Positions 1-64,000 of a stretch of DNA of 64,000 nt are shown in pieces. The notes under the pieces are model-generated. The model had not been told where the DNA came from. It saw only the letters and a list, made by a program, of their open reading frames with translations, and did no database searches. A program made the position numbers and the translations under genes. The DNA lies in assembly GCF_029962835.1 (NCBI RefSeq), contig NC_080584.1, positions 81,000,862-81,064,861 of the forward strand, in the 5' to 3' direction. Each line of letters starts with the position of its first letter. Position 1 is the first letter of the stretch. The stretch is from Magnolia sinica (taxonomy: Eukaryota; Streptophyta; Magnoliopsida; Magnoliales; Magnoliaceae).

Positions 1-91
1 CACTAGTGTTGTCAGCACTAGTGCCTTAAATGTAGCGTGTGATGATGTGTCCCAGTCAGATTATAATAAACAGTAATTTGTTGTTTGTGGC

Positions 92-687
92 TAGAGTTGT
101 ACACACCTGAGTTACCACGGTTAACTTGCTCGACTAGACCCGAAAAAGGTCGATTCAACTTGGTTCGAAACTAAGTTCGACTTGACTCCGATTGAACCTC
201 AACTTAAATCAACTCAGACCGAATTGATTTGGTGACCACTTATTTTGATATTGATGCTGCTCGCCTGGTGTTTGGTTAAACGACTCAATGAAGTATTGTT
301 TCGGTTGCATACACTCTCTGCAGATTAGCTAGTGGCGAGGAAGGAATGGATATAAAATAAATCATTAAGAAGAAAAAAAAAAAAATGACTTCACATTGTA
401 AAACTGTTCTCAAATTGTGATTTTGATGTAACCCATGAATATTTGATGAAATACATGTAAATTGTTATTATTGTTTTTGTTTATGTGAAAATTTGAAAAT
501 GCATTCTATGCGTTTGAGAAAATGTCACATATACTTGAACTCATTTCTAATTAGCCCGAGCTACTGGCCGAACCAAGCTGAGCTAGTCACACTCGAAGAC
601 TGAGCTGAGCTGAGTTCAAGCTAGGGCTAGCTACTAGCCAATCGCAGTTGTGCCAAGCTTGACTTGATTAGACCATGTATAGCTCTA
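92..687 (+). mobile_element. Non-autonomous hAT-type element, GCTCGA-rich family
   Basis: It starts TAGAGTTGTACA and ends with a degenerate inverted copy, ATAGCTCTA. It is flanked by TTTGTGGC (84-91) and TTTGAGGC (688-695), an 8-bp target duplication with one mismatch. The interior is full of CTCGACT/AGCTCGA words and carries the family core (here GATGCTGCTCGCC). The unoccupied site is visible in copy B near 1540. There is no transposase reading frame. The 8-bp duplication and TAGRGGTGTACA-type ends fit the hAT superfamily. Confidence 0.8.
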
Positions 688-746
688 TTTGAGGCAAGCA
701 AAATATTCAAATCCTATATATATTCAAATATAGCTTAAGTGGATCC

Positions 747-1146
747 TTAACTGTGAGGCCTACTGTGATATATGTGGCTTACATTCATGCTGCCCAGTTA
801 TTTTGAGAATTCATTTTCAAGCTTGATCTAAAAAATATAAAGCTTATATCAAGTAGACCACATCGAATGAAATTATAATTATTTATCATTAAAAGCTTCT
901 CACGAGCTACAAAGGTTTTGGATTAAGGATGATGTGTGTAATCGTTCATCCTTAATCAACACGTGGCTATTCCAATAGCCTCTAAGAATATCAGAACGGT
1001 GGCTATTCAATCACCACTGATATATCTAATGTGGTCCACCTGATATTTGGATCTGCTTCACTTTCAGAATCACACTCCAAAATAAGCTGTCAAAACAAAT
1101 GGACAACCTAGATGTAAGAAACACATCATAGTAGTCCCCACATGGA
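747..1146. repeat. Palindromic (foldback) repeat of the GTGGGGCCCAC family
   Basis: The left end reads GTGAGGCCTACTGTGATATATG and the right end reads CACATCATAGTAGTCCCCAC, a degenerate inverted pair about 400 bp apart. In between are the family words for 'GTGGACCACAT' and 'GTGGTCCACCTGA'. It belongs to the most abundant repeat in the window. Confidence 0.65.
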
Positions 1147-1178
1147 TCCATCGTCTAAAGCCGTGTCCAAACAAATAT

Positions 1179-1349
1179 GAGTCCGGATCCTCTGTTATCG
1201 GGTCAACAGAGAATTCCTAATATCCTAATTCTCATTGGTCCACGTCACTACTCACTAAAAAAATAAAAATAATAAAAAACAACTTCGGACGCCAAACCAT
1301 TAGGGTAATAGGAATTCTCTATTGACCTGATAACAGAGGATCCCGACTC
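1179..1349. mobile_element. Mutator-like MITE, 171 bp
   Basis: The two ends are near-perfect inverted copies over at least 40 bp (left GAGTCCGGATCCTCTGTTAT, right the complement with few differences). They are flanked by AACAAATAT (1170-1178) and AACACATAT (1350-1358), a 9-bp target duplication with one mismatch. Long terminal inverted repeats with a 9-bp duplication are the hallmark of Mutator-like elements. The short interior is AT-rich and non-coding. Confidence 0.8.
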
Positions 1350-1480
1350 AACACATATACATACTCGAACAAGTCAAGCTCCAATGATAAGCTCGAGGCC
1401 AAGCCCGAGGAGAGTACGGAAAAGTCAAGCCAGTCTTAGTGCACCTCCTCAACTTGACTCCACTCAATGTACAGCCCTAG

Positions 1481-2021
1481 AAGTGTGTGATGATGTAGCT
1501 CAATCAAATTGCAATAAACAGATATTTCCTGCCAGTGGCAAACAGAATATCCAAATTCTAGATAAATTCGGATGTGGCTTAGGCAGATCCTTAATTGTGG
1601 GGCCCACTATGATGTATGGACTGTGCCCATTTATTTCGAGAGTTCATTTTCAGGCTTGACCTAAAAATAAAGCTGATCTGACGTGGACCACATCAAATGA
1701 AATTACGATTATTTAATATTAAAAACTTCTCATGAGCTACAAAGGTTTTGAATCAAGATAATATCTGTCGTCATTCATCCATTCTTTGTGTTCTTATCAA
1801 CGGTTGGATGGCAAATAAACATTCCAATGACCTTTAAGAAGATCATAATGGTGGGTATTCAATCACCACTGTTATTTTCTAATGTGGTCCACCTGAGATT
1901 TGGATCTACTTCATTTTTGAAATCACCCCTTCAAATGAGCTGTCAAAATGGATCAACGGCCTGGATGTAAGAAACACATCACAGTGGTCCCCACAGGGAT
2001 CCACCAACCAAAGCCGCGTCC
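1481..2021. repeat. Direct duplication, copy B (empty hAT site)
   Basis: Counterpart of 33-1170 without the hAT insertion. It contains a foldback repeat at about 1597-1995, with left end GTGGGGCCCACTATGATGTA and right end CACATCACAGTGGTCCCCAC. The small reading frames here fall inside the repeat and have no coding character. Confidence 0.75.
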
Positions 2022-2497
2022 AGGGAGATGATGGACTAATAGTATCCTGACCGTTCATTCACAAGAACAATTTCCACGTGGCTTTTCCTTTTACTTTATA
2101 ATGTAAAATCCCAAATAACTAGTAAGAGAAAAAAAGAAAGATGTTAGCTTTCCTGAAAAGCTCTCACTTACTTTTTGTTTTTTTTAAAAATAAATAAATA
2201 AATAAAAATAAAATCTTATCGATTCCCCAAAACCACGCGCTAAGAGCGTGACTTCATTCCGACCAGGTGAAATCCTGCCACACTCTCATTTCGGTGCCCA
2301 CTAAAATCAAAGTGGGGCCCACTTCCTATCAGCATCCATCCATGGTCCACCTATAGTAATTTTTTGTTATGGGTGTTGATCCATACCTACCAGTGGGTCT
2401 TGTCACGCTCGTTCTGTGGGCCCACTTTCCATCACCATTCAATCAAGCCGCACCCACAGTAAAGCTTTGTTGTGGGTGTCTACAAAAGAAATGCTAG

Positions 2498-2803
2498 CCG
2501 CACATCTGCTCACATAGGACATAGGTGTCAAATCTAATCCATCCATCAGATTGGTTTGACATTGTACATATTTCCCAAAAAAAATAAATCTAATTCACTC
2601 AACATGTGGGCCTCAAGATGGATAGGCTAGAAAATTTCAACAGAGTTTTTCACAGCCGTTCATTTGTTTTGAAAATTGTGGCCCACTTAATTATTCGATC
2701 AATCCGATTCTTGGGATAGGATATCAATATAATAGTGACCTTCTGATGGATGGATCAGATCTTGATTCTATTATGCCATGCTGGCATATATGTGGCATGT
2801 GCA
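2498..2803. repeat. MITE-like inverted repeat with ATCCATCCATCAGA arms
   Basis: The left arm contains AATCCATCCATCAGA and the right arm contains TCTGATGGATGGATC, with further weak complementarity outward to GCCACAT-like ends. No target duplication was resolved, so the superfamily is open. Confidence 0.4.
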
Positions 2804-3433
2804 TGAACTTTGTTGCACACGCCGGGTCCACCGACCATTTTCATATCTATGCTTGATTTCAACGAAAGTGGGCCACACCATTCTGATAGATCACCCCCTG
2901 TTTCTATCATTGCTATATATATATTAAAAAGAGCGGTTGAGTCGTCCTACCATTTTTAAGTTCTTTTTAAAATCTATAATTCCACCGTTGAAAGTGGACC
3001 GTTCATTACGTTTATGTCTCACTGGCCATTTATATACCACCAGTCAGTGCGGATTGCCCGATCCGTGCAATTTCCCCGTGTGGGCCATCTACCATTGTGA
3101 TGATGAGCTGGAAAATCCGCGTGATAGTACAAGCTTCCACGTGACCATGTGCAGGTGGCATCCCTGATGACTTTGATACTCTGGTAGTGTTGACTCTCTA
3201 TACACATGCACATGACTATTTGCATGGATGGCATCAGTGCAGCCCAATCCAATCTGTTAAAATGGTGGGGTCCATTGCAGATGGTCCATAGATTAACCAA
3301 CTATTACAGTAGCCAGTTTGATGGTAAGGATGTAGATGGTGAGATATGAAAATAATCAGCCGTACAATTTCGACAAAGATATATTCATGATAAGAGGTCA
3401 GGATCGTCCAAATCTGAGTTTTGGGTTATGGGA
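2804..3433. other. Intergenic, no gene seen
   Basis: Non-coding sequence with fragments of dispersed repeats, including a GATACTCTGG word near 3174 that recurs near 9922 and, as GATACTCCGG, near 30051. Short frames on both strands overlap each other and show no recognisable domain. Confidence 0.5.
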
Positions 3434-5802
3434 CATACAGTAGGGTCTGTGATTGTGATGGTTGGATTACCACAAGTGTATGTCACGTGTGCAACGACAG
3501 CATCCATGTGTAAAGGGGATGGTGCACATGTTAGAGATTGGAGCCATTCATCAGGTTGGACACACCTCACAATAGCATTGACCCAAATAAAAGGGTCGCG
3601 GCTTAGGTGTATCCCTGACCGTCTATAGTTGTCTTATATCCGTTGAATATTTATTTACCATCCTATCCATTGATAAGGACAAAAATGTTAGGAAATTATG
3701 TTGGATATACTTAAAAATAAAAAATAAAATAAGGTTCGGTGATTTCATTTTACCAGGCTGAATCACGTAAAATATATGCTGTCCTTAAAGCGTGATTCGC
3801 CTCCTTATCCGGGTGAATTACACGATGGGTCCAATAAGGAGAGGCTATCTGGAGGATCTGATGGAAGGGGAGAGATTTGAGTTTGAGTTGATGGAATTTG
3901 AACCGGAATGGTCCAGTTTATATAGACACCAGGGAGTGGACTATTGATAGGTGGCCATCAATGGTTCGGAACGTTTAAAAAACGTTTCTAACCGTTGATC
4001 ATTAATTTCAGTCGTTTCTGGTCATCGAATCAGGAAGATCTAACCGTTGGATCACATTATCCATCCATTTTCAGACCGTTGTGACTTTCAAGATAGCTAG
4101 CCAGTTTCAGAAATGGTTGACCGTTTTGGATTGATAATTGGTTGTTCTTAGTCGCTCTAACCGTTGGATCACATTGTCCATCCACAATGTATACATGCAA
4201 AGTGCGTCAACTAACGCCACTACAGCCACACTGCCCGCGACCACACCCGAGCTCGAGCGCACACACGAGCGTCACAATCTCCAAAGCTTCAAGTAAGAAT
4301 GTTACGCAAACATCCTTATATAAACCACGATTTTCTTCTTTTCATTTCCGACGTGGGACAAAAGCACACACTGCGATTTTCGATTTGAAATTCCCAAAAA
4401 ACATTTTCGTGGTAAAATCCTGAAATTTTGAATATTTGATTTTTTTTTTTCCCGAAAAAGCACAAATCTCAACAAAAAAGATCTTGATTAAAGCACCGCA
4501 CAAATATGAGCTTGATCTAAAACTTTTGTGGTCCCATTAGTTTCTTAATAGTCAATTATCACTATTTTTATATGGTGTGGCCCACCTAAGATTTAGATTT
4601 GCTGTATTACTAGGTTTATAACCTAAAATGATGTGGCAAGATGAATGGATAAAGTGGATACAAGGCACATATATCACTGCATCACACTCAGATTTGGTAG
4701 TGACCCTTAAGTACCAATGTGGGTATGGAAAAGCTAGGTAGGCCCACCGTGATGTATATGTTTTATTAATGCCATCTGTCCATTTAGCCGGATCATTTTA
4801 TGGCATGCGCCCAAAAATAATACAATTCCAAATCTCAGTTGGACTACCCATTAAAATTCCTCGGGGACCACAAAAGTTTTGAACCAAGACGATATTTGTA
4901 TTTTTCCTTCAACGTGGTTTGTGAAACCTAATTAATGGATTGGATGGTAAATAAATGTCACAGTGGGCTTATCAGCTTAGGAAGTTTTTAATGTGTTGAA
5001 TCATTACTTTTTCTAGTGGTGTGGTCCACCAAAGAATTAGATTTGATTTATTTTAGTGCTCCTGCCCTAAAATGAGCTGTTAAAATGGATGGACAACACG
5101 TGTTTTTCAAGAGCCGCAAAATCAGGTCCATTAAAAGAAGTAGGATACTCTTTAAGGGAGTGGATGGCACCATGTACTACCCCACCAGGACCTACCTGAG
5201 GGCTCTATAAGGAGCTATGTGGGCTACCATGATGTATATATTTTTTCCATGCCCTACATCTATTTTGATAGATATATTTATGTTAGTTGAAATCTATGTT
5301 TTTCCTTTCTCAGGTCAACGTAACCTTAAGAAGAGTTTAGATGGCAAATAAATATAGGCTTGAGAAAGTTTCCAACTGTAGGAGTTTAATCCCCACTGCT
5401 TTCTATGGTGTGGTCCACTCAAGCCTTCAATCTACTTCCTTTCAAAACTCATGCCTTAAAATGATATGTCAAAATAAATGAATGGTGTAGATAAAACATA
5501 TACATCATGGTAGGCCCCACACAGCCCCAAACAGGACCATTCATCTCTAGCTAGGCCCTGGTTGGGGTAGTACCTAGTCGCCCCCACATAGTGCATTAGG
5601 TATTACCTGGGTAACAGGTCAGTAGATGTTTTGCATATCCAGGCTGTCCATCAGTTTTTCCACCTTATTTTAGGGCATGATCCTAAATATGAAGAGAGTC
5701 AAATCTCAAGTGGACCACACAGTAGGGATTGAATGGTTACCATGAAAAACTCTAGAGAGGCTAAAAAAGTTTTAGATGAAGCTGATATTTATGTTTTCCT
5801 TT
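3434..5802. repeat. Tandem duplication, copy 1 (2.37 kb)
   Basis: This block is followed head-to-tail by a second copy at 5803-8342. The junction is sharp: the end of copy 1 (ATGTTTTCCTTTCA) runs straight into the start of copy 2 (TACAGTAGGGTCTGTG), which repeats position 3436. It contains an LTR-like block and two foldback repeats (about 4738-5122 and 5217-5523). The 93-codon frame at 4142 lies within the LTR-like block and is not considered a gene. Confidence 0.85.
3686..4474 (+). mobile_element. Probable solo LTR
   Basis: It begins TGTTAGGAAATTATG, ends CTCAACA, and is flanked by AAAAA on both sides (3681-3685, 4475-4479). A TATA-like GTTTATATAGAC lies near 3917. The same unit appears at 6246-7005 by the local duplication and independently in reverse at 54201-55028. 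A truncated relative lies near 15540-15810. No internal retrotransposon region is attached. TG...CA ends and a 5-bp flank fit an LTR, but the flank is low-complexity, so this is moderate evidence. Confidence 0.5.
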
Positions 5803-5933
5803 CATACAGTAGGGTCTGTGATTGTGATGGTTGGGTTACCACAAGTGTATGTCACGTGTGCAACGACAGCATCCATGTGTAAAGGGGATGGTGCACATGT
5901 TACAGATTCGAGCCATTCATCAGTTGGACACAC

Positions 5934-5936
5934 GTT

Positions 5937-5973
<37 letters not shown>

Positions 5974-6115
5974 GGTTTAGCTTGTTAGTGCACACCCATG
6001 TCAGTACACATACTCCATGTTAGCCACCCTCGCTAGGGATCGATACCAAGACCTCAAGTGTTGAAACGAGGTATCTCCACTCAATCAGCCAGTTGAGCTA
6101 TGGATTTGGGTGGAG
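5934..6115 (-). mobile_element. tRNA-derived SINE
   Basis: On the minus strand it has a tRNA-like head with box A (TAGCTCAACTGG) and box B (GGTATCGATCCC), a short body and a poly-A tail, seen here as about 30 T residues. It is flanked by GTTGGACACAC at 5923-5933 and 6116-6126, an 11-bp exact target duplication. The unoccupied site is present in the tandem copy near 3559. Confidence 0.88.
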
Positions 6116-6245
6116 GTTGGACACACCTCACATAGCATTGACCCAAATAAAAGGGTCGGGGCTTACGTGGATCCCTAACTGTCTATAGCTGTCTTATATC
6201 CATAGGATATTTATTTACCATCCTATCCATTGATAAGGTCAAAAA

Positions 6246-7005
6246 TGTTAGAAAATTGTGTTGGATATACCTAAAAATAAAAAATAAAATAAGGTTTAAT
6301 GATTTCATTCTACTAGGCTGAATCACGTAAAATAGATGTTGTCCTTAAAGCGTGATTTGCCTCCTTATCCAAGTGAATTACACGATGGGTCCAAAAAGGA
6401 GATACTATCTGGAGGATCTGATGGAAGGGGAGAGATTTGAGTTTGAGTTGATGGAATTTGGACCAGAATAGTCCAGTCTATATAGGCACAGGGAGTGGAC
6501 TATTGCTAAGTGGCCATCAATAGTTCGGAACATTTGAAAAACGTTTCTGACCGTTGATCATTAATTTCAGTCGTTTTTGGTCGTCGAATCAGGAAGATTT
6601 GACTGTTGGATCATCATTGCCCATCCGTTTTCGAGCCGTTGTGGCTTTCAAGGCAGCTAACTAGTTTAAAAAACGATTGACCATTTCAGATTGATAATTG
6701 GTTGTTCTTAGTCGCCTATAAAGTCCTGGCTCATTTTAGATCCATCCACGATGTGTATATGCAAAGTGCGCCAACTAGCGCCACTACAGCCACATTGCCC
6801 ACGACCACGCCCGAGCCTAAGCGCACACACAAGCGTCACAATCTTCAAAGCTCCAAGTAAGAATGTTATACAAACATCCTTATATAAAACCACGATTTTC
6901 TTCTTTTCATTTCCGATGTGGGACAAAAGCACACACTGTGATTTTTAATTTGAAATTTTGAATATTTGATTTCTTTTTTTACCGAAAAAGTACAAATCTC
7001 AACCA
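6246..7005 (+). mobile_element. Probable solo LTR, duplicate copy
   Basis: Second copy of the 3686-4474 unit, carried along by the tandem duplication. It starts TGTTAGAAAATTGTG and has a TATA-like sequence near 6480. The opposing frames at 6708-6948 lie inside it and are not genes. Confidence 0.5.
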
Positions 7006-8536
7006 AAAAGACCTTAATTAAAACACCGCGCAAATATGAGCTTGATTTAAAACTTTTGTGGTCCCGATGGTTTTTTAATAGTCAATTATCACTGTTTTTA
7101 TATGGTGTGGTCCACCTAAGATTTAGATTTGCTGTATTGCTAAGTTTATAACCTAAAATAATGTGGCAAAATGAATGGATAAAGTGGATATAAGACACAT
7201 ACATCACTGCATCACACTCGGATTTGGTAGTGACCCTTAAGTACCAACGTGGGTATGGAAAAGCTGGGTAGACCCACCGTGATGTATATGTTTTATTAAT
7301 GTCATCTGTCCATTTAGCCGGATCATTTTATGGCATGCACCCAACATTAATACAATTTCAAATCTCAATTAGACCACCCGTTGAAATTTTTTGGGGACTA
7401 CAAAAGTTTTGAACCAAGATGATATTTGTATTTTTCCCACAACCTGGCTTGTGAAACCTAATTAATGGATTGGATGGTAAATAAATGTCATGGTGGGCTT
7501 ATGGGCTTAGGAAGTTTTTAATGAGTGTTGAATCATTACTTTTTCTAGTGGTGTGGTCCCCCGTAGAATTCGATTTGATTTATTTTAGTGCTCCTGTCCT
7601 AAAATAAGCTGTTAAAATGGATGCACAACACGAGTTTTTCAAGAGCTGCAAAATCAGGTCCGTTAAAAAAAGTAGGATACTCTTTAAGAGAGTGGATGGC
7701 CCCATGTTCTACCCCACCAGGACCTAGGTGAGGGCCCTATAAGGAGCTATGTGGGCTACCATGATGTATATTTTTTTTTCCATCCCCTACATCTATTTTG
7801 ATAGATATATTCATGTTAGTTGAAATTTATGTTTTTTCTTTATCACGTCAATCGTAACGTAACCTTAAGAAAAGGTTAGATGGCAAGTAAACATAGGCCT
7901 TAGAAAGTTTCCAACTGTAGGAGTTTAATCCCCACTGCTTTCTATGGTGTGGTCCACTCAAGCCTTCAATCAGCTTCCATTCGGAACTCATGCCTTAAAA
8001 TGATATATCAAAATAAATGAATGGTGTAGATAAAACATATACACCATGGTAGGCCCCACACAGCCCCAAACAGGACCATCCATCTCTAGCTAGGCCCTGG
8101 TTGGGTTAGTACCTAGTCGCCCCACGGATTGCATTAGGTATTACCTGGGTAATATGTCAGTAGATGTTTTGAATATCCAGGCTGTCCATCAGTTTTTCCA
8201 CCTTATTTTGGGGCATGATCCTAAATATGAAGAGAGTCAAATCTCAAGGGGACCACACCGTAGGGATTGAATGGTTACCGTAAAAAACTCTAGAGAGGCT
8301 AAAAAAGTTTTAGATGAAGCTGATATTTATGTTTTCCTTTCATCAACATCAATGTAAACTTATAAACTGGTTCAATGGCAAATAAACATTCCACTGGGGT
8401 AGGCACTAGCAAGTTTTTAATTGTGCATGTTCAACTATCACTGTTTCCTTTGGTGTGGTCCACTTGAGATTTAGATATGCTTTATTTTTTCGATGATGCG
8501 CTAAAATAAGCTGGAAAAACTAATAAATGGTGTAGA

Positions 8537-9168
8537 TATGACTGTACACGAATCTGAGTTAGCTCGGTTAGCTTGCTTGACTCGACTCGAAAAAGCTCGA
8601 TTCGACTCGGTTCAAAACTGAGTTCGAGCCGGGTTGAGCTGATTTTTTGAGCCCAAAAAAATTTTGAACCTAGCTCGAATTAAACTCAGATCGAACTAGT
8701 TCGGGCTTGCCCGAGCTCGACTCGACTTGGATTGAACCTAGCTCGAATTAAACTCAGATCGAACTAGTTCGGTGACTCAGTTACTTTGATATTAATGTTG
8801 CTCACCAAGTGGTCGATGAAATGACTCAACAAAGTGTGGTTGGTGGCAAGGAAGGTATGTATATGAGACAAATACCATTTTTTCTTAATTTTTATGTTAC
8901 TTAGAAAGTGTTTGATGAAATACTTGTAAAACCACTGCCACTGTTTTACATACGATAAGATTTTGAAGGTGTAATTCATGTGTTCGTGAAAATGCTGCAG
9001 AGGCGAACTAGGTCGACCTTGGCTCAAACTAGCTCGAGCTTAAACCGAGCCGAGCTGGCCCGTTAGGCTTGAGGACCGAGCTAGAGTCGACTTCGAGTTG
9101 GGTTAGCAAGTGGCCGAGCGGAGTCAAGCTGTGCCAGCTCAACTTGGTTCGACTCATATACACCTCTA
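8537..9168 (+). mobile_element. Non-autonomous hAT-type element, GCTCGA-rich family
   Basis: Flanked by exact 8-bp duplications GGTGTAGA (8529-8536 and 9169-9176). The degenerate end TATGACTGTACACG pairs with ATACACCTCTA at the other end. It carries the family core GTTGCTCACCAAGTG near 8800. It is inserted within a foldback repeat that starts near 8165 and resumes after 9176. The 87-codon minus-strand frame inside is not a gene. Confidence 0.85.
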
Positions 9169-9176
9169 GGTGTAGA

Positions 9177-10453
9177 TATACAACACATGCATCTTGTTGA
9201 AACTTTTTTTTTAATTTTTTTCTAGCCGCTCATTTTTGTCATACAAGCTTGAGCCTGATCAGTGAACCAACATTATCTTTGGTCCATGGCATGTCCACAA
9301 TGTACCCTATCTGATGAATGGCCTGGATCTCTTGCACGTGTTCCACCCCTTACATGAGAGTCCTCATAAATTCTGATTACACAAGGGATGATCCGGTGCT
9401 CTCTCAGAGCACTATAAGTCATATGATTCCTATTTCCTAGTCGTGTAGGGAGTAGGGATGCTTGGACGGACCCATCCATCTCAACTGATCGGTTGATCTC
9501 ATCCATCCGTTAGTTGGCCATCCATTTCACATCCATCCGTTTGCCATTCAATGGATGCGTTGCTAAGATTATCTTTTCAGAGTAAACTCTCATAAACATT
9601 ACAAATCAATGATGGTCCCACATAATGGACGGCTCAAGTGGTTGATTGGACCTATTTTTCTATAAATAATCTTGACCATCCATTTCACTTATTCTTCAGA
9701 TGGTTAGAAGCATGCAATAGCTGTGAATTTTTCCATGGAACGAGTGATCAGACCAAATGGACGGTTGGATCGATTGTTTGGGTTCTCCACGTGTCCCCAT
9801 GCACTTAGGTATCCACGGTGGATGCAAGTGGACAATCTCCTATCAATTCTCAACTACTCATTCCTACGTAGGTCAACAGTCCCACCCATCCCACCAGACT
9901 ACCAGAGATAACAGACTAGCATTGATACTCTGGCAGGTCATGGTGGGTCATACACATGCACCCAGATATCGTACACGTGGAATGAGCTGACTCAAATCAC
10001 ACCATCCAGGCAATGGGCCCAGCTTTATATGGTTCATAAGCAACCAAACCAACTACTTAACTGAGTGACTGGTGGACATTTCAAGGACGGTAAAAATGAA
10101 AAATAGCCAATGGTCCAAATTCAAAAAATCAATGTCTGCTAATAAGAAGTTGGGATATTCCATCCAATCTGATTTTAGGGTTGTTAGTTATCTCCAACGT
10201 ATTTTAGGAGGTGTTTTGCGCAAGGAATTAGGAATTAGGTGATAGTAAGTGGGGTGAGATGGAATTGTTTTTTTGTAATAAATATACTTATCCGTTGGGT
10301 GGATTGTTTCTTAGTATCACGGGGGTGAGCGTATTCACTTTGGTATAATTAAGTCAGAGGTATGAATTAAATACATGTTTTGATTCCGTATAGTGTTAGA
10401 TTGTATGTTTTCAATCTCCAAATTGGTGTTTGAAAACCCACGCTGGGAAACAA
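9177..10453. other. Intergenic, no gene seen
   Basis: Holds the remainder of the interrupted foldback repeat, then low-copy-looking non-coding DNA with a GATACTCTGGCAG word near 9922 shared with 3174 and, as GATACTCCGGCAG, 30051. Two overlapping short frames at 9723-9990 are in different frames of the same DNA and match nothing I recognise. Confidence 0.5.
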
Positions 10454-10843
10454 GGTGGGCCACCTTGATGTCTACGAGGAATCCACCCTGCCCATCTGTT
10501 TTGCAAGATCATTTTAGGACATGCTACCAAAAGTTTGGCAGATCCAAAACTCCATTGGGCCATATGAGATGAAACAATGAGAAAAGAAATTCCTATAGTT
10601 GAAACCTTCTGAGCTCCACCTTGATGTTTAAGGGTGAACTGACAATATAAGAGAATATTAGTGTGAACAAAACTTTTGTGGCCATATGAATGTTTCAATA
10701 ATGGTCAGTCAATTCTCACTGTTTTCTCTTGTGTGACCTACTTAAGTTTTGAATCCACCTCGTTTTTTGTCGCATGCCCTAAGATTATCTCACAAAACAG
10801 ATGGATGGGATGGATTCCTCATAAACATCAAGTTGGGCCCCAC
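10454..10843. repeat. Foldback repeat of the GTGGGGCCCAC family
   Basis: Left end GTGGGCCACCTTGATGT; right end ACATCAAGTTGGGCCCCAC, an inverted pair. The arms share ATCATTTTAGGACATGC and its complement-like counterpart GCATGCCCTAAGATTATC. About 390 bp, non-coding. Confidence 0.75.
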
Positions 10844-10883
10844 CTCCCTTTTCAATACAAGAATTTCATGCCTAAAACCTTTA

Positions 10884-11291
10884 GGGCCCGTTTGGCCGGG
10901 CGGATAGTATTGGGAGGGATTGGAAGTTAAATCCCGAGATTGGCCAGGTGTGCCAAACAGACTGGGTGATCTGATCCCGGGATTTAGCAATCCCATGGAT
11001 CTTAAGACAATCCATTGACAACACCATCATTACCTTTAAATCTCATCCAATCCACCCTAATCCATTCGAATTTGCCTGGGACATGTTTGGTTCGAGGGAT
11101 TGGAAGGGATGGGAAGGTTTAATCCTGGGATTGGCCGAGTGTGCCAAACAGACTCGCTATAGCAATCCTGGGATATAGCAATCCCGTGGATCTTAAGACA
11201 ATCCACTGACAACACCATCATTACCTTGAAATCCATGCCATCCACCCTAATACCATTCAATCCCTTCCAATCCACCCGGCCAAATGGGCCA
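10884..11291. mobile_element. PIF/Harbinger (Tourist-like) MITE, 408 bp
   Basis: The ends GGGCCCGTTTGGCC and GGCCAAATGGGCCA are inverted repeats (12 of 14 matching), flanked by TTA on each side (10881-10883, 11292-11294). The interior is itself a tandem pair: the stretch GATCTTAAGACAATCCA...ACACCATCATTACC occurs near 11000 and again near 11190. A three-base TTA duplication and these ends are typical of Tourist-like MITEs. Confidence 0.85.
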
Positions 11292-11294
11292 TTA

Positions 11295-13348
11295 GCAGGA
11301 AATCCAAAGGATTCCAAAAATCCCCACTTGGCACGGAGGAGATTGCAGAAAGCCCTCCTTAGTCGATCATTTAAACTAGCATAGGACTATGTTAGAAACC
11401 ATATCTTTAATACGATGAACCAAATAAGGATTTTTTTTTTTTTAAATTTTAATTTTAATTTTTTATATAAGGGATTTGAAGTTCTATCCCACTTGATACT
11501 AGCTAATTCCTTATGCCAAACATGCCCTCGGAGTATTGTTACTTGTGTACATTGCCTAAAATGTTTGACCGCACATGTATCTACCATATGTGCATCTACC
11601 ATCCTATCAAATAACTCTCTATAAACAAATGAATGTATATCATGTGAGGCCCACCCTCAATTGCAAAGCCTACTCAAATCACTTCAATTTGATGATCGTT
11701 ACCATCTATTACTGATTGGGGAATGGATGGTCTATATTAAGAATGAGGTCTAGGCATTTATGTCGATGAGCCCTACCTTTGATTTTCTATCCTCACAAAT
11801 CACCTTGATTAGATCCTAAAAATCCGATTAGAGTATACTAGAGGGGTAAATTTTAACATGGGTCGTCCATCATATGTGGTTGTTTATACCCATTTTTGGC
11901 ACACTTATTTAGGCCAATGAGATGTCACCATATGTTGACATCATGTGCTAAATGATGGGTGAAATCTTGCTCGCACTCCTCATGATTGTTTATACTTGAT
12001 TTAGCGTGCTCAAATCAAATGGTTTAGATGCCACATGACAATTGTATCATGTGTGGCGTAGATCAATTTCAAAAGGAAGAGTTAAAAATGTACACATGAG
12101 AGAGAACATTAAACACTATATTATATAATACTTGCTTAAAAAAAGCAAAGTCTCATTAAATCAAGATTCACTCTCTCTCAACATTAAATGCTATAATCAC
12201 ATTAAAGGACTCCTTGTCAAAAATAACTCTCCACGGATATCAAAGACAAGTGATGTAAGGACTACAACAACTTTCTAGTGCGGGAGTTTAGATACGTGAA
12301 GACTCTGGTCGATACATGTGAGGGTATATCTCTCTGATATACGTGGCCGCATGTAATAGGCCATGCTAATGTGGAGGAATTAAAGAGATTTACACAACCG
12401 AATGTCTATATCTTTCATGATGCCGAAGACCACGCTGGGCCACCATCTCTTAGAAGTGTATTAAAAGACCATGCGACGAAGAACTCTGGGCTTCACGCCA
12501 TTACAATCAAGCACAACTTTATTTTCCTGTCCATCATAGATGTTTATCTTTTTATTTATTTATTTTAGTTTAACCCCATCACTACTGATAGCATATGGAC
12601 CCTACTTTGTAATCCTTAGTTTATCTTTTTATTCTTTGTCTATGGAATACTGTTGCATTATAAGGAAGATCACTTAGTGTCAAAGGGAAGGTTGTGAGGC
12701 TTTCCTTCTATGTGCTAGGTGATTCCACCGGTCCACACCAGACGATGAATGGATAGTCGAATCAGACCGTCTCGCCACATGCTTGGTTCTGACTAAGATC
12801 ACGAATAGATTATCACCTCACTGGCCATCTCACCATGAAGCCCAGTTATGAACAAGCAATGAATAGATTGTCGAAGATCTGCCCTCTATTAGTCATCATG
12901 CCACAAGGTTTGATTAGTTTGATCTTAACTAAATTGTCAAAACTATCGGAGAATCAAGAATGCACCGCAATGATAAAACATTCTCTGACTGATCTAAAAG
13001 GCCCTAACAATCCAAATGAATCGACTAGAAAAGATTTTTGAAATGACAAAAAAAATAAAATCAGCAGGCCATATTGGTGGGCCCACAACTCATTTAAATC
13101 GGATACTAGCTCATTGTCTAAGTTGATAGAAGCTTCGGTCTCACTTAGCTTCAATCATACTACATTTGTTAGACTTCAACAGTATCGAAAATCCACAAAT
13201 GTCCAGTCAAAAGGGTTCTCGGCACTTCCCCGAGACAATCATCAGATCCAATCGAATGATGCTCAAGTCTAATAAAAGACAGACACTCGGAAACCCTTAA
13301 ACCTCCTAAAAAATAGCAGCTATACTAAAAAAACAGAAGAAGCAAAAC
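11295..13348. other. Intergenic, no gene seen
   Basis: AT-rich DNA with poly-T near 11428. Frames of 60-70 codons at 11387-11624, 12371 and 12835 overlap on opposite strands or lack any recognisable motif. I see no splice-supported gene. Confidence 0.45.
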
Positions 13349-13364
13349 ACCACTATAGGTACTT

Positions 13365-13523
13365 TTTTTTTTTGGTTTTTGAGGGGTTAGCTTGTTAGTA
13401 CACACCCATATCACTACACACACTCCATGTTAGCCACCCCCGCTAAGGATCGATACCAAGACCTCAAGTGTTGAAACGAGGTATCTCCACTCAGTCTCCC
13501 AGTTGAGCTATGGATCTGGGTGT
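13365..13523 (-). mobile_element. tRNA-derived SINE
   Basis: Same family as 5934-6115, in the same orientation. On the minus strand it has box A (TAGCTCAACTGGG) and box B (GGTATCGATCC) and a poly-A tail. It is flanked by a 16-bp exact target duplication ACCACTATAGGTACTT (13349-13364 and 13524-13539), the signature of L1-type target-primed insertion. Confidence 0.9.
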
Positions 13524-13539
13524 ACCACTATAGGTACTT

Positions 13540-16101
13540 GAAGTATTGGTTGTAGCAAGCATTAACCATTGTGCGAAAGCTGCACCCTTCGCCGATCAGA
13601 ATTGTTACTTTACCCAAAAGAGAACCTATGATCGATACTTAAAAGTACCAGTGCACAAAGCTACCACTTTCGCCAACACAACGATAACCTTGACCGAATG
13701 CACAATTAAAAGGCTAAGCTTATGGGTCTACAACTAGTGCCTGAGGTACTGAACCATCCATGATATAGACCACTAGATGGATGACCTAGATTGATACATT
13801 TGACTTGCATGCTGTGGAGAGATAGGCTCTACCATAATCCAGTTCATCTGTTTCTTCTGTATCATTCGCCCTGCTCGGTGAGCTTGGCTCGGCTTTGGAC
13901 TAAGATCGGCCTTATCAGCTTAGTCCTATCATGTTGGGCATATCAATTTTTATGTCGGGCTCACGGTTGAGTCATTTTTTTTTATTTAGGTAACCTTAGT
14001 TAAGTTGGGCATGACTTCACATCTATGTTGTTTAAATCGTTGGTTTAAGACTCAATTGAATTTGGTGCAACTCAAAACAATCGACCCAAATTTCATGTTG
14101 CCCAATTCAGTTCGATGCCACAAGTCGCCCTAATTTCTAAGCTGGGCTAATACACCCCTGAATTGCAATTTGACTTGAGAGAATGAACCGATTAAAGTCT
14201 TTAAGTCAATAAACCATGGTTTCAATCTTAATCAATAAGTGCATCTTGAATGTATACACTTTGTTTCATTTTTTTTTTTTCTTCTAAATTTCTATTTCTT
14301 TGTGCAAGTGTAGCCCACTTGATTAATGGAGGTGGGGCAGGTCCAGGCCTAGGTAGCTTATTTTGTTAAACTACATTAAGCTCGAGTTCTTGGCAATGTA
14401 AAGCCGCATGATGCCCGTCTCATTGTCCATGTGAAACCACTCCATCCATCAGTTTCATAAAATCATATTACGAAGAAAGCGCAAAAATTGAACCAGATCC
14501 AATAGTCAAATAGGCTAGCCAATCCATAAGAAATAATGGAGATGTATAGACCACCATTGAAATGTTGTTACGGCCGGTATAAGTTTTGAATTAGGCTGAT
14601 ATTAGTGTTTCCCTTTTATCCTCGTGGGGAATACCTTATTAATAGGTTGGACAACATATAAATATAATGGTGAGCTCCAAAAAAGTTTCAACGATGAGCA
14701 TTTACACGCAATATGAGTATACATTTTCATGAACTGATGTCCATGTGATGGTCATAGTCTAACTAGGTATTGAGATTCATGAACCATGACTCTCTTAGGT
14801 CAATGACCGTCATATCCAATCTCAAGTTCTCAAGTACTAATAGATAAATCACTTCTCAATAAATCCAATGAATGAGAGCAACACTAAATTTGTATAAGGC
14901 ATATCACATGTCCAATCTAGGATTAATGGTGACCACGATCAACGGCTGAGATGTGCCCAATCACATCCACATGGATAGTGGATAAGGGCACATATGGTTT
15001 TCTAAGGCACTAACTCCAACAATTAAAACATATAAGTTTTGAATTATGTTGATATTTGTGTTTTCCTTTCATTTCCGTGGGAAATACGTTATACATGTTG
15101 GATGGCATATAAATATATTATGAGCCCTATCAAAATTTCAATGACGAGCATTTTCATTCTCATTATTTTGTATGGTGTGGCCCACTTGGTTCTTTTGTTT
15201 GTGCCTCATCTTTGGGCTCTCAACCAAACATGGGCCAATGAAACCTACAATGGAATTCATGGAGACGTAAGGTAGACTCTAACCTCCACAAGAAGGTATG
15301 TGTTATATCCACTCCTTTTTAGTTGATTTCACCATTTCATTTCGGAGCACGAGTCCAAACATAGCCAAATTCAAACCTTAGGTGACTATATAAGAAGTAT
15401 CTACTAGAAAGACTTTTAGTCAATAAATACACCCACCTTCCTAGGCTCACCAACTGTACTGCTGTACTGGAACTCCACTATCTTCAGATAATTGAAAAAG
15501 CTGTACATGCCCGGTTAAAAATTGATGTTTGGATAAATAGAAAATATTTTTTTAAAAAAATCGAAAAATTATTTCACTATGCTAAATCATGTATAAAAAA
15601 TGCTGCCCTTAAAACGTAATTCACTCCCTTATTAACTGCTAATGGGTTACAGGTAAATTGCTTCCAAGATAAGATAGACATTTTTTACATTTCTGATGTG
15701 GGACAAAGCACACACACTATACTTTTTAATTCAAAATTTTCAAAAAACGTTTTGATGGAAAATTCTTGAAATTTTGAAAAATTTGAATTTTCTTTTTATT
15801 TTTAAAAACTACTGATTTTCAACATGCCCTACCTTGATGCATGTGATTTATCATGTCACACATGGACGAGGATTGCGTCCTACCCTCGCCCTCACGTCTC
15901 TAGCTCCAAATGGACAATTCTACTAGTAGGCCTACTATGATTTATCCCTTTTTCCACACCTTTCATCTTTCTCTAGGATCATTTTAAAGTACAATAATAA
16001 AAATAGGAGGATCCAACGCTTAAGTAGACCAAACCGAATAATAAGCAGGACGGATGGGCTACTTCCCTTGCCACCGGCCCGTGGCTGTTGTTTGGTTCTC
16101 T
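13540..16101. other. Intergenic, repeat fragments only
   Basis: Contains degraded foldback repeats (near 14393-14700 and 15030-15240), a truncated relative of the 3686 LTR-like block (about 15540-15810, with GATGTGGGACAAAGCAC) and non-coding DNA. No gene is supported. Confidence 0.45.
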
Positions 16102-16500
16102 GTGGGCCCCACCATGATGTATGTGCTAAAGATCATTTTAGGGTTTTACCCCAAAAATTAGAGGGATATAAATCTTAAGTGGACCACACCACAAGAAAAC
16201 GATAGTGATTAGATATGCACCATTAAAATCCTCCTAAGGCCCACTGTACCGTTTATTTGACATCCAATTTGTTGATTAGGTCATATAGACCCTGATGAAT
16301 GGAAAAAACAAAGATCAGCTTGATCCAAAACTTCTATAGCCCCCAAAAAGTTTTTAATGGTCTACATTCATTCAACACTATTTCTGTAATATGGTCCACT
16401 TGAGATTGGGATATATCTCATTTTTGGTCTCATACCATTAAATGATCTATAAAAATAGATGGACATCATGGATGAAACACATACATCATGACGGCCCCAC
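16102..16500. repeat. Foldback repeat, well-preserved ends
   Basis: It runs from GTGGGCCCCACCATGATGTA to ACATCATGACGGCCCCAC. The inverted symmetry continues outside the ends (CTCT on the left, AGAG on the right). The internal words GTGGACCACACCACA and ATGGTCCACTTGAGAT face each other. About 400 bp and non-coding. The 106-codon minus-strand frame at 16368-16688 starts in it and is not a gene. Confidence 0.78.
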
Positions 16501-17282
16501 AGAGTACTGAACATCATCCATGGGCAGGTGGCTGGGGAGTAGCCAATCCGATTCCTTAGTTGCATTAAATGCACAGAAGCATTAAATGTAAATGTCATAT
16601 GTGGTGTAATCCACTTGAACGTTGGATTTGACTCATTTTTGTCATTAACCCTACCTTCAAATGATACGAGAGGAGGAATGGAAGTCACGGATAAACCTAT
16701 ACATTATAGTGGGCCCGCTCACAGAACTACCCGTTTCGGTACAGAGACGGGCAGGGTAAGAGCCAATATGCGTCCGTCGTATACCTAACTTTACAGGCAA
16801 AAAGTAAATTAGGAACTTCCCATCCTCAATTCTCAAGTAAACAGTGCCAAAGAAACCAGGATGATTGAACACAAGCTGTTAACAACTTCAAATAAATATT
16901 GAAAGTTTTGGATAAGGATGATATTTGTATTTTTCCTTTATCTAAGTCTACGTAATTTGACTGTTGGAGAGTTCTTAATAATAAGCATCTTATCTAAGTC
17001 TACGTAATTTGTATTTTTCCTTTATCTAAGTCTACTTTTTGTTTGGTGGCCCACTTTAGATTTAGATCTGCTTGATGTTTACATTATACTAAGCTTCAAG
17101 GAGTTTTTAATGGTGAGCATTAAATCACTACTTTTTTTTTTTATGCTGAACTATTTTCTGCTGTGCGGTAGACCTTAGATTTAGATCTGACTCATGTTCG
17201 GGTTCATACTCTCAAATAAGCTGGAAAAATAAATGGACGGTATGGATAAAATTCATACATCATGGTTGGAGCCCACAGAGCA
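16501..17282. other. Repeat remnants upstream of the VAP-type gene
   Basis: Partial foldback sequence ending in CATACATCATGG-TTGGAGCCCAC near 17276, and an internal echo of TATCTAAGTCTACGTAATTTG near 16939 and 16989. No coding evidence. Confidence 0.5.
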
Positions 17283-17658
17283 GTGAATGGTCACTACCTA
17301 TCCGAGTACACGAGCATTACATGCTCCTCCCATACACGGACGTGAAACCACGTATCCAATAGAGTTAAATCCTCCTTTTAAGATACGACCTGTCTATTAC
17401 ACGCGCTCTCGCTCTCAATCCAGCTACGCTACAGCGACCACACGCATCCGAACACCAGTGAAGAAGAAGAAGAAAAGAAGAAGAAGAGTCCGACGGTAAG
17501 GCGTCTGACCGAATAAAAGCAAAGATAGAGAGAGAGAGAAAAAAACACCCTTTTGCCTGCATCTGATCGAATAATAAGAAAACCCTCTATCTATATTTAT
17601 ATATCTGTTGATGGACTGAAAAGGGGTGTCGATTTTGAGGAAGAGAAGAGGAGAAAAG
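17283..17658 (+). promoter_or_regulatory. Promoter and 5' leader of the VAP-type gene
   Basis: Lies between the last repeat end and the start codon. It holds CT-rich and GAGA-rich tracts (17406-17420, 17527-17540) common in plant 5' leaders. Its 3' part has no ATG in frame with the protein before 17659. No clear TATA box at a convincing distance was identified, so the transcription start is not assigned. Confidence 0.4.
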
Positions 17659-17990
17659 ATGGCTATTGCGGAGGAGAAATCCGCGTCTGAAGGAATGGTT
17701 TGGAGACTGTGCCGGATGCCGTTCTGGAACACGGGAAATGCTTCTTCTTCTAATTCTTCATCGCAGCATAATCAGAATCAGATTGAGGGATCGAATCCGC
17801 ATCCGACGTCCGTTTCTTCGGTGGCGAGATCGTTCCTCCCGACTCGGCGTCGATTGCGTCTTGATCCGTCCTCTAAGCTCTATTTTCCATGTGAGTTTTT
17901 TTTTTTTTTTTGTGGGGGTGGGGGTGGGGGAGATTTGGTTGATTGGGTTGTTTGATTTTTGGTGTTTTAATCGATTTCTATTTGTTTTTC

Positions 17991-18060
<70 letters not shown>

Positions 18061-21000
18061 ATTTCCTTTTTAGATTTGTTGATTTTTCGAATTGGGGTTT
18101 TCGTCTTTTGATGGTTTTTCTATTGGGTTATTTTTTCTTTTTGATTTGGATGCAGAGATTTCCAGAAAAATCCTTTTTTTATTTGATTTGGTGTTTTAAT
18201 ACTGATTTTGATCTTCTTCTTCTTGTTTTTAAAATTTTCGTTTTATATTTGGATGCAGGGATTCCTTGCAAAAGAAGTTCTTTTTATCTTTTTTTCTTGT
18301 TCCTTCTTTTTTATTTGTTGACTTTGGATTCTCAGTCAACTCACTGATTGGGTTTTGCTTTTCATTGGCGGATTTTTTTTTCCAATTGGATGATTCTACT
18401 TTCGCTCTCCTCACACTTCATATTATTGTTAGATTTGGATGTTTTAATGACCATGGATAAATGGGTCTACTTCTCTTGCTTTCTTTCTCTCATTTATTTT
18501 TTTAATTGCTTTTTTGATGATCTTGGAATTCCTGATGTTTGGTTTTGGTATCTAATTTTCTTCTTTTTTTATTATTTTGAAGATGAACCAGGTAAACAGG
18601 TTAGAAGCGCGATCAGGATTAAGAATGTTAGCAGATCTTTTGTTGCATTCAAGGTATATGAGAGAATTTCCTAGTTATATGTATAAATATGTTTTGATTG
18701 TTTCTCTCTTGTTTTGGACTTTCATAAGTAGATAGAAATTTTGAATTCTTTTATATGCTGAGAAGAGCGGAACTTTTCAATTCATACATTAGATTAGGAC
18801 ATGGTGAATGTTGTTATTAATATTGTTTTTTCGATGATTATTATCATAATCGTCTATATTTGCTGGTGTTGCTTTTGCCTCCTACCATCACCACCATATG
18901 TGCGAAACCTGTCAAAATGGTGATGGGAACCGTTGATTTGATTGGAAACCTTGCGGATGGACCACTGCAAGATTGCTTTGATAGGAAGATTTCTAGCTTC
19001 CAGTGGTGTGATTTTTGGTCACTGAAATTGGGACTATTCTTTCCTCGCATTTTCTTATTATCCATTTTGATGTTCCAGTTACCGCATATTTGATCTTATG
19101 TCTGATCGATATTCTGGCCCATGAGATTAACGGTCCTGATCATTTCGGACAAGTTTTGTGCATATGGTAGAGAGTGCGAGAGCCAGTTGCTTAAAGCGGC
19201 GAGAATTGCTAATCAAACTGAATCATACCTTGTTTGTGTTGCTTTAGTTTCAAACAACTGCACCGAAGAGCTGTTTTATGCGTCCTCCCGGAGGTATACT
19301 TACTCCTGGAGAAAGTCTCATTGCAACGGGTATGATAACCTCCAACTGACATTTATGTTCTTGTTTTTCTTTGGGATTTTCATTTTCTCTTTGGTGGAGA
19401 AAATGGGTATACCTTGTGACACTTTCCTTGTGATGTACCTGTTTCTTCTTCTTCTTCTTGACATCCAGTGTTCAAATTTGTGGAGCATCCGGAGAACAAT
19501 GAGAAACAATCAGATCAAAAGAGCAAAGTTAAGTTCAAGATCATGAGTCTGAAGGTAAAAGGAATGATGGAATACGTACCCGAGCTGGTGAGTCGTGCAC
19601 TAAAATTAATTTTGGTATCTTGATGTATGGTCTATCAGTTTTTAATTTTCTCAGTGCATTTCAATTCATGTTACTTCTACATAAAAAATTGGCAAGGTAT
19701 TGAAGAAAAAAAAAAGGAAAAAAAGAAAAAGAAAAAAAGCCAGATGTCTGTGTCGGTTCAAAATATTGTCCGATACGACTTGGTTTTGCCTGAGTCATGT
19801 TGGTTTCAGCAGGGAACATAATGAGTCATGGGAACAAAACGGAATGAATTGGGGGTTTTTTGTACCAGTTTCATGATTTAAAAATCGTTTTTTCGCTTAT
19901 CATATTGTTCACCACTCATATGGGGTTGTATTGCCTCGTATCACCCTGTATTGGGCTATTTTGGACTCATTTGGGCTTTGTCGCTCATGGACGAAATTGG
20001 TATGTGTTGGGGTTAAAGACGTTACTTTAAGGGCTTGTTTGGATGCATGTCAAAATGGCTGTTTGTAGATGAAACCTTTGTTTCGGATTGAAATGAGGAT
20101 TTTGCATGTCATTTGGATACCCACCCCCAAATTGCCATTTTTGAAAGAACCTGACAAAAGAGATAATAAAAAGCTCACTCACCAAAAACCAATTAGATTG
20201 GTTTCCAGTGAGTTGATGAGAACATCAATTTTTTGGGGAAAAGGTTTCTTTTTTTATTTTTTTTATTTTTAAATTTTAATTTTTAATTTTTATAAATGGA
20301 AGTTGCATCCAAATGGGCACTGAACCTTGCCAGTTTCAGTCATTAGATGAGTTGCACTCCGAAACCATTATTTGATTCCATGGTTGGCCTCATACGTGGC
20401 GGTGGTCTTTGATACCAATGGAATGTGGCATGTGTCTGCAGAGAATTTGTGTTTCTTTTCTCACTCACATTGTGGAAGCATTATGTAATGTAAAAGAAAA
20501 TTGGTAATTGGCTTGTTTGTGACAGTTTGATGAGCAAAGAGATCAGGTAGCAGTTGAGCAGATTCTGCGTGTCGTTTTCTTAGATGCTGAACGTCCTTGC
20601 CCTGTAAGTTGGCTTTTTAAATACAGCCACTTAAGTAGTTGTTCGTAGCATGGTTGAAAATCATGAAACTCGATTCGACTTGACTCGATGTCCAGTTGGA
20701 TTGACCTGTAATGCTGCTAACAAGGGTTGTGCTTCCAGTGGTACCTATGTACGAATCTGGTTGGGTGCCTTTTTTTTTTTTGTTTAATTACTAGAAGTCC
20801 TCTGACTGTGCAGTTGTCAAGATTCGAGTCATGTTGAGTTGTATTGAGTTGGAAAAGTTGTCGAGACGACTCAACGAGTCTTGTCAAGTTCGAACTGAGT
20901 CCAGCTCATGACTGAGTTTCTCAAAGACTAGGCTCGAAATCTTGTCAAGTTGAGTTGGCTCAGCCGAGTCTCTAGTTGAGTCAGCTAGTTTTGGAACCAT

Positions 21001-21686
21001 GCTTTGAAGTTAATTGTGTAAATGCACACCCATGACATACAAACGTGTTTTGTTAAGGCAATGGAGAAGCTGAAAAGGCAGTTAGCTGAGGCTGAGGCTG
21101 CACTCGAGGCACGCAAGAAACCTCCTGAAGACAATGGTCGACAAATTGTTGGTGAAGGTCTCGTCATAGACGAATGGGTAAGCAAAATTTAAATTACCCT
21201 TGAAATTCCATTTATGGGCCATACTGTGATGTGGGTGTCCTGCCATTTCTTAAATGATGGTCACTTATCCACCTTACATGACGCTTATGTGTATGCCAAT
21301 TCAAATCCAGATATATGGACTCCGTGCGGCTGGGGCATGGCCGAGAATCAAACTGAACCGTTGATCCATTAGATTTGTACCATAGACCATTTCATTTTTA
21401 ACTGTCCGTTTGATGACCACTGGTTGGATGGTTAGGATTTTAAACAACGTGATTTTGGGATATGCTCCAACCACACATGCTGCAAGCCCATTTGGTGGCT
21501 TAGTTACAACCATTTAGGAAATGTTGAAAACCTACATGTAGTATTCCTGTCTTTGATTTGTTTACCATTTCTGATTTAAATTCTGCTAATGTTGTTTTCT
21601 ATCTTTGTGATCATTTTCTCTAGAAAGAACGAAGGGAGAGATATCTAGCCCGGCAGCAGGTTGAAGGGGTTGTTGATTCCGTGTAA
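17659..21686 (+). CDS. VAP/MSP-domain protein, plant VAP4 type (seven exons)
   Basis: Exons 17659-17890, 18583-18653, 19248-19329, 19469-19587, 20526-20603, 21058-21177 and 21624-21686 join to 254 codons. All six introns are GT-AG and every phase is consistent. The product has a Ser/Asn/Gln-rich N-terminus (about 1-55), a VSSVARSFLPTRRRLRLDP stretch, then an MSP (major sperm protein) domain at roughly 70-195 with YEPGKQVRSAIRIKN, FQTTAPKSCFMRPPGG and KVKFKIMSLKVKG. A helical EKLKRQLAEAEAALEARKK region follows, then a short tail (GEGLVIDEW, ending VVDSV). Plant VAP4 (PVA41-43) proteins have this order and length. VAP-type MSP domains usually bind FFAT-motif partners at ER contact sites. I see no C-terminal membrane anchor, so this one is probably soluble or recruited. 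The start was chosen as the first in-frame ATG, in a good context (AAAAGATGG). Neighbours are repeats only. Confidence 0.95.
17994..18056. repeat. (TA)n microsatellite in intron 1
   Basis: An uninterrupted TA run of about 63 bp in the first intron of the VAP-type gene. Short frames crossing it are artefacts. It is likely length-polymorphic between individuals. Confidence 0.97.
20031..20320. mobile_element. Harbinger-like MITE in intron 4
   Basis: Ends GGGCTTGTTTGGATGCATG and TTGCATCCAAATGGGCAC are inverted repeats. The left flank is TAA (20028-20030) and the right flank is TGA, one mismatch from a TAA duplication. It accounts for about 290 of the 938 bp of this intron. Confidence 0.65.
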
Positions 21687-21957
21687 AACCGGTGGCTTGC
21701 GATCGTTGTAAGCATTTCTTTTACTTCAATTGGATTTTATTTATTTATTTATTTTTAAAATCGCGTGTAATTCAGATGGAGATAATGATCAATATCCTTT
21801 TGGTTTCAGGTTTGTAGGAGATTGGTTCAAAGGCTTGTCTACGAAACAATAACACGTTTCGATGCCGTAAGTTGTATCATGAACAGTTTGAAGATTGAGT
21901 TAAATTCAGGCTTATGTCCCACATGTAGATAATGGGATTTTCTTCTTATGAAATAAA
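21687..21957 (+). other. Likely 3' UTR of the VAP-type gene
   Basis: After the TAA stop, a good donor (GTAAGC at 21708) and a pyrimidine-rich acceptor (GGTTTCAG ending 21809) suggest an intron in the 3' UTR. An AATAAA lies at 21952-21957. Transcript data would be needed to confirm either. Confidence 0.45.
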
Positions 21958-23100
21958 ATTTAGAGTTTTGGTTAGCCATCCCTGCACCTCCACAAACAGC
22001 CGGCCGGCATGTTCAGGAGAACATCTCAGCCATACTTTTGAATCAGTCAAGTATCAGGTTGAGTTATATCTACAACCTGATACTTTGACAATTCTAGAAA
22101 ACTCGATTGTCTATGCATGAGTGTAACTTGGGTACATTTCATGGTGGATGTTCTTGGTACATGGACGCTTCAATCAATGATGAAAAAAAAAAAAAAACAT
22201 AGGGACTGTAGGATGAATCTCTAGCAATTTGTTTATTTACCATCCATACCAGCCACTGCCATGGCTGGTTCCAGAGCTGAGTTAAAAAGAAGGTTGATGT
22301 CTGGTGGTCATCTGACCGTTTAAATGCAGACCCAAAATTTTGAACGGCAACCCATTGTACTATCTGCTAATAAATTAGTGTGTTGTAACAAGTTACATTA
22401 AAATAATAAAAGATATATTATAGTATACTAATTGGTATATAAGATTAACATTTTGACTGATTCTATAGGGAAGGGCGGCTTTGACTGATTATATAGGGAA
22501 GAAGGGCAGAGCCGCCGCATACTTAAGATTGCGTCCGAATGTCAGTGTCTAGATGCCAACACGGCAGCATGGCTGCGACGAAATTCACTAGTCTGGTCCA
22601 CCCATTTCTTTTAATGTCTTGCTATTTACTATTGGAAAATCACAAATTGGATCATTCGGTTCAAATGGTTTGTAGCTTGATTGATTCACAACTCTGTTTC
22701 ATACAGAATTTGTATGAGAATTTCAGTTGAGTAACAGTGTAGGGTTTCATGCTTGTTAATGGTGTACCCATGTTTTAGAACCTGTACTGCACCGGTCGGT
22801 CGGTCGGTCTGGTTTGGTCTGTAGTTTTAAATACTCGAAAACTCAACTTGATTGGAAACCTAGCTGGGTTGGTTCGACTCGGAGACTCAATTCGACTTGA
22901 CTTAGTAACCAATGATTCAGCTACAAATAGTGTATAAGGGAATTTTACAAAAAAAAAAAAAAAACTACCTGATTAATATGGGATTTATATGCTGTGAAAG
23001 CGACCTCATTAATCGATATAATTATCATTCTGTTACCGTCCATTACATTTCTTTAATGGCGCATTGGGTGGGTGTCAAGCAAATGGGTCGCGGTTGTTTG
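21958..23100. other. Intergenic, no gene seen
   Basis: Non-coding DNA with A-tracts near 22181 and 22949 and a GGTC tetranucleotide run near 22794-22808. Around 22795-22910 there is a fragment of an ACTCGA-type repeat. Confidence 0.45.
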
Positions 23101-23532
23101 GGTGGGCCCCACTGTGATGTTAATGTAACATCTACCCTGCCTGTCGAGATTTCTAAAATCAACCCCCATTTCATTTGTGATTGTGGGGACCACATTTTGG
23201 GAAACAGCATACAGGGCAACAATCACCCTCAAAACTATTTCCCTTGTATGGCCCACCAGAATAATGGATGGCTCTAATGTTTTTAGACAGCATATCTAAA
23301 TTTTGTGTGGCGATTTAATGGTTGGAGTGGATTTTATATATAATCATCATGGTGGGTCATGTACAACTCAAGGTGGACATCTCTCTCAACTGTTTTATGA
23401 TGGGTCATGTACAACTCAAGGTGGACATGTCTCTCAACTGTTTTCTTTGGTAGGCCCAGCACTGGTCCTAAATTGGGATTATGCATCTAATGGTGGGAGT
23501 AGATTTCACTTACACATCAAGGTGGGCCCTGC
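23101..23532. repeat. Foldback repeat with an internal 48-bp tandem pair
   Basis: Left end GGTGGGCCCCACTGTGATGT; right end ACATCAAGGTGGGCCC. Within it a 48-bp unit (TGGGTCATGTACAACTCAAG and following) occurs twice, at 23353 and 23401. The 87-codon frame here merely reads through the tandem units. Confidence 0.6.
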
Positions 23533-23620
23533 CAAAAATCAAGTAGGGTCTCTCCAACCATACTGAGAGATTCTTTTAAAAAATATGGAATAGTATGAGA
23601 CACCACTCTTGATTTTGACA

Positions 23621-23728
23621 GGTGATGTTTATGTAAATCCACTCTGACCTTTAGCCCTGGAAACAAAAAAATTAGGTGATGTTTATGTAAATCCACTCTG
23701 ACCTTTAGCCCTAGAAACAAAAAATTAG
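23621..23728. repeat. 54-bp tandem repeat, two units
   Basis: GGTGATGTTTATGTAAATCC and the following 34 bases occur at 23621 and again at 23675 with only a few differences. This is a very local duplication inside repeat-derived DNA. Confidence 0.9.
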
Positions 23729-24461
23729 GCTGACTTGTGATCTGGTGGGCCATACCAAAGGAAACAGTTGTGAGAGAGACGTCCACCTTGGATTTTATAT
23801 AATGAGCTCACTGATTGAGATATCCCAACCATCCAATTTATTGCTATCAAATGGATGATGGAAAAGTAAAATCATGGGTGGGGCCACATTTGAAGGACAA
23901 AATCAGATGGTCCATATTAGCTTTGCAGTGTAAATTTTGAGGTTTTGTCCTCCATCCACAGCTACGGTAGTGATTTGGATGGCCAAGATTGCCCTACCAT
24001 GTCATGTGTGCAGTGGAAGAGTCCAATCACATCTTTTAATGGTGCTGGATATTTGGACAAAAAGCACCATTTTTTCATGCATCCACTAAGGCAATGGTAC
24101 AAAGTTGTGTATTAGCAAGAGTATGAAAAGGTCTATTGCAGTGCAATTGCCAAAGTGGGTGTTCTGTTGCCTGAAAAATGTTGTATGATCATAAGGTGGG
24201 CCACACGTTTATGTTCAAATGTAACTGTTCGTCGATTCTTTCTAAGCATTTATTCCTTCTCGGATTGTGCTGAAGCATGCTATACATGCGAATATCCATT
24301 TATGCTGTTGTATTTCATTGTATTTTTTAATCTCTGCCCATAAGTTGAAGGGAATGGGAAATAAGAGTCTTTGGAAATATATTTTCTTTATTAGGTTTTG
24401 GTGATGGGAAAAATAAGTTCATGGGAAAAAGTGGGAATGTGGAAGCATCAATCCCACACAA
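23729..24461. other. Intergenic, no gene seen
   Basis: Non-coding stretch with scattered GTGGGCCACAC words. The short frame at 24155 shows no recognisable feature. Confidence 0.4.
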
Positions 24462-24845
24462 TGTGGGGCCCACCATGATATTGGTTTGACAATCTACTCT
24501 TTTTGCTGTCTCATTTTAGGGCCCACCATGATATTGGTTTGACAATCTACTCCTTTTTTCCGTCTCATTTTCAGACATGAACTAAAAAACTAGGTAGATG
24601 TAAAACCCAATGGGGGTAAGCCACGGGAAATAGTGGGGATAAAAAGCCCACTGTTGAAACCTTCCTTGGGCGGGCATAGAGTGAAGTTTTATATGCTCTA
24701 TATAAATAGAGAAAAAATATTAACTGATCTAAAACTTTTATTGCCATGTATAAAGGTTTCAATGGTGGCCATTCGATTTCCATTGTTTTAGAATGTTGTG
24801 GTACATTTGAGTTTTGGATTTGGCTTATTTTTGTGATCACGTACT
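24462..24845. repeat. Foldback repeat, right end lost
   Basis: It begins ATGTGGGGCCCACCATGATA. An internal 57-bp stretch containing GGGCCCACCATGATATTGG is duplicated at 24466 and 24521. The right arm reaches TTTGAGTTTTGGATTTGGC, but the terminal GGGCCCAC is missing. Confidence 0.6.
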
Positions 24846-24884
24846 AATGTCACTGTTGATTTCATTTCTAAATGTGTGGATGCT

Positions 24885-26100
24885 CATAACCCTAAGTGCA
24901 AGGTCACGATGTAATAATAACTTGGTGGCACTGAGGTCGAATCCATAAGGACTTACATGTGTATCTTTCTGAAATAAATTAGAATTAGAGCTAAGAACTA
25001 TATTTAAGTAATAATTTGAAGAATTGAGATATTAATGATTTAACAATTAATAATAAAAAAGAAACTAGGGTGCCAAAGATCCACATATAGTTATTAAGAT
25101 GTTATATTACTTGATTCAAATAAGTACGATTGGAATTAGAGTCATATCTTATCCAGTTGCATGATAGAGTGGTAAAAACTCAAAAATCTGAATTCTCCAT
25201 CAACATAGTTCTCTCATGAAACATTCATGTGATTATCTCAGGGAGTTCAACCATCCACCATTCCATAGACTATGATGAATCACGACTTTTATAAATCATA
25301 TACTTCTCAAAACAGATTAAGAAGATATTTAAAGTTATTACAACATTTATTGTAATTTGAGTTACAATAAATCATAGAAAACTGAAATTATTCTTTTAGT
25401 CAAACTATAAATCAATAAGAATTCAACATATACTTGAATCAAAGCATATAAAACATCAAAATAAACTATAGCTTCACCTCTTAGCTTTAGTTAAGAGATT
25501 AGCTAGTCATACCTAACTCAAAACAAAAGAAAAACTAAAAGATATACTAGAATCTATGAATAAATCAAAGTGGAAGAACATTGTCGGCGCTCCATCTCGG
25601 CCTTCTCTCCCTTTCCAAAATCTAGAAGATGATTTGAAATAGCCTAAGGACTTTTTTAAATAGTTTTGCAATTCAAACTTTCGCACGAATTTCGAAAAAG
25701 TTCACAAACTGCCTCAAATTTACCCACTTTGTGCATGTTTCTAAAATACACTTTTAGAACTTTCATTTTTTTGACTCAGAATTTCAAAATATGTTTTTTC
25801 TAGCTAATTTTTAGGATTCATTTTCTTAACTTCAACTCTCTAATTATCTTCATTCCTCACTTGGTTTCCTTGGATCTTTGGCATGTGAATTTTTCATTAA
25901 TGACTTTCAAATTTTCAAATTCTTATTAGTAATCTTTTAAGTATAAATATTCTTTCTAACATCAATTTTATCTTAAGCTCTCGAAATCACCTCGCATATG
26001 AAAACATGCATAATTAGATCGATTAAGCACTATTATGTTTATAAAATCAAGACATAAATAGAAAGAAATATGTAATATTTCACACTTAATCGTGACATAT
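24885..26100. repeat. AT-rich interspersed block, probably an old transposon
   Basis: A sharply bounded, AT-rich and non-coding block. It contains GGTCGAATCCATAAGGACTT near 24932, a sequence type I associate with plant retroelement-derived repeats. The ends CCCTAAGTGCA and ACACTTAATCG are weakly inverted. No target duplication or protein remnant was found, so the class is open. Confidence 0.35.
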
Positions 26101-27738
26101 ATGGACTGACATTTAACAGGTTAATTTAGCATTTTCAATAATGGATGGACTCTGAGAAAAAATCACAACATTTGTAGGATTTCAGACTTTTTAATTGGTG
26201 GCATACAAATGAAAATCATCCATATGCTGTTCCAACACTGGCCATTTTGAAGAAATGGGTTTTCTAGCTATAAGCCATTTGCCTCTGATTCCATGCACCC
26301 AAAAGCAGACTTCTATGGAATTGCACAAGTGACCCATTCCACCCTCCAAAAGTTCAAAGATTACAAGCTCTTAGGTCATGTAAGGTTTGGGCTGTACTGA
26401 CTTGGGCAGCTGATGGGACGCGCATCTGGGCTGGATTCATTTCTTAACTCCATTTTGACTTGGGAGTGGGTCCATCCATTTCGCAAAATAAAATGAAATA
26501 AATCCAATGTGGGTTACATCCAAACAGACCCTCATGTGGATGTACAAGGAAACCAATTGAAACATGCACCTCCCAATTGATATATATATATATATATATT
26601 GACCACAAAGCTGGTTATAAACCTGGGGTACGTTGACCACAAAGCTTTGTAGGTTGAACTTAACCTACAACATGATGCATGGGGCCCACTGTGATTTTTC
26701 TGTGACATCCAATCTGTCCATTACGTGCGCCTCTTCATGTTCTCTTTTACATCTGAAACTCAGGCTGATCCAAGTCTCAAGTGAATCACCTTTGTAGAAT
26801 AACACATAAAAAATCTAAAATCATGTGGTGTGGCCCACCTAAGCTCTGGAATGGCCTGATTTTTGGGTTGCATATACATCCTGGTGGGGTTTATCTATAG
26901 AATGGATTGGATGGCATATACAAAGCAAGGTTTTCCCCACACGATCTGAAACTTTTCTCATGGCAATTGTCTCCATCCCAACCGTTCCCTGTGGGCTGGT
27001 CTTGAATTTTCAACATCAAGATGAAAATGAGGGCCCTGCACATGATGGATGGATTAGATGTCATGCACACAACATAATAGGCCCCACACATTGCAGATTG
27101 CATTCCACTTCACTAGCATTACTGAACTTTGAAGGGGCTTCTGTTGGTAAAGGGAAGATTTGGAATGATTAAGAACGATAACCAGGTTTTAGACAATCAC
27201 TTTTGTAACATGGGAACGAAATCCAACAATGAAAAGAGAAGAATCTCCTTTTGTTTTAATTAATTCAATTAACAGAATGTCAAAAGAGATAAGATCGACA
27301 TTGGGATATGATGTGGCCCACCTCACTAAACTAATCTTCCACCTTTCATGTGGAAATGGAACTTGCCAGCTGGGTTTTGTTGCTAATCCAAAGATAAAGA
27401 GGTGGAATGATGATGGCATGGATATTGTTTCCAAGGCTATGTTATTTGGGAGTGAATTCCAAGGTCTTGAACCTCAACAAAAATAGTTTTTTAGGAACAC
27501 TATCTAAATCCATGGCCCAGCTGTTTGGTGGTCCACCTGATTGATCTCATGCCTTCAATGTAATATGGTATGCCCAAACATCTCTAGATTGAAAAATCAT
27601 AACCAATGGTTCCATCAAACAATGTTTACATGTAATGTTTTGAAGATGAGATGAAGTTTATTAAAATACATCGAAACACATAATACGAATTGGGATGTAG
27701 CTCCAAATACAATTTAAGTGTTAAACCACCTCCAAATG
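26101..27738. other. Intergenic, foldback fragments
   Basis: Partial palindromic repeats near 26680-26900 and 27050-27090 (GGGGCCCACTGTGA, TAGGCCCCACAC) and a short TA run at 26580-26600. The 85-codon frame at 27229 is in repeat-like DNA, opposed by an overlapping frame, and is not supported. Confidence 0.4.
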
Positions 27739-28318
27739 GAGCCTGTTTGGGAGCTTGGATTTGAAATCCTCTTATTGTATTTGACATCATTGATTCAGAA
27801 TCTCTGTAATCCAAAAGTAGTTATGCATAATATATTTACGGACTGAATTTAATTACTAAATCAATATTAATATCTCTAATTAGTTTACGTATGTAATGTT
27901 TGACACAATGATTATAATAAGCCCGTTGAAATATATACTTTGCTTGAAAATGATGACATTCTAAGTCTTGGATGGGTCACAAGCACAAGATCACTCCGAG
28001 TGACTAACCAGCGATTTTTTACTGTTGATTTACGTGGAAAATGTTTGGATGACACATATCTTTATTTTAAAGTAATTATAGTGATGTAATTGATGATATG
28101 ATTGTTTTGGGATATCATCTGTCGGCCATGTGCCCAATAGATTAATAATCTAGTGAGACATGTTACACGTAACTCTTGTAAGAATTTTAGACGTAATTCA
28201 AGCTTTCACCTTAGATTTCAAACCCTCCGAGGAGATTTGAAACCCCATCGTGCCAAACATACTAAGGGGATTTGAAATCCCCTCATACCCCCTCAAACCT
28301 ATGATGCCAAAAGACCTC
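27739..28318. mobile_element. Harbinger-like MITE, same family as 36293-36895
   Basis: The interior matches the 36 kb copy along most of its length, for example TTTGACACAATGATTATAAT, CACAAGCACAAGATCA and GTGGAAAATGTTTGGA-type words. The ends are degenerate GAGCCTGTTTGG and CCAAAAGACCTC. No clear TTA duplication remains, so this copy is probably older. Confidence 0.65.
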
Positions 28319-28387
28319 AAGGCTTGTTTGGAGGATGGGTTTGGTTGGTGACCTCAGGAACAACCAACTAGCTGGTGTCAAAGCAAT

Positions 28388-28800
28388 GTGGGCTTTAACA
28401 CGATGCATGTGTTTTATCCGCACCATCCATCTATATTGCCAGCTGGTTTTATCCGCACCATCCATCTATATTGCCAGCTTGTTTTAAGACACGAACTAAA
28501 AAAAAGGTCAATGCAAAACTTTAGTAGGCCACACTACAAAAAACATTGGGGACAATGCATCAATGGTTAAAACCTTCCTAAGGCCACGATGATGTTTATT
28601 TGTCATCTAATCTGTTCATAATGTCACACAAACTTAGATGAAGGGAGAAATATATCAGCTTGATCTAAAACTTCTATAACTTGGGAAAAGTTTTCAACTT
28701 TAAGAATTCAATACCTTCCTATGTTGTGTTCAACTCAAGTTTTATATTTGCCTCCTCTACAATGAGCTGACAAAATGGACGGAATAAGACAAGCCTACAA
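28388..28800. repeat. Degraded foldback repeat
   Basis: It starts GTGGGCTTTAACACGATGCATG. A 33-bp segment (TTTTATCCGCACCATCCATC onward) is duplicated in tandem at 28412 and 28445. The right end is no longer recognisable. Confidence 0.5.
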
Positions 28801-29253
28801 AGCTTCAACACGCTTCCTGGCTCCCCATCCTTGTTTGGATGCCGCAGATTATTTCTGTTCCCATTTAATATTAAAGTGACAGGCTGGGAATGTTGCTTCC
28901 TCCCCAATTAAAAAAACAAGGAGGAGGTTAGAGGCATTGCTTGACCAGCTGTCATGCACCTGTTAAAATGTGAGATTCTTCAAAACATCCAAACCGTTCA
29001 TTGGAATCTCCATCACAAAAGCCACAAAAACCACACAAAGGTGAAATTTGAGACCCATTTGATACTTGAGTGGGCCACAATCTCATCTTTTATTTGTGTC
29101 ACCTCCTGTCAAGAGCAAAACGCGTTAAAACACATTTTTAGAGGCATCCAAACATGCCCTAATACTATCAATGTTCCCAAAATCTTTAATTGAATTAAGG
29201 GTAAGGTTGCATGCACAGTCCATATTTGCCGATTGTACGGCCATGTATATAAT

Positions 29254-29434
29254 TAGGGGTGCACATGGGTCGATTCGGTCCAGTTTTGGGTGAAATCGGA
29301 ACTGAACTGTTCCTAACTGCTCCAGGAAAACTGGAACAGGAACCAGACCATTTGTACCCTAGAACCCAACTGTAAAAACCAATTTGATTCTGGATTGATT
29401 CTACGGTTCTGGGCTTTTTATAATCCAGCCCAAT

Positions 29435-29483
<49 letters not shown>

Positions 29484-29781
29484 TGGAACTGGGGGCAACA
29501 CTGCAGTAAGGGTGGCATGAAGAGAATGAAGAGTTAGGATTTTTAAAAATATATATTTTAAAAACATATGGTCCCGTTCTGGGATTAGTTCCACCGTTTG
29601 GCTCACGGTTCAGTTCGATTCTACATGACCCCAAATCGAGAACTGAACCCAGCTAATCGGTTCTTTGATTTTAAGAACCAGAACCGGAACTGGTGCACTT
29701 TAAAACTGGACCAAACCATGCGGTTTGGTTGGTTTCAGTCCAATTTACCCGTTCTACGGGTTCCATATGCATGCACCCCTA
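29254..29781. mobile_element. Second hAT-type family, 528 bp
   Basis: Ends TAGGGGTGCACATG and CATGCATGCACCCCTA-like are inverted, flanked by exact 8-bp duplications TATATAAT (29246-29253, 29782-29789). The interior is rich in AACCGG/GGTTC words and differs from the GCTCGA family, so this is a separate non-autonomous group. It carries a (GA)n run. The minus-strand frames of 62-107 codons read through the GA run and are artefacts. Confidence 0.88.
29439..29481. repeat. (GA)n microsatellite
   Basis: About 43 bp of uninterrupted AG repeats inside the hAT-type element. It produces spurious Ser-Leu frames on the minus strand. Confidence 0.97.
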
Positions 29782-30049
29782 TATATAATTAGGAGTATTA
29801 CCATCCAAGACATGTTCATGGCAGTGGACCAAAACCTTCTGTTAATCAAGTGCTAAAAAACGTGAGGATTCAGAAGGGCCCACTCATATAGAGTTGTCTT
29901 CCATTCTTTTATTCTCAATAATGATGGATAACAAAAAGTGGGTCCCACTTCCCCATTAGAAAAGATAAAAGTGCTCCGAGGGCTATCATTCCACCCAACA
30001 AATGCAAGCTCATGATATCCACTTTCAAGGAGATTGTTGGGGGGGCATT

Positions 30050-30403
30050 TTGATACTCCGGCAGAGTGTGATAGTTGATAGACAGGCACTATGAAGCTGC
30101 ACACGTGGCATGTAAACTGTCCAATTTTCGGGACCCAATTAAGATGGGCTGTAAACCATGTCTTAGCTGACCGATTGGTGGATATTTAATGGACGGTCCA
30201 AAATAAATAAATAAATCAACGGTCCGATTTCAACGAGAAAATGCCTATTAATCAGATGTTAAAGAATGTCTAATTAATCTGACTTTTGATAATGAACTAT
30301 CTACAGTGGGTCCCGAAATTTATACGGTGTAATTTGAGTCAAGGCATTCCACGTGTACAAGTTCTCAGTGCCTGAGTATCAACCATCACCCCCTGCCAGA
30401 GGA
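30050..30403. repeat. Foldback repeat with GATACTC-GGCAG ends
   Basis: The left arm TTGATACTCCGGCAGAGTG and the right arm ending GAGTATCAACCATCACCCCC-TGCCAGAG are imperfect inverted copies about 350 bp apart. CACGTGGCA (left) and CCACGTGTAC (right) also mirror each other. Related words occur near 3174 and 9922, so this is a third palindromic family in the window. Confidence 0.5.
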
Positions 30404-31012
30404 ACAAATAAACTTCCCTTTAATATTATTCCTTAAACACAACTAACCATGTTATCATTTCAGCAGCTTAAAGAATGGCTTTCTCACTTGGTGATTAAGA
30501 CCGTTCATCTAGTGGGCCTACCGTGGATGGGCCATGTGGCAAGAACCCCACAGATCATAGATCACAGATCACATATTAGATGTTCAAATCAGTATAAAGG
30601 ATGGTATGAGACAAGGGTCCAGATTTCAATATTTTACTGTGCATGGCTGGGATCTCTGATCTCCATGTGGCCCACTGATAGACGTTGATGAAGTACCAGT
30701 GGGGTCATCAACATTGGAGGATTGGAGTCTTGGAAGTGGTAGCGGCAGAGATCCCACGTGGCTCATCTAAGGTGGTATCAATTAGATGAGTGGTCTGGAT
30801 CGGCACTTAAGGCCCAAGGTACTAGCTGAGCCATGCCGGTTTGGGCCTAGCATAGTAAGCCCAAGTCCGAGCCTAGAAAATGATGGTTCAGCCCTAGATC
30901 CTTGGATCACGTGGGCTATGCATCCACAAAGAAATGGACATTCATAGGAATGAAACCTAAGGTTTACATTCAAGATAGATGGATTATTGATGAAGGATTG
31001 GAATATTATATT

Positions 31013-31560
31013 TGTATGATGTTGTGGGGAAAATCGAACTAATTCCTGACACAGGGAGAACAACCATTATTTAGAAGTGATATATGTTCGAGCTGGGGTG
31101 ACCGAGGTCTGAGTAGAAGGGCGATCGGTATGGGACAATTAATTTCTCTGAGCTGGACATCTGAGCTGTAAGAGATTGTATGATGTCTTGGGGAAAATCG
31201 AACTAATTCCTCACACGGGAAGAGCAACCGTTATTTACAAGTGATATATGTCCGAGCTGGGGTGACTGAGGTCCGAGCAGAAGGGCGATCGGCATGGGAC
31301 AATTAATTTCTCTGAGCTGGACATCTGAGCTGTCAGAGAACAAAGCTAGGTAGGAGAAGGATAGGAATATTATATTTGTATGATGTCGTGGGGAAAATCG
31401 AACTCATCCCTCACACGGGAAGAGCAACCGTTATTTACAAGTGATATATGTCCGAGCTGGGGTGACCGAGGTCTGAGTAGAAGGGCGATCAGCATGGGAC
31501 AATTAGTTTTTTTGAGCTGAACATTTAAGCTGTTAGAGAATGAAGCTAGGTAGGAGAAGA
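31013..31560. repeat. Three tandem units of 164-200 bp
   Basis: TGTATGATGT-TGGGGAAAATCG starts each unit at 31013, 31177 and 31377. Each unit contains GTGATATATGT-CGAGCTGGGGTGA and GGGACAATTA. Units two and three differ in length through an extra AAGCTAGGTAGGAGAAGGAT segment. This is typical of an expanded U3 enhancer array. Confidence 0.88.
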
Positions 31561-32040
31561 CTCGCCTCGTCAAGAATATCTACAACACATGTAAGGAACT
31601 CATGTAGAAGGAGTTTGGGCATTGAGCCCTGAGCTCCCCAGCATCCTGAGCTAACCAGGCCGACCATTGCCAGACGGTACGAGAAATTTCGAACAAATCC
31701 TCGCTCCAGATTCGGAAGAGATAAGGATCAAGCTTGATCTTGGCCGAATATCACTCCGACATGTTTGAAATAAAAATCCCTCCAAATCAAGGGCCATCCA
31801 GCGAGACACAATAGGATTCAGAAGTCTGGAACCTTCTCCCATGCTCTATATATACGACCACAGACCCTAAACCAGAGGGAGAAGAAAAGGTGATGCATCT
31901 AAGACCTAATTTACCTTATTGCGATCATATTTTACAAGCATGACTTAGGCATTAGAGGGTTCACAACCGGCAACTAACACCCCATTGCTGCTTATATTTT
32001 CTCTAGTTTTTGCATATCTATCAGAGGGTGATAACAAGGC
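31013..32040 (+). mobile_element. Probable solo LTR with internal tandem repeats
   Basis: A promoter-like CTCTATATATACGACC (31844-31859) is followed by AGACCCTAAACCAGAGGGAG. About 90 bp on is a GACTTAGGCATTAGAGGGTTC segment that resembles the R/U5 region of plant Ty3/gypsy LTRs. Upstream are three tandem units (see 31013-31560). No gag-pol is attached and the outer boundaries are uncertain. Frames of 60-67 codons here repeat with the units and are not genes. Confidence 0.5.
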
Positions 32041-33460
32041 CATATGCCGTCTTAGCTCTACATCAATCTCAACCGTTGGTCAGATTCACACAACAACATA
32101 TAATATAACACATGCACAAATGAAGTTGGGCTAAGCTGGTCGAAAATGACTTGAGCGCTTGTCAGGCCATGGGCCAAACAAACCCAATCCAAAATCAGGC
32201 AGGCTGCTAGACCCATTGCCACCCTAAATATGAAAGATTAAAATCTCAAAATTAAGGGTTCAACTCAGGTGGGTTGATTGGGTTGAGGGTCAACCTGCAC
32301 CCTAGCCCAACCCGAATTACAACTTGAACCCAACCCAAACTCTCTCCTCTACTCGACTCAACCCCGGTCAGACCGAAATACATATGAATTCAAAACAAAT
32401 CTGAATTCAAATCGGGTTGGTCTTCTACATCCAAAACCCAATTTGAGGACTTTTTCAACTAGACCCATTCCGACCCAAACTCAGTTTAGGTCAATGGGGG
32501 TTGACCCGAACCCAAGTTGGAGCCTTGATCAAATACGTCGGGCATGCATTCCTATATTGCCCACTGAACCTGTGGGTGCAATCAACTCAGCCTGATTTTC
32601 CGGGTCAGAGTCTAAATTTTCGGACACTTCTAGAACGGAGGCAAGTTCAAGATTGCCATTATGGACTGGTTAGAAATTAGGTGGGTTCTATGAGTTAGGT
32701 TGACCAACTTCAACTAGGTTAAAATTGGATAAAATCAAGTTGGAGTTATTTTATTATTATTACTATTACTATTATTATTACTATAATTACTATTATTAGA
32801 GGTATGACTGGTGCAATGCATGTGTGGTTAAGGAGGAGATAGAAATAAAAAGTAGAGATATTTGGAGAGGAGAGAGAAAAAGGAGAGATACTGAGGGAGA
32901 ACATGGTCCTCTCCACTTCTTTTCAGTTTGTGGGGCCCACTATGTTTTAATTGTAAAATCTAATCTGTTCAATGTTAGGTCTTAAGGTAAAAATAAGTTA
33001 GATACACAACTTAGATGGCCATATTATATGTGGTGTTTCTTTCATCAAAATCATTAATAGAAACTAACTCGGATGAAGAGAATATATCAAAATCCAACCT
33101 TTGAAAAAACTCAACTGAGCTGCATCGCATGTGAACTTCAGAAGTTTTGAGAGTAATTTATTTTGTATGAACAGTTCAAATGGGCCCCATTTAAGGAATA
33201 TAGCAGATTTTACATGTATGAGGGTTGAATCTTAACCATTGAATGCATTTGTGGCAAAATCCTGACAGCATATTATCAGGCAAATATTTTCAAATTTCGA
33301 AGATGATCATGATTTTATTTAAAATGTCTTTTTTGTACCCTTAAATACATATAAAGTTATCTGCTACTGAAACTAATTGCAGGTTTGAAAATTAAAGGTT
33401 CTGAATTGGACCTGAACAATCCTTTTTAAGTGGGGCAAGGCTTTGGTGGATCAATGACTA
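32041..33460. other. Intergenic, ACCCAACCC-rich repeat and microsatellite
   Basis: From 32100 to 32740 the sequence is rich in ACCCAAC/GGGTTGG words resembling other non-autonomous families here. At about 32748-32798 lies an ATT/ACT trinucleotide microsatellite. After it is non-coding DNA with one GTGGGGCCCACTATG word near 32931. No gene. Confidence 0.5.
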
Positions 33461-33775
33461 TGGGGCCCATCTTTATGTATGTGTCTTAAATCCATGCCGT
33501 CCATACATTTCTCCAACTCATTTTAGGTCATGAGCCCAAATATGCAGTAGATCCAAATCTCAGGTGGACCAGGCCAGAGGAATTAGTGGTGATTGAATGC
33601 TCACCATAAAAAACTACCTGCAGCCACCCGAATATTTATTTTCCATTCAACCTATTGATAATGGTCACAGAGACCTGACTGAGGGGTCCACACAAATATC
33701 AGCTTGATCTAAAAATTTTGTGGCCCACAAGTAGTTTTTAATGGTCAATCACCACTATTTCAGATGAGCACATTA
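33461..33775. repeat. Foldback repeat (partial)
   Basis: It starts ATGGGGCCCATCTTTATGTATG and proceeds through AGGTGGACCAGGCCAG and CATTCAACCTATTGATAATGG to AATCACCACTATTTCAGATG. The right third is missing. Confidence 0.55.
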
Positions 33776-34405
33776 GGTGTGGCCTGGCCTCACCCAAGAT
33801 GGTGGGGCCCATCTGTTTTGCCATATCATCTATATTTGAAGTTGAACTAAATCATAGGTAGACCATGCCATAGGAAGAAGTGGTTAGTGACCATTAAAAA
33901 CTAGAAGTAGAGGCGTACACGAACCAAGCTAGCTTGGTTAGCTTGCTCGACTCGACTCGAAAAAGCTCGATTCGACTCGTTTCAAAGCTGAGTTCGAGCT
34001 GAGTGGAGCTTATTTTTCGAGCTCGAAAATGAATTCGAGCCGAGTTCGAGCTAGCTCCAACTCGACTCGACTCTAATCGAACTCGGATCGAGCCAGTTCG
34101 GTGACTCGATTACTTTGATATTGATGTTGCTCACCAAGTGTTTGATGAAATGACTCAAAGAGATGTGGCTAGTAGCAAGAAAGGTATGTATATGAAACCA
34201 ACACCCTTTTTTTCTTGATTTTTATGTTGCTTAGAAGGTGTTTGATAAAATATCTATAAAACAATTGTGCTGTCTCAAATACAGTGAGATTTTGAAGGTG
34301 TAGTCTAGGTGATTGTGAAAATGCTGTAATGGCGAACTCGGCTTGATCTTGGCTCGAACTCGGCTCGAACTGGCCCCAGTTGCTGACCGAACTGAGCCGA
34401 GCTGG

Positions 34406-35187
34406 TGTGGACACTAGAAATCGGCATCCACGCAGATTTGGGTTTGTGATGGGGGTAATTAGTCCGATTTGAATTGATGATGCAACGTAGACTTGGAGTC
34501 GCCACTAGCCACTTAACTCAAAATTCCGTAGTTGGCTAGAATCTGCAGAATATGTAAAATTAGAGAATCCTGAGACTCTCTTGCTTTAAATTAACTCATG
34601 ATTTGCGATTTGAGATTTTAAGTGAGGGGCCTCGGTTACAAAGAGAGCAGGTGTTAAACACCCTCTCTACCCCTACGAATGTACTGTCTCTACTTCGTGT
34701 GGTAAAATAGTCTTAAGGGATAAGATGATAAGATTAAAATGAGACTAGACAAACTTGAATTTCTGATGTGGTAAGGTTCAAAATTCTGGCAAACCGTAGA
34801 GCATACATCCAAAGAATGTCTAGAGGAGTTTTTAAATAGATGTGATGATGCTAAAATATCATTAAAAAGAGGACTAGGCTACCATGAGTTTCTGATGTGA
34901 CAGGATCCAGTGTTCCAACAAGTCACAGATCATACATTTAATGACAACTTAAAGAAGCAAGGGGTTGAGAAGGGAAGTAATGATGCAATTAATGAAGTAT
35001 AAATACTAATGATGATTGTATGATCTTTGGCTGCACTTGAAATGAGTTGGATGTTTGGATGCACCATTTTTGGGAATGATTGACCCAAGAAGGATTGCAA
35101 GGCTAAGAGATGGCTGGAGGAGGTTAAATGGAGGTGAAAAGATGGGAGCTTGAGAACTCAAGCACTCCCTCTCACTCTCACTCACTT

Positions 35188-35241
<54 letters not shown>

Positions 35242-35963
35242 GCTCTTGGTGGATTGATATTTGATTGTTGGTAACGAGTTGTTGTTGAAATGAGGAGAGC
35301 AATGAGGTATTTATAGCCTTTTGGGATGGTCTTTTGGTAATTTTAAGGACTTTGGATGGTGAATGATGATGTGGCGGCTTGTGATTGGTTGAGGAGAGGG
35401 TAATTCTAAGGACTTTGGTAATGCTTATAGGTTCATAGGCTTGGTAGGATGGTAAATAGAGTGAATTTCAAGGTCAAATATATGAAGAAGTTGGCTTTTG
35501 GGAGAGAGTAACAACTGTAGCTCAGAGGGACACATCTGTCGAGGCAGGGCGGTAATCGGATTACCGCTTGGCTCCACGCACATTTTTTGAGGGGGGCGGT
35601 AATCCGCGGTAGTCCAATTACTACTCGGGTACAGTTGCTTCTGTAATTTGACCGGTGAGCCTATTTCGAGTCCGGAAAGTGGCCTAAAGCCCATTTTTGG
35701 ATATTTAGCTCAAAATGGCTCGAAATCGGCTCAATTATGACCTGAAAATGGCCCGAGACATGGATCAATTTTGGGCATGCTTTGGCTTAGGTGATCCTTA
35801 GGAATCCTTAAGGGTTTATGGTAACGAAAGGGCTCAGGTTCGACTAGGGTTTGGATTAGGTTTGAGGAATGGTTATGATTTTAGGTAGGATGTGGGGTTC
35901 AGGTTTAATTCCTAAGGATCATCCATGCATTATCAAATTGCTAGACTGGGTGGGGTGTCTACA
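34406..35963. mobile_element. Solo LTR, 1558 bp, inside the hAT element
   Basis: Begins TGTGGACACT and ends GTGTCTACA, so TG...CA with a 9-bp terminal inverted repeat (8 of 9). It is flanked by an exact 5-bp duplication GCTGG (34401-34405, 35964-35968). The interrupted hAT sequence resumes exactly as in the uninterrupted copy near 44970. There is no gag-pol and no second LTR, so recombination between LTRs is the simplest history. A (CT)n run at 35189-35237 gives artefactual Arg-Glu frames on the minus strand. Confidence 0.85.
35189..35237. repeat. (CT)n microsatellite
   Basis: About 49 bp of CT repeats within the solo LTR. Confidence 0.96.
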
Positions 35964-36292
35964 GCTGGCCAGTCAAGCTCGAGGACCGAGCCGAGCTGAG
36001 TTCGAGTTGAGGTCAACTAGTGGTCGAGCCGAGCCGAGTCGAGTTGAGGACAACTCGACTTAATGTACACCCCTAACTAGAAGTGGTCTATAAAAGTTTT
36101 AAATCAAGCTAATATTTGTTTTTTTTTTTCCTTCGTTCAAGTTTATGTGAGCCTATAGATAGGCTGGATGGCAAATAAACATTAGGATATCTGTTTTTAA
36201 TGGTGGGGTATTCAATCACTATTGTTTCCTGAAGTATAGTCCACCTAAGTTTTGGATATCTGTTATGTTTATTATGGTCTATTTAAGTTTTA

Positions 36293-36895
36293 GGGCCTGT
36301 TTGAGAGCGTGGATTCGGAACCCCCAGAATTGGAAATCCTCTTAGTGTGTTTGGTAGTGTGGATTGGGAATCAACTTAGTCCAAAAGTAGCTACGTAAGG
36401 TATATTTACAAGGGTTCGAATTTAATTACTAAATCAATTTTAATATCTCTAATTAATGAATGCATGTAATGTTCGATACAATGGTTGTAATAAGCCCACT
36501 AAAATATATGCTTTGCTTGAAAAGGATGAAATTCCAACTCTCGGATGCGCCACAAGCACAAGATCATGTCCGAGTGACTAACCAACAATTTTTAACCGTT
36601 GATTTACATGGAAAATGTTTGGAAAATGCTGATCATCATATTAAAGTAATCATAGTTATGCAATTGATAATCTAATTATTTCAGGATATCGTTAGTGGGT
36701 CATGTGCCCAATGGAGTAATAGCCAGGTGACACACATATTACACCTGCAACTCTTGAAAGGATTTTTGATGTAATCCAAGCTTTCATCGTGAAGCTCAAA
36801 AAGGGATTTGAAACCCTCAGCTGCTTTATGTTGCCAAACAACCAGGGATTTGAATCCCCTCAGATCACCCCAAATTTATGGTGCCAAACGACCCC
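36293..36895. mobile_element. Harbinger-type MITE, 603 bp
   Basis: Ends GGGCCTGTTTGAGAG and GTGCCAAACGACCCC are inverted, flanked by TTA (36290-36292, 36896-36898). The interior matches 27739-28318. Subterminal TTGAATCCCCTCAGATC faces the left-end GGAATCCACGCTC-like sequence. The small plus-strand frame at 36460 lies inside and has no known domain. Confidence 0.8.
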
Positions 36896-38324
36896 TTAGA
36901 TCCGGTTTATTTTTGGACTCATTCCCTTAAAGGACATGGCAAAACATCAAGGTGGGCCCCACCCACCATCTTGGCAGAAACTGGGCTTTACCTAATCCTC
37001 TCCCCTATTTTGGTGTGATCCACCTGATATTTGGATTTTCAGCATCCTTGGACTCATGCCTTAAAATGACCTAGCCAAATAGATGAATAGCACGAATGTA
37101 AGAGACATATGTCAACGTGGCCCCACATTACGGATCCACTCCACCTACCTTGGTGGATCCCAAGCCACACACATTTAAGTGGGGCCCACTAGATGAAAGG
37201 TCTGGATCACCAAGATATAACTTAAGAATAACACTAGGAGAGTAACAAATGTGGATAAGTGCTAGGAGAGAATCCGTTCTTATCTTCACCCCTGATTAGA
37301 TTGGTGGGTGGTGGGCCATCATGAGATGTGATGGTGGCCCATACCCACAAAAAAGAAAACGATTGAAAAAGACATAACAATCAGGGGTGATGAACTGAAA
37401 AAAGGCCCACCTGCGAAAACAAAACAAAACAAAATTTCGTACTCGAGTGTACTCGCAGAAATATAATATCCCAAAAATAAAAGGATGGCGACACAATCAA
37501 GAAACTCCGGTTTTGGCTATTAGTTTCCCGTATAACATCTAGTGTGAGTTTACCACCATTATCAAAATAGTAGTGACTCACCCAACTTCCATGCATCACG
37601 CACGTGTGACAATCTGAACCATCCAAATTGTAGGGAACATTGTAGATCAAGCGTTGGTTGAAAATCACATCGATCGGGAAATACTTGCCATCTAATCAGG
37701 TGCAATCAAATGGATAGTTATATGTAAAATAGTGAGCAGTCCAATGTGATTTTTGAGCTATGCTCGATCTACAATAGGGCCATCGGTCTGGACGGTTGCG
37801 ATGGGATGCAAAGTGTCATGTGTAGGGTAGATGAACCATCGGAGTAGAAGTGGGGCCCACGTGATGTGTATGCATGGTTCACCCATGCATCGCCTCAGAA
37901 AACAACCAGGACGCAATAATCAGATGGATAAAAAAACTCAGGTGGGCCATAACATCCGAAACAATTTGAGATGGAATGCCCACCGTTGATTTTAATAGGG
38001 GTTAAATTAACATGCAGAATCTCCTGATTTTTGGTCCAACCATTTGTCCGGGCTATATGAAGTGTCTGAACGGTGTGGATTGAATATAAACTACACGGTG
38101 GGCCCACGAAAATCAAGGATGGGTCCCATCTCACCTTTTTCCTATGGCCCACCTGAGTTTTTTGTCAGGCAATTTTTTTTTTGGGTACCGACGGTTTCTT
38201 GAGATGACGCATCTGATAGACGGTTTGGGTTGCGTAAAGTCAAGCAAGGCCACGTCAGGTGGGCCCCACATCTGCCGGCCTTCCTGTGGTCCTAGGCTAC
38301 AGGAAGTTCCTGTGGTCTGACGTT
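36896..38324. other. Intergenic, repeat fragments
   Basis: Partial foldback sequence to about 37140, a CACCCCTGATTAG / CAATCAGGGGTGA inverted pair (37288-37393), and non-coding DNA with GTGGGGCCCACGTGATG near 37850. A 95-codon minus-strand frame at 37381-37668 starts without ATG and runs through repeat-like DNA; not supported. Confidence 0.45.
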
Positions 38325-38730
38325 GTGGGGCCCAGAAAGATGGCCATGAAATATCACTCCGTCCATCAGGTTTGCAAGATCATAATAGGACAGGAGTCCA
38401 AAAATCAGGTAGATCCAAAACTCAGGTGGATCATATCACACGAAATAGTTAGAATGAAAATGTCCACCGTTGAAGCCTTTATTGAGCTGATCATGATGTT
38501 TATATGCCATCTAAACCATTCATAGATTTACTAACATTAAGATAAACTTTATATTTAAATATCATTCGGCCCACACAAAGCTTCCAATGGTAGGAAGTCA
38601 ATGTCCGTTGTTTGGTGTGGTGTAGCCCACCTAAGTTTTGGATATACCTAATTTCTGGATTCCAACTATTGTGGCCTTGTGAAACTGATGGACGGAGTGG
38701 ATATGTCACGAGAATCTCGGTGGGCTCCAT
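38325..38730. repeat. Foldback repeat
   Basis: Left end GTGGGGCCCAGAAAGATGG; right end GATATGTCACGAGAATCTCGG-TGGGCTCC. The flanking CACAGGAAGTTCCTGTGG-type sequence occurs on both sides (near 38297 and 38735), extending the symmetry. Confidence 0.6.
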
Positions 38731-38797
38731 CCGACCACAGGAAGTTCTTGTGGCAGGGGCACATGCAAGTCCCGTCCACGCAAACCTGGGCACTAGA

Positions 38798-39529
38798 TAG
38801 AGCTGGCATCGAGCCGAGTCGGACCAAGTTAGGGCTGACCCGACTCGATCTGGTTTTAAAATATGCCTGCCCCGAATTTGACCCAACTCGGTACAGAGTC
38901 TAGCATACCCTGGACTGATCCGAACCGAGTCCGAACTGGTCAAAAATACCTAGTCGAGTTGGCACCGAGTTGGATGGAGAGATGACCTAGGGAGTAGAGA
39001 GAAGAGAAAGAAAGAGGAGTAGGGTGGTGATGGTGGTGGGTTTCAGCCAGATTTGGAAGAGGAGATGAGGGATGGAGAGAGAGAGAGTTTGGGTTTAGAT
39101 TGAGGTCAGGTGCGATGGATAGGTTTAGAGATATTTAAAAACTAAGGTTATCCACACACACACAGAGACACACACACGAATCGGGTTCGGGTGCGGCGGG
39201 TAGGTTTAGAGATATTTAAAAACTAGGGTTATATATATACACACACACACACACGAATCGGGTTCGGGTGCGGTGGGTAGGTTTAGAGATATTTAAAAAC
39301 TAGGGTTACACACACACACCCCCCAAAATTTGAGTCGAGTGGTGTTTTGGATTGAGTCAAGTCTAATGAATCGAGTTTCGTGTCAAGTCGGGTCGAGTTA
39401 CTGGGTTACTCGGACTCGATTCAATTTGAATTCGGATTGGACGAATCCTACTCAGTTCGAACCGACTCACCCATTCAATTCAAATTGAGTCAGGTTGAAC
39501 AAGTCGGACATGCCCCGTGCCCTACTCTA
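38798..39529. mobile_element. hAT-like element with a minisatellite
   Basis: Ends TAGAGCTGGCA and CCCTACTCTA are weakly inverted and the 8-bp flanks GCACTAGA and GCACAAAA match at 6 of 8. The interior has GAGTCGGGTCGAGTT-type words, related in style to, but not clearly the same as, the GCTCGA family. Long frames on the minus strand (147 codons at 38500-38943) cross the boundary and are artefacts. Confidence 0.5.
39105..39320. repeat. Minisatellite of three ~75 bp units with CA runs
   Basis: Three consecutive units each contain GGTTTAGAGATATTTAAAAA followed by CTA-GGTTA and an (AC)n or (TA)(CA)n run. The second and third also share GAATCGGGTTCGGGTGCGG. It lies inside the hAT-like element. Confidence 0.85.
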
Positions 39530-39537
39530 GCACAAAA

Positions 39538-40336
39538 TGTGTTTCCAGATGCTGCATAATCGAATTGGGTGATGACCTAGTATCAACCATATCAATGGTG
39601 ATGGGATTTTGTGAGCCCTACTATGATGTTTGTGTTGTATCCATGCCGTCCATATACTTTTCCAGCTAAGTTTAAGACATGGACCCAGCATATCCAAAGC
39701 TCAATTGAATCACACCATATGAAATAGTAATGATTTCATGTCTACTGTTGAAAACTTCTTTAGGGTACAAAAGTTTTGGATAAATGTGATATTTGTATTG
39801 TCCCTTAAATGAGGTTTGTGACCTTATGAAAGGTTCGATGGTATATGAACATCACATGGAGACCTAAGAAGGGTTCTAATTAAGAAAGGTTCAACGGTTG
39901 ACATCATTATCTTGAAAAATTAAATGGATGGCATTACATTGCGGTGGGCACCATGGAATCCTGTCACCATGGGAAGCGGATTGCATCCGACCTCTTTAAG
40001 CATTCGACCAGATATGTGTGGGGGCTCATTGTGATGTATTTGTTTATCCACACCATCCATTTCTTTTCTATATAATATATATTAATATATTTGTGAAAAA
40101 CATAAGGTAGATCCAATGCTTTAGTAGACCATACTAGAAAAATAAACTTAGGTTGCATTAAATGCACAAAGCATTAAATATAGGTCGCACTAAATGCAAG
40201 TGTCATTTCTGGTATGGTCCGTACTAGGAGGGACGGATTTGCCTCATTTTTAGACCCATACCTAGAAAGGATAGGAGATTTGATTAGTAAGGGCATACTT
40301 GTTTCACTAAACCCTATAAAAATATAAAGGAAATGT
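39538..40336. other. Intergenic, degraded foldback
   Basis: A foldback relative spans about 39610-39955 (GTGAGCCCTACTATGATGTTTG ... CATTGCGGTGGGCACC). A second partial one follows near 40019. Then a TTGCATTAAATGCACAAAGC motif shared with 16560 precedes the duplication. No gene. Confidence 0.45.
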
Positions 40337-40864
40337 ATAATGATTATAAATTATTTTAATTATCTCTTAACAACTATTTCATTTCACCGATCATTTTTAT
40401 GTTTGATTTATTAGTGGTAAAATAGTAATGATGACACATTTTCTTTACATTAGTGAAAATTTTTCTTATTAAAATATATGCTTAGCCATCTCTAATAGTA
40501 CAACTCCACCAATCAAATCTCGCCACGTCATGAGGCCAACCGATGAAGGTGGTGAGGGCCTCACTACCAAATTTGTGCCGAAATCAGCTTAATTTAACAC
40601 TCAAGCCAAAACAGAAGAAATAATGTGAGATGGGACCTCACCCTTGATTTACACAGCGGTTTATAGATTTATTTTCATCAGATGAAGGGTCTGTATTTCA
40701 TATATACAATGTGATTGGCTGTCCACTCAAATCAACGGTGGTTGTTTTCTCCCAACTTGCTTCCTGTGGTGCTGCCCACCTAACTCACTTCCCAGCCAGA
40801 GTCTGCGGCCCCTGGTATATTGCACTGAAGCATATGATGGATAATTTGAATTTCATTCATACAT

Positions 40865-41018
40865 CACGTGGGCCCCACATCTGCCTGGCACCACTAGAAA
40901 GCACCCCTTTTTAAAACAGTGGTGAACTATCTCAGGAATGTAGCCCTTAGTTTCCTGGAAACCATCACCTCAGCCATCCTACCCAAAACCACCATACCTT
41001 TTTAAAGTCTATATATGC
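40865..41018 (+). promoter_or_regulatory. WIP promoter: G-box/TCP-type site and TATA box
   Basis: CACGTGGGCCCCAC (40865-40878) overlaps a G-box core (CACGTG) and a class I TCP-type site (GTGGGCCCCAC). CTATATATG (41010-41018) is the likely TATA box, 61 bp before the ATG. The G-box/TCP sequence is the end of a foldback-like half element (CCTGTGGTGCTGCCCACC ... CATACATCACG). Both are conserved in the duplicate. Confidence 0.6.
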
Positions 41019-41078
41019 AATCCATCCTCTATTGAAATGATTCACTGACACTCAAAGCTACAGAAAGGAAGAAGAGAA

Positions 41079-41333
41079 ATGAAGTTCTTCAACAAGGCCT
41101 GCATAGCTGTTACAATTGGAGCTGCTCTTGGGCTTAGAGATCAAGTGATCAAATCCAATTCCCCGACTCTTAGAAGGAATTGGACGGCGATCGGATCATC
41201 GGCCCATGTTAGGCTCATTACCAACGGTTCTGATGGCCCGATAGAGAAGATTGCAGCTCGGAGAGGGAGACGTAAGGCATCCGAGGAGTCGCTCCGGATG
41301 GTTGTGTACTTAAGTTGTTGGGGACCCAATTGA
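41079..41333 (+). CDS. Wound-induced WIP family protein (DUF3774 type)
   Basis: An intronless 84-codon gene. The N-terminal part has a small hydrophobic helix (KACIAVTIGAALGLRDQ, residues 6-22), matching the family pattern of a helical AxxVGAxxALKDQ segment. The middle is basic and Ser/Arg-rich. The C-terminus is ASEESLRMVVYLSCWGPN, and the family's usual tail is ESLRxxMYLSCWGPN. Family members are small plant proteins induced by wounding and, in Arabidopsis, often by hypoxia; the biochemical role is unsettled. The ATG is the first one after the TATA box and sits in AGAGAAATGAAG. No secretion signal cleavage site is obvious. It lies in copy 1 of a tandem duplication with a broken sister at 45584. 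Confidence 0.9.
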   Translation: MKFFNKACIAVTIGAALGLRDQVIKSNSPTLRRNWTAIGSSAHVRLITNGSDGPIEKIAARRGRRKASEESLRMVVYLSCWGPN

Positions 41334-42535
41334 AGTGTCCAAAACTTGGGATAAGGTGAAAATCAATGGCCAAGATGAAGATCATGTTTAGTAACTTTCT
41401 TTTGTAATTATACTCCACATCCTTCCCTCATAAAACTTCAATTTCAGGAGGATGAGATAAAGGATATTTAAATGTGTAGAAATGAAAGTTATATTTGAAA
41501 TCCTCTTTGCATTCTTTTATCTCCTTTTGGTCTTATATATGAAAGGATGAACTTGAGATAATGGTGGGGATGGTTACATGCGACAGAGTTGTAATGACTG
41601 TAATGAAAAAAATGACCTATAGTGGCTATTATTTGACAATAATGGTAGGTTAAAAGACTGACATAGTTTTTTTTTTTTCTTTTTTCTTTTTTCTTTTTAA
41701 AAGGTCTAACCATAACAGCCATTACAACCTATATCATTTAGCATTATTATTATTATTATTATTTAGAAAGTTAATCTAGAGATAGACATAGCCGCTCTTC
41801 TACTATATGGTTTATGTCGTCTCATTAACCCTTTGAGAGATCTACACAATCTGAAATGACCAAGGAAAATAAAATTCTCTTGCTCTTGGGATTAGGGTTC
41901 CAAAAGGTCCACCTTTTCTAACTTCATAGTAGACCTCCCAAATAATTGAACTTCATAAGATTTTATAAAGATTCAGTCAAGATTAGGTCGAATTGACTTG
42001 ACTCACCGAAGATTGAGGACTCAAGAGAACTTAAACAAAGGTTGATTCAAGACTCAGTGAAGTGTGTACTGACAGTGTTCCTTGTACTAACAACCTAACA
42101 GAAAAAAAAAAGACTCTACAATATCTATAAGATTTCAATCCTGAGTCATGGAAAACTTAGATCGAGTTACTTTGAACACTTTTGAGTTGAGCCGAGTCTT
42201 TGAGTTTAAAAACTAAGTGGCTCATGGGTTTCTAATACATTTTTTTTTTCTTTGCATATTCAGAATTTTGAAAGCTATACAAAAAATGATGTAATTGAGA
42301 TTTTTTCAGACTTGGTTGAGTTCACTAGACTCGCCCTGACTCAGTAGACTCCCGAGTTGAGATTTTGAGGTTTAAGAACATAATATCTTTATCATGTAAC
42401 AAAATAAATCATATGATGTTAATTAAGATAAATGCATGAGGTGGGCCACACATGCGGAACGGTGGATGTATGGCGTTTTGGAGGTTTGCTGGTCCACATG
42501 CATTCAGTGCAAACCACACCCACGTCTTGAGCTTG

Positions 42536-42931
42536 AGCCCCACCATGATGCATGGGTTTTATCCACACCTGTCCATCCATTTTACCATATCATATTAGGG
42601 CTTATATCCAACGTTTAAGTGGACCACACCACAGGAAGTAGGGTGATAATGACAACCACCGTTGAAACCTTCCTAGGGCCCACCGTAATGTTTATTTGCC
42701 ATCCAATCTGTTCATAAGGTCACACGGACCTGGATGAAGGGAAATCACAAATATTAACTTGATCCAAAACTTCTGTGGCCCTCAAGAAATTATCAATGGT
42801 AAGCGTTTAATCTCCACCGTCTGGTCCAGTTGAGCCTTGAATCTGCCTCGTTTTTTGACATATACCTTAAATTGATATGGAAAAATGGATGGATGTTGTG
42901 GATAAAATCCATACATCACGATGGCCCTACA
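42536..42931. repeat. Foldback repeat (duplicated at 47081-47449)
   Basis: Left end AGCCCCACCATGATGCATGG; right end CATACATCACGATGGCCCTAC. The arms share ATCCACACCTGTCCATCCAT and ATGGATGGATGTTGTGGAT. Non-coding. Confidence 0.7.
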
Positions 42932-43128
42932 GATCCCCTGCGAGTGCCGAGCTGGGGAGATGAGCGAACGTACACGCAGATATTTTTCATCCACAAGTGG
43001 GTCCCACACCATGAATGATTAGGCCAAAATTCCAAGCTGTTCAACTGACGGTTACAGCACACTTTACTTAAAAACGTTTAAAATATAGGACTCGAATTGT
43101 GCAGCGTAGTACACTGCTGGAAAAGATA

Positions 43129-43750
43129 TGGGGCCCCACCATGATGTATGTGTTTTATTTACCACGTTCGTCTTTTAAATTTATTTTACAGCAAGATCCC
43201 AAAAATAAAGCAGATACAATTCTCATGTCGACCACACTGTGGGAAACAGTAGTGATTGATCGCACACCATTAGAAACTTCTTAGGGCTATAGAAGTTTTG
43301 GATCAAGCTAATATTAGTGGTTTCCATCATCGAGACCTCTGTGACCTAATATACAGGTGAAATGGCAAATAAACATAACATTAGGCTCTAGAAGTTTTTA
43401 AGGATATGTTTGAATGCATGTAAGTTATTTTAAGTTGCAAGTGACTAACCCGTGAAAGTCACTTACAGGGATGTGACTTCTCACCTTAATCTCCTGCAGT
43501 TTTTTGATAGATTTGTCTGGAAGCGACAAGCTGTAAATTACTAAGTAAATTTTCTCCCCCAAACACCACGTCACTTTCCACTTACCTAACTTACAGACAT
43601 CCAAATGGGCCCTAATGATGGTTATTTAATCGACCCGAGTAGTCCACCTGAGATTTGGATATGCCGCATTTTTGAGTTAATGGTCTTAAGATGAGCGGGA
43701 AAAATAGATGGATGGCATGGATAAAACACATACATCATGGTAGGGCGCAC
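43129..43750. repeat. Foldback repeat containing a MITE
   Basis: Left end ATGGGGCCCCACCATGATGT; right end CATACATCATGGTAGGGCGCAC. Interrupted at 43402-43612 by the Harbinger-type MITE. Its duplicate is at about 47651-48819. Confidence 0.72.
43402..43612. mobile_element. Harbinger-type MITE, 211 bp
   Basis: Ends GGATATGTTTGAATGCATG and ACAGACATCCAAATGGGCCC are inverted, flanked by TAA (43399-43401, 43613-43615). The interior has TAAGTGACT/AGTCACTTA words in inverted arrangement. It is present in both copies of the 3.93 kb duplication, so it predates it. Confidence 0.82.
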
Positions 43751-44499
43751 AGTATTTTTCTAGTACATCACAGCACCAACTTCGGTGCTGGGTGCTGGAA
43801 TACGCAATCTGGTTGGCCGTTACTCTGGTGACAGTCTTTTTTCAGTATGCTGGTGGCGTAGCTGACGGTGACATAGCAGTTTCTGTCTAAATAATCTAAG
43901 ATGGTGAGGCCACCTGATACACGGCTCCGATCTCTTAAACATATGCCACTTAATAGCCTTTATCTATTAAGGCCCACTTATTTCACGGTAGCAGATTAGG
44001 TACAAGCGGCCTGGCCTCACCCAGCAGGGTGTGGTCCTGACCGTGGGACCCACCTTGATGAATGTATTGTATATCCACACTGTCCATACGTTTTTCCAGA
44101 TCATTTTAGGTCATGATCACAAAAATAAAGCAGATAGAAATGTCAGGTGGACCATGCGATCAGAAACAGTGGTGTTGGACAGCCACAATTAAAAACTTCC
44201 TGGGTCACCGTAATGTAACTTTTATTTTCCATCCAACCTGTTGATAACATAAAAAAGACCTGTTGATAATCACCATAATGATTATAAGTTATTTTAATTA
44301 TCTCTTGCCCATAATTTTTATGTTCGATTTAATAGTGGTATAACAGTAATGATAATACATTTTCTTTACATTAGTGAAGAAATTTTCTTATTAAAATATA
44401 TGCTTGGCCATCTCTAGTAGTACAACTCCGCCAATCAAATCTCGCCATGTCATCAGGCCACCACTAGGGTGGTGAGGGCCTTACTACCTAATTTATGCT

Positions 44500-45071
44500 T
44501 AGGGGTGTACATGAACCGAGCTCGGTCAACTCGCTCGACTCGGTTTGAAAAAGCGCGAATTGGCTAGGTTTGAAGTTGAGTTCGATCTGAGTCGAGGTGG
44601 TTTTTAGAGGTCGAAAATGAGTTCGAGCTGGCCCCAACTCGACTTGACTCGGTTTGATATATAGCTCGAACCTGGTTCGACTCGGATTGACTCAGGTATT
44701 CTTTGATGTTGCTCACCAAGTGTTTGATGAAATGACTCAACGAAGTGTTGGCCAGTGGCTAGGAAGGTATGTTTCATCAAGCAAATTTCTGTTTTTCTTG
44801 ATTTTGATGTTGCTTACAAGCTGTTTGATAAAATACCTTTAAAACCGCTGTTGGTGTTTTACATTAAGTGAGAATTTAAAGGTGCAGTCCATATGTTTGT
44901 GAAAATGCTGCATAGGCGAAGTCGGCTCGATCTTGGCTCAAACTCGGGCCTGAGCTGCTGACCGAATCGAGCTGAGCTGGCCAGTCAGGCTCGAGGACCG
45001 AGCCAAGCCAAGTTCGAACTGAGGTCAGCTAGTGGCCAGCTCGACCCGTTTCAACTCGTTGTACACCCCTA
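44500..45071 (+). mobile_element. hAT-type element, GCTCGA family, 572 bp
   Basis: Ends TAGGGGTGTACA and TGTACACCCCTA are perfect 12-bp inverted repeats. The flanks TTTATGCT (44492-44499) and TTTGTGCT (45072-45079) are an 8-bp duplication with one mismatch. The unoccupied site survives at about 40570 in copy 1 (ATTTGTGCCGAAATC). Best reference copy for the family. It carries GTTGCTCACCAAGTGTTTGA and no transposase. Confidence 0.95.
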
Positions 45072-45369
45072 TTTGTGCTGAAATCAGCTTAATTTAACAC
45101 TCAAGTAATCCAAAACAGTAGAAATAATGAGAGATGGGACCCCACCCTTGATTTACACAGCGGTTTATAGATTTATTTTCATCAGATGAAGTCTGTATCT
45201 CATATATATAATGTGATTGGCTGTCCACTCAAATCAATGGTGGACGTTCCCTCCCAACTTGCTCCATTTGGTGCTATCCACCCAATTCTCTTGCAAGCCA
45301 GTGTCTGCGGCCCCTGGTATATTGCACTGAAGCATATGATGGATACTTTGAATTTTATTCATGCATCAC

Positions 45370-45521
45370 CACGTGGGCCCCACATCTGCCCAGTACCACT
45401 ATAAAGCACCCCTTTTTTAAAGGGTGCTGAACTATCTCAGGAGTGTAGCCCTTAGTTTCCTGAAAACCATCACCTCAGCCATCTTACCCAAAACCACCAT
45501 ACCTTTTTAAAGTCTATATAT
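45370..45521 (+). promoter_or_regulatory. Promoter of the broken WIP copy
   Basis: CACGTGGGCCCCAC (45370-45383) and CTATATATG (about 45514-45522) are retained at nearly the same spacing as in copy 1, so the control region is intact although the reading frame is damaged. Confidence 0.6.
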
Positions 45522-45583
45522 GCAATCCATCCTCTATTGAAATGATTCACCGATACTCAAAGCTATAGAAAGGAAGAAGAAAA

Positions 45584-45840
45584 ATGAAGATCATCAACAA
45601 GGCTTGCATAGCTGTTACAATTGGAGCTGCTCTTGGGCTTAGAGATCAAGTGATCAAATCCAATTCCCCAGCTCTTAGAAGGAATTGGATTTCGATCGGA
45701 TCATCAGCCCATGTTAGGCTCATTCCCAACGGTTCTGATGGCCCGATAGAGAAGATTGCAGCTCGGAATGGGAGACGTAAGGCATCCGAGGAGTCGCTCC
45801 GGATGGTTGTCTATACTTAAGTTGTTGGGGTCCCAATTGA
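45584..45840 (+). pseudogene. WIP family gene copy with a 2-bp frameshift near the 3' end
   Basis: The reading frame follows its sister at 41079 closely (KACIAVTIGAALGLRDQ, GSDGPIEKIAARNG, ASEESLRMVV) to codon 76. A CTATAC in place of GTAC (near 45811-45816) adds two bases, and the frame stops at 45820 after 78 codons. The bases for the conserved LSCWGPN tail and its original stop are still present out of frame at 45817-45840. It may be expressed as a truncated protein. Because the family's most conserved motif is lost, I call it a pseudogene with reservation. A sequencing or assembly slip in the TATA-like run cannot be excluded. Confidence 0.8.
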
Positions 45841-47080
45841 AGTGCCCAAAAATTGGGCTATGTCCAAAATCATGACCTCTCTCGAACAAGTCCGCCATTT
45901 ATCGCGTACAAGTCCAGGATAAGGTGAAAATCAACGGCCAAGATGAAGATCATGTCCAATAACTTTCTTTTGTAATTAAACTCCACATCCCTCCTTCAGA
46001 AAACTTCAAGTTTGGGATGATATTTAAACGCGTTGGAATGAAAGTTATATTTGAAATCCTCTTGCATTCTTTTATAACCTTTTGGCCTTCTATATGAAAG
46101 GATTGTTGTAATTAAAATTCAATGAACTCAAGATAATGGTGGGGATGATTATGTGCTACAGAGTTGTAATGGCCGTCTTGGAAAAAAAAAGTGACCTATA
46201 TGAACTATTATTAGATAATAATGGTCAGCTAAAAGACTAATACAGTTTTTTTTCTTTTCTTTTTTTAAATTTTATTTTAAAGATCCGATCATAACAGTTG
46301 TTACAACCCATATCATTTACTACTACTATTATTATTATTAATTAATTAATTAATTAGTTAATAAGTTAATCTAGAGGTAGAAATAGCCGCGCTTTTGCTA
46401 GATGGTTTATGCTGTCTCATTAACCCTTTGAGAGATCTACACAATCTGAAATGACCATGGAAAATAAAATTCTTTTGCTCTTGGGATTAGCGTTTCGAAA
46501 AGTCCACCTTTTCTAAGTTCATAATAGACCTCCAAAATAATTGAACTTCATAGGATTTTATAAAGACTCAAACAAGATTAGGTTGAATTGACTCGACTCA
46601 TCGAAGATCGAAGACTCAAGAGTACTTAAACGAAGGTTGATTCAAGACTCAAGTTTCTACAATATCTATAAAATTTCAATACCGAGTCATGGAAAACTTA
46701 GATTGAGTTTCTTCCTGAGACTTTCGAGTTGAGCCAAGTGTTAGAGTTTAAAAAGTAGTGGTTCATGGGTTTCTAATACATATATTTCTTATTTTGCATA
46801 TCTAAAATTTGGAAAGCTATAAAAAATGGCTGTAATTGAGATTTTTTCAAACTTGGTTGAGTACTTCACTAGACTCCCGAGTTGAGATTTTGAGGTTTAA
46901 GAACATAATATCTTTATCATGTAACAAAATAAATCATATAATGTTAGTTAAGATAAATGCATGAGGTGAGCCACACATGTCGAACGGTGGATGCATGGCG
47001 TTTTGGAGGTTGGTTGGCCCACATGCATTCAGTGCAAACCACACCCACGTCTTGAGCTTGGCACAGGCAGGGATCTGTGG

Positions 47081-47449
47081 GCCCCACCGTGATGCATGGG
47101 TTTTATCCACATCCGTCCATCAATTTTACCATATCATTTTAGGGCTTACATCCAACGTTCAAGTGGACCACACCACAGGAAACAGGGTGATCTTGATTTT
47201 TATTTGCCATCCAATCTGTTCATAAGGTCACATAGACCTGGATGAAGGGAAATCACAAATATTAGCTTGATCCAAAACTTCTGTTGGGCCCCAAGAAATT
47301 ATCAATGGTAAGCGTTTAATCTCCACTGTCTGGTCCAGTTGAGCCTTGAATCTGCCTTATTTTTGTACGTATACCTTAAATTGATATGGAAAAATGGATG
47401 GACGGTGTGGATAAAACCCATACATCGCGATGGCCCCTCAGATCCCCTG
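47081..47449. repeat. Foldback repeat, duplicate of 42536-42931
   Basis: Left end GTGGGCCCCACCGTGATGCA; right end CATACATCGCGATGGCCCC. It is shorter than its partner because a segment around the middle (CACCGTTGAAACCTTCC-type) has been lost. Confidence 0.7.
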
Positions 47450-47926
47450 CGAGTGCTGAGCTCGGGAGAGGCACGAACGTACACGCAGATATTTTTCATC
47501 CACAAGGTGGTCCCACACCATGAATGATTAGGCCAAAATTCCAAGCTGCTCAACTGACGGTTACAGCACACTTGTACCTAAAAACGATGGACGGTTTAAA
47601 ATAACTGACTCGAATTGCATAGCGTAGCACACAGCTGGAAAACATCTGTGCGCCCCACCATGATGTATGTGTTTTATAAGCGACGTTCATTCGTCTTTTC
47701 AATTTATTTTATGACATGATCCAAAAAATGAGGCAGATACAATTCTCATGTTGACCACACCATAGGAAACAGTAGTGATAGAGGCCCACCATTAAAAAAA
47801 CTCCTCAAGGCTACAAAAGTTTTGGATCAGGCTAATATTCATGGTTTCTATCATCCAGATCTGTGTGACCTAATATACAAGTTTGATGACAAATAAACAT
47901 TACATTAGGCCTTAGGAAGTTTTTAA

Positions 47927-48682
47927 GGGCATGTTCGGATGCCTGTAAGTTATTTTAAGTTGTAAGTGACTTATCACTTTTGGGGAAGTGACTTCTCATC
48001 CTACCTCCTCACAGTTTTTTGATAGATTTGCCTATAAGTAGGGGTGTACATCAAGTCGAACCGAGTCGAGCTGGCCTCAGCTCGACTCGGCTCTATCCTC
48101 AAGCCTGACTTGCCAGCTCAGCTCAGTTCGGTCAGCAGCTCGGACTTAGTTCAAGCCAAGATCGAGCCGAGTTCACCATTGAGTCATTTCCACAAACACC
48201 AGGACTGCACCTTCAAAATCTCTCTGTATGTGAAACAGAAACAATGGTTTTATAGGTATTTTATCAAACACCTTCTAAGCAACATAAAAACCAAGGAAAA
48301 AAGGATATTTGTTTCACGTACATTCCTTTCTTGCCACTTGCCACACTTTGTTGAATCATTTTATCAAACACTTGGTGAGCAACATCAATGGCAAGGTAAC
48401 CGAGTCACCGAATTGGTTCGATCCGAGTCGAGTCGGGCTGGGGCCTGCGCGAACTCCGTTTAAACTCATTTTCAAGCTAAAAAAATTAGCTCGACTCGGC
48501 TTGAACTTAGCTTCGAACGCTTTTTCCAGCCAAGTCAAGCGAGATAACCGAGCTAGCTCCGTTTATGTACACCCCTACCTGTAAGTGACTTAGACATTGT
48601 AAGTTACTTATAGGTAAATTGTTTCCCCTAAATACGTAAGTCACTTCTTATTTACCCAGCTTACAGGCATCCAAATAGCCCC
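47927..48682. mobile_element. Harbinger-type MITE, duplicate of 43402-43612, split by hAT
   Basis: Ends GGGCATGTTCGGATGCCTG and ACAGGCATCCAAATAGCCCC are inverted. Without the hAT element and its duplication it is about 209 bp, as in copy 1. The left flank is TAA (47924-47926). Confidence 0.8.
48039..48577 (-). mobile_element. hAT-type element, GCTCGA family, 539 bp, reverse orientation
   Basis: Ends TAGGGGTGTACA and TGTACACCCCTA are perfect inverted repeats; flanks CCTATAAG (48031-48038) and CCTGTAAG (48578-48585) differ at one base. The family core is on the minus strand (ACTTGGTGAGCAACATCAA near 48371). The 139-codon and 91-codon frames inside are translations of the repeat, not genes. Absent from the corresponding site in copy 1 (near 43515). 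Confidence 0.94.
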
Positions 48683-49100
48683 AATGGTGGTTATTTAAGC
48701 TGGATGTATAGTCCACCTGAGACTTGGATATGCGCATTTTTTGGGCTAATGGTCTAAAATGAACTGGAAAAATAGATGGAAGGCGTGGATAAAACACATA
48801 CATCATGTCAGGGTGCACAGAGCTTTTCTAGCACATCACAGCACCAACTTCGGTGCTAGGTGCTAGAATACGCAATCCGGTTAGCCGTTACTCCGGTGAC
48901 AGTCTTTTTTCAGTATGCAGGTGGCGTACGTAACTGACAGTGAAATAGCCCGAGTTTCTGTCTAAATAATCTAGATGGTGAGTCCCACCTGATGCACGGA
49001 CCCGATTTCTTAAACACATGCCACTTAATAGGCTTTATCTATTAAGGCCCACTTATTTCACGGTAGCGGATTAGGTACCCAGCACGGTGCGATCCTGATT

Positions 49101-49533
49101 GTGGGACCCACCTTGATGCATGTATTGTATATCCACGCTGTCCATACGTTTTTTCAGATCATTTTAGTGCGTCAGAACAAAAAATAAGCAGATCGAAATG
49201 TCAGGTGGACCACGCGATAAGAAACAGTGGTGTTGGACGGTCACCGTTCAAAACTTCCTGGGGTCACCGTCATGAACACTGTAACTTTTATTTTCCATCC
49301 AACCTATTGATAACATCAAAAAGACCTGGATGAAGGGGATAAAGGAAGTATCAGCTTGATCCAAGACTTACATGGCCCACAAGAATTTTTTAATGGACAA
49401 TCACCACTGTTTCATGTAGTGTGATATTTCTTAGATTTTGATCCACTTTATTTTTGGGCTCATACCATAAAATGAGCTGGAAAAACGAATGGACGGTGTG
49501 GATAAATAATACATACTTCAATGTGGGTCCCAT
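49101..49533. repeat. Foldback repeat overlapping the duplication end
   Basis: Left end GTGGGACCCACCTTGATGCA; right end ACATACTTCAATGTGGGTCCC. The left half (to 49326) is shared with 44043-44262 in copy 1, where it is cut at the duplication junction, so the junction lies within this element. Confidence 0.75.
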
Positions 49534-49833
49534 CTTCAGGGCTGCACCGTGTTGGTTGAGGCCGGGCCGCACCTAATATACTCCCTGATTTCAATTCGCA
49601 CGTGCGGATGGGCTCCATCGAGGCGGACGAGGATTGCCTGTAGCGCCTGGCTGCAGGGGATTCGTGTAGTACTAAGCTCCGTGGAGCCTACCGTGGTGTA
49701 TGTGTTATATCCACGCCGTTCATCCGTTTCTCCTGGTCATTTTAGGGTTTCAGTCCAAACATGAGGCATATCCAAAACTACATTCAACTACCCCACAGGA
49801 AACGGTGTGTACCCAAACACCTGCCCTTGAAAA
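49534..49833. other. Intergenic with a half foldback
   Basis: A half foldback (GTGGAGCCTACCGTGGTGTA at about 49681, through TCATTTTAGGGTTTCAGTCC) precedes the next hAT-like element. No gene. Confidence 0.4.
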
Positions 49834-50360
49834 TAGAGATGTACACGAGGCCGCGCTCCGCTTAGTCATTGAGCCTGGTCTTGCTTGGCTAACTGGGCTC
49901 GGTTCGATCAGTAGCATGGGCTAGTTCAAGCCGAGTTCGAGCCTCTAATATTTTCTTAAACACATGAAGTACACTTTTAATTTCTCACAATATGCAAAAC
50001 AATAACAACGATTTATTGGTATTTCATTGGACAGACAGTAGACAACATTAAAATCAAAATACAATAATAATTTTATGGTATAAAGTTTTTTTTTTTTTAG
50101 TGATTTGTTTCTGTGTACATACATTCCTCACCTTTGAACAATTACAGGAAAAATGAATTCATCCAAAACAATATTTGGTTGAGTCATTTCATCAAACACT
50201 TGGTGAGCAACATCAATGTCAAAATAACTAAGTCACCAATTCGATCGGAGTTCAATTTGACTTGTAGTACAATCCTAATCATTTCGAGCACTAAAAATCA
50301 GCTCAACCCAGCTTGAACATAGTTTTAAACCGGGTCTAATCGTGCTTTTTTTGAGTCGAA
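49834..50360 (-). mobile_element. Degraded hAT-type element, GCTCGA family
   Basis: One end, TAGAGATGTACACG, is present; the family core lies near 50195 on the minus strand (ACTTGGTGAGCAACATCAA). The other end is lost, as the sequence passes into a foldback fragment (GCCCACCATGATATTTAT near 50372). No target duplication can be scored. Confidence 0.6.
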
Positions 50361-51125
50361 ATCTTCTTGGCCCACCATGATATTTATATGTGGGATGAAG
50401 GGAAAACATACATCTTAGCCTGATCAAAAACTTCCGTGGCCCCGAGAAGGTCTCAACACTAGGCATTCAAACCCTACTCCTTGTGGTGTGGCGCATTCCT
50501 GTTTTGGAGCACGTCCTAACATGATCTGGCCCAAGAAGAGGATATCAATACTTCAAGCCACCTGATTAACGGCTCGGATCGAGCACACATGTTAAAAGAT
50601 ACCGTGGGGCCCACCAGTTAAAGAAGCCGGAAACCACGTGAAAACCTGTTGGCTGTACCACAGCATTCTTTAAAAGATAAGAACCGCCACGTGTTCCGCG
50701 CCTCCTCGTATCAATACATCCGTTTCTTTCAATTTATCGTAGCGTTTCACGAGAAATTGGAATCTCGTTAACGTTAATATGGAACATTTGTTTTCTCGCG
50801 ATTATCTCAATATATGCCTCATTTCAAGGCAGGGCCCATTGGTTCGGTGATCCTAACTGTTGGATTGATGGACCCCACCGTCGATGCAGGCTCTATAAAA
50901 ATCTAGAAATCTTGGCGTTATCGTTTAATCTGGACCGTTCACGTATTTTTTTGTCTGAAAATGCACTGCACCGGTATTTTCAGCCACGAAAATTAATTAG
51001 TTTTTATCCTCAACCCTCAAATGATTTTATGTGGCTGAAAATACACGGTATCAAAATGCATTGTACCGCTTTACATTTTCCTCCACAGAAAATTCAGAGG
51101 GAGCGGATAAGGTGCGGCCCTTAAA
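50361..51125. other. Intergenic, with a short exact hairpin
   Basis: Less repetitive than its surroundings. It holds a G-box (CCACGTGTT near 50687), a TATA-like CTCTATAAAAATC (50891) and an exact 14-bp inverted repeat GTATTTTCAGCCAC (50974-50987) / GTGGCTGAAAATAC (51031-51044). A 70-codon frame at 50912 has no ATG start and is not called. Confidence 0.4.
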
Positions 51126-51456
51126 GTGGGGCCCACCTTGATGTATATATTCTATATCCACACCGTCCATCTTTTTGACAGATCCTTCTTAGAGCATGAA
51201 CCCAAAAATGAAGCAGACACAATTCTCAGGTGGCACATGACATATGAAACAGGGGATCGAATAACCTACCGTTAAAATCTTCCTTGGGTCCACTGTAATG
51301 TTTTCATAATATTTATTTGCCATCCAACCGGTTGATAATGTCACATAAACTTCAATGATGGATGATGAAAAAAATAAACAATATAAGCTTGATCTAAAAC
51401 TTTTGTGGTCCACTCATGATCAGTCTCTACCGTTTATGCATCAAGGTTGGCCCCAC
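51126..51456. repeat. Foldback repeat
   Basis: Left end GTGGGGCCCACCTTGATGTA; right end GCATCAAGGTTGGCCCCAC. The right arm is shortened, and the family's GTGGTCCACC word is close to the end. Confidence 0.65.
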
Positions 51457-51490
51457 GGTAAGGGCCGCACCTAAACCGCTCCCTCCAAGT

Positions 51491-52275
51491 TAGGGGTGTT
51501 AATTTCTAAGCATGGTCCTAGTTGTTAAACATAGCCTGAGTTAGGGGTGAAGCCATGATGAGCCAAATAATCTAGACCTAGCTCAAGTCCAAAATGTTTA
51601 GACACGAGGGCATTGGTTAGAGCAATTAGAGTTGTAGAAGAGTTGAACCCACTTGAGCTTGGCACAGTCTTAGATCGTACTCGGCTTGATTTAGTCCTTG
51701 AGCCTAATTGGCTAACTTGGATTGGTTCGGTTAGTAGGTCGGCCAAGATTGAGCTAAGTCTGAGCCTATGCGATATTTCCTCAAACATATAGATTGCATC
51801 TTCAACCTTTCACACTTCGAATGTAAATAAGTAAAAATGATTTGTAAGCATTTTACCAAACACTCTACAAGTAGCACCAAAATGAAAATATAAGAGATGT
51901 CCTACAATGTAATTTTTTTAAAAACAATTTATTTATTCAATTTTCTATCGAATGCACATTTCGAGAATACCTTGATATATAAGAATAGTCAAAGAAACAA
52001 TACTTCGTTAAGACATTCATCAAATGCTTGGCGAGCAACATCAAAATCAAAATGACCGAGTTACCCAGCCGATTCTATCCAAGTTGTTCGAGTCAAAGCT
52101 TGAGGCAAGTCGAGTCGAGCTCGGGCAAGATCGAACTTGGCTCAAAAATTTTTCAAGCTCTAAATATCAATTCAACTAATCCAAATCCAATTTCAAGCCG
52201 AGGCGAGTCGAGCTTTTCCGAGTCGAGTCGAGTCAAGCAAAATGAACGAGCTAACTCAACTTGTGTATAACTCTT
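51491..52275 (-). mobile_element. Degraded hAT-type element, GCTCGA family
   Basis: It begins TAGGGGTGTTAATTT and ends near GTGTATAACTCTTA. Family words occur on the minus strand (GCGAGCAACATCAAAATCAA near 52031, GAGTCGAGTCGAG near 52220). Longer than typical, so probably with extra sequence or two overlapping copies. No target duplication was found. Confidence 0.55.
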
Positions 52276-53007
52276 AAGAGAAATAACAAGAGTTGATGAG
52301 GATATTTATTTACATATTGCATGTTACAAAATTGCCTTTGCACGGAGCTAAGTAAATGGGTTTGGCTCGACTTGAACCCTACCTAACCTTAACCATCCAT
52401 ATAGCTTACCAAATGGGCTGGGCCAGATGATCTGACCTGGTCCAAAACCCAAAACAAGCACAACTACACATGATGTATCTTTGCTTATATGCATCCTCTA
52501 ATTAGGCAAAGCTAGGCTTGCCTTTAGACTCATATTTCATTCTTAAACCTCAGTGTGGTCATGATGGGTTGTGTCTGGTCCATCATACCTCATCCATTTA
52601 CATTTGAATGGTTTGGGTCTGGCTTGAACCAGATGAATTTTAAGTTGGTCAGGTCAGGGTCAGGCACATGATAATAAGCTGCAGGTCAGGCCTGATCCAA
52701 AGCAGACCCATTGCTGTGCCTAACTAGCCAACGTTTTAGAATCATTGGTCACTATCAGGCTAGATGAACAGATTTTCTGATGTTGGGCCTCTCCTTCAAA
52801 GCTTATCAAGTCACCTAGACCTTCCAAGCATAAAGATCCTAACCGCTTGATCGGTGGTGTGAGAAGTAAATGGTTGATTTATATGAGAATCTACCTCCAA
52901 CGGGAACAAAGGCTCCAGATTGAATGCTTTGGATCTTTCTATCACATTGATTGTTGGAATACAATCCACCTAAGGTGGGGCCCACAAATCAAAGATAGGT
53001 AACTAGG
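52276..53007. other. Intergenic, GGGCTGGGCC-type repeat
   Basis: Contains a stretch of GGTCAGG/AGGCCTGA words (52370-52720) like other low-grade repeat families here, and non-coding DNA. No gene. Confidence 0.4.
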
Positions 53008-53426
53008 TAGAGCTGTACATGAGCCGAACTGAGTCGAGCTTGGCCCAGCTAAACTCAGCCTCGCGTAGCTTGAATTGGTAAACAGCTCGGGCCAACTCAA
53101 GCTGAGTTTGAGCCGTGCTTAAAATCAATATTTCAAGCCAAGTTTGAGTTCAAGGCCACGATAGAATTTAGATTTTAAGTTTTTAAATATATATAATATA
53201 TAAATATTTAGATTGAGCGAACTTGATTTGAATCAAATTGATTCAAACCGAGTCAAGTTTGCATCAAGTTCCGAGTCAAGTTGAGTCAATCCTAATTAAG
53301 CTCGAACTTGGCTCAAAATTTTTTCGAGCTTAAAAAGTCAGCTTGACTCGACTTAAACCTAGTTTCGAACTAATCGAATCGAGTTGAGCAAGTTAACCTG
53401 GCTAACTCGGTTCATATACAACTCTA
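53008..53426 (-). mobile_element. hAT-type element, short derivative
   Basis: Ends TAGAGCTGTACATGAG and ATATACAACTCTA are inverted. The 8-bp flanks TAACTAGG and GAACTAAC match at 5 of 8. Only 419 bp long, it lacks the usual GTTGCTCACC core. A SINE begins just beyond its right end. Confidence 0.65.
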
Positions 53427-53439
53427 GAACTAACACCCT

Positions 53440-53592
53440 AATGTATAGCTCAAGTGGTAGACTGAGCGAAAGATACCTCTTTTCAACACTGAGGTCTTGG
53501 CATCGATCCCTAGTGGGGGTGGCTAACAGTGAAGTATGAACTGACAGTGGGGTGTACTAACAAGCTAACACGCCCGGACAAAAAAAAAAAAA
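53440..53592 (+). mobile_element. tRNA-derived SINE, third copy
   Basis: Plus-strand copy with box A (TAGCTCAAGTGGTAGA) and box B (GGCATCGATCCCTAG), a body including GTGTACTAACAAGCTAACA, and an A-tail at 53580-53592. More diverged than the other two, and no target duplication is apparent. Confidence 0.75.
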
Positions 53593-53697
53593 CTTCTCAA
53601 GGACCAAGTGGCTTGTTTAGGTGTGTTTGATGCACTAAATGCATGGATACGGGCTCAGCCCAGTAGTTAATAATCCAAGCCCAACCAATCCCGCTGT

Positions 53698-54019
53698 GAT
53701 TCGCGCGAGGAGATCTAAGAACTGACTCACTTAACATGTACTAAAATTGCACACGCGTGAGAGATCGGGTCCAGTAATTAGGTGATTTAGACCATTAAAA
53801 TTCCATGCGCCTGTAGATTGTATCAACCACTCATCAGCTGGACCACACTCGTACGAAGAAAGTGAACAGTTAGAAAGAAACTCACCGACAACGTATATTC
53901 AACAAAATCGTTTCTTCTCAAGCAGTACCCATTGCATTGCATTGCAAGGATCCCGCGCGCGTCTCAAAATTCAACATGCTCGCCGCGATTCACCCATCCA
54001 ATCACTCCTCGCGCGAATC
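53698..54019. other. CpG-rich patch bounded by an exact 15-bp inverted repeat
   Basis: GATTCGCGCGAGGAG (53698-53712) and its exact complement CTCCTCGCGCGAATC (54005-54019) bracket about 290 bp. CpG-rich words (GCGCGCGTC, CTCGCCGCGATTC) stand out against CpG-poor surroundings, and CATTG is tandemly repeated near 53931-53945. A 66-codon frame at 53942 has no ATG start. The nature of the patch is unknown. Confidence 0.5.
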
Positions 54020-54200
54020 GCTGTAGTATTTCTCGTCTCCGCAAACGGCCAAAAGACCGGAGTTCGTTTTGCCTCTGTCGCGACTAAATATCAAGCGTGT
54101 GTATCGCCACCACTGGGCCCACGGTCTGAGATTTCCAGATAACTTCAACTATCCATATTGACTTTAATGCCACGGGTAATCATATTTTCTATAATCACAC

Positions 54201-55028
54201 TGTTGAAATTTATGATGTTTTGAAAATATTTAAAATTTTAAGATTTTGCTACCAAAGCGGTTTTCGGGAATTTCAAATAAAAAAGTGCGGTGTGTGTTTT
54301 TAGTCTACATCAGAAATGGTAAAAAAAGTTTATGAGGTTTATATATGGACTTGTGGATAGTATTCTTACTTGGATGTTTTGGAAATGGAGATGCTCGGAT
54401 TATCGCATTGGAACACAAGTGTGCGCTCAGGCGTGGACAATGTGGCTGTAATGGTGCTGGTTGGCATACTTTGCATGTGCGGATCGTGTCGTAGAGTCTA
54501 CGTGCAGTGGGTCTGAAATGAGTCAGAACTTTATAAGCAACTAAGAACGATCAGATCATAAATTTGAAACGTTCAGCAGTTTTTGAAAACGGCTAGCTGC
54601 CTTGAAAGCTGCAACAGTCTAAAAACGGATGAGCCATGATGATTCAATGGTCAGATCTTGTGATCCGATGACTAGAAATGACTGAAATTAATGATCAATG
54701 GTCAGAATTTTTTTTTTTCAAATGTTATGAACCATTGATAGCCACCTAGCAACGGTCCACTACCTGGTGCCCATATAAATTGGACTATTCCGATAAAAAA
54801 ATTAATTATCGCAACACCATCTCCTCAATCAAATACTCTAAATTTCATTTTTAGAACACCGTGAATATTCTCACTGTATGATGTTTTTAACCCATCAACA
54901 ATTATTAAAGGGCAAATCACATTTTAAAAACAAAGTATCATCTTACGTGATTCAACATGGTGAAATGAATTTTATATTTTATTTTATTTTTTCTATTTTT
55001 GGTGTATTCGACATATTAGTTTCCAACA
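54201..55028 (-). mobile_element. Probable solo LTR, independent reverse copy
   Basis: Reverse-orientation relative of 3686-4474. On the minus strand it starts TGTTGGAAAC and ends TTCAACA. Shared words include the complements of CCACAATGT, GCATGTGCG and GGTGAATCACG. The 5-bp flanks (CACAC, CATGC) do not match well. Confidence 0.5.
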
Positions 55029-55121
55029 CATGCTTCATTGATAATCCTAACTTTTGATTTTATAATTTATTTCTAGCCGGTAGAAAATTCTCTTTCATTG
55101 TGTGGATAGGAAAAGTTGTGT

Positions 55122-55422
55122 GCGCCCTGTAATGACGTAAGTGTTTTATCCGCATCTTCTGTACATTTGCTAGCGGTGTGAGCTCAAAATGAGGCAGATT
55201 CAAATCTCAGATGGACCATGGCGAATGAAGACTCACCATTAAAAAAAAAAATTCCTGGGCCCCACTAAGATTTTAACTGTGGTCGTTCAATCACCACCAT
55301 TTCCAATGGTATGGTGCACCTGAGAATTTTATTTACCTCATTATTGCGATAATAATCTAAAATGAGATGAAAAAAATGGATGGACGGTGTAGATTAAACA
55401 AATACATCATGGTAGGGCCCAC
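55122..55422. repeat. Foldback repeat, partial
   Basis: The right end is clear (AATACATCATGGTAGGGCCCAC) and the left end degenerate (GTGCGCCCTGTAATGACG). It abuts the upstream region of the third WIP gene. Confidence 0.6.
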
Positions 55423-55567
55423 AGAGCTTTTACAGTAGTACACAGCACCTACGTCGGTGACGTGTGCTAACTACGAAATCCGAGTTCCCCCACAGAGTAA
55501 TTTCTTCCTGTGTTCTTTATATATTATATTACAGAAAGCGGACGGTTCCGATTATCGGATCAATTAC

Positions 55568-55891
55568 CATGTGGGCCCCAGTGGAGGCGACAGACGAAAT
55601 ATTCTCAATCGCGACAGAGGCAAAAGGAACCAAAAAAACCACGTTCTTTTGTCGTTTTCGATACGGACAACCCACCTCATCCATTCCCGCCACCAGAGAT
55701 CCCAGAAACAAGCGTCTTCCAAAACCGCTTTCTGGAAAACCACCTTCTCTCTCCTTCCCTATAAAAACCCACCCTTCCCATCCCACCTCTAAACCAGCCC
55801 ACAAAACAGAGAGAAATCTCGAACTTCGAAATCCCATTCTCTCACCGGAATCTGACGTCATCTGACGTACTTCACAAGAAAAACAGGAAGA
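55568..55891 (+). promoter_or_regulatory. Promoter and leader of the third WIP gene
   Basis: GTGGGCCCCA (55571-55580) lies about 190 bp before a TATA box, CTATAAAAAC (55760-55769). The leader has a palindromic TGACGTCA (55853-55860) and a second TGACG (55863-55867), a bZIP/TGA-type pair, although downstream of the presumed start site. Confidence 0.55.
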
Positions 55892-56137
55892 ATGAGTTAT
55901 CTTACCAGGGTTTGGACGGCAGCGAGCGTCGTCGCCGTGCAAGGCAACACCGATCAGTGGCAGAAATGTAATTCCAGCACCAGATCCGTCCGAAACGATC
56001 AAAACCGCACCTCCTCCGGTTCCCGGCCGATCTCCGGCAGCGGCGGCGGCTCCGATTCCGTTGTCTTAAATGGGAGCGAGAACGGAGACGAGTCGATCCG
56101 GAGAGTGATGTATATGAGCTGCTGGGGACCGAGTTAA
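55892..56137 (+). CDS. Wound-induced WIP family protein (DUF3774 type), divergent
   Basis: An intronless 81-codon gene. It opens MSYLTRVWTAASVVAVQGNTDQ, the family's aromatic/helical start in the At4g05070-like subgroup, and ends DESIRRVMYMSCWGPS, the diagnostic tail. The centre is Ser/Gly/Asn-rich and low-complexity (about residues 28-60). It is too different from the genes at 41079 and 45584 to belong to the recent tandem duplication, so it represents an older family branch next door. The DNA is GC-rich, unlike the flanks. Long minus-strand frames at 55529-56002 and 55902-56411 are antisense shadows. The start is the first ATG downstream of the TATA box in this frame. Confidence 0.9.
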   Translation: MSYLTRVWTAASVVAVQGNTDQWQKCNSSTRSVRNDQNRTSSGSRPISGSGGGSDSVVLNGSENGDESIRRVMYMSCWGPS

Positions 56138-57365
56138 ATCGCCGGGAAGTGACCGGTCCGATGCCGGGATCTGACATTCCGATTAGGTTGAAGTGGACGG
56201 CAGTGGAAGTTGTCTTGACACGTGGCGCTGGGTGGATTGGGGATCTCTTTGGAAATCTTGAGGGATTGAGAAAGGAATGGTTGGATTGTAAATAATAGAT
56301 GATTTTGAGTGCTTTTTTGTAAGTGATGGAAATATAAAGTTGAATTTTACTTGGAAAGTCCTTAGCAGGTGTGCCACGTGGACATTTGATGTGGGTCCCA
56401 CCATTGATCAAATGGTTAAGACCATCCGATCAAGTTGATTCTTGAAGTCCAAGTAGTATTTGTTATGCATATGGATATTAACGGTCGAATCGTTTTGACC
56501 GTCCATTTTTTTTTTTTATAGCAATTGATGTAATTAGATCTGCTCACATGATGGGCGGTCTGGATTAACGATCATACTTAAAATATAACAGATCTGAACC
56601 ATTCATATTCCTGTACGTGGACAGGATGACTAGGGTCATTGTCAAATGGTTAGAGCCATCTCATCACAGCGATCGGTGACCATCTCAGACAATCAAAGGT
56701 GGGGCCCACATGATAGAAATATTATTAAGCTGGACCATCCGTTATCTGATCATCCATTGAATTTTTTGCATCCTTCGATCGAAGTGATGAGGACACGATG
56801 ATGGATGGAAGATCCTGGCCTTTGGAAAGTGTTTTCTTGAATTTATCAACGGTTGCACTGTGTTAGTACAAGTGGGCAAAGGTATTGATCACGTGGGCCC
56901 ATGTGATGGATGATGGTCAATGGCCTTATATTTTTTTACTTTCAGAGATAATAACCTCTCAATATCTAACCTGTATAAAGGGTCTAAAACTTTTAAATGA
57001 CACGTGTGGCGTCCAATTATCAATCTGACCGTTGGAGCAAACCTGTGGGATGATCCTAACCCTTTAAATTGGCCTATTTATTACAACCGTCTATTATGTA
57101 CGAGCCATAGATCTTAGAATTATTAAACCAAAATGCTACTATGAAATCATAAGTAACACAGAATAAGATTTTATTAAATAAATGTTTTAAGATGATGATC
57201 TGATACATTCTATTTCTCAACAGGTAAGGGTGTGTTTGATTTTTCAATTCTACATTAAATGCAGTAAATAACTATAAATAACTCATTATTGTTATTTACA
57301 ACTCTTTAAAGTCCAAATGTATTTTCACCTAGAAACTTGGTTCTTAAAAAGACTGATTTAAATTT
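56138..57365. other. 3' flank and intergenic DNA
   Basis: The first 200 bp is presumably 3' UTR (AATATAAAG near 56331). The rest is non-coding, with GTGGGGCCCACATGAT (56701) and GTGGGCCCATGTGATGG (56893) words. A possible MITE end (GGGTGTGTTTGATTTTTC) lies near 57228. Confidence 0.45.
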
Positions 57366-59681
57366 GTAGGGTACACCGTGGTGTATGTGATATATCCATG
57401 CCGTCCATCCATTTTACCCAAACACTTTTAAGGTAGGAACTAAAAATGAGACAGATCCAAAGCTCAAGACACCCACACTATAAGAAATTGTGGTCCTAAA
57501 AGGTTCATAACGATAAGCATTCAATCCACTATTTCATGTGGCATGGTCCACTCGAGCTTTGAATCTACCTCAATTTTGAGTTCATGCTCTAAAATCATAC
57601 TGTAAAATGGATGGATGACATGGATAAGCACATATTTCACATTGTGTCGAGTATGCAATTTGTGACCTCCTCAGTTTTAGTGTAAATAAAGTAAGTGGGT
57701 GTTATCAGCATTATAAGAAGTACATGAATTACATTAGTAATTAATTAACATTTATTTACATACATTTACATAGGGGAATTAAAAAAATAAACACCTCCTA
57801 AATTTTAATGGTCCAATTTTTATGACATTGATTGAATGTTTAGAATAATATGATTAGTATCATTTTTGCACCATGCCTTGCTTCTAATGGCATGAGCAGT
57901 TCATATTGATGATAGCCATCCCAAGTACTGTCATTTAAAAGCCTTTAGGGCATTAGTAACATGCATGATTCACCTTAGGCAGAAGTTGAGATCGGACATC
58001 AACCATTACTTTTGTATAGGGCCCACTGTGGTGTTTTTGGGCCATCACATCTATTCATCTTATGGGCCTCATCGGGATGAAAGAATTACCCATAAAATCA
58101 CAGTATTCCAAAACTAGAGTACAACATAATCAGTGCATTTAAAAGAGTTTTGGTTATGATGTATGGTGTGGCCCGTCTTAATGTTGAATTAGCCATGGAA
58201 ATTGCCTTTTGGGTCCAAAGGCCAGGCCTGAGCCTGACCCACAGGCCCAAACTTAAACCCAAGTATAGGGATTACAATGAGCTGCACTAGGGCAGGCCAA
58301 GGTTGGCCTGAACCCATCCCTAGAGCCCTAAGCTCCGACCCAGCCTCGGTCCAAGCCCTAATGGGCTAAAGAGGCTCTGGCCAGTGCTCGGCCTATCGTG
58401 CTGGGATGGGCTAAAGATTAAGATAAGGCTTGACTTGATAAGTTAAAAATAAGTTATACACACATACATACTACTAGTACAATTGATTACATTTGTGAGC
58501 ATGGTTTTGAATAATCATGCTCTTTCATAGCATCAAGGTTTTTTTCTGCCATACTTATGTTAAAGAATTTCATTTGTTATGTAATACCTAATTATTAATG
58601 ATATGTATAGACTTAAATGAGTGCATTAATATATTTTTGCAATCTAAATTAAGGTCATGACTTGGACAATTTTTAAGGTTCTGCTTACCAACCACCCCAC
58701 CCTATTAGGGTGTGTGTATATATATATAATTATATATTACCGCAAATAGACAAACACACTAGTATACTGCCGATATAGCCTACATTACTAATACCTAAGT
58801 ACTATATAGCACGCATTGGGGTAATGGGCCACGGACAGGGCTATTCATCATTGGCCTTAGCCCATCTTACCTTAGACACTGGGTCTCGATTTCAAGCCTA
58901 AGCCCAGCCCTTGGGCCAATCCAGTGGTCCAAGACCAAGCCAGGTCACCTAGGCTGGGTGAGGCAGCCCAGCCCATTGCCACCCCTAGACAAGCATAGTC
59001 TATCCATGGCATAATGCAACAGACCAACAGTTTAGAGATTACCAAAAACCATGGACCCAATTCTGAAAATTAAATTTCAAAAGGGACTGAAGAATAAAAA
59101 CTCCCCATCTCTCAAAAGAAGAGAAGATTAATAAGGGATAAAACCCATGCTAACCCATGCCATAATAGATTTTCTATGTACACAGCAACCGAAAATTGTA
59201 AAAAAATAAAAATAAATAAATAAAATGAATAGTTATTTGATACTCTGACTGTATATGATACTGAACTCAAATTAAACCAACTAAATTATGGAACTCATTA
59301 TTGGCAAGGCCAAGTTTTAAAATATGCTAGTAATTGAACGATACTGACCTTTGATTTGCATACATTTTTATTTTTATTTTGAAGTAAGACCATTGGATAT
59401 CTTTTTCATTTTTAACCGTCCAATGGTTGCCCAACAAACCAGTGGCTAGACGATCCAACAAGCATAAGTTTTTGGTGCAGGACCCATAATTCAGACTTTT
59501 TATTTGAATTACTTGCCTTCTAAGCATGAAATGTCCAAGTAATTTCTAAGTACATGCGTCTTTTTGGCTGATTTGTTTTAGACTTTTTAACATTACCACC
59601 CTCTCATTTTTCTCAAATACATAACATCTTTTCTCATGCCATTTTCCTGATGGCTTTCATTTTCTAAATATGGTCAAAAAA
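57366..59681. other. Intergenic, foldback and other repeat fragments
   Basis: A degraded foldback (GGTACACCGTGGTGTATGTG at 57369 to about 57655) lies inside what may be a larger MITE (57228-57800). A GGCCCAAGCC-type repeat occupies about 58210-58990. A TA run is at 58718-58737. No gene. Confidence 0.45.
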
Positions 59682-60446
59682 TGACATAGGAAGAGTGAAA
59701 CAATAAGAGAATGATTAGATCTTTTTGAATTGATTAAAGCCTTGAATTCAAGAGAAAATAAGAGAGGAAATTTAGGTATTTTATTAAATAATGTTGGTAT
59801 GATTTCTCAATTATACCACTAGTAATGAAAATCCAAACCCAAATTCAAAATAACCTAAAAAAAATAAAATTCTTCTAAAACCTAATTTCTTAATTCATTT
59901 AGAAGTTATCTAAAATAAAAAGCTTTTCTAAAGTCTAATTTACTAAAAATTAAAACGTCTAGGTAAACCTTACCAGAGTATTTTTAGCATTATTATGATT
60001 AATTTCTAAGAAATACGGAAATCCTAACACTATAAACAAGAAGATATACATACTAAAAATGATTGAAAATAATAAAATTTTCTAAAATCGTAAATTTGAA
60101 CTGAATGCATGCATTTTCTTATGAAATGAAGGTCGTGAGAAATGAAGGTGCAGGACCTGCTTATGCAAGTTAGTAGACCCTGAAACCGTTGTTACATAAA
60201 AATCAATAGGTTCTTCATTTTGTGACGATGCTTGGATCAAAAGTTAAGCTTTTTTACGATCAAAACTTCGAATGACAAAATTTTCATATACAGAATTAAT
60301 TTCTTTGAATCAAACATGCCTGTGACGTAGTTATATCATGCCTTACGTAGGACTTAAGTCTGAATCTAATGGAATACTTTTGCTTTCATTTAGGCTTCTT
60401 TTGGTATACGCATGCGAAGAATGCATCTGTGACATGTCCTATATCA
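59682..60446 (-). repeat. 3' LTR (765 bp)
   Basis: It aligns along its length with 61828-63198 once the MITE there is excluded, for example the complements of CATCTGTGACATGTCC / CATCTGTGACGCATCC and TGAAACAATAAGAGAA. On the minus strand it begins TGATATAGGACATG and ends TATGTCA. Confidence 0.88.
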
Positions 60447-61810
60447 TTTCCCACACTTGGAAAGTGCTCGTCTTAGAGTTGTTTAACGGGCTTGGCTCAT
60501 GATACTCATAAAGGCTTGTTACATTGAAAGTTCGTGAAATCTCTATGTCTTCAGAAAGATCAACAATAAAGGCGTTATCATTGATTTTTTTGAGTATTGA
60601 AACATGACCTATTTTCTTATTCCTCAACTTGTTATAGTCCTAGTCAAAAACCTCTCATTGTGCAAGTAAATTAGCATGTTATCACCCACTTCCTTCTGAT
60701 GCCTATGTTTATCAATCTCTTTATTATATTTGACATTAGACTCCTGTAACTTTTTGGGCGTTAACATGGTTGGCACAATACATGGGCTCATACTCTCCCT
60801 CATTAGAACATTACGGATTAGTTCCTCTACTTATCCCTACAAGATCTCATATTCTTTAAGACTCATCTAATAGTATGGGCGATTTAATAGACTTACCTAC
60901 GTGATAAGATCATTAATGTAATGCTCTATAATACACACGGAGGGCAACTCATTGGGAACTTCATCAGGCATAATCCCTTAGAACTCCTGTAATATTGGTT
61001 TCAACTTCTCTAAAATGTTCGTTGGTGCTACCTCTTTCCTCTTTATTACTAATGCATTAATCTCTCTCATCTCCTTAGATTCTTTGATGAAATCCCATAT
61101 AGTTACGAGAGACGGCCCCACCACTGAGAAAGTCTTGGGTTAGTTTTCCATTTTCATATATAGGGGTGAGGATAATTTTTCTACCATCTTTTAACAAAAA
61201 TAAATATATTATCCTGGGCTTTATGTGTGGTATCAACATCATACTACCTTAATCAACCAAGTACCATGTGATAAGCTTTTATATTAATCACATCACACGT
61301 TACTTCGCCTTCATAATATTTACTAATGGAGAAGGGAATAGGACATCATTAAGTTGCCTGTATTTCATTGAACTTCTTGATCTATCCAATTGTGTACAGA
61401 GAGTATTTTTATCAGTTATTACTTTTCCACCATAGTCTTCAACATAATATTCTCATTGCTTTCGTTATCTATGATCAAATCACATGCACACATATATTTT
61501 AATTCAGTGGTGGCATGCGATTCACCATTATCAGTTGGTGGTTTATGATTTATCATTAGTATTACACCATGAACATGATGACCTTGAGCTCTATTGCCAA
61601 TCTCATGTTGGTTATCATTATGAACACGGGTATGTCTTAATGCTCCTTTGATATGGTCGATCGCAGCTTGAAGTCCTTGTATGACTCTCAGATTCTCCCA
61701 TTGAAAAACTTCAAATGCCATCGCCGTTGTCATAAGATTGTTCCCCAAAGCACTACTTGTGGGGTTGTTACTCGAACCATTGTTAGATGCCATTAAACTG
61801 AAGAAAAGAC
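60447..61810 (-). pseudogene. Remnant gag-pol, most of pol deleted
   Basis: On the minus strand, in order: a gag-like start (MASNNGSS at 61793); a protease-like CDLIIDNESNENI at its end (about 61440-61480); a linker whose pieces resemble protease-RT spacers (61250-61340); an RT N-terminal region with MPDEVPNELPS (near 60942-60972) and a VPTMLTPKK-type motif (near 60755); and an integrase C-terminal segment with GHVSILKKINDNAFIVDL (60439-60627). The RT catalytic core, RNase H and integrase catalytic core are missing. Stops and frame changes interrupt the remainder. Confidence 0.8.
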
Positions 61811-61825
61811 TGACTCTGATACCAC
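61811..61825 (-). other. Primer-binding site, tRNA-Met type
   Basis: On the minus strand TGGTATCAGAGTCAG lies immediately inside the 5' LTR. TGGTATCAGAGC is the usual plant primer site complementary to the 3' end of initiator tRNA-Met, and this matches its first 11 bases. Confidence 0.88.
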
Positions 61826-61827
61826 TT

Positions 61828-63198
61828 AACGCATGAAGGAGTGTGAAACAATAAGAGAAAACTAATAATTTTCCTTAAGTGATAAAAATCTTAAATCCAC
61901 AAGGAGAGTTATTGAGTCACTAAGAAAATAAGTGAGAAAATTCGGGTATTTTATTTTGTCTATATGATTTCTCGAATACACTAGTAATAAAGAAAACTAA
62001 AACCCTAATTCAAAATTACCCAAAATAGTAAAACTCTTCTAAAGCCTATTTTTCTAATTTGTGTAGGGTGTGTTTGGATGGTGGACTACTTTGGTAATGT
62101 GATGTAAAACTCACATCATTACTCATTGTCTTTGATTGGATATTGTATAATGTAAAATCATGATAATCCTTATGAATAACAACGTCACATAGATTGGAAG
62201 ACATGTATTGACGTGACATATATAGTTTTGTAGGTCCCACCATAATACATGGGTCATATCCACACCATTCATCCCTCTTCAATAATCATTTAATTGAATG
62301 AGACAAAAAATGAGGCAAATCCGAAATGGAAATGGACCACACCACAGCTAGCATGGGTATTGAACATTGGCCATTGAAAACTTATTGCGGTCTACAGAAG
62401 TGTTGGATCAAGCTCATTTTTTTTGGGGACACACCCTAAAATAATATTGTAAAATGGATTAATGGTTTGGATTTAACACATTGATAGAATTACATCAAAG
62501 TATATCCAACCAATTAAAGTACTTCACGTGTTCGAAGTGGGATTGCAAGGGGAGTATTGTATATGGCCACAACTTTATTTTACTTTTGAATACGGTAGTA
62601 CTAGTAATTATTTTTTTTAACTATAGATTACAACACATTACTACCATTTTGTGAATCCAAACATGCACTTAGAAGTTATTTGAACTAGCATAACTCTTTT
62701 AAAGTCTAATTTGCTAAAAGTAAAAACGTTTAGATAAATCATATCGGAGCATTCTAAGCATTATTAAGAGCAATTTTTAAATAAGTTAGAAATCCTAAAA
62801 CTCTTAAAATAAGGAGATACGGAAAAAATAAAAATACTAAAAATAATAATTTTTTCTAAAATTACAATTTTTAATGGGAAGAGTGTCTTTTTCTACGAAA
62901 TGAGGTGCGTAGCCTGCTATGCAGGTCAGTTGACCCTGGAACCATCGTTATGTGAAGATCAATATGTCGTGCATTTAGTGACAATGATTTGATCAAAAGT
63001 AAGACTTTTATAGTCAAAACTTCAAACGATAATTTTTCCATATTCAAAATTAATTTCTTTAAATCATACGTGTTTGAGACCCAATTATCTACCGTACATA
63101 GGACTGGGTCTGGTCTTGACGGATTACTCCCACTTTCATTTGGGCTTCTTTCGATTCAACCGTATTAAGAATACATCTGTGACGCATCCTGTACATCA
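61828..63198 (-). repeat. 5' LTR (1371 bp, interrupted by a MITE)
   Basis: Without the 603-bp MITE and its 3-bp duplication it is 765 bp, exactly the size of the 3' LTR. On the minus strand it begins TGATGTACAGGATGCG. Confidence 0.88.
62066..62668. mobile_element. Harbinger-type MITE in the 5' LTR, 603 bp
   Basis: Ends GGGTGTGTTTGGATGG and GAATCCAAACATGCAC are inverted. The right flank is TTA (62669-62671) and the left is GTA, one change from TTA. The other LTR shows the unoccupied site (TTCATTTAGAAG near 59918). A degraded foldback repeat (about 62231-62510, TAGGTCCCACCATAATACAT at the left) lies within it. Confidence 0.85.
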
Positions 63199-63645
63199 AA
63201 ATACCACCCGGTTGTTGAATTTTAGGATAGAAAATAATCATAATTCAGTTTGTAAAATCTTCTAGAGAAAAAATGACAAAATGCCCCTCTCAAATCCCCC
63301 AAACACCAACTCTACTCCAGACCTCTCTTCTCTCTCTTCACTTAGCCGTAGCTGGAAGTCTACTCTCTTCCAACTCAAGGGTAAAAGGATCTTTTTGGCA
63401 ATTGACATGGTTCGTCACATTTCGCCAGTGAATTTAAACTACATGGCGTTTTGTTTTTTTTGAAAAAAAAAACTAAACCCAGAAAACTTTAGGGTAATTT
63501 GTGAAAGCGCAGGTGGGAAGGGTGTTAGTCGTTATTGGACAAAAATGGAGGGTGCTATATGTCAAAACTCAAAACCCCTAAAAAAAAAAAAAACCTGAAA
63601 TCCCTTCTCTTGTTAAAAATAAAAATAAATCACATGCATTACAAT
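63199..63645. other. Intergenic, no gene called
   Basis: CT-rich stretch (63285-63375), an A-tract near 63580 and a 60-codon plus-strand frame at 63281 with no recognisable feature. It could be the 3' flank of the minus-strand gene to the right. Confidence 0.4.
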
Positions 63646-64000
63646 TCAAAGATGTTCAGGCAATTGGAAATGCTGGGCCCCAAACGCACGGAGGGAGCTA
63701 TTTTGGACGAACACAACGACCCCACATTTGCAAGCCTCGAAGCCCTCCCACAGGGTGAAATTGACGGTTCCCGTTATCGTTTTCTTGGATGAGAGGTCTT
63801 TAACGGTGCAGATCTTCTCCAGCTTGCGGACCACCGCATCGTTGTTGAGGATGCGGTCTTTGTTCTCACCCTTGGTGCAGTCGGTAACCAGACCGTTCTC
63901 GTACAACGCAGCCATGATATCCGCACCCTTGCTGTCCACCCTTGTACGGATGGGCCCCGTCAGTGACAGCTGGAGTGTGTCCGGTGAGGGCCGTTCGAAC
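63646..64000 (-). CDS. Unrecognised protein, partial at the window edge
   Basis: The minus-strand frame is open from the right edge (64000) to a stop at 63646, about 117 codons. Its visible part includes LTGPIRTRVDSKGADIMAAL and NNDAVVRKLEKICTVKDL. Most codons through about 63740 end in G or C, unlike the AT-rich flanks, which suggests real coding sequence. The last 25-30 codons look less coding-like, so an intron or the true end may lie near 63720-63740. No ATG precedes the edge with confidence, so the N-terminus is probably outside the window. I do not recognise the family and give no function. It could be a host gene exon or a fragment captured by a transposon. Confidence 0.45.
   Translation of the reverse strand, partial: FERPSPDTLQLSLTGPIRTRVDSKGADIMAALYENGLVTDCTKGENKDRILNNDAVVRKLEKICTVKDLSSKKTITGTVNFTLWEGFEACKCGVVVFVQNSSLRAFGAQHFQLPEHL

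Follow-up and report, generated by a model that had tools for sequence, protein, structure and literature searches.

In the 64-kb window (the whole stretch of DNA analysed here), a segment carrying a gene of the wound-induced protein family (WIP; PF12609, DUF3774) is present twice, head to tail on the plus strand. Copy 1 spans 40337..44262 (3926 bp) and holds no hAT element; copy 2 spans 44275..49328 and carries two hAT-type insertions. Self-comparison and alignment bore out the duplication that the initial annotation had placed at 40337-44262 and 44275-49326, with the match of copy 2 extending by alignment to about 49328 instead of 49326. The two copies differ at 432 of 3752 sites (11.5%, K2P 0.126) and are separated by 12 bp within an 84.6-Mb contig. 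The tandem duplication, an old one, is real: a divergence of 11.5% makes a false assembly duplication very unlikely, and we discarded that explanation on this ground. A 411-bp query from the gene region returned three genome matches, every one in copy 1 or copy 2. The block was also compared with 29 fetched loci, from which we set aside the locus itself (L001-L003 and L029) and the third WIP gene (L023). Matches of both copies to the other 24 loci (E <= 1e-8) were confined to foldback or hAT positions, so that no ohnologous block was seen among them.

The WIP genes

The gene of copy 1 (41079..41333, plus strand, 84 aa) is intact, ends in the C-terminal LSCWGPN, and matches PF12609 at 48.3 bits (E 2.2e-12; 47.3 bits in the genome-wide comparison), above the curated cut-off of 27.3 bits. 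The corresponding gene of copy 2 (45584..45820, plus strand, 78 aa) scores 25.7 bits (E 2.5e-5), under the same Pfam cut-off; a 2-bp alignment gap near 45810 shifts its frame, and the conserved LSCWGPN end is lost. The gene of copy 2 is a truncated descendant and no intact member of the family. A third WIP gene lies downstream on the same strand, outside the duplicated block (55892..56137, 81 aa), and is intact, with a PF12609 score of 53.2 bits (E 6.5e-14). The genome holds 25 PF12609 matches in two stretches, 8 in 204 kb of C12, where the block is situated, and 17 on C1. Profile position 80 is reached by 24 of these matches; the gene of copy 2 is not one of the 25.

Divergence between the copies is lower in the gene and promoter, where 53 of 751 sites differ, than elsewhere (379 of 3001; Fisher p 9e-6). 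Either selection or local conversion may account for this. The gene does not contain the longest identical run between the copies (70 bp, 42345-42414), and K2P is 0.082 in foldback 1 and 0.084 in the promoter; the position of this run, together with the low value in foldback 1, argues against selection as the only cause. In the coding sequences of copy 1 and copy 2, Ka (0.051) and Ks (0.103) were not distinguishable (p 0.32).

Older palindromic elements and two hAT-type MITEs

Two foldbacks lie within copy 1, foldback 1 at 42462..42994 (counterpart in copy 2 at about 46987-47503) and foldback 2 at 43087..43789. Foldback 2 is host to an older MITE, delimited by eye and by alignment at about 43402-43612 in copy 1 and at 47927..48681 in copy 2, where it is split by the second hAT. 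Its flanks, read by eye only, are TAA/TAA in copy 1 and TAA/CAA in copy 2, and by this TSD it may be Tourist/PIF-Harbinger-like, a kind of MITE with a 3-bp TAA/TTA TSD and terminal inverted repeats. The alignment puts it at the identical place in both copies, in accord with the claim that a MITE entered the foldback before the duplication.

The younger insertions, hAT-type MITEs A (44500..45071, plus strand, 572 bp) and B (48039..48577, minus strand, 539 bp, nested in the older MITE), occur in copy 2 only and are inverted relative to each other. Both have short terminal inverted repeats, TAGGGGTGTACA and its complement. An 8-bp TSD is the hallmark of hAT elements. Each of the two is flanked by such a TSD with one mismatch, matching at 7 of 8 positions (TTTATGCT/TTTGTGCT for A and CCTATAAG/CCTGTAAG for B), and these TSDs, together with the hAT-type ends, substantiate the identity first proposed for them. 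The empty sites announced near 40570 and 43515 could indeed be read by eye in copy 1, as a single TTTGTGCC at 40572-40579 for A and a single TCTGGAAG at 43516-43523 for B; neither by eye nor by alignment was a duplicated octamer found at these two targets in copy 1. About 4 bp past the target of B, copy 1 has a 4-bp gap.

Among 39 examined genome relatives of A and B, both ends were found in 23. A TSD at 7 or 8 of 8 positions was present in 16 of these 23, at most 12 of them independent, as counted from the best pairing of ends and without a shuffled control. A first look had given 7628 and 7032 unscored candidates, 40 of which were scored in each case, and these numbers are not copy counts. 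A and B belong to a group of hAT MITEs with high copy number and are probably non-autonomous. We also considered whether insertions favour the second copy, as in three of three cases (the two hATs, and a SINE-like insert that a different tandem duplication carries in its unit 2), and rejected the idea, since chance easily gives such a count.

The initial annotation had further stated that the excess length of copy 2 equals exactly the two hATs. The sizes are correct, 580 bp for A and 547 bp for B when each is counted with one TSD copy, and their removal leaves 3926 bp in copy 1 and 3925 bp in copy 2 (net -1 bp; with copy 2 ending at 49328 the length difference is 1128 instead of 1127). That the two elements alone make up the excess was not borne out. 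With the hATs removed, the alignment contains 41 further gaps totalling 347 bp, of which 173 bp are missing from copy 1 and 174 bp from copy 2, and the length match is exact because these gaps cancel. When the gap signs were randomised, an absolute net of 1 or less arose in 1.4% of trials. The "exactly two insertions" is thus a coincidence, and we dropped the length arithmetic as evidence. Other large gaps in copy 2, which had been named as speaking against the claim, were found in part: the biggest measure 61, 54, 36, 20, and 19 bp, and none is the size of an element.

Junction, order of events, and proposed history

The 12 bp between the copies, TTGATAATCACC (44263..44274, plus strand), form a filler whose first 7 nt repeat 44241-44247, within a 12-bp direct repeat, ACCTGTTGATAA, that starts at 44236 and again at 44258 and spans the break. 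A template 22 bp upstream accounts for 7 of the 12 filler bases, in keeping with the locally templated, microhomology-primed filler of theta-type end joining or template switching. Random 12-mers of the window equalled the filler repeat in 161 of 20000 trials, and a comparable repeat within 40 bp exists at 7 non-simple places in the 64 kb, the junction included. The other 5 bases (TCACC) are weakly explained: their one counterpart is the 8-mer AATCACCA at 49399, and the window has 8 occurrences of this 8-mer when both strands and the junction are counted. The right breakpoint (49326-49328) falls, as had been claimed, inside a foldback at 49079..49555, an imperfect palindrome with 340 of 453 aligned bases matching, and some 15 bp separate it from the foldback axis near 49313; of this foldback, copy 1 retains the left arm alone (about 44021-44262). 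As foldback-family DNA makes up 11.8% of the window, it is unremarkable for a breakpoint to fall in such sequence. We infer that the duplication was sealed by end joining with a templated filler, and the breakage probably took place near the foldback axis.

For the timing, non-CpG ages per site per lineage were 0.061 for A, 0.059 for B, and 0.060 for the duplication. Over all sites beyond the gene region, the duplication had a K2P of 0.140, or 0.070 per lineage. The corresponding tree branches were 0.071 for A and 0.089 for B, and distances to the consensus, an upper bound on insertion age inflated by methylation, were 0.085 and 0.090; on the all-site figures, both elements would seem to predate the duplication. 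The claimed order of MITE, duplication, and hATs fits the pattern of presence and absence, of which it is the simplest reading. The clocks, being the same for the duplication, A, and B, do not separate the last two steps; only the empty sites order them, and they point to hAT insertion after the duplication.

Taken together, we consider the following history likely as a whole. A 3.9-kb segment with one WIP gene and several older palindromic elements, one of them bearing a MITE, was duplicated head to tail, in what would be one illegitimate joining event that linked an end near the foldback axis with the left boundary at about 40337. The joint has a short filler, in part copied at a distance of 22 bp, which resembles the outcome of end joining by polymerase theta or of template switching at microhomologies. 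Probably later, or at about the same time, two hAT MITEs entered copy 2 independently and in opposite orientation. Substitutions and small indels built up between the copies, and a 2-bp frameshift in the WIP gene of copy 2 removed the C-terminal LSCWGPN. The initial annotation placed gene decay last, but this frameshift could predate or postdate either hAT.

A distinctly less probable course is that the hATs preceded the duplication and were polymorphic, and that unequal joining between homologs brought together a haplotype without them, now copy 1, and a haplotype with them, now copy 2. The indistinguishable non-CpG ages, and the all-site distances of A and B slightly above that of the duplication, would suit this course; however, it has no positive evidence and requires both insertions on one haplotype only in addition to the inter-homolog event. 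Homologous unequal crossing-over between flanking repeats such as the foldbacks, instead of end joining, is very unlikely. Roughly one quarter of copy 1 consists of foldback-family sequence, a piece of which, at 39748-39876, precedes the left breakpoint by some 460 bp. Against this, self-comparison of 39000-50500 gave no match (E <= 1e-3) between the sequence immediately left of 40337 and that immediately right of 49328, and a 12-bp filler is present at the junction. We think it even harder to believe that both hATs predate the duplication and that copy 1 later shed them, whether by conversion or by precise excision: the clocks and the 4-bp gap near the target of B are compatible with such a loss, yet two precise losses are demanded, and the target octamers in copy 1 are single. 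An assembly artefact or retained haplotype, in favour of which we found nothing, deserves practically no credence against 41 gaps on top of the 11.5% divergence, in copies that adjoin with 12 bp between them inside one long contig.

Comparison with known systems

Overall, the locus is a well-preserved case, within a WIP gene cluster, of processes already known. It shows clearly and datably how three ordinary forces have acted on the same plant gene, which was duplicated in tandem, received transposons nearby, and lost a conserved protein end in one copy. Preservation of the junction is good enough for a repair signature to be read. It is conceivable, though rather unlikely, that palindromic transposon remnants serve as breakage sites seeding tandem copies of small defence-peptide genes. 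On this reading, the duplication began with breakage close to the foldback axis, and MITE-type foldbacks would help to drive the growth of WIP clusters, beyond being passengers. The 25 WIP matches of the genome would make it possible to ask whether foldback axes recur at duplication breakpoints.

BniHAT-1 and BniHAT-2 are hAT-superfamily MITEs of Brassica nigra with 434 and 331 copies (PMC7385995). A and B resemble them in being short, non-coding, and high-copy with inverted-repeat ends, and probably differ from them in sequence. In rice, tandem duplications and locally copied insertions have been ascribed to end joining (Vaughn and Bennetzen 2014, as described in PMC7407515). The block is like those cases in its tandem copy and in inserted bases that match sequence at most 200 bp from the break. 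In contrast to the 10-1000 bp insertions given there for the rice study, the unit is 3.9 kb long and its copies have diverged by 11.5%. Finally, the block is like DUF3774/WIP gene clusters in lying within a stretch of PF12609 matches, and differs in the divergent gene of copy 1, which scores 47.3 bits in the genome-wide comparison vs more than 109 bits in 16 of the 25 genome matches.

The tandem duplication of the WIP block

Within the 1.84-Gb assembly of 127 contigs, where the window occupies positions 81000862-81064861 of contig C12, alignment revealed a head-to-tail duplication of the WIP (DUF3774, PF12609) gene block. The presence of DUF3774 genes and the kinds of element are in keeping with a flowering plant, possibly a magnoliid such as Magnolia. 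Copy 1 spans 40337-44262 and copy 2 begins at 44275, with 12 bp separating them; the copy 2 match reaches 49328, two bases past the end assigned in the initial annotation. The tandem duplication proposed there is thus borne out, and it is true, old and well preserved. Of the 3752 sites aligned between them, the two copies disagree at 432 (K2P 0.126). C-to-T type differences fell at 55/310 CG, 40/443 CHG and 174/2180 CHH sites, the roughly twofold CG rate being expected from methylation. Divergence was heterogeneous along the block (chi-square p 1.8e-9). K2P was high, 0.17-0.23 per 200 bp, at 43137-43936, around the insertion site of hAT element B and an older MITE, and 0.06-0.11 around foldback 1, a palindromic element at 42462-42994; the top window of all, 41537-41736 (K2P 0.256), holds a poly-T tract.

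Copy 2 alone carries two hAT-type MITEs: A, of 572 bp, at 44500-45071 and, in the opposite orientation, B, of 539 bp, at 48039-48577. The excess length of copy 2 had been attributed to exactly these insertions. Without A, B and one target copy each, the blocks measure 3926 bp (copy 1) and 3925 bp (copy 2). However, the elements are not the sole length difference. With both removed, 41 gaps totalling 347 bp are left (173 bp missing in copy 1, 174 bp in copy 2), the biggest being 61, 54, 36, 20 and 19 bp. The exact equality is a coincidence, as these gaps cancel, and it shifts with a 2-bp choice of end point; with random signs on the gaps, a net of 1 bp or less arose in 1.4% of trials.

The window holds further repeats. 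A second tandem duplication (3434-8343) consists of unit 1, at 3434-5802, and unit 2, which starts at 5803 and ends near 8343; identity between the units is 89-97%, and by eye the junction shows a 3-bp microhomology, CAT. An insert of about 180 bp (5934-6113) is confined to unit 2; it contains a poly-T run, has a target duplication of 11 bp, GTTGGACACAC, and by eye resembles a SINE. Overlapping tandem repeats of 384 bp (83%) and 187 bp (89%) lie at 30992-31559.

The hAT elements and the order of events

A and B are 72% alike, and both start with TAGGGGTGTACA and end with its complement. Each is flanked by 8-bp duplications differing at one base. At a first look, candidates in the genome numbered 7628 (A) and 7032 (B), all unscored; 40 per element were then scored, the best relative among those scored reaching 85% identity. 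Among 29 relatives of A and 10 of B, 39 in all, both ends could be located in 23. In 16, the 8-bp duplication agreed at 7 or 8 positions, a count made with the best pairing of ends and without a shuffled control. At most 12 of these 16 are independent, since four (L033, L039, L040 and L047) lie near one another on contig C6 with nearly identical targets, and L060 and L061 have one target in common. Judged from sequence, the ends and target duplications support membership of A and B in hAT. The left target copies (44492-44499; 48031-48038) read A where the right copies (45072-45079; 48578-48585) and copy 1 read G, which is consistent with deamination of a methylated cytosine on the other strand.

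The initial annotation placed the duplication before the insertions. Its empty sites were confirmed by eye, each target being single in copy 1. The clocks, on the other hand, gave no separation. At non-CpG sites with the gene region excluded, the copies differ by K2P 0.120 (310/2813 sites), or 0.060 per lineage; non-CpG distances to the consensus of relatives were 0.061 for A (26/445 sites; 29 relatives; raw interval 0.039-0.084) and 0.059 for B (26/462; 10 relatives; 0.037-0.081). The target duplications differ at 2/16 sites (interval 0.016-0.383). Counting all sites, the duplication (0.070 per lineage) appears slightly younger than A and B, whose consensus distances are 0.085 and 0.090 and whose terminal branches measure 0.071 and 0.089; at face value this speaks against duplication first. 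However, consensus distance gives an upper limit for age, and CpG sites in the elements decay fast. The clocks neither prove nor refute duplication before the hATs, and the order depends on the empty sites. The insertions are probably later than, or contemporaneous with, the duplication. At plant substitution rates between 1.5e-9 and 6.5e-9 per site and year, the duplication would be roughly 9-47 million years old.

The WIP genes

The copy 1 gene (41079-41333) encodes an 84-residue DUF3774 protein with the C-terminal end LSCWGPN (48.3 bits). In the copy 2 gene (45584-45820), a 2-bp gap shifts the frame past residue 77; the product lacks LSCWGPN and scores 25.7 bits, below the cut-off. Genome-wide there are 25 PF12609 matches, 17 on contig C1, where two are fragments of a single place, and 8 on C12, with the copy 2 gene outside this set. 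As 24 of the 25 reach the last profile position, the end lost from the copy 2 product is conserved.

Gene and promoter differ at 53/751 sites versus 379/3001 in the rest of the block, and an identical 66-bp run (40980-41045) spans a TATA-like sequence; on these grounds both genes were probably under constraint for some time. Local conversion between the copies is a possible alternative source of the low divergence: the longest identical run, 70 bp at 42345-42414, does not fall in the gene, and conservation is just as high in foldback 1. A third, intact WIP gene lies at 55892-56137. Of six fetched loci, the one that matched it best was C1:3192481, also a WIP gene (46% identity, E 4.6e-18); this suggests a shared origin of the C1 and C12 stretches.

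The junction and the foldback axis

At the junction, the end of copy 1 (...GACCTG) is followed by TTGATAATCACC and then by the start of copy 2. A second copy of ACCTGTTGATAA spans the break at 44258, the first being at 44236, so that 7 of the 12 filler bases duplicate sequence lying 22 bp upstream, adjoining a 5-bp microhomology. In trials with random 12-mers drawn from the window, 161/20000 matched equally well, and 12-bp direct repeats within 40 bp occur at 7 non-simple places in the window, junction counted. The remaining five filler bases match AATCACCA at 49399, a weak match, as the 8-mer is present 8 times in the window, junction counted.

The duplication junction had been placed inside a foldback, and the right breakpoint does lie within the foldback at 49079-49555, of which copy 1 kept the left arm alone. 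This is unremarkable in itself, since 11.8% of the window is foldback-family DNA. The breakpoint falls 13-15 bp off the axis (49313); given a breakpoint in the foldback, simple arithmetic puts the chance of such closeness at about 6%. The main question raised is whether foldback axes recur as breakpoints.

A literature search that combined hAT, MITE and tandem duplication with Magnolia yielded no paper, a result that implies nothing about earlier publication of the locus. The locus needs no new mechanism. According to PMC7407515, repeat motifs at joins, whether direct or inverted, are a mark of synthesis-dependent end joining, and insertions in rice correspond to sequence within 200 bp of a break; for animals, PMC8277862 describes template switching at DNA transposons.
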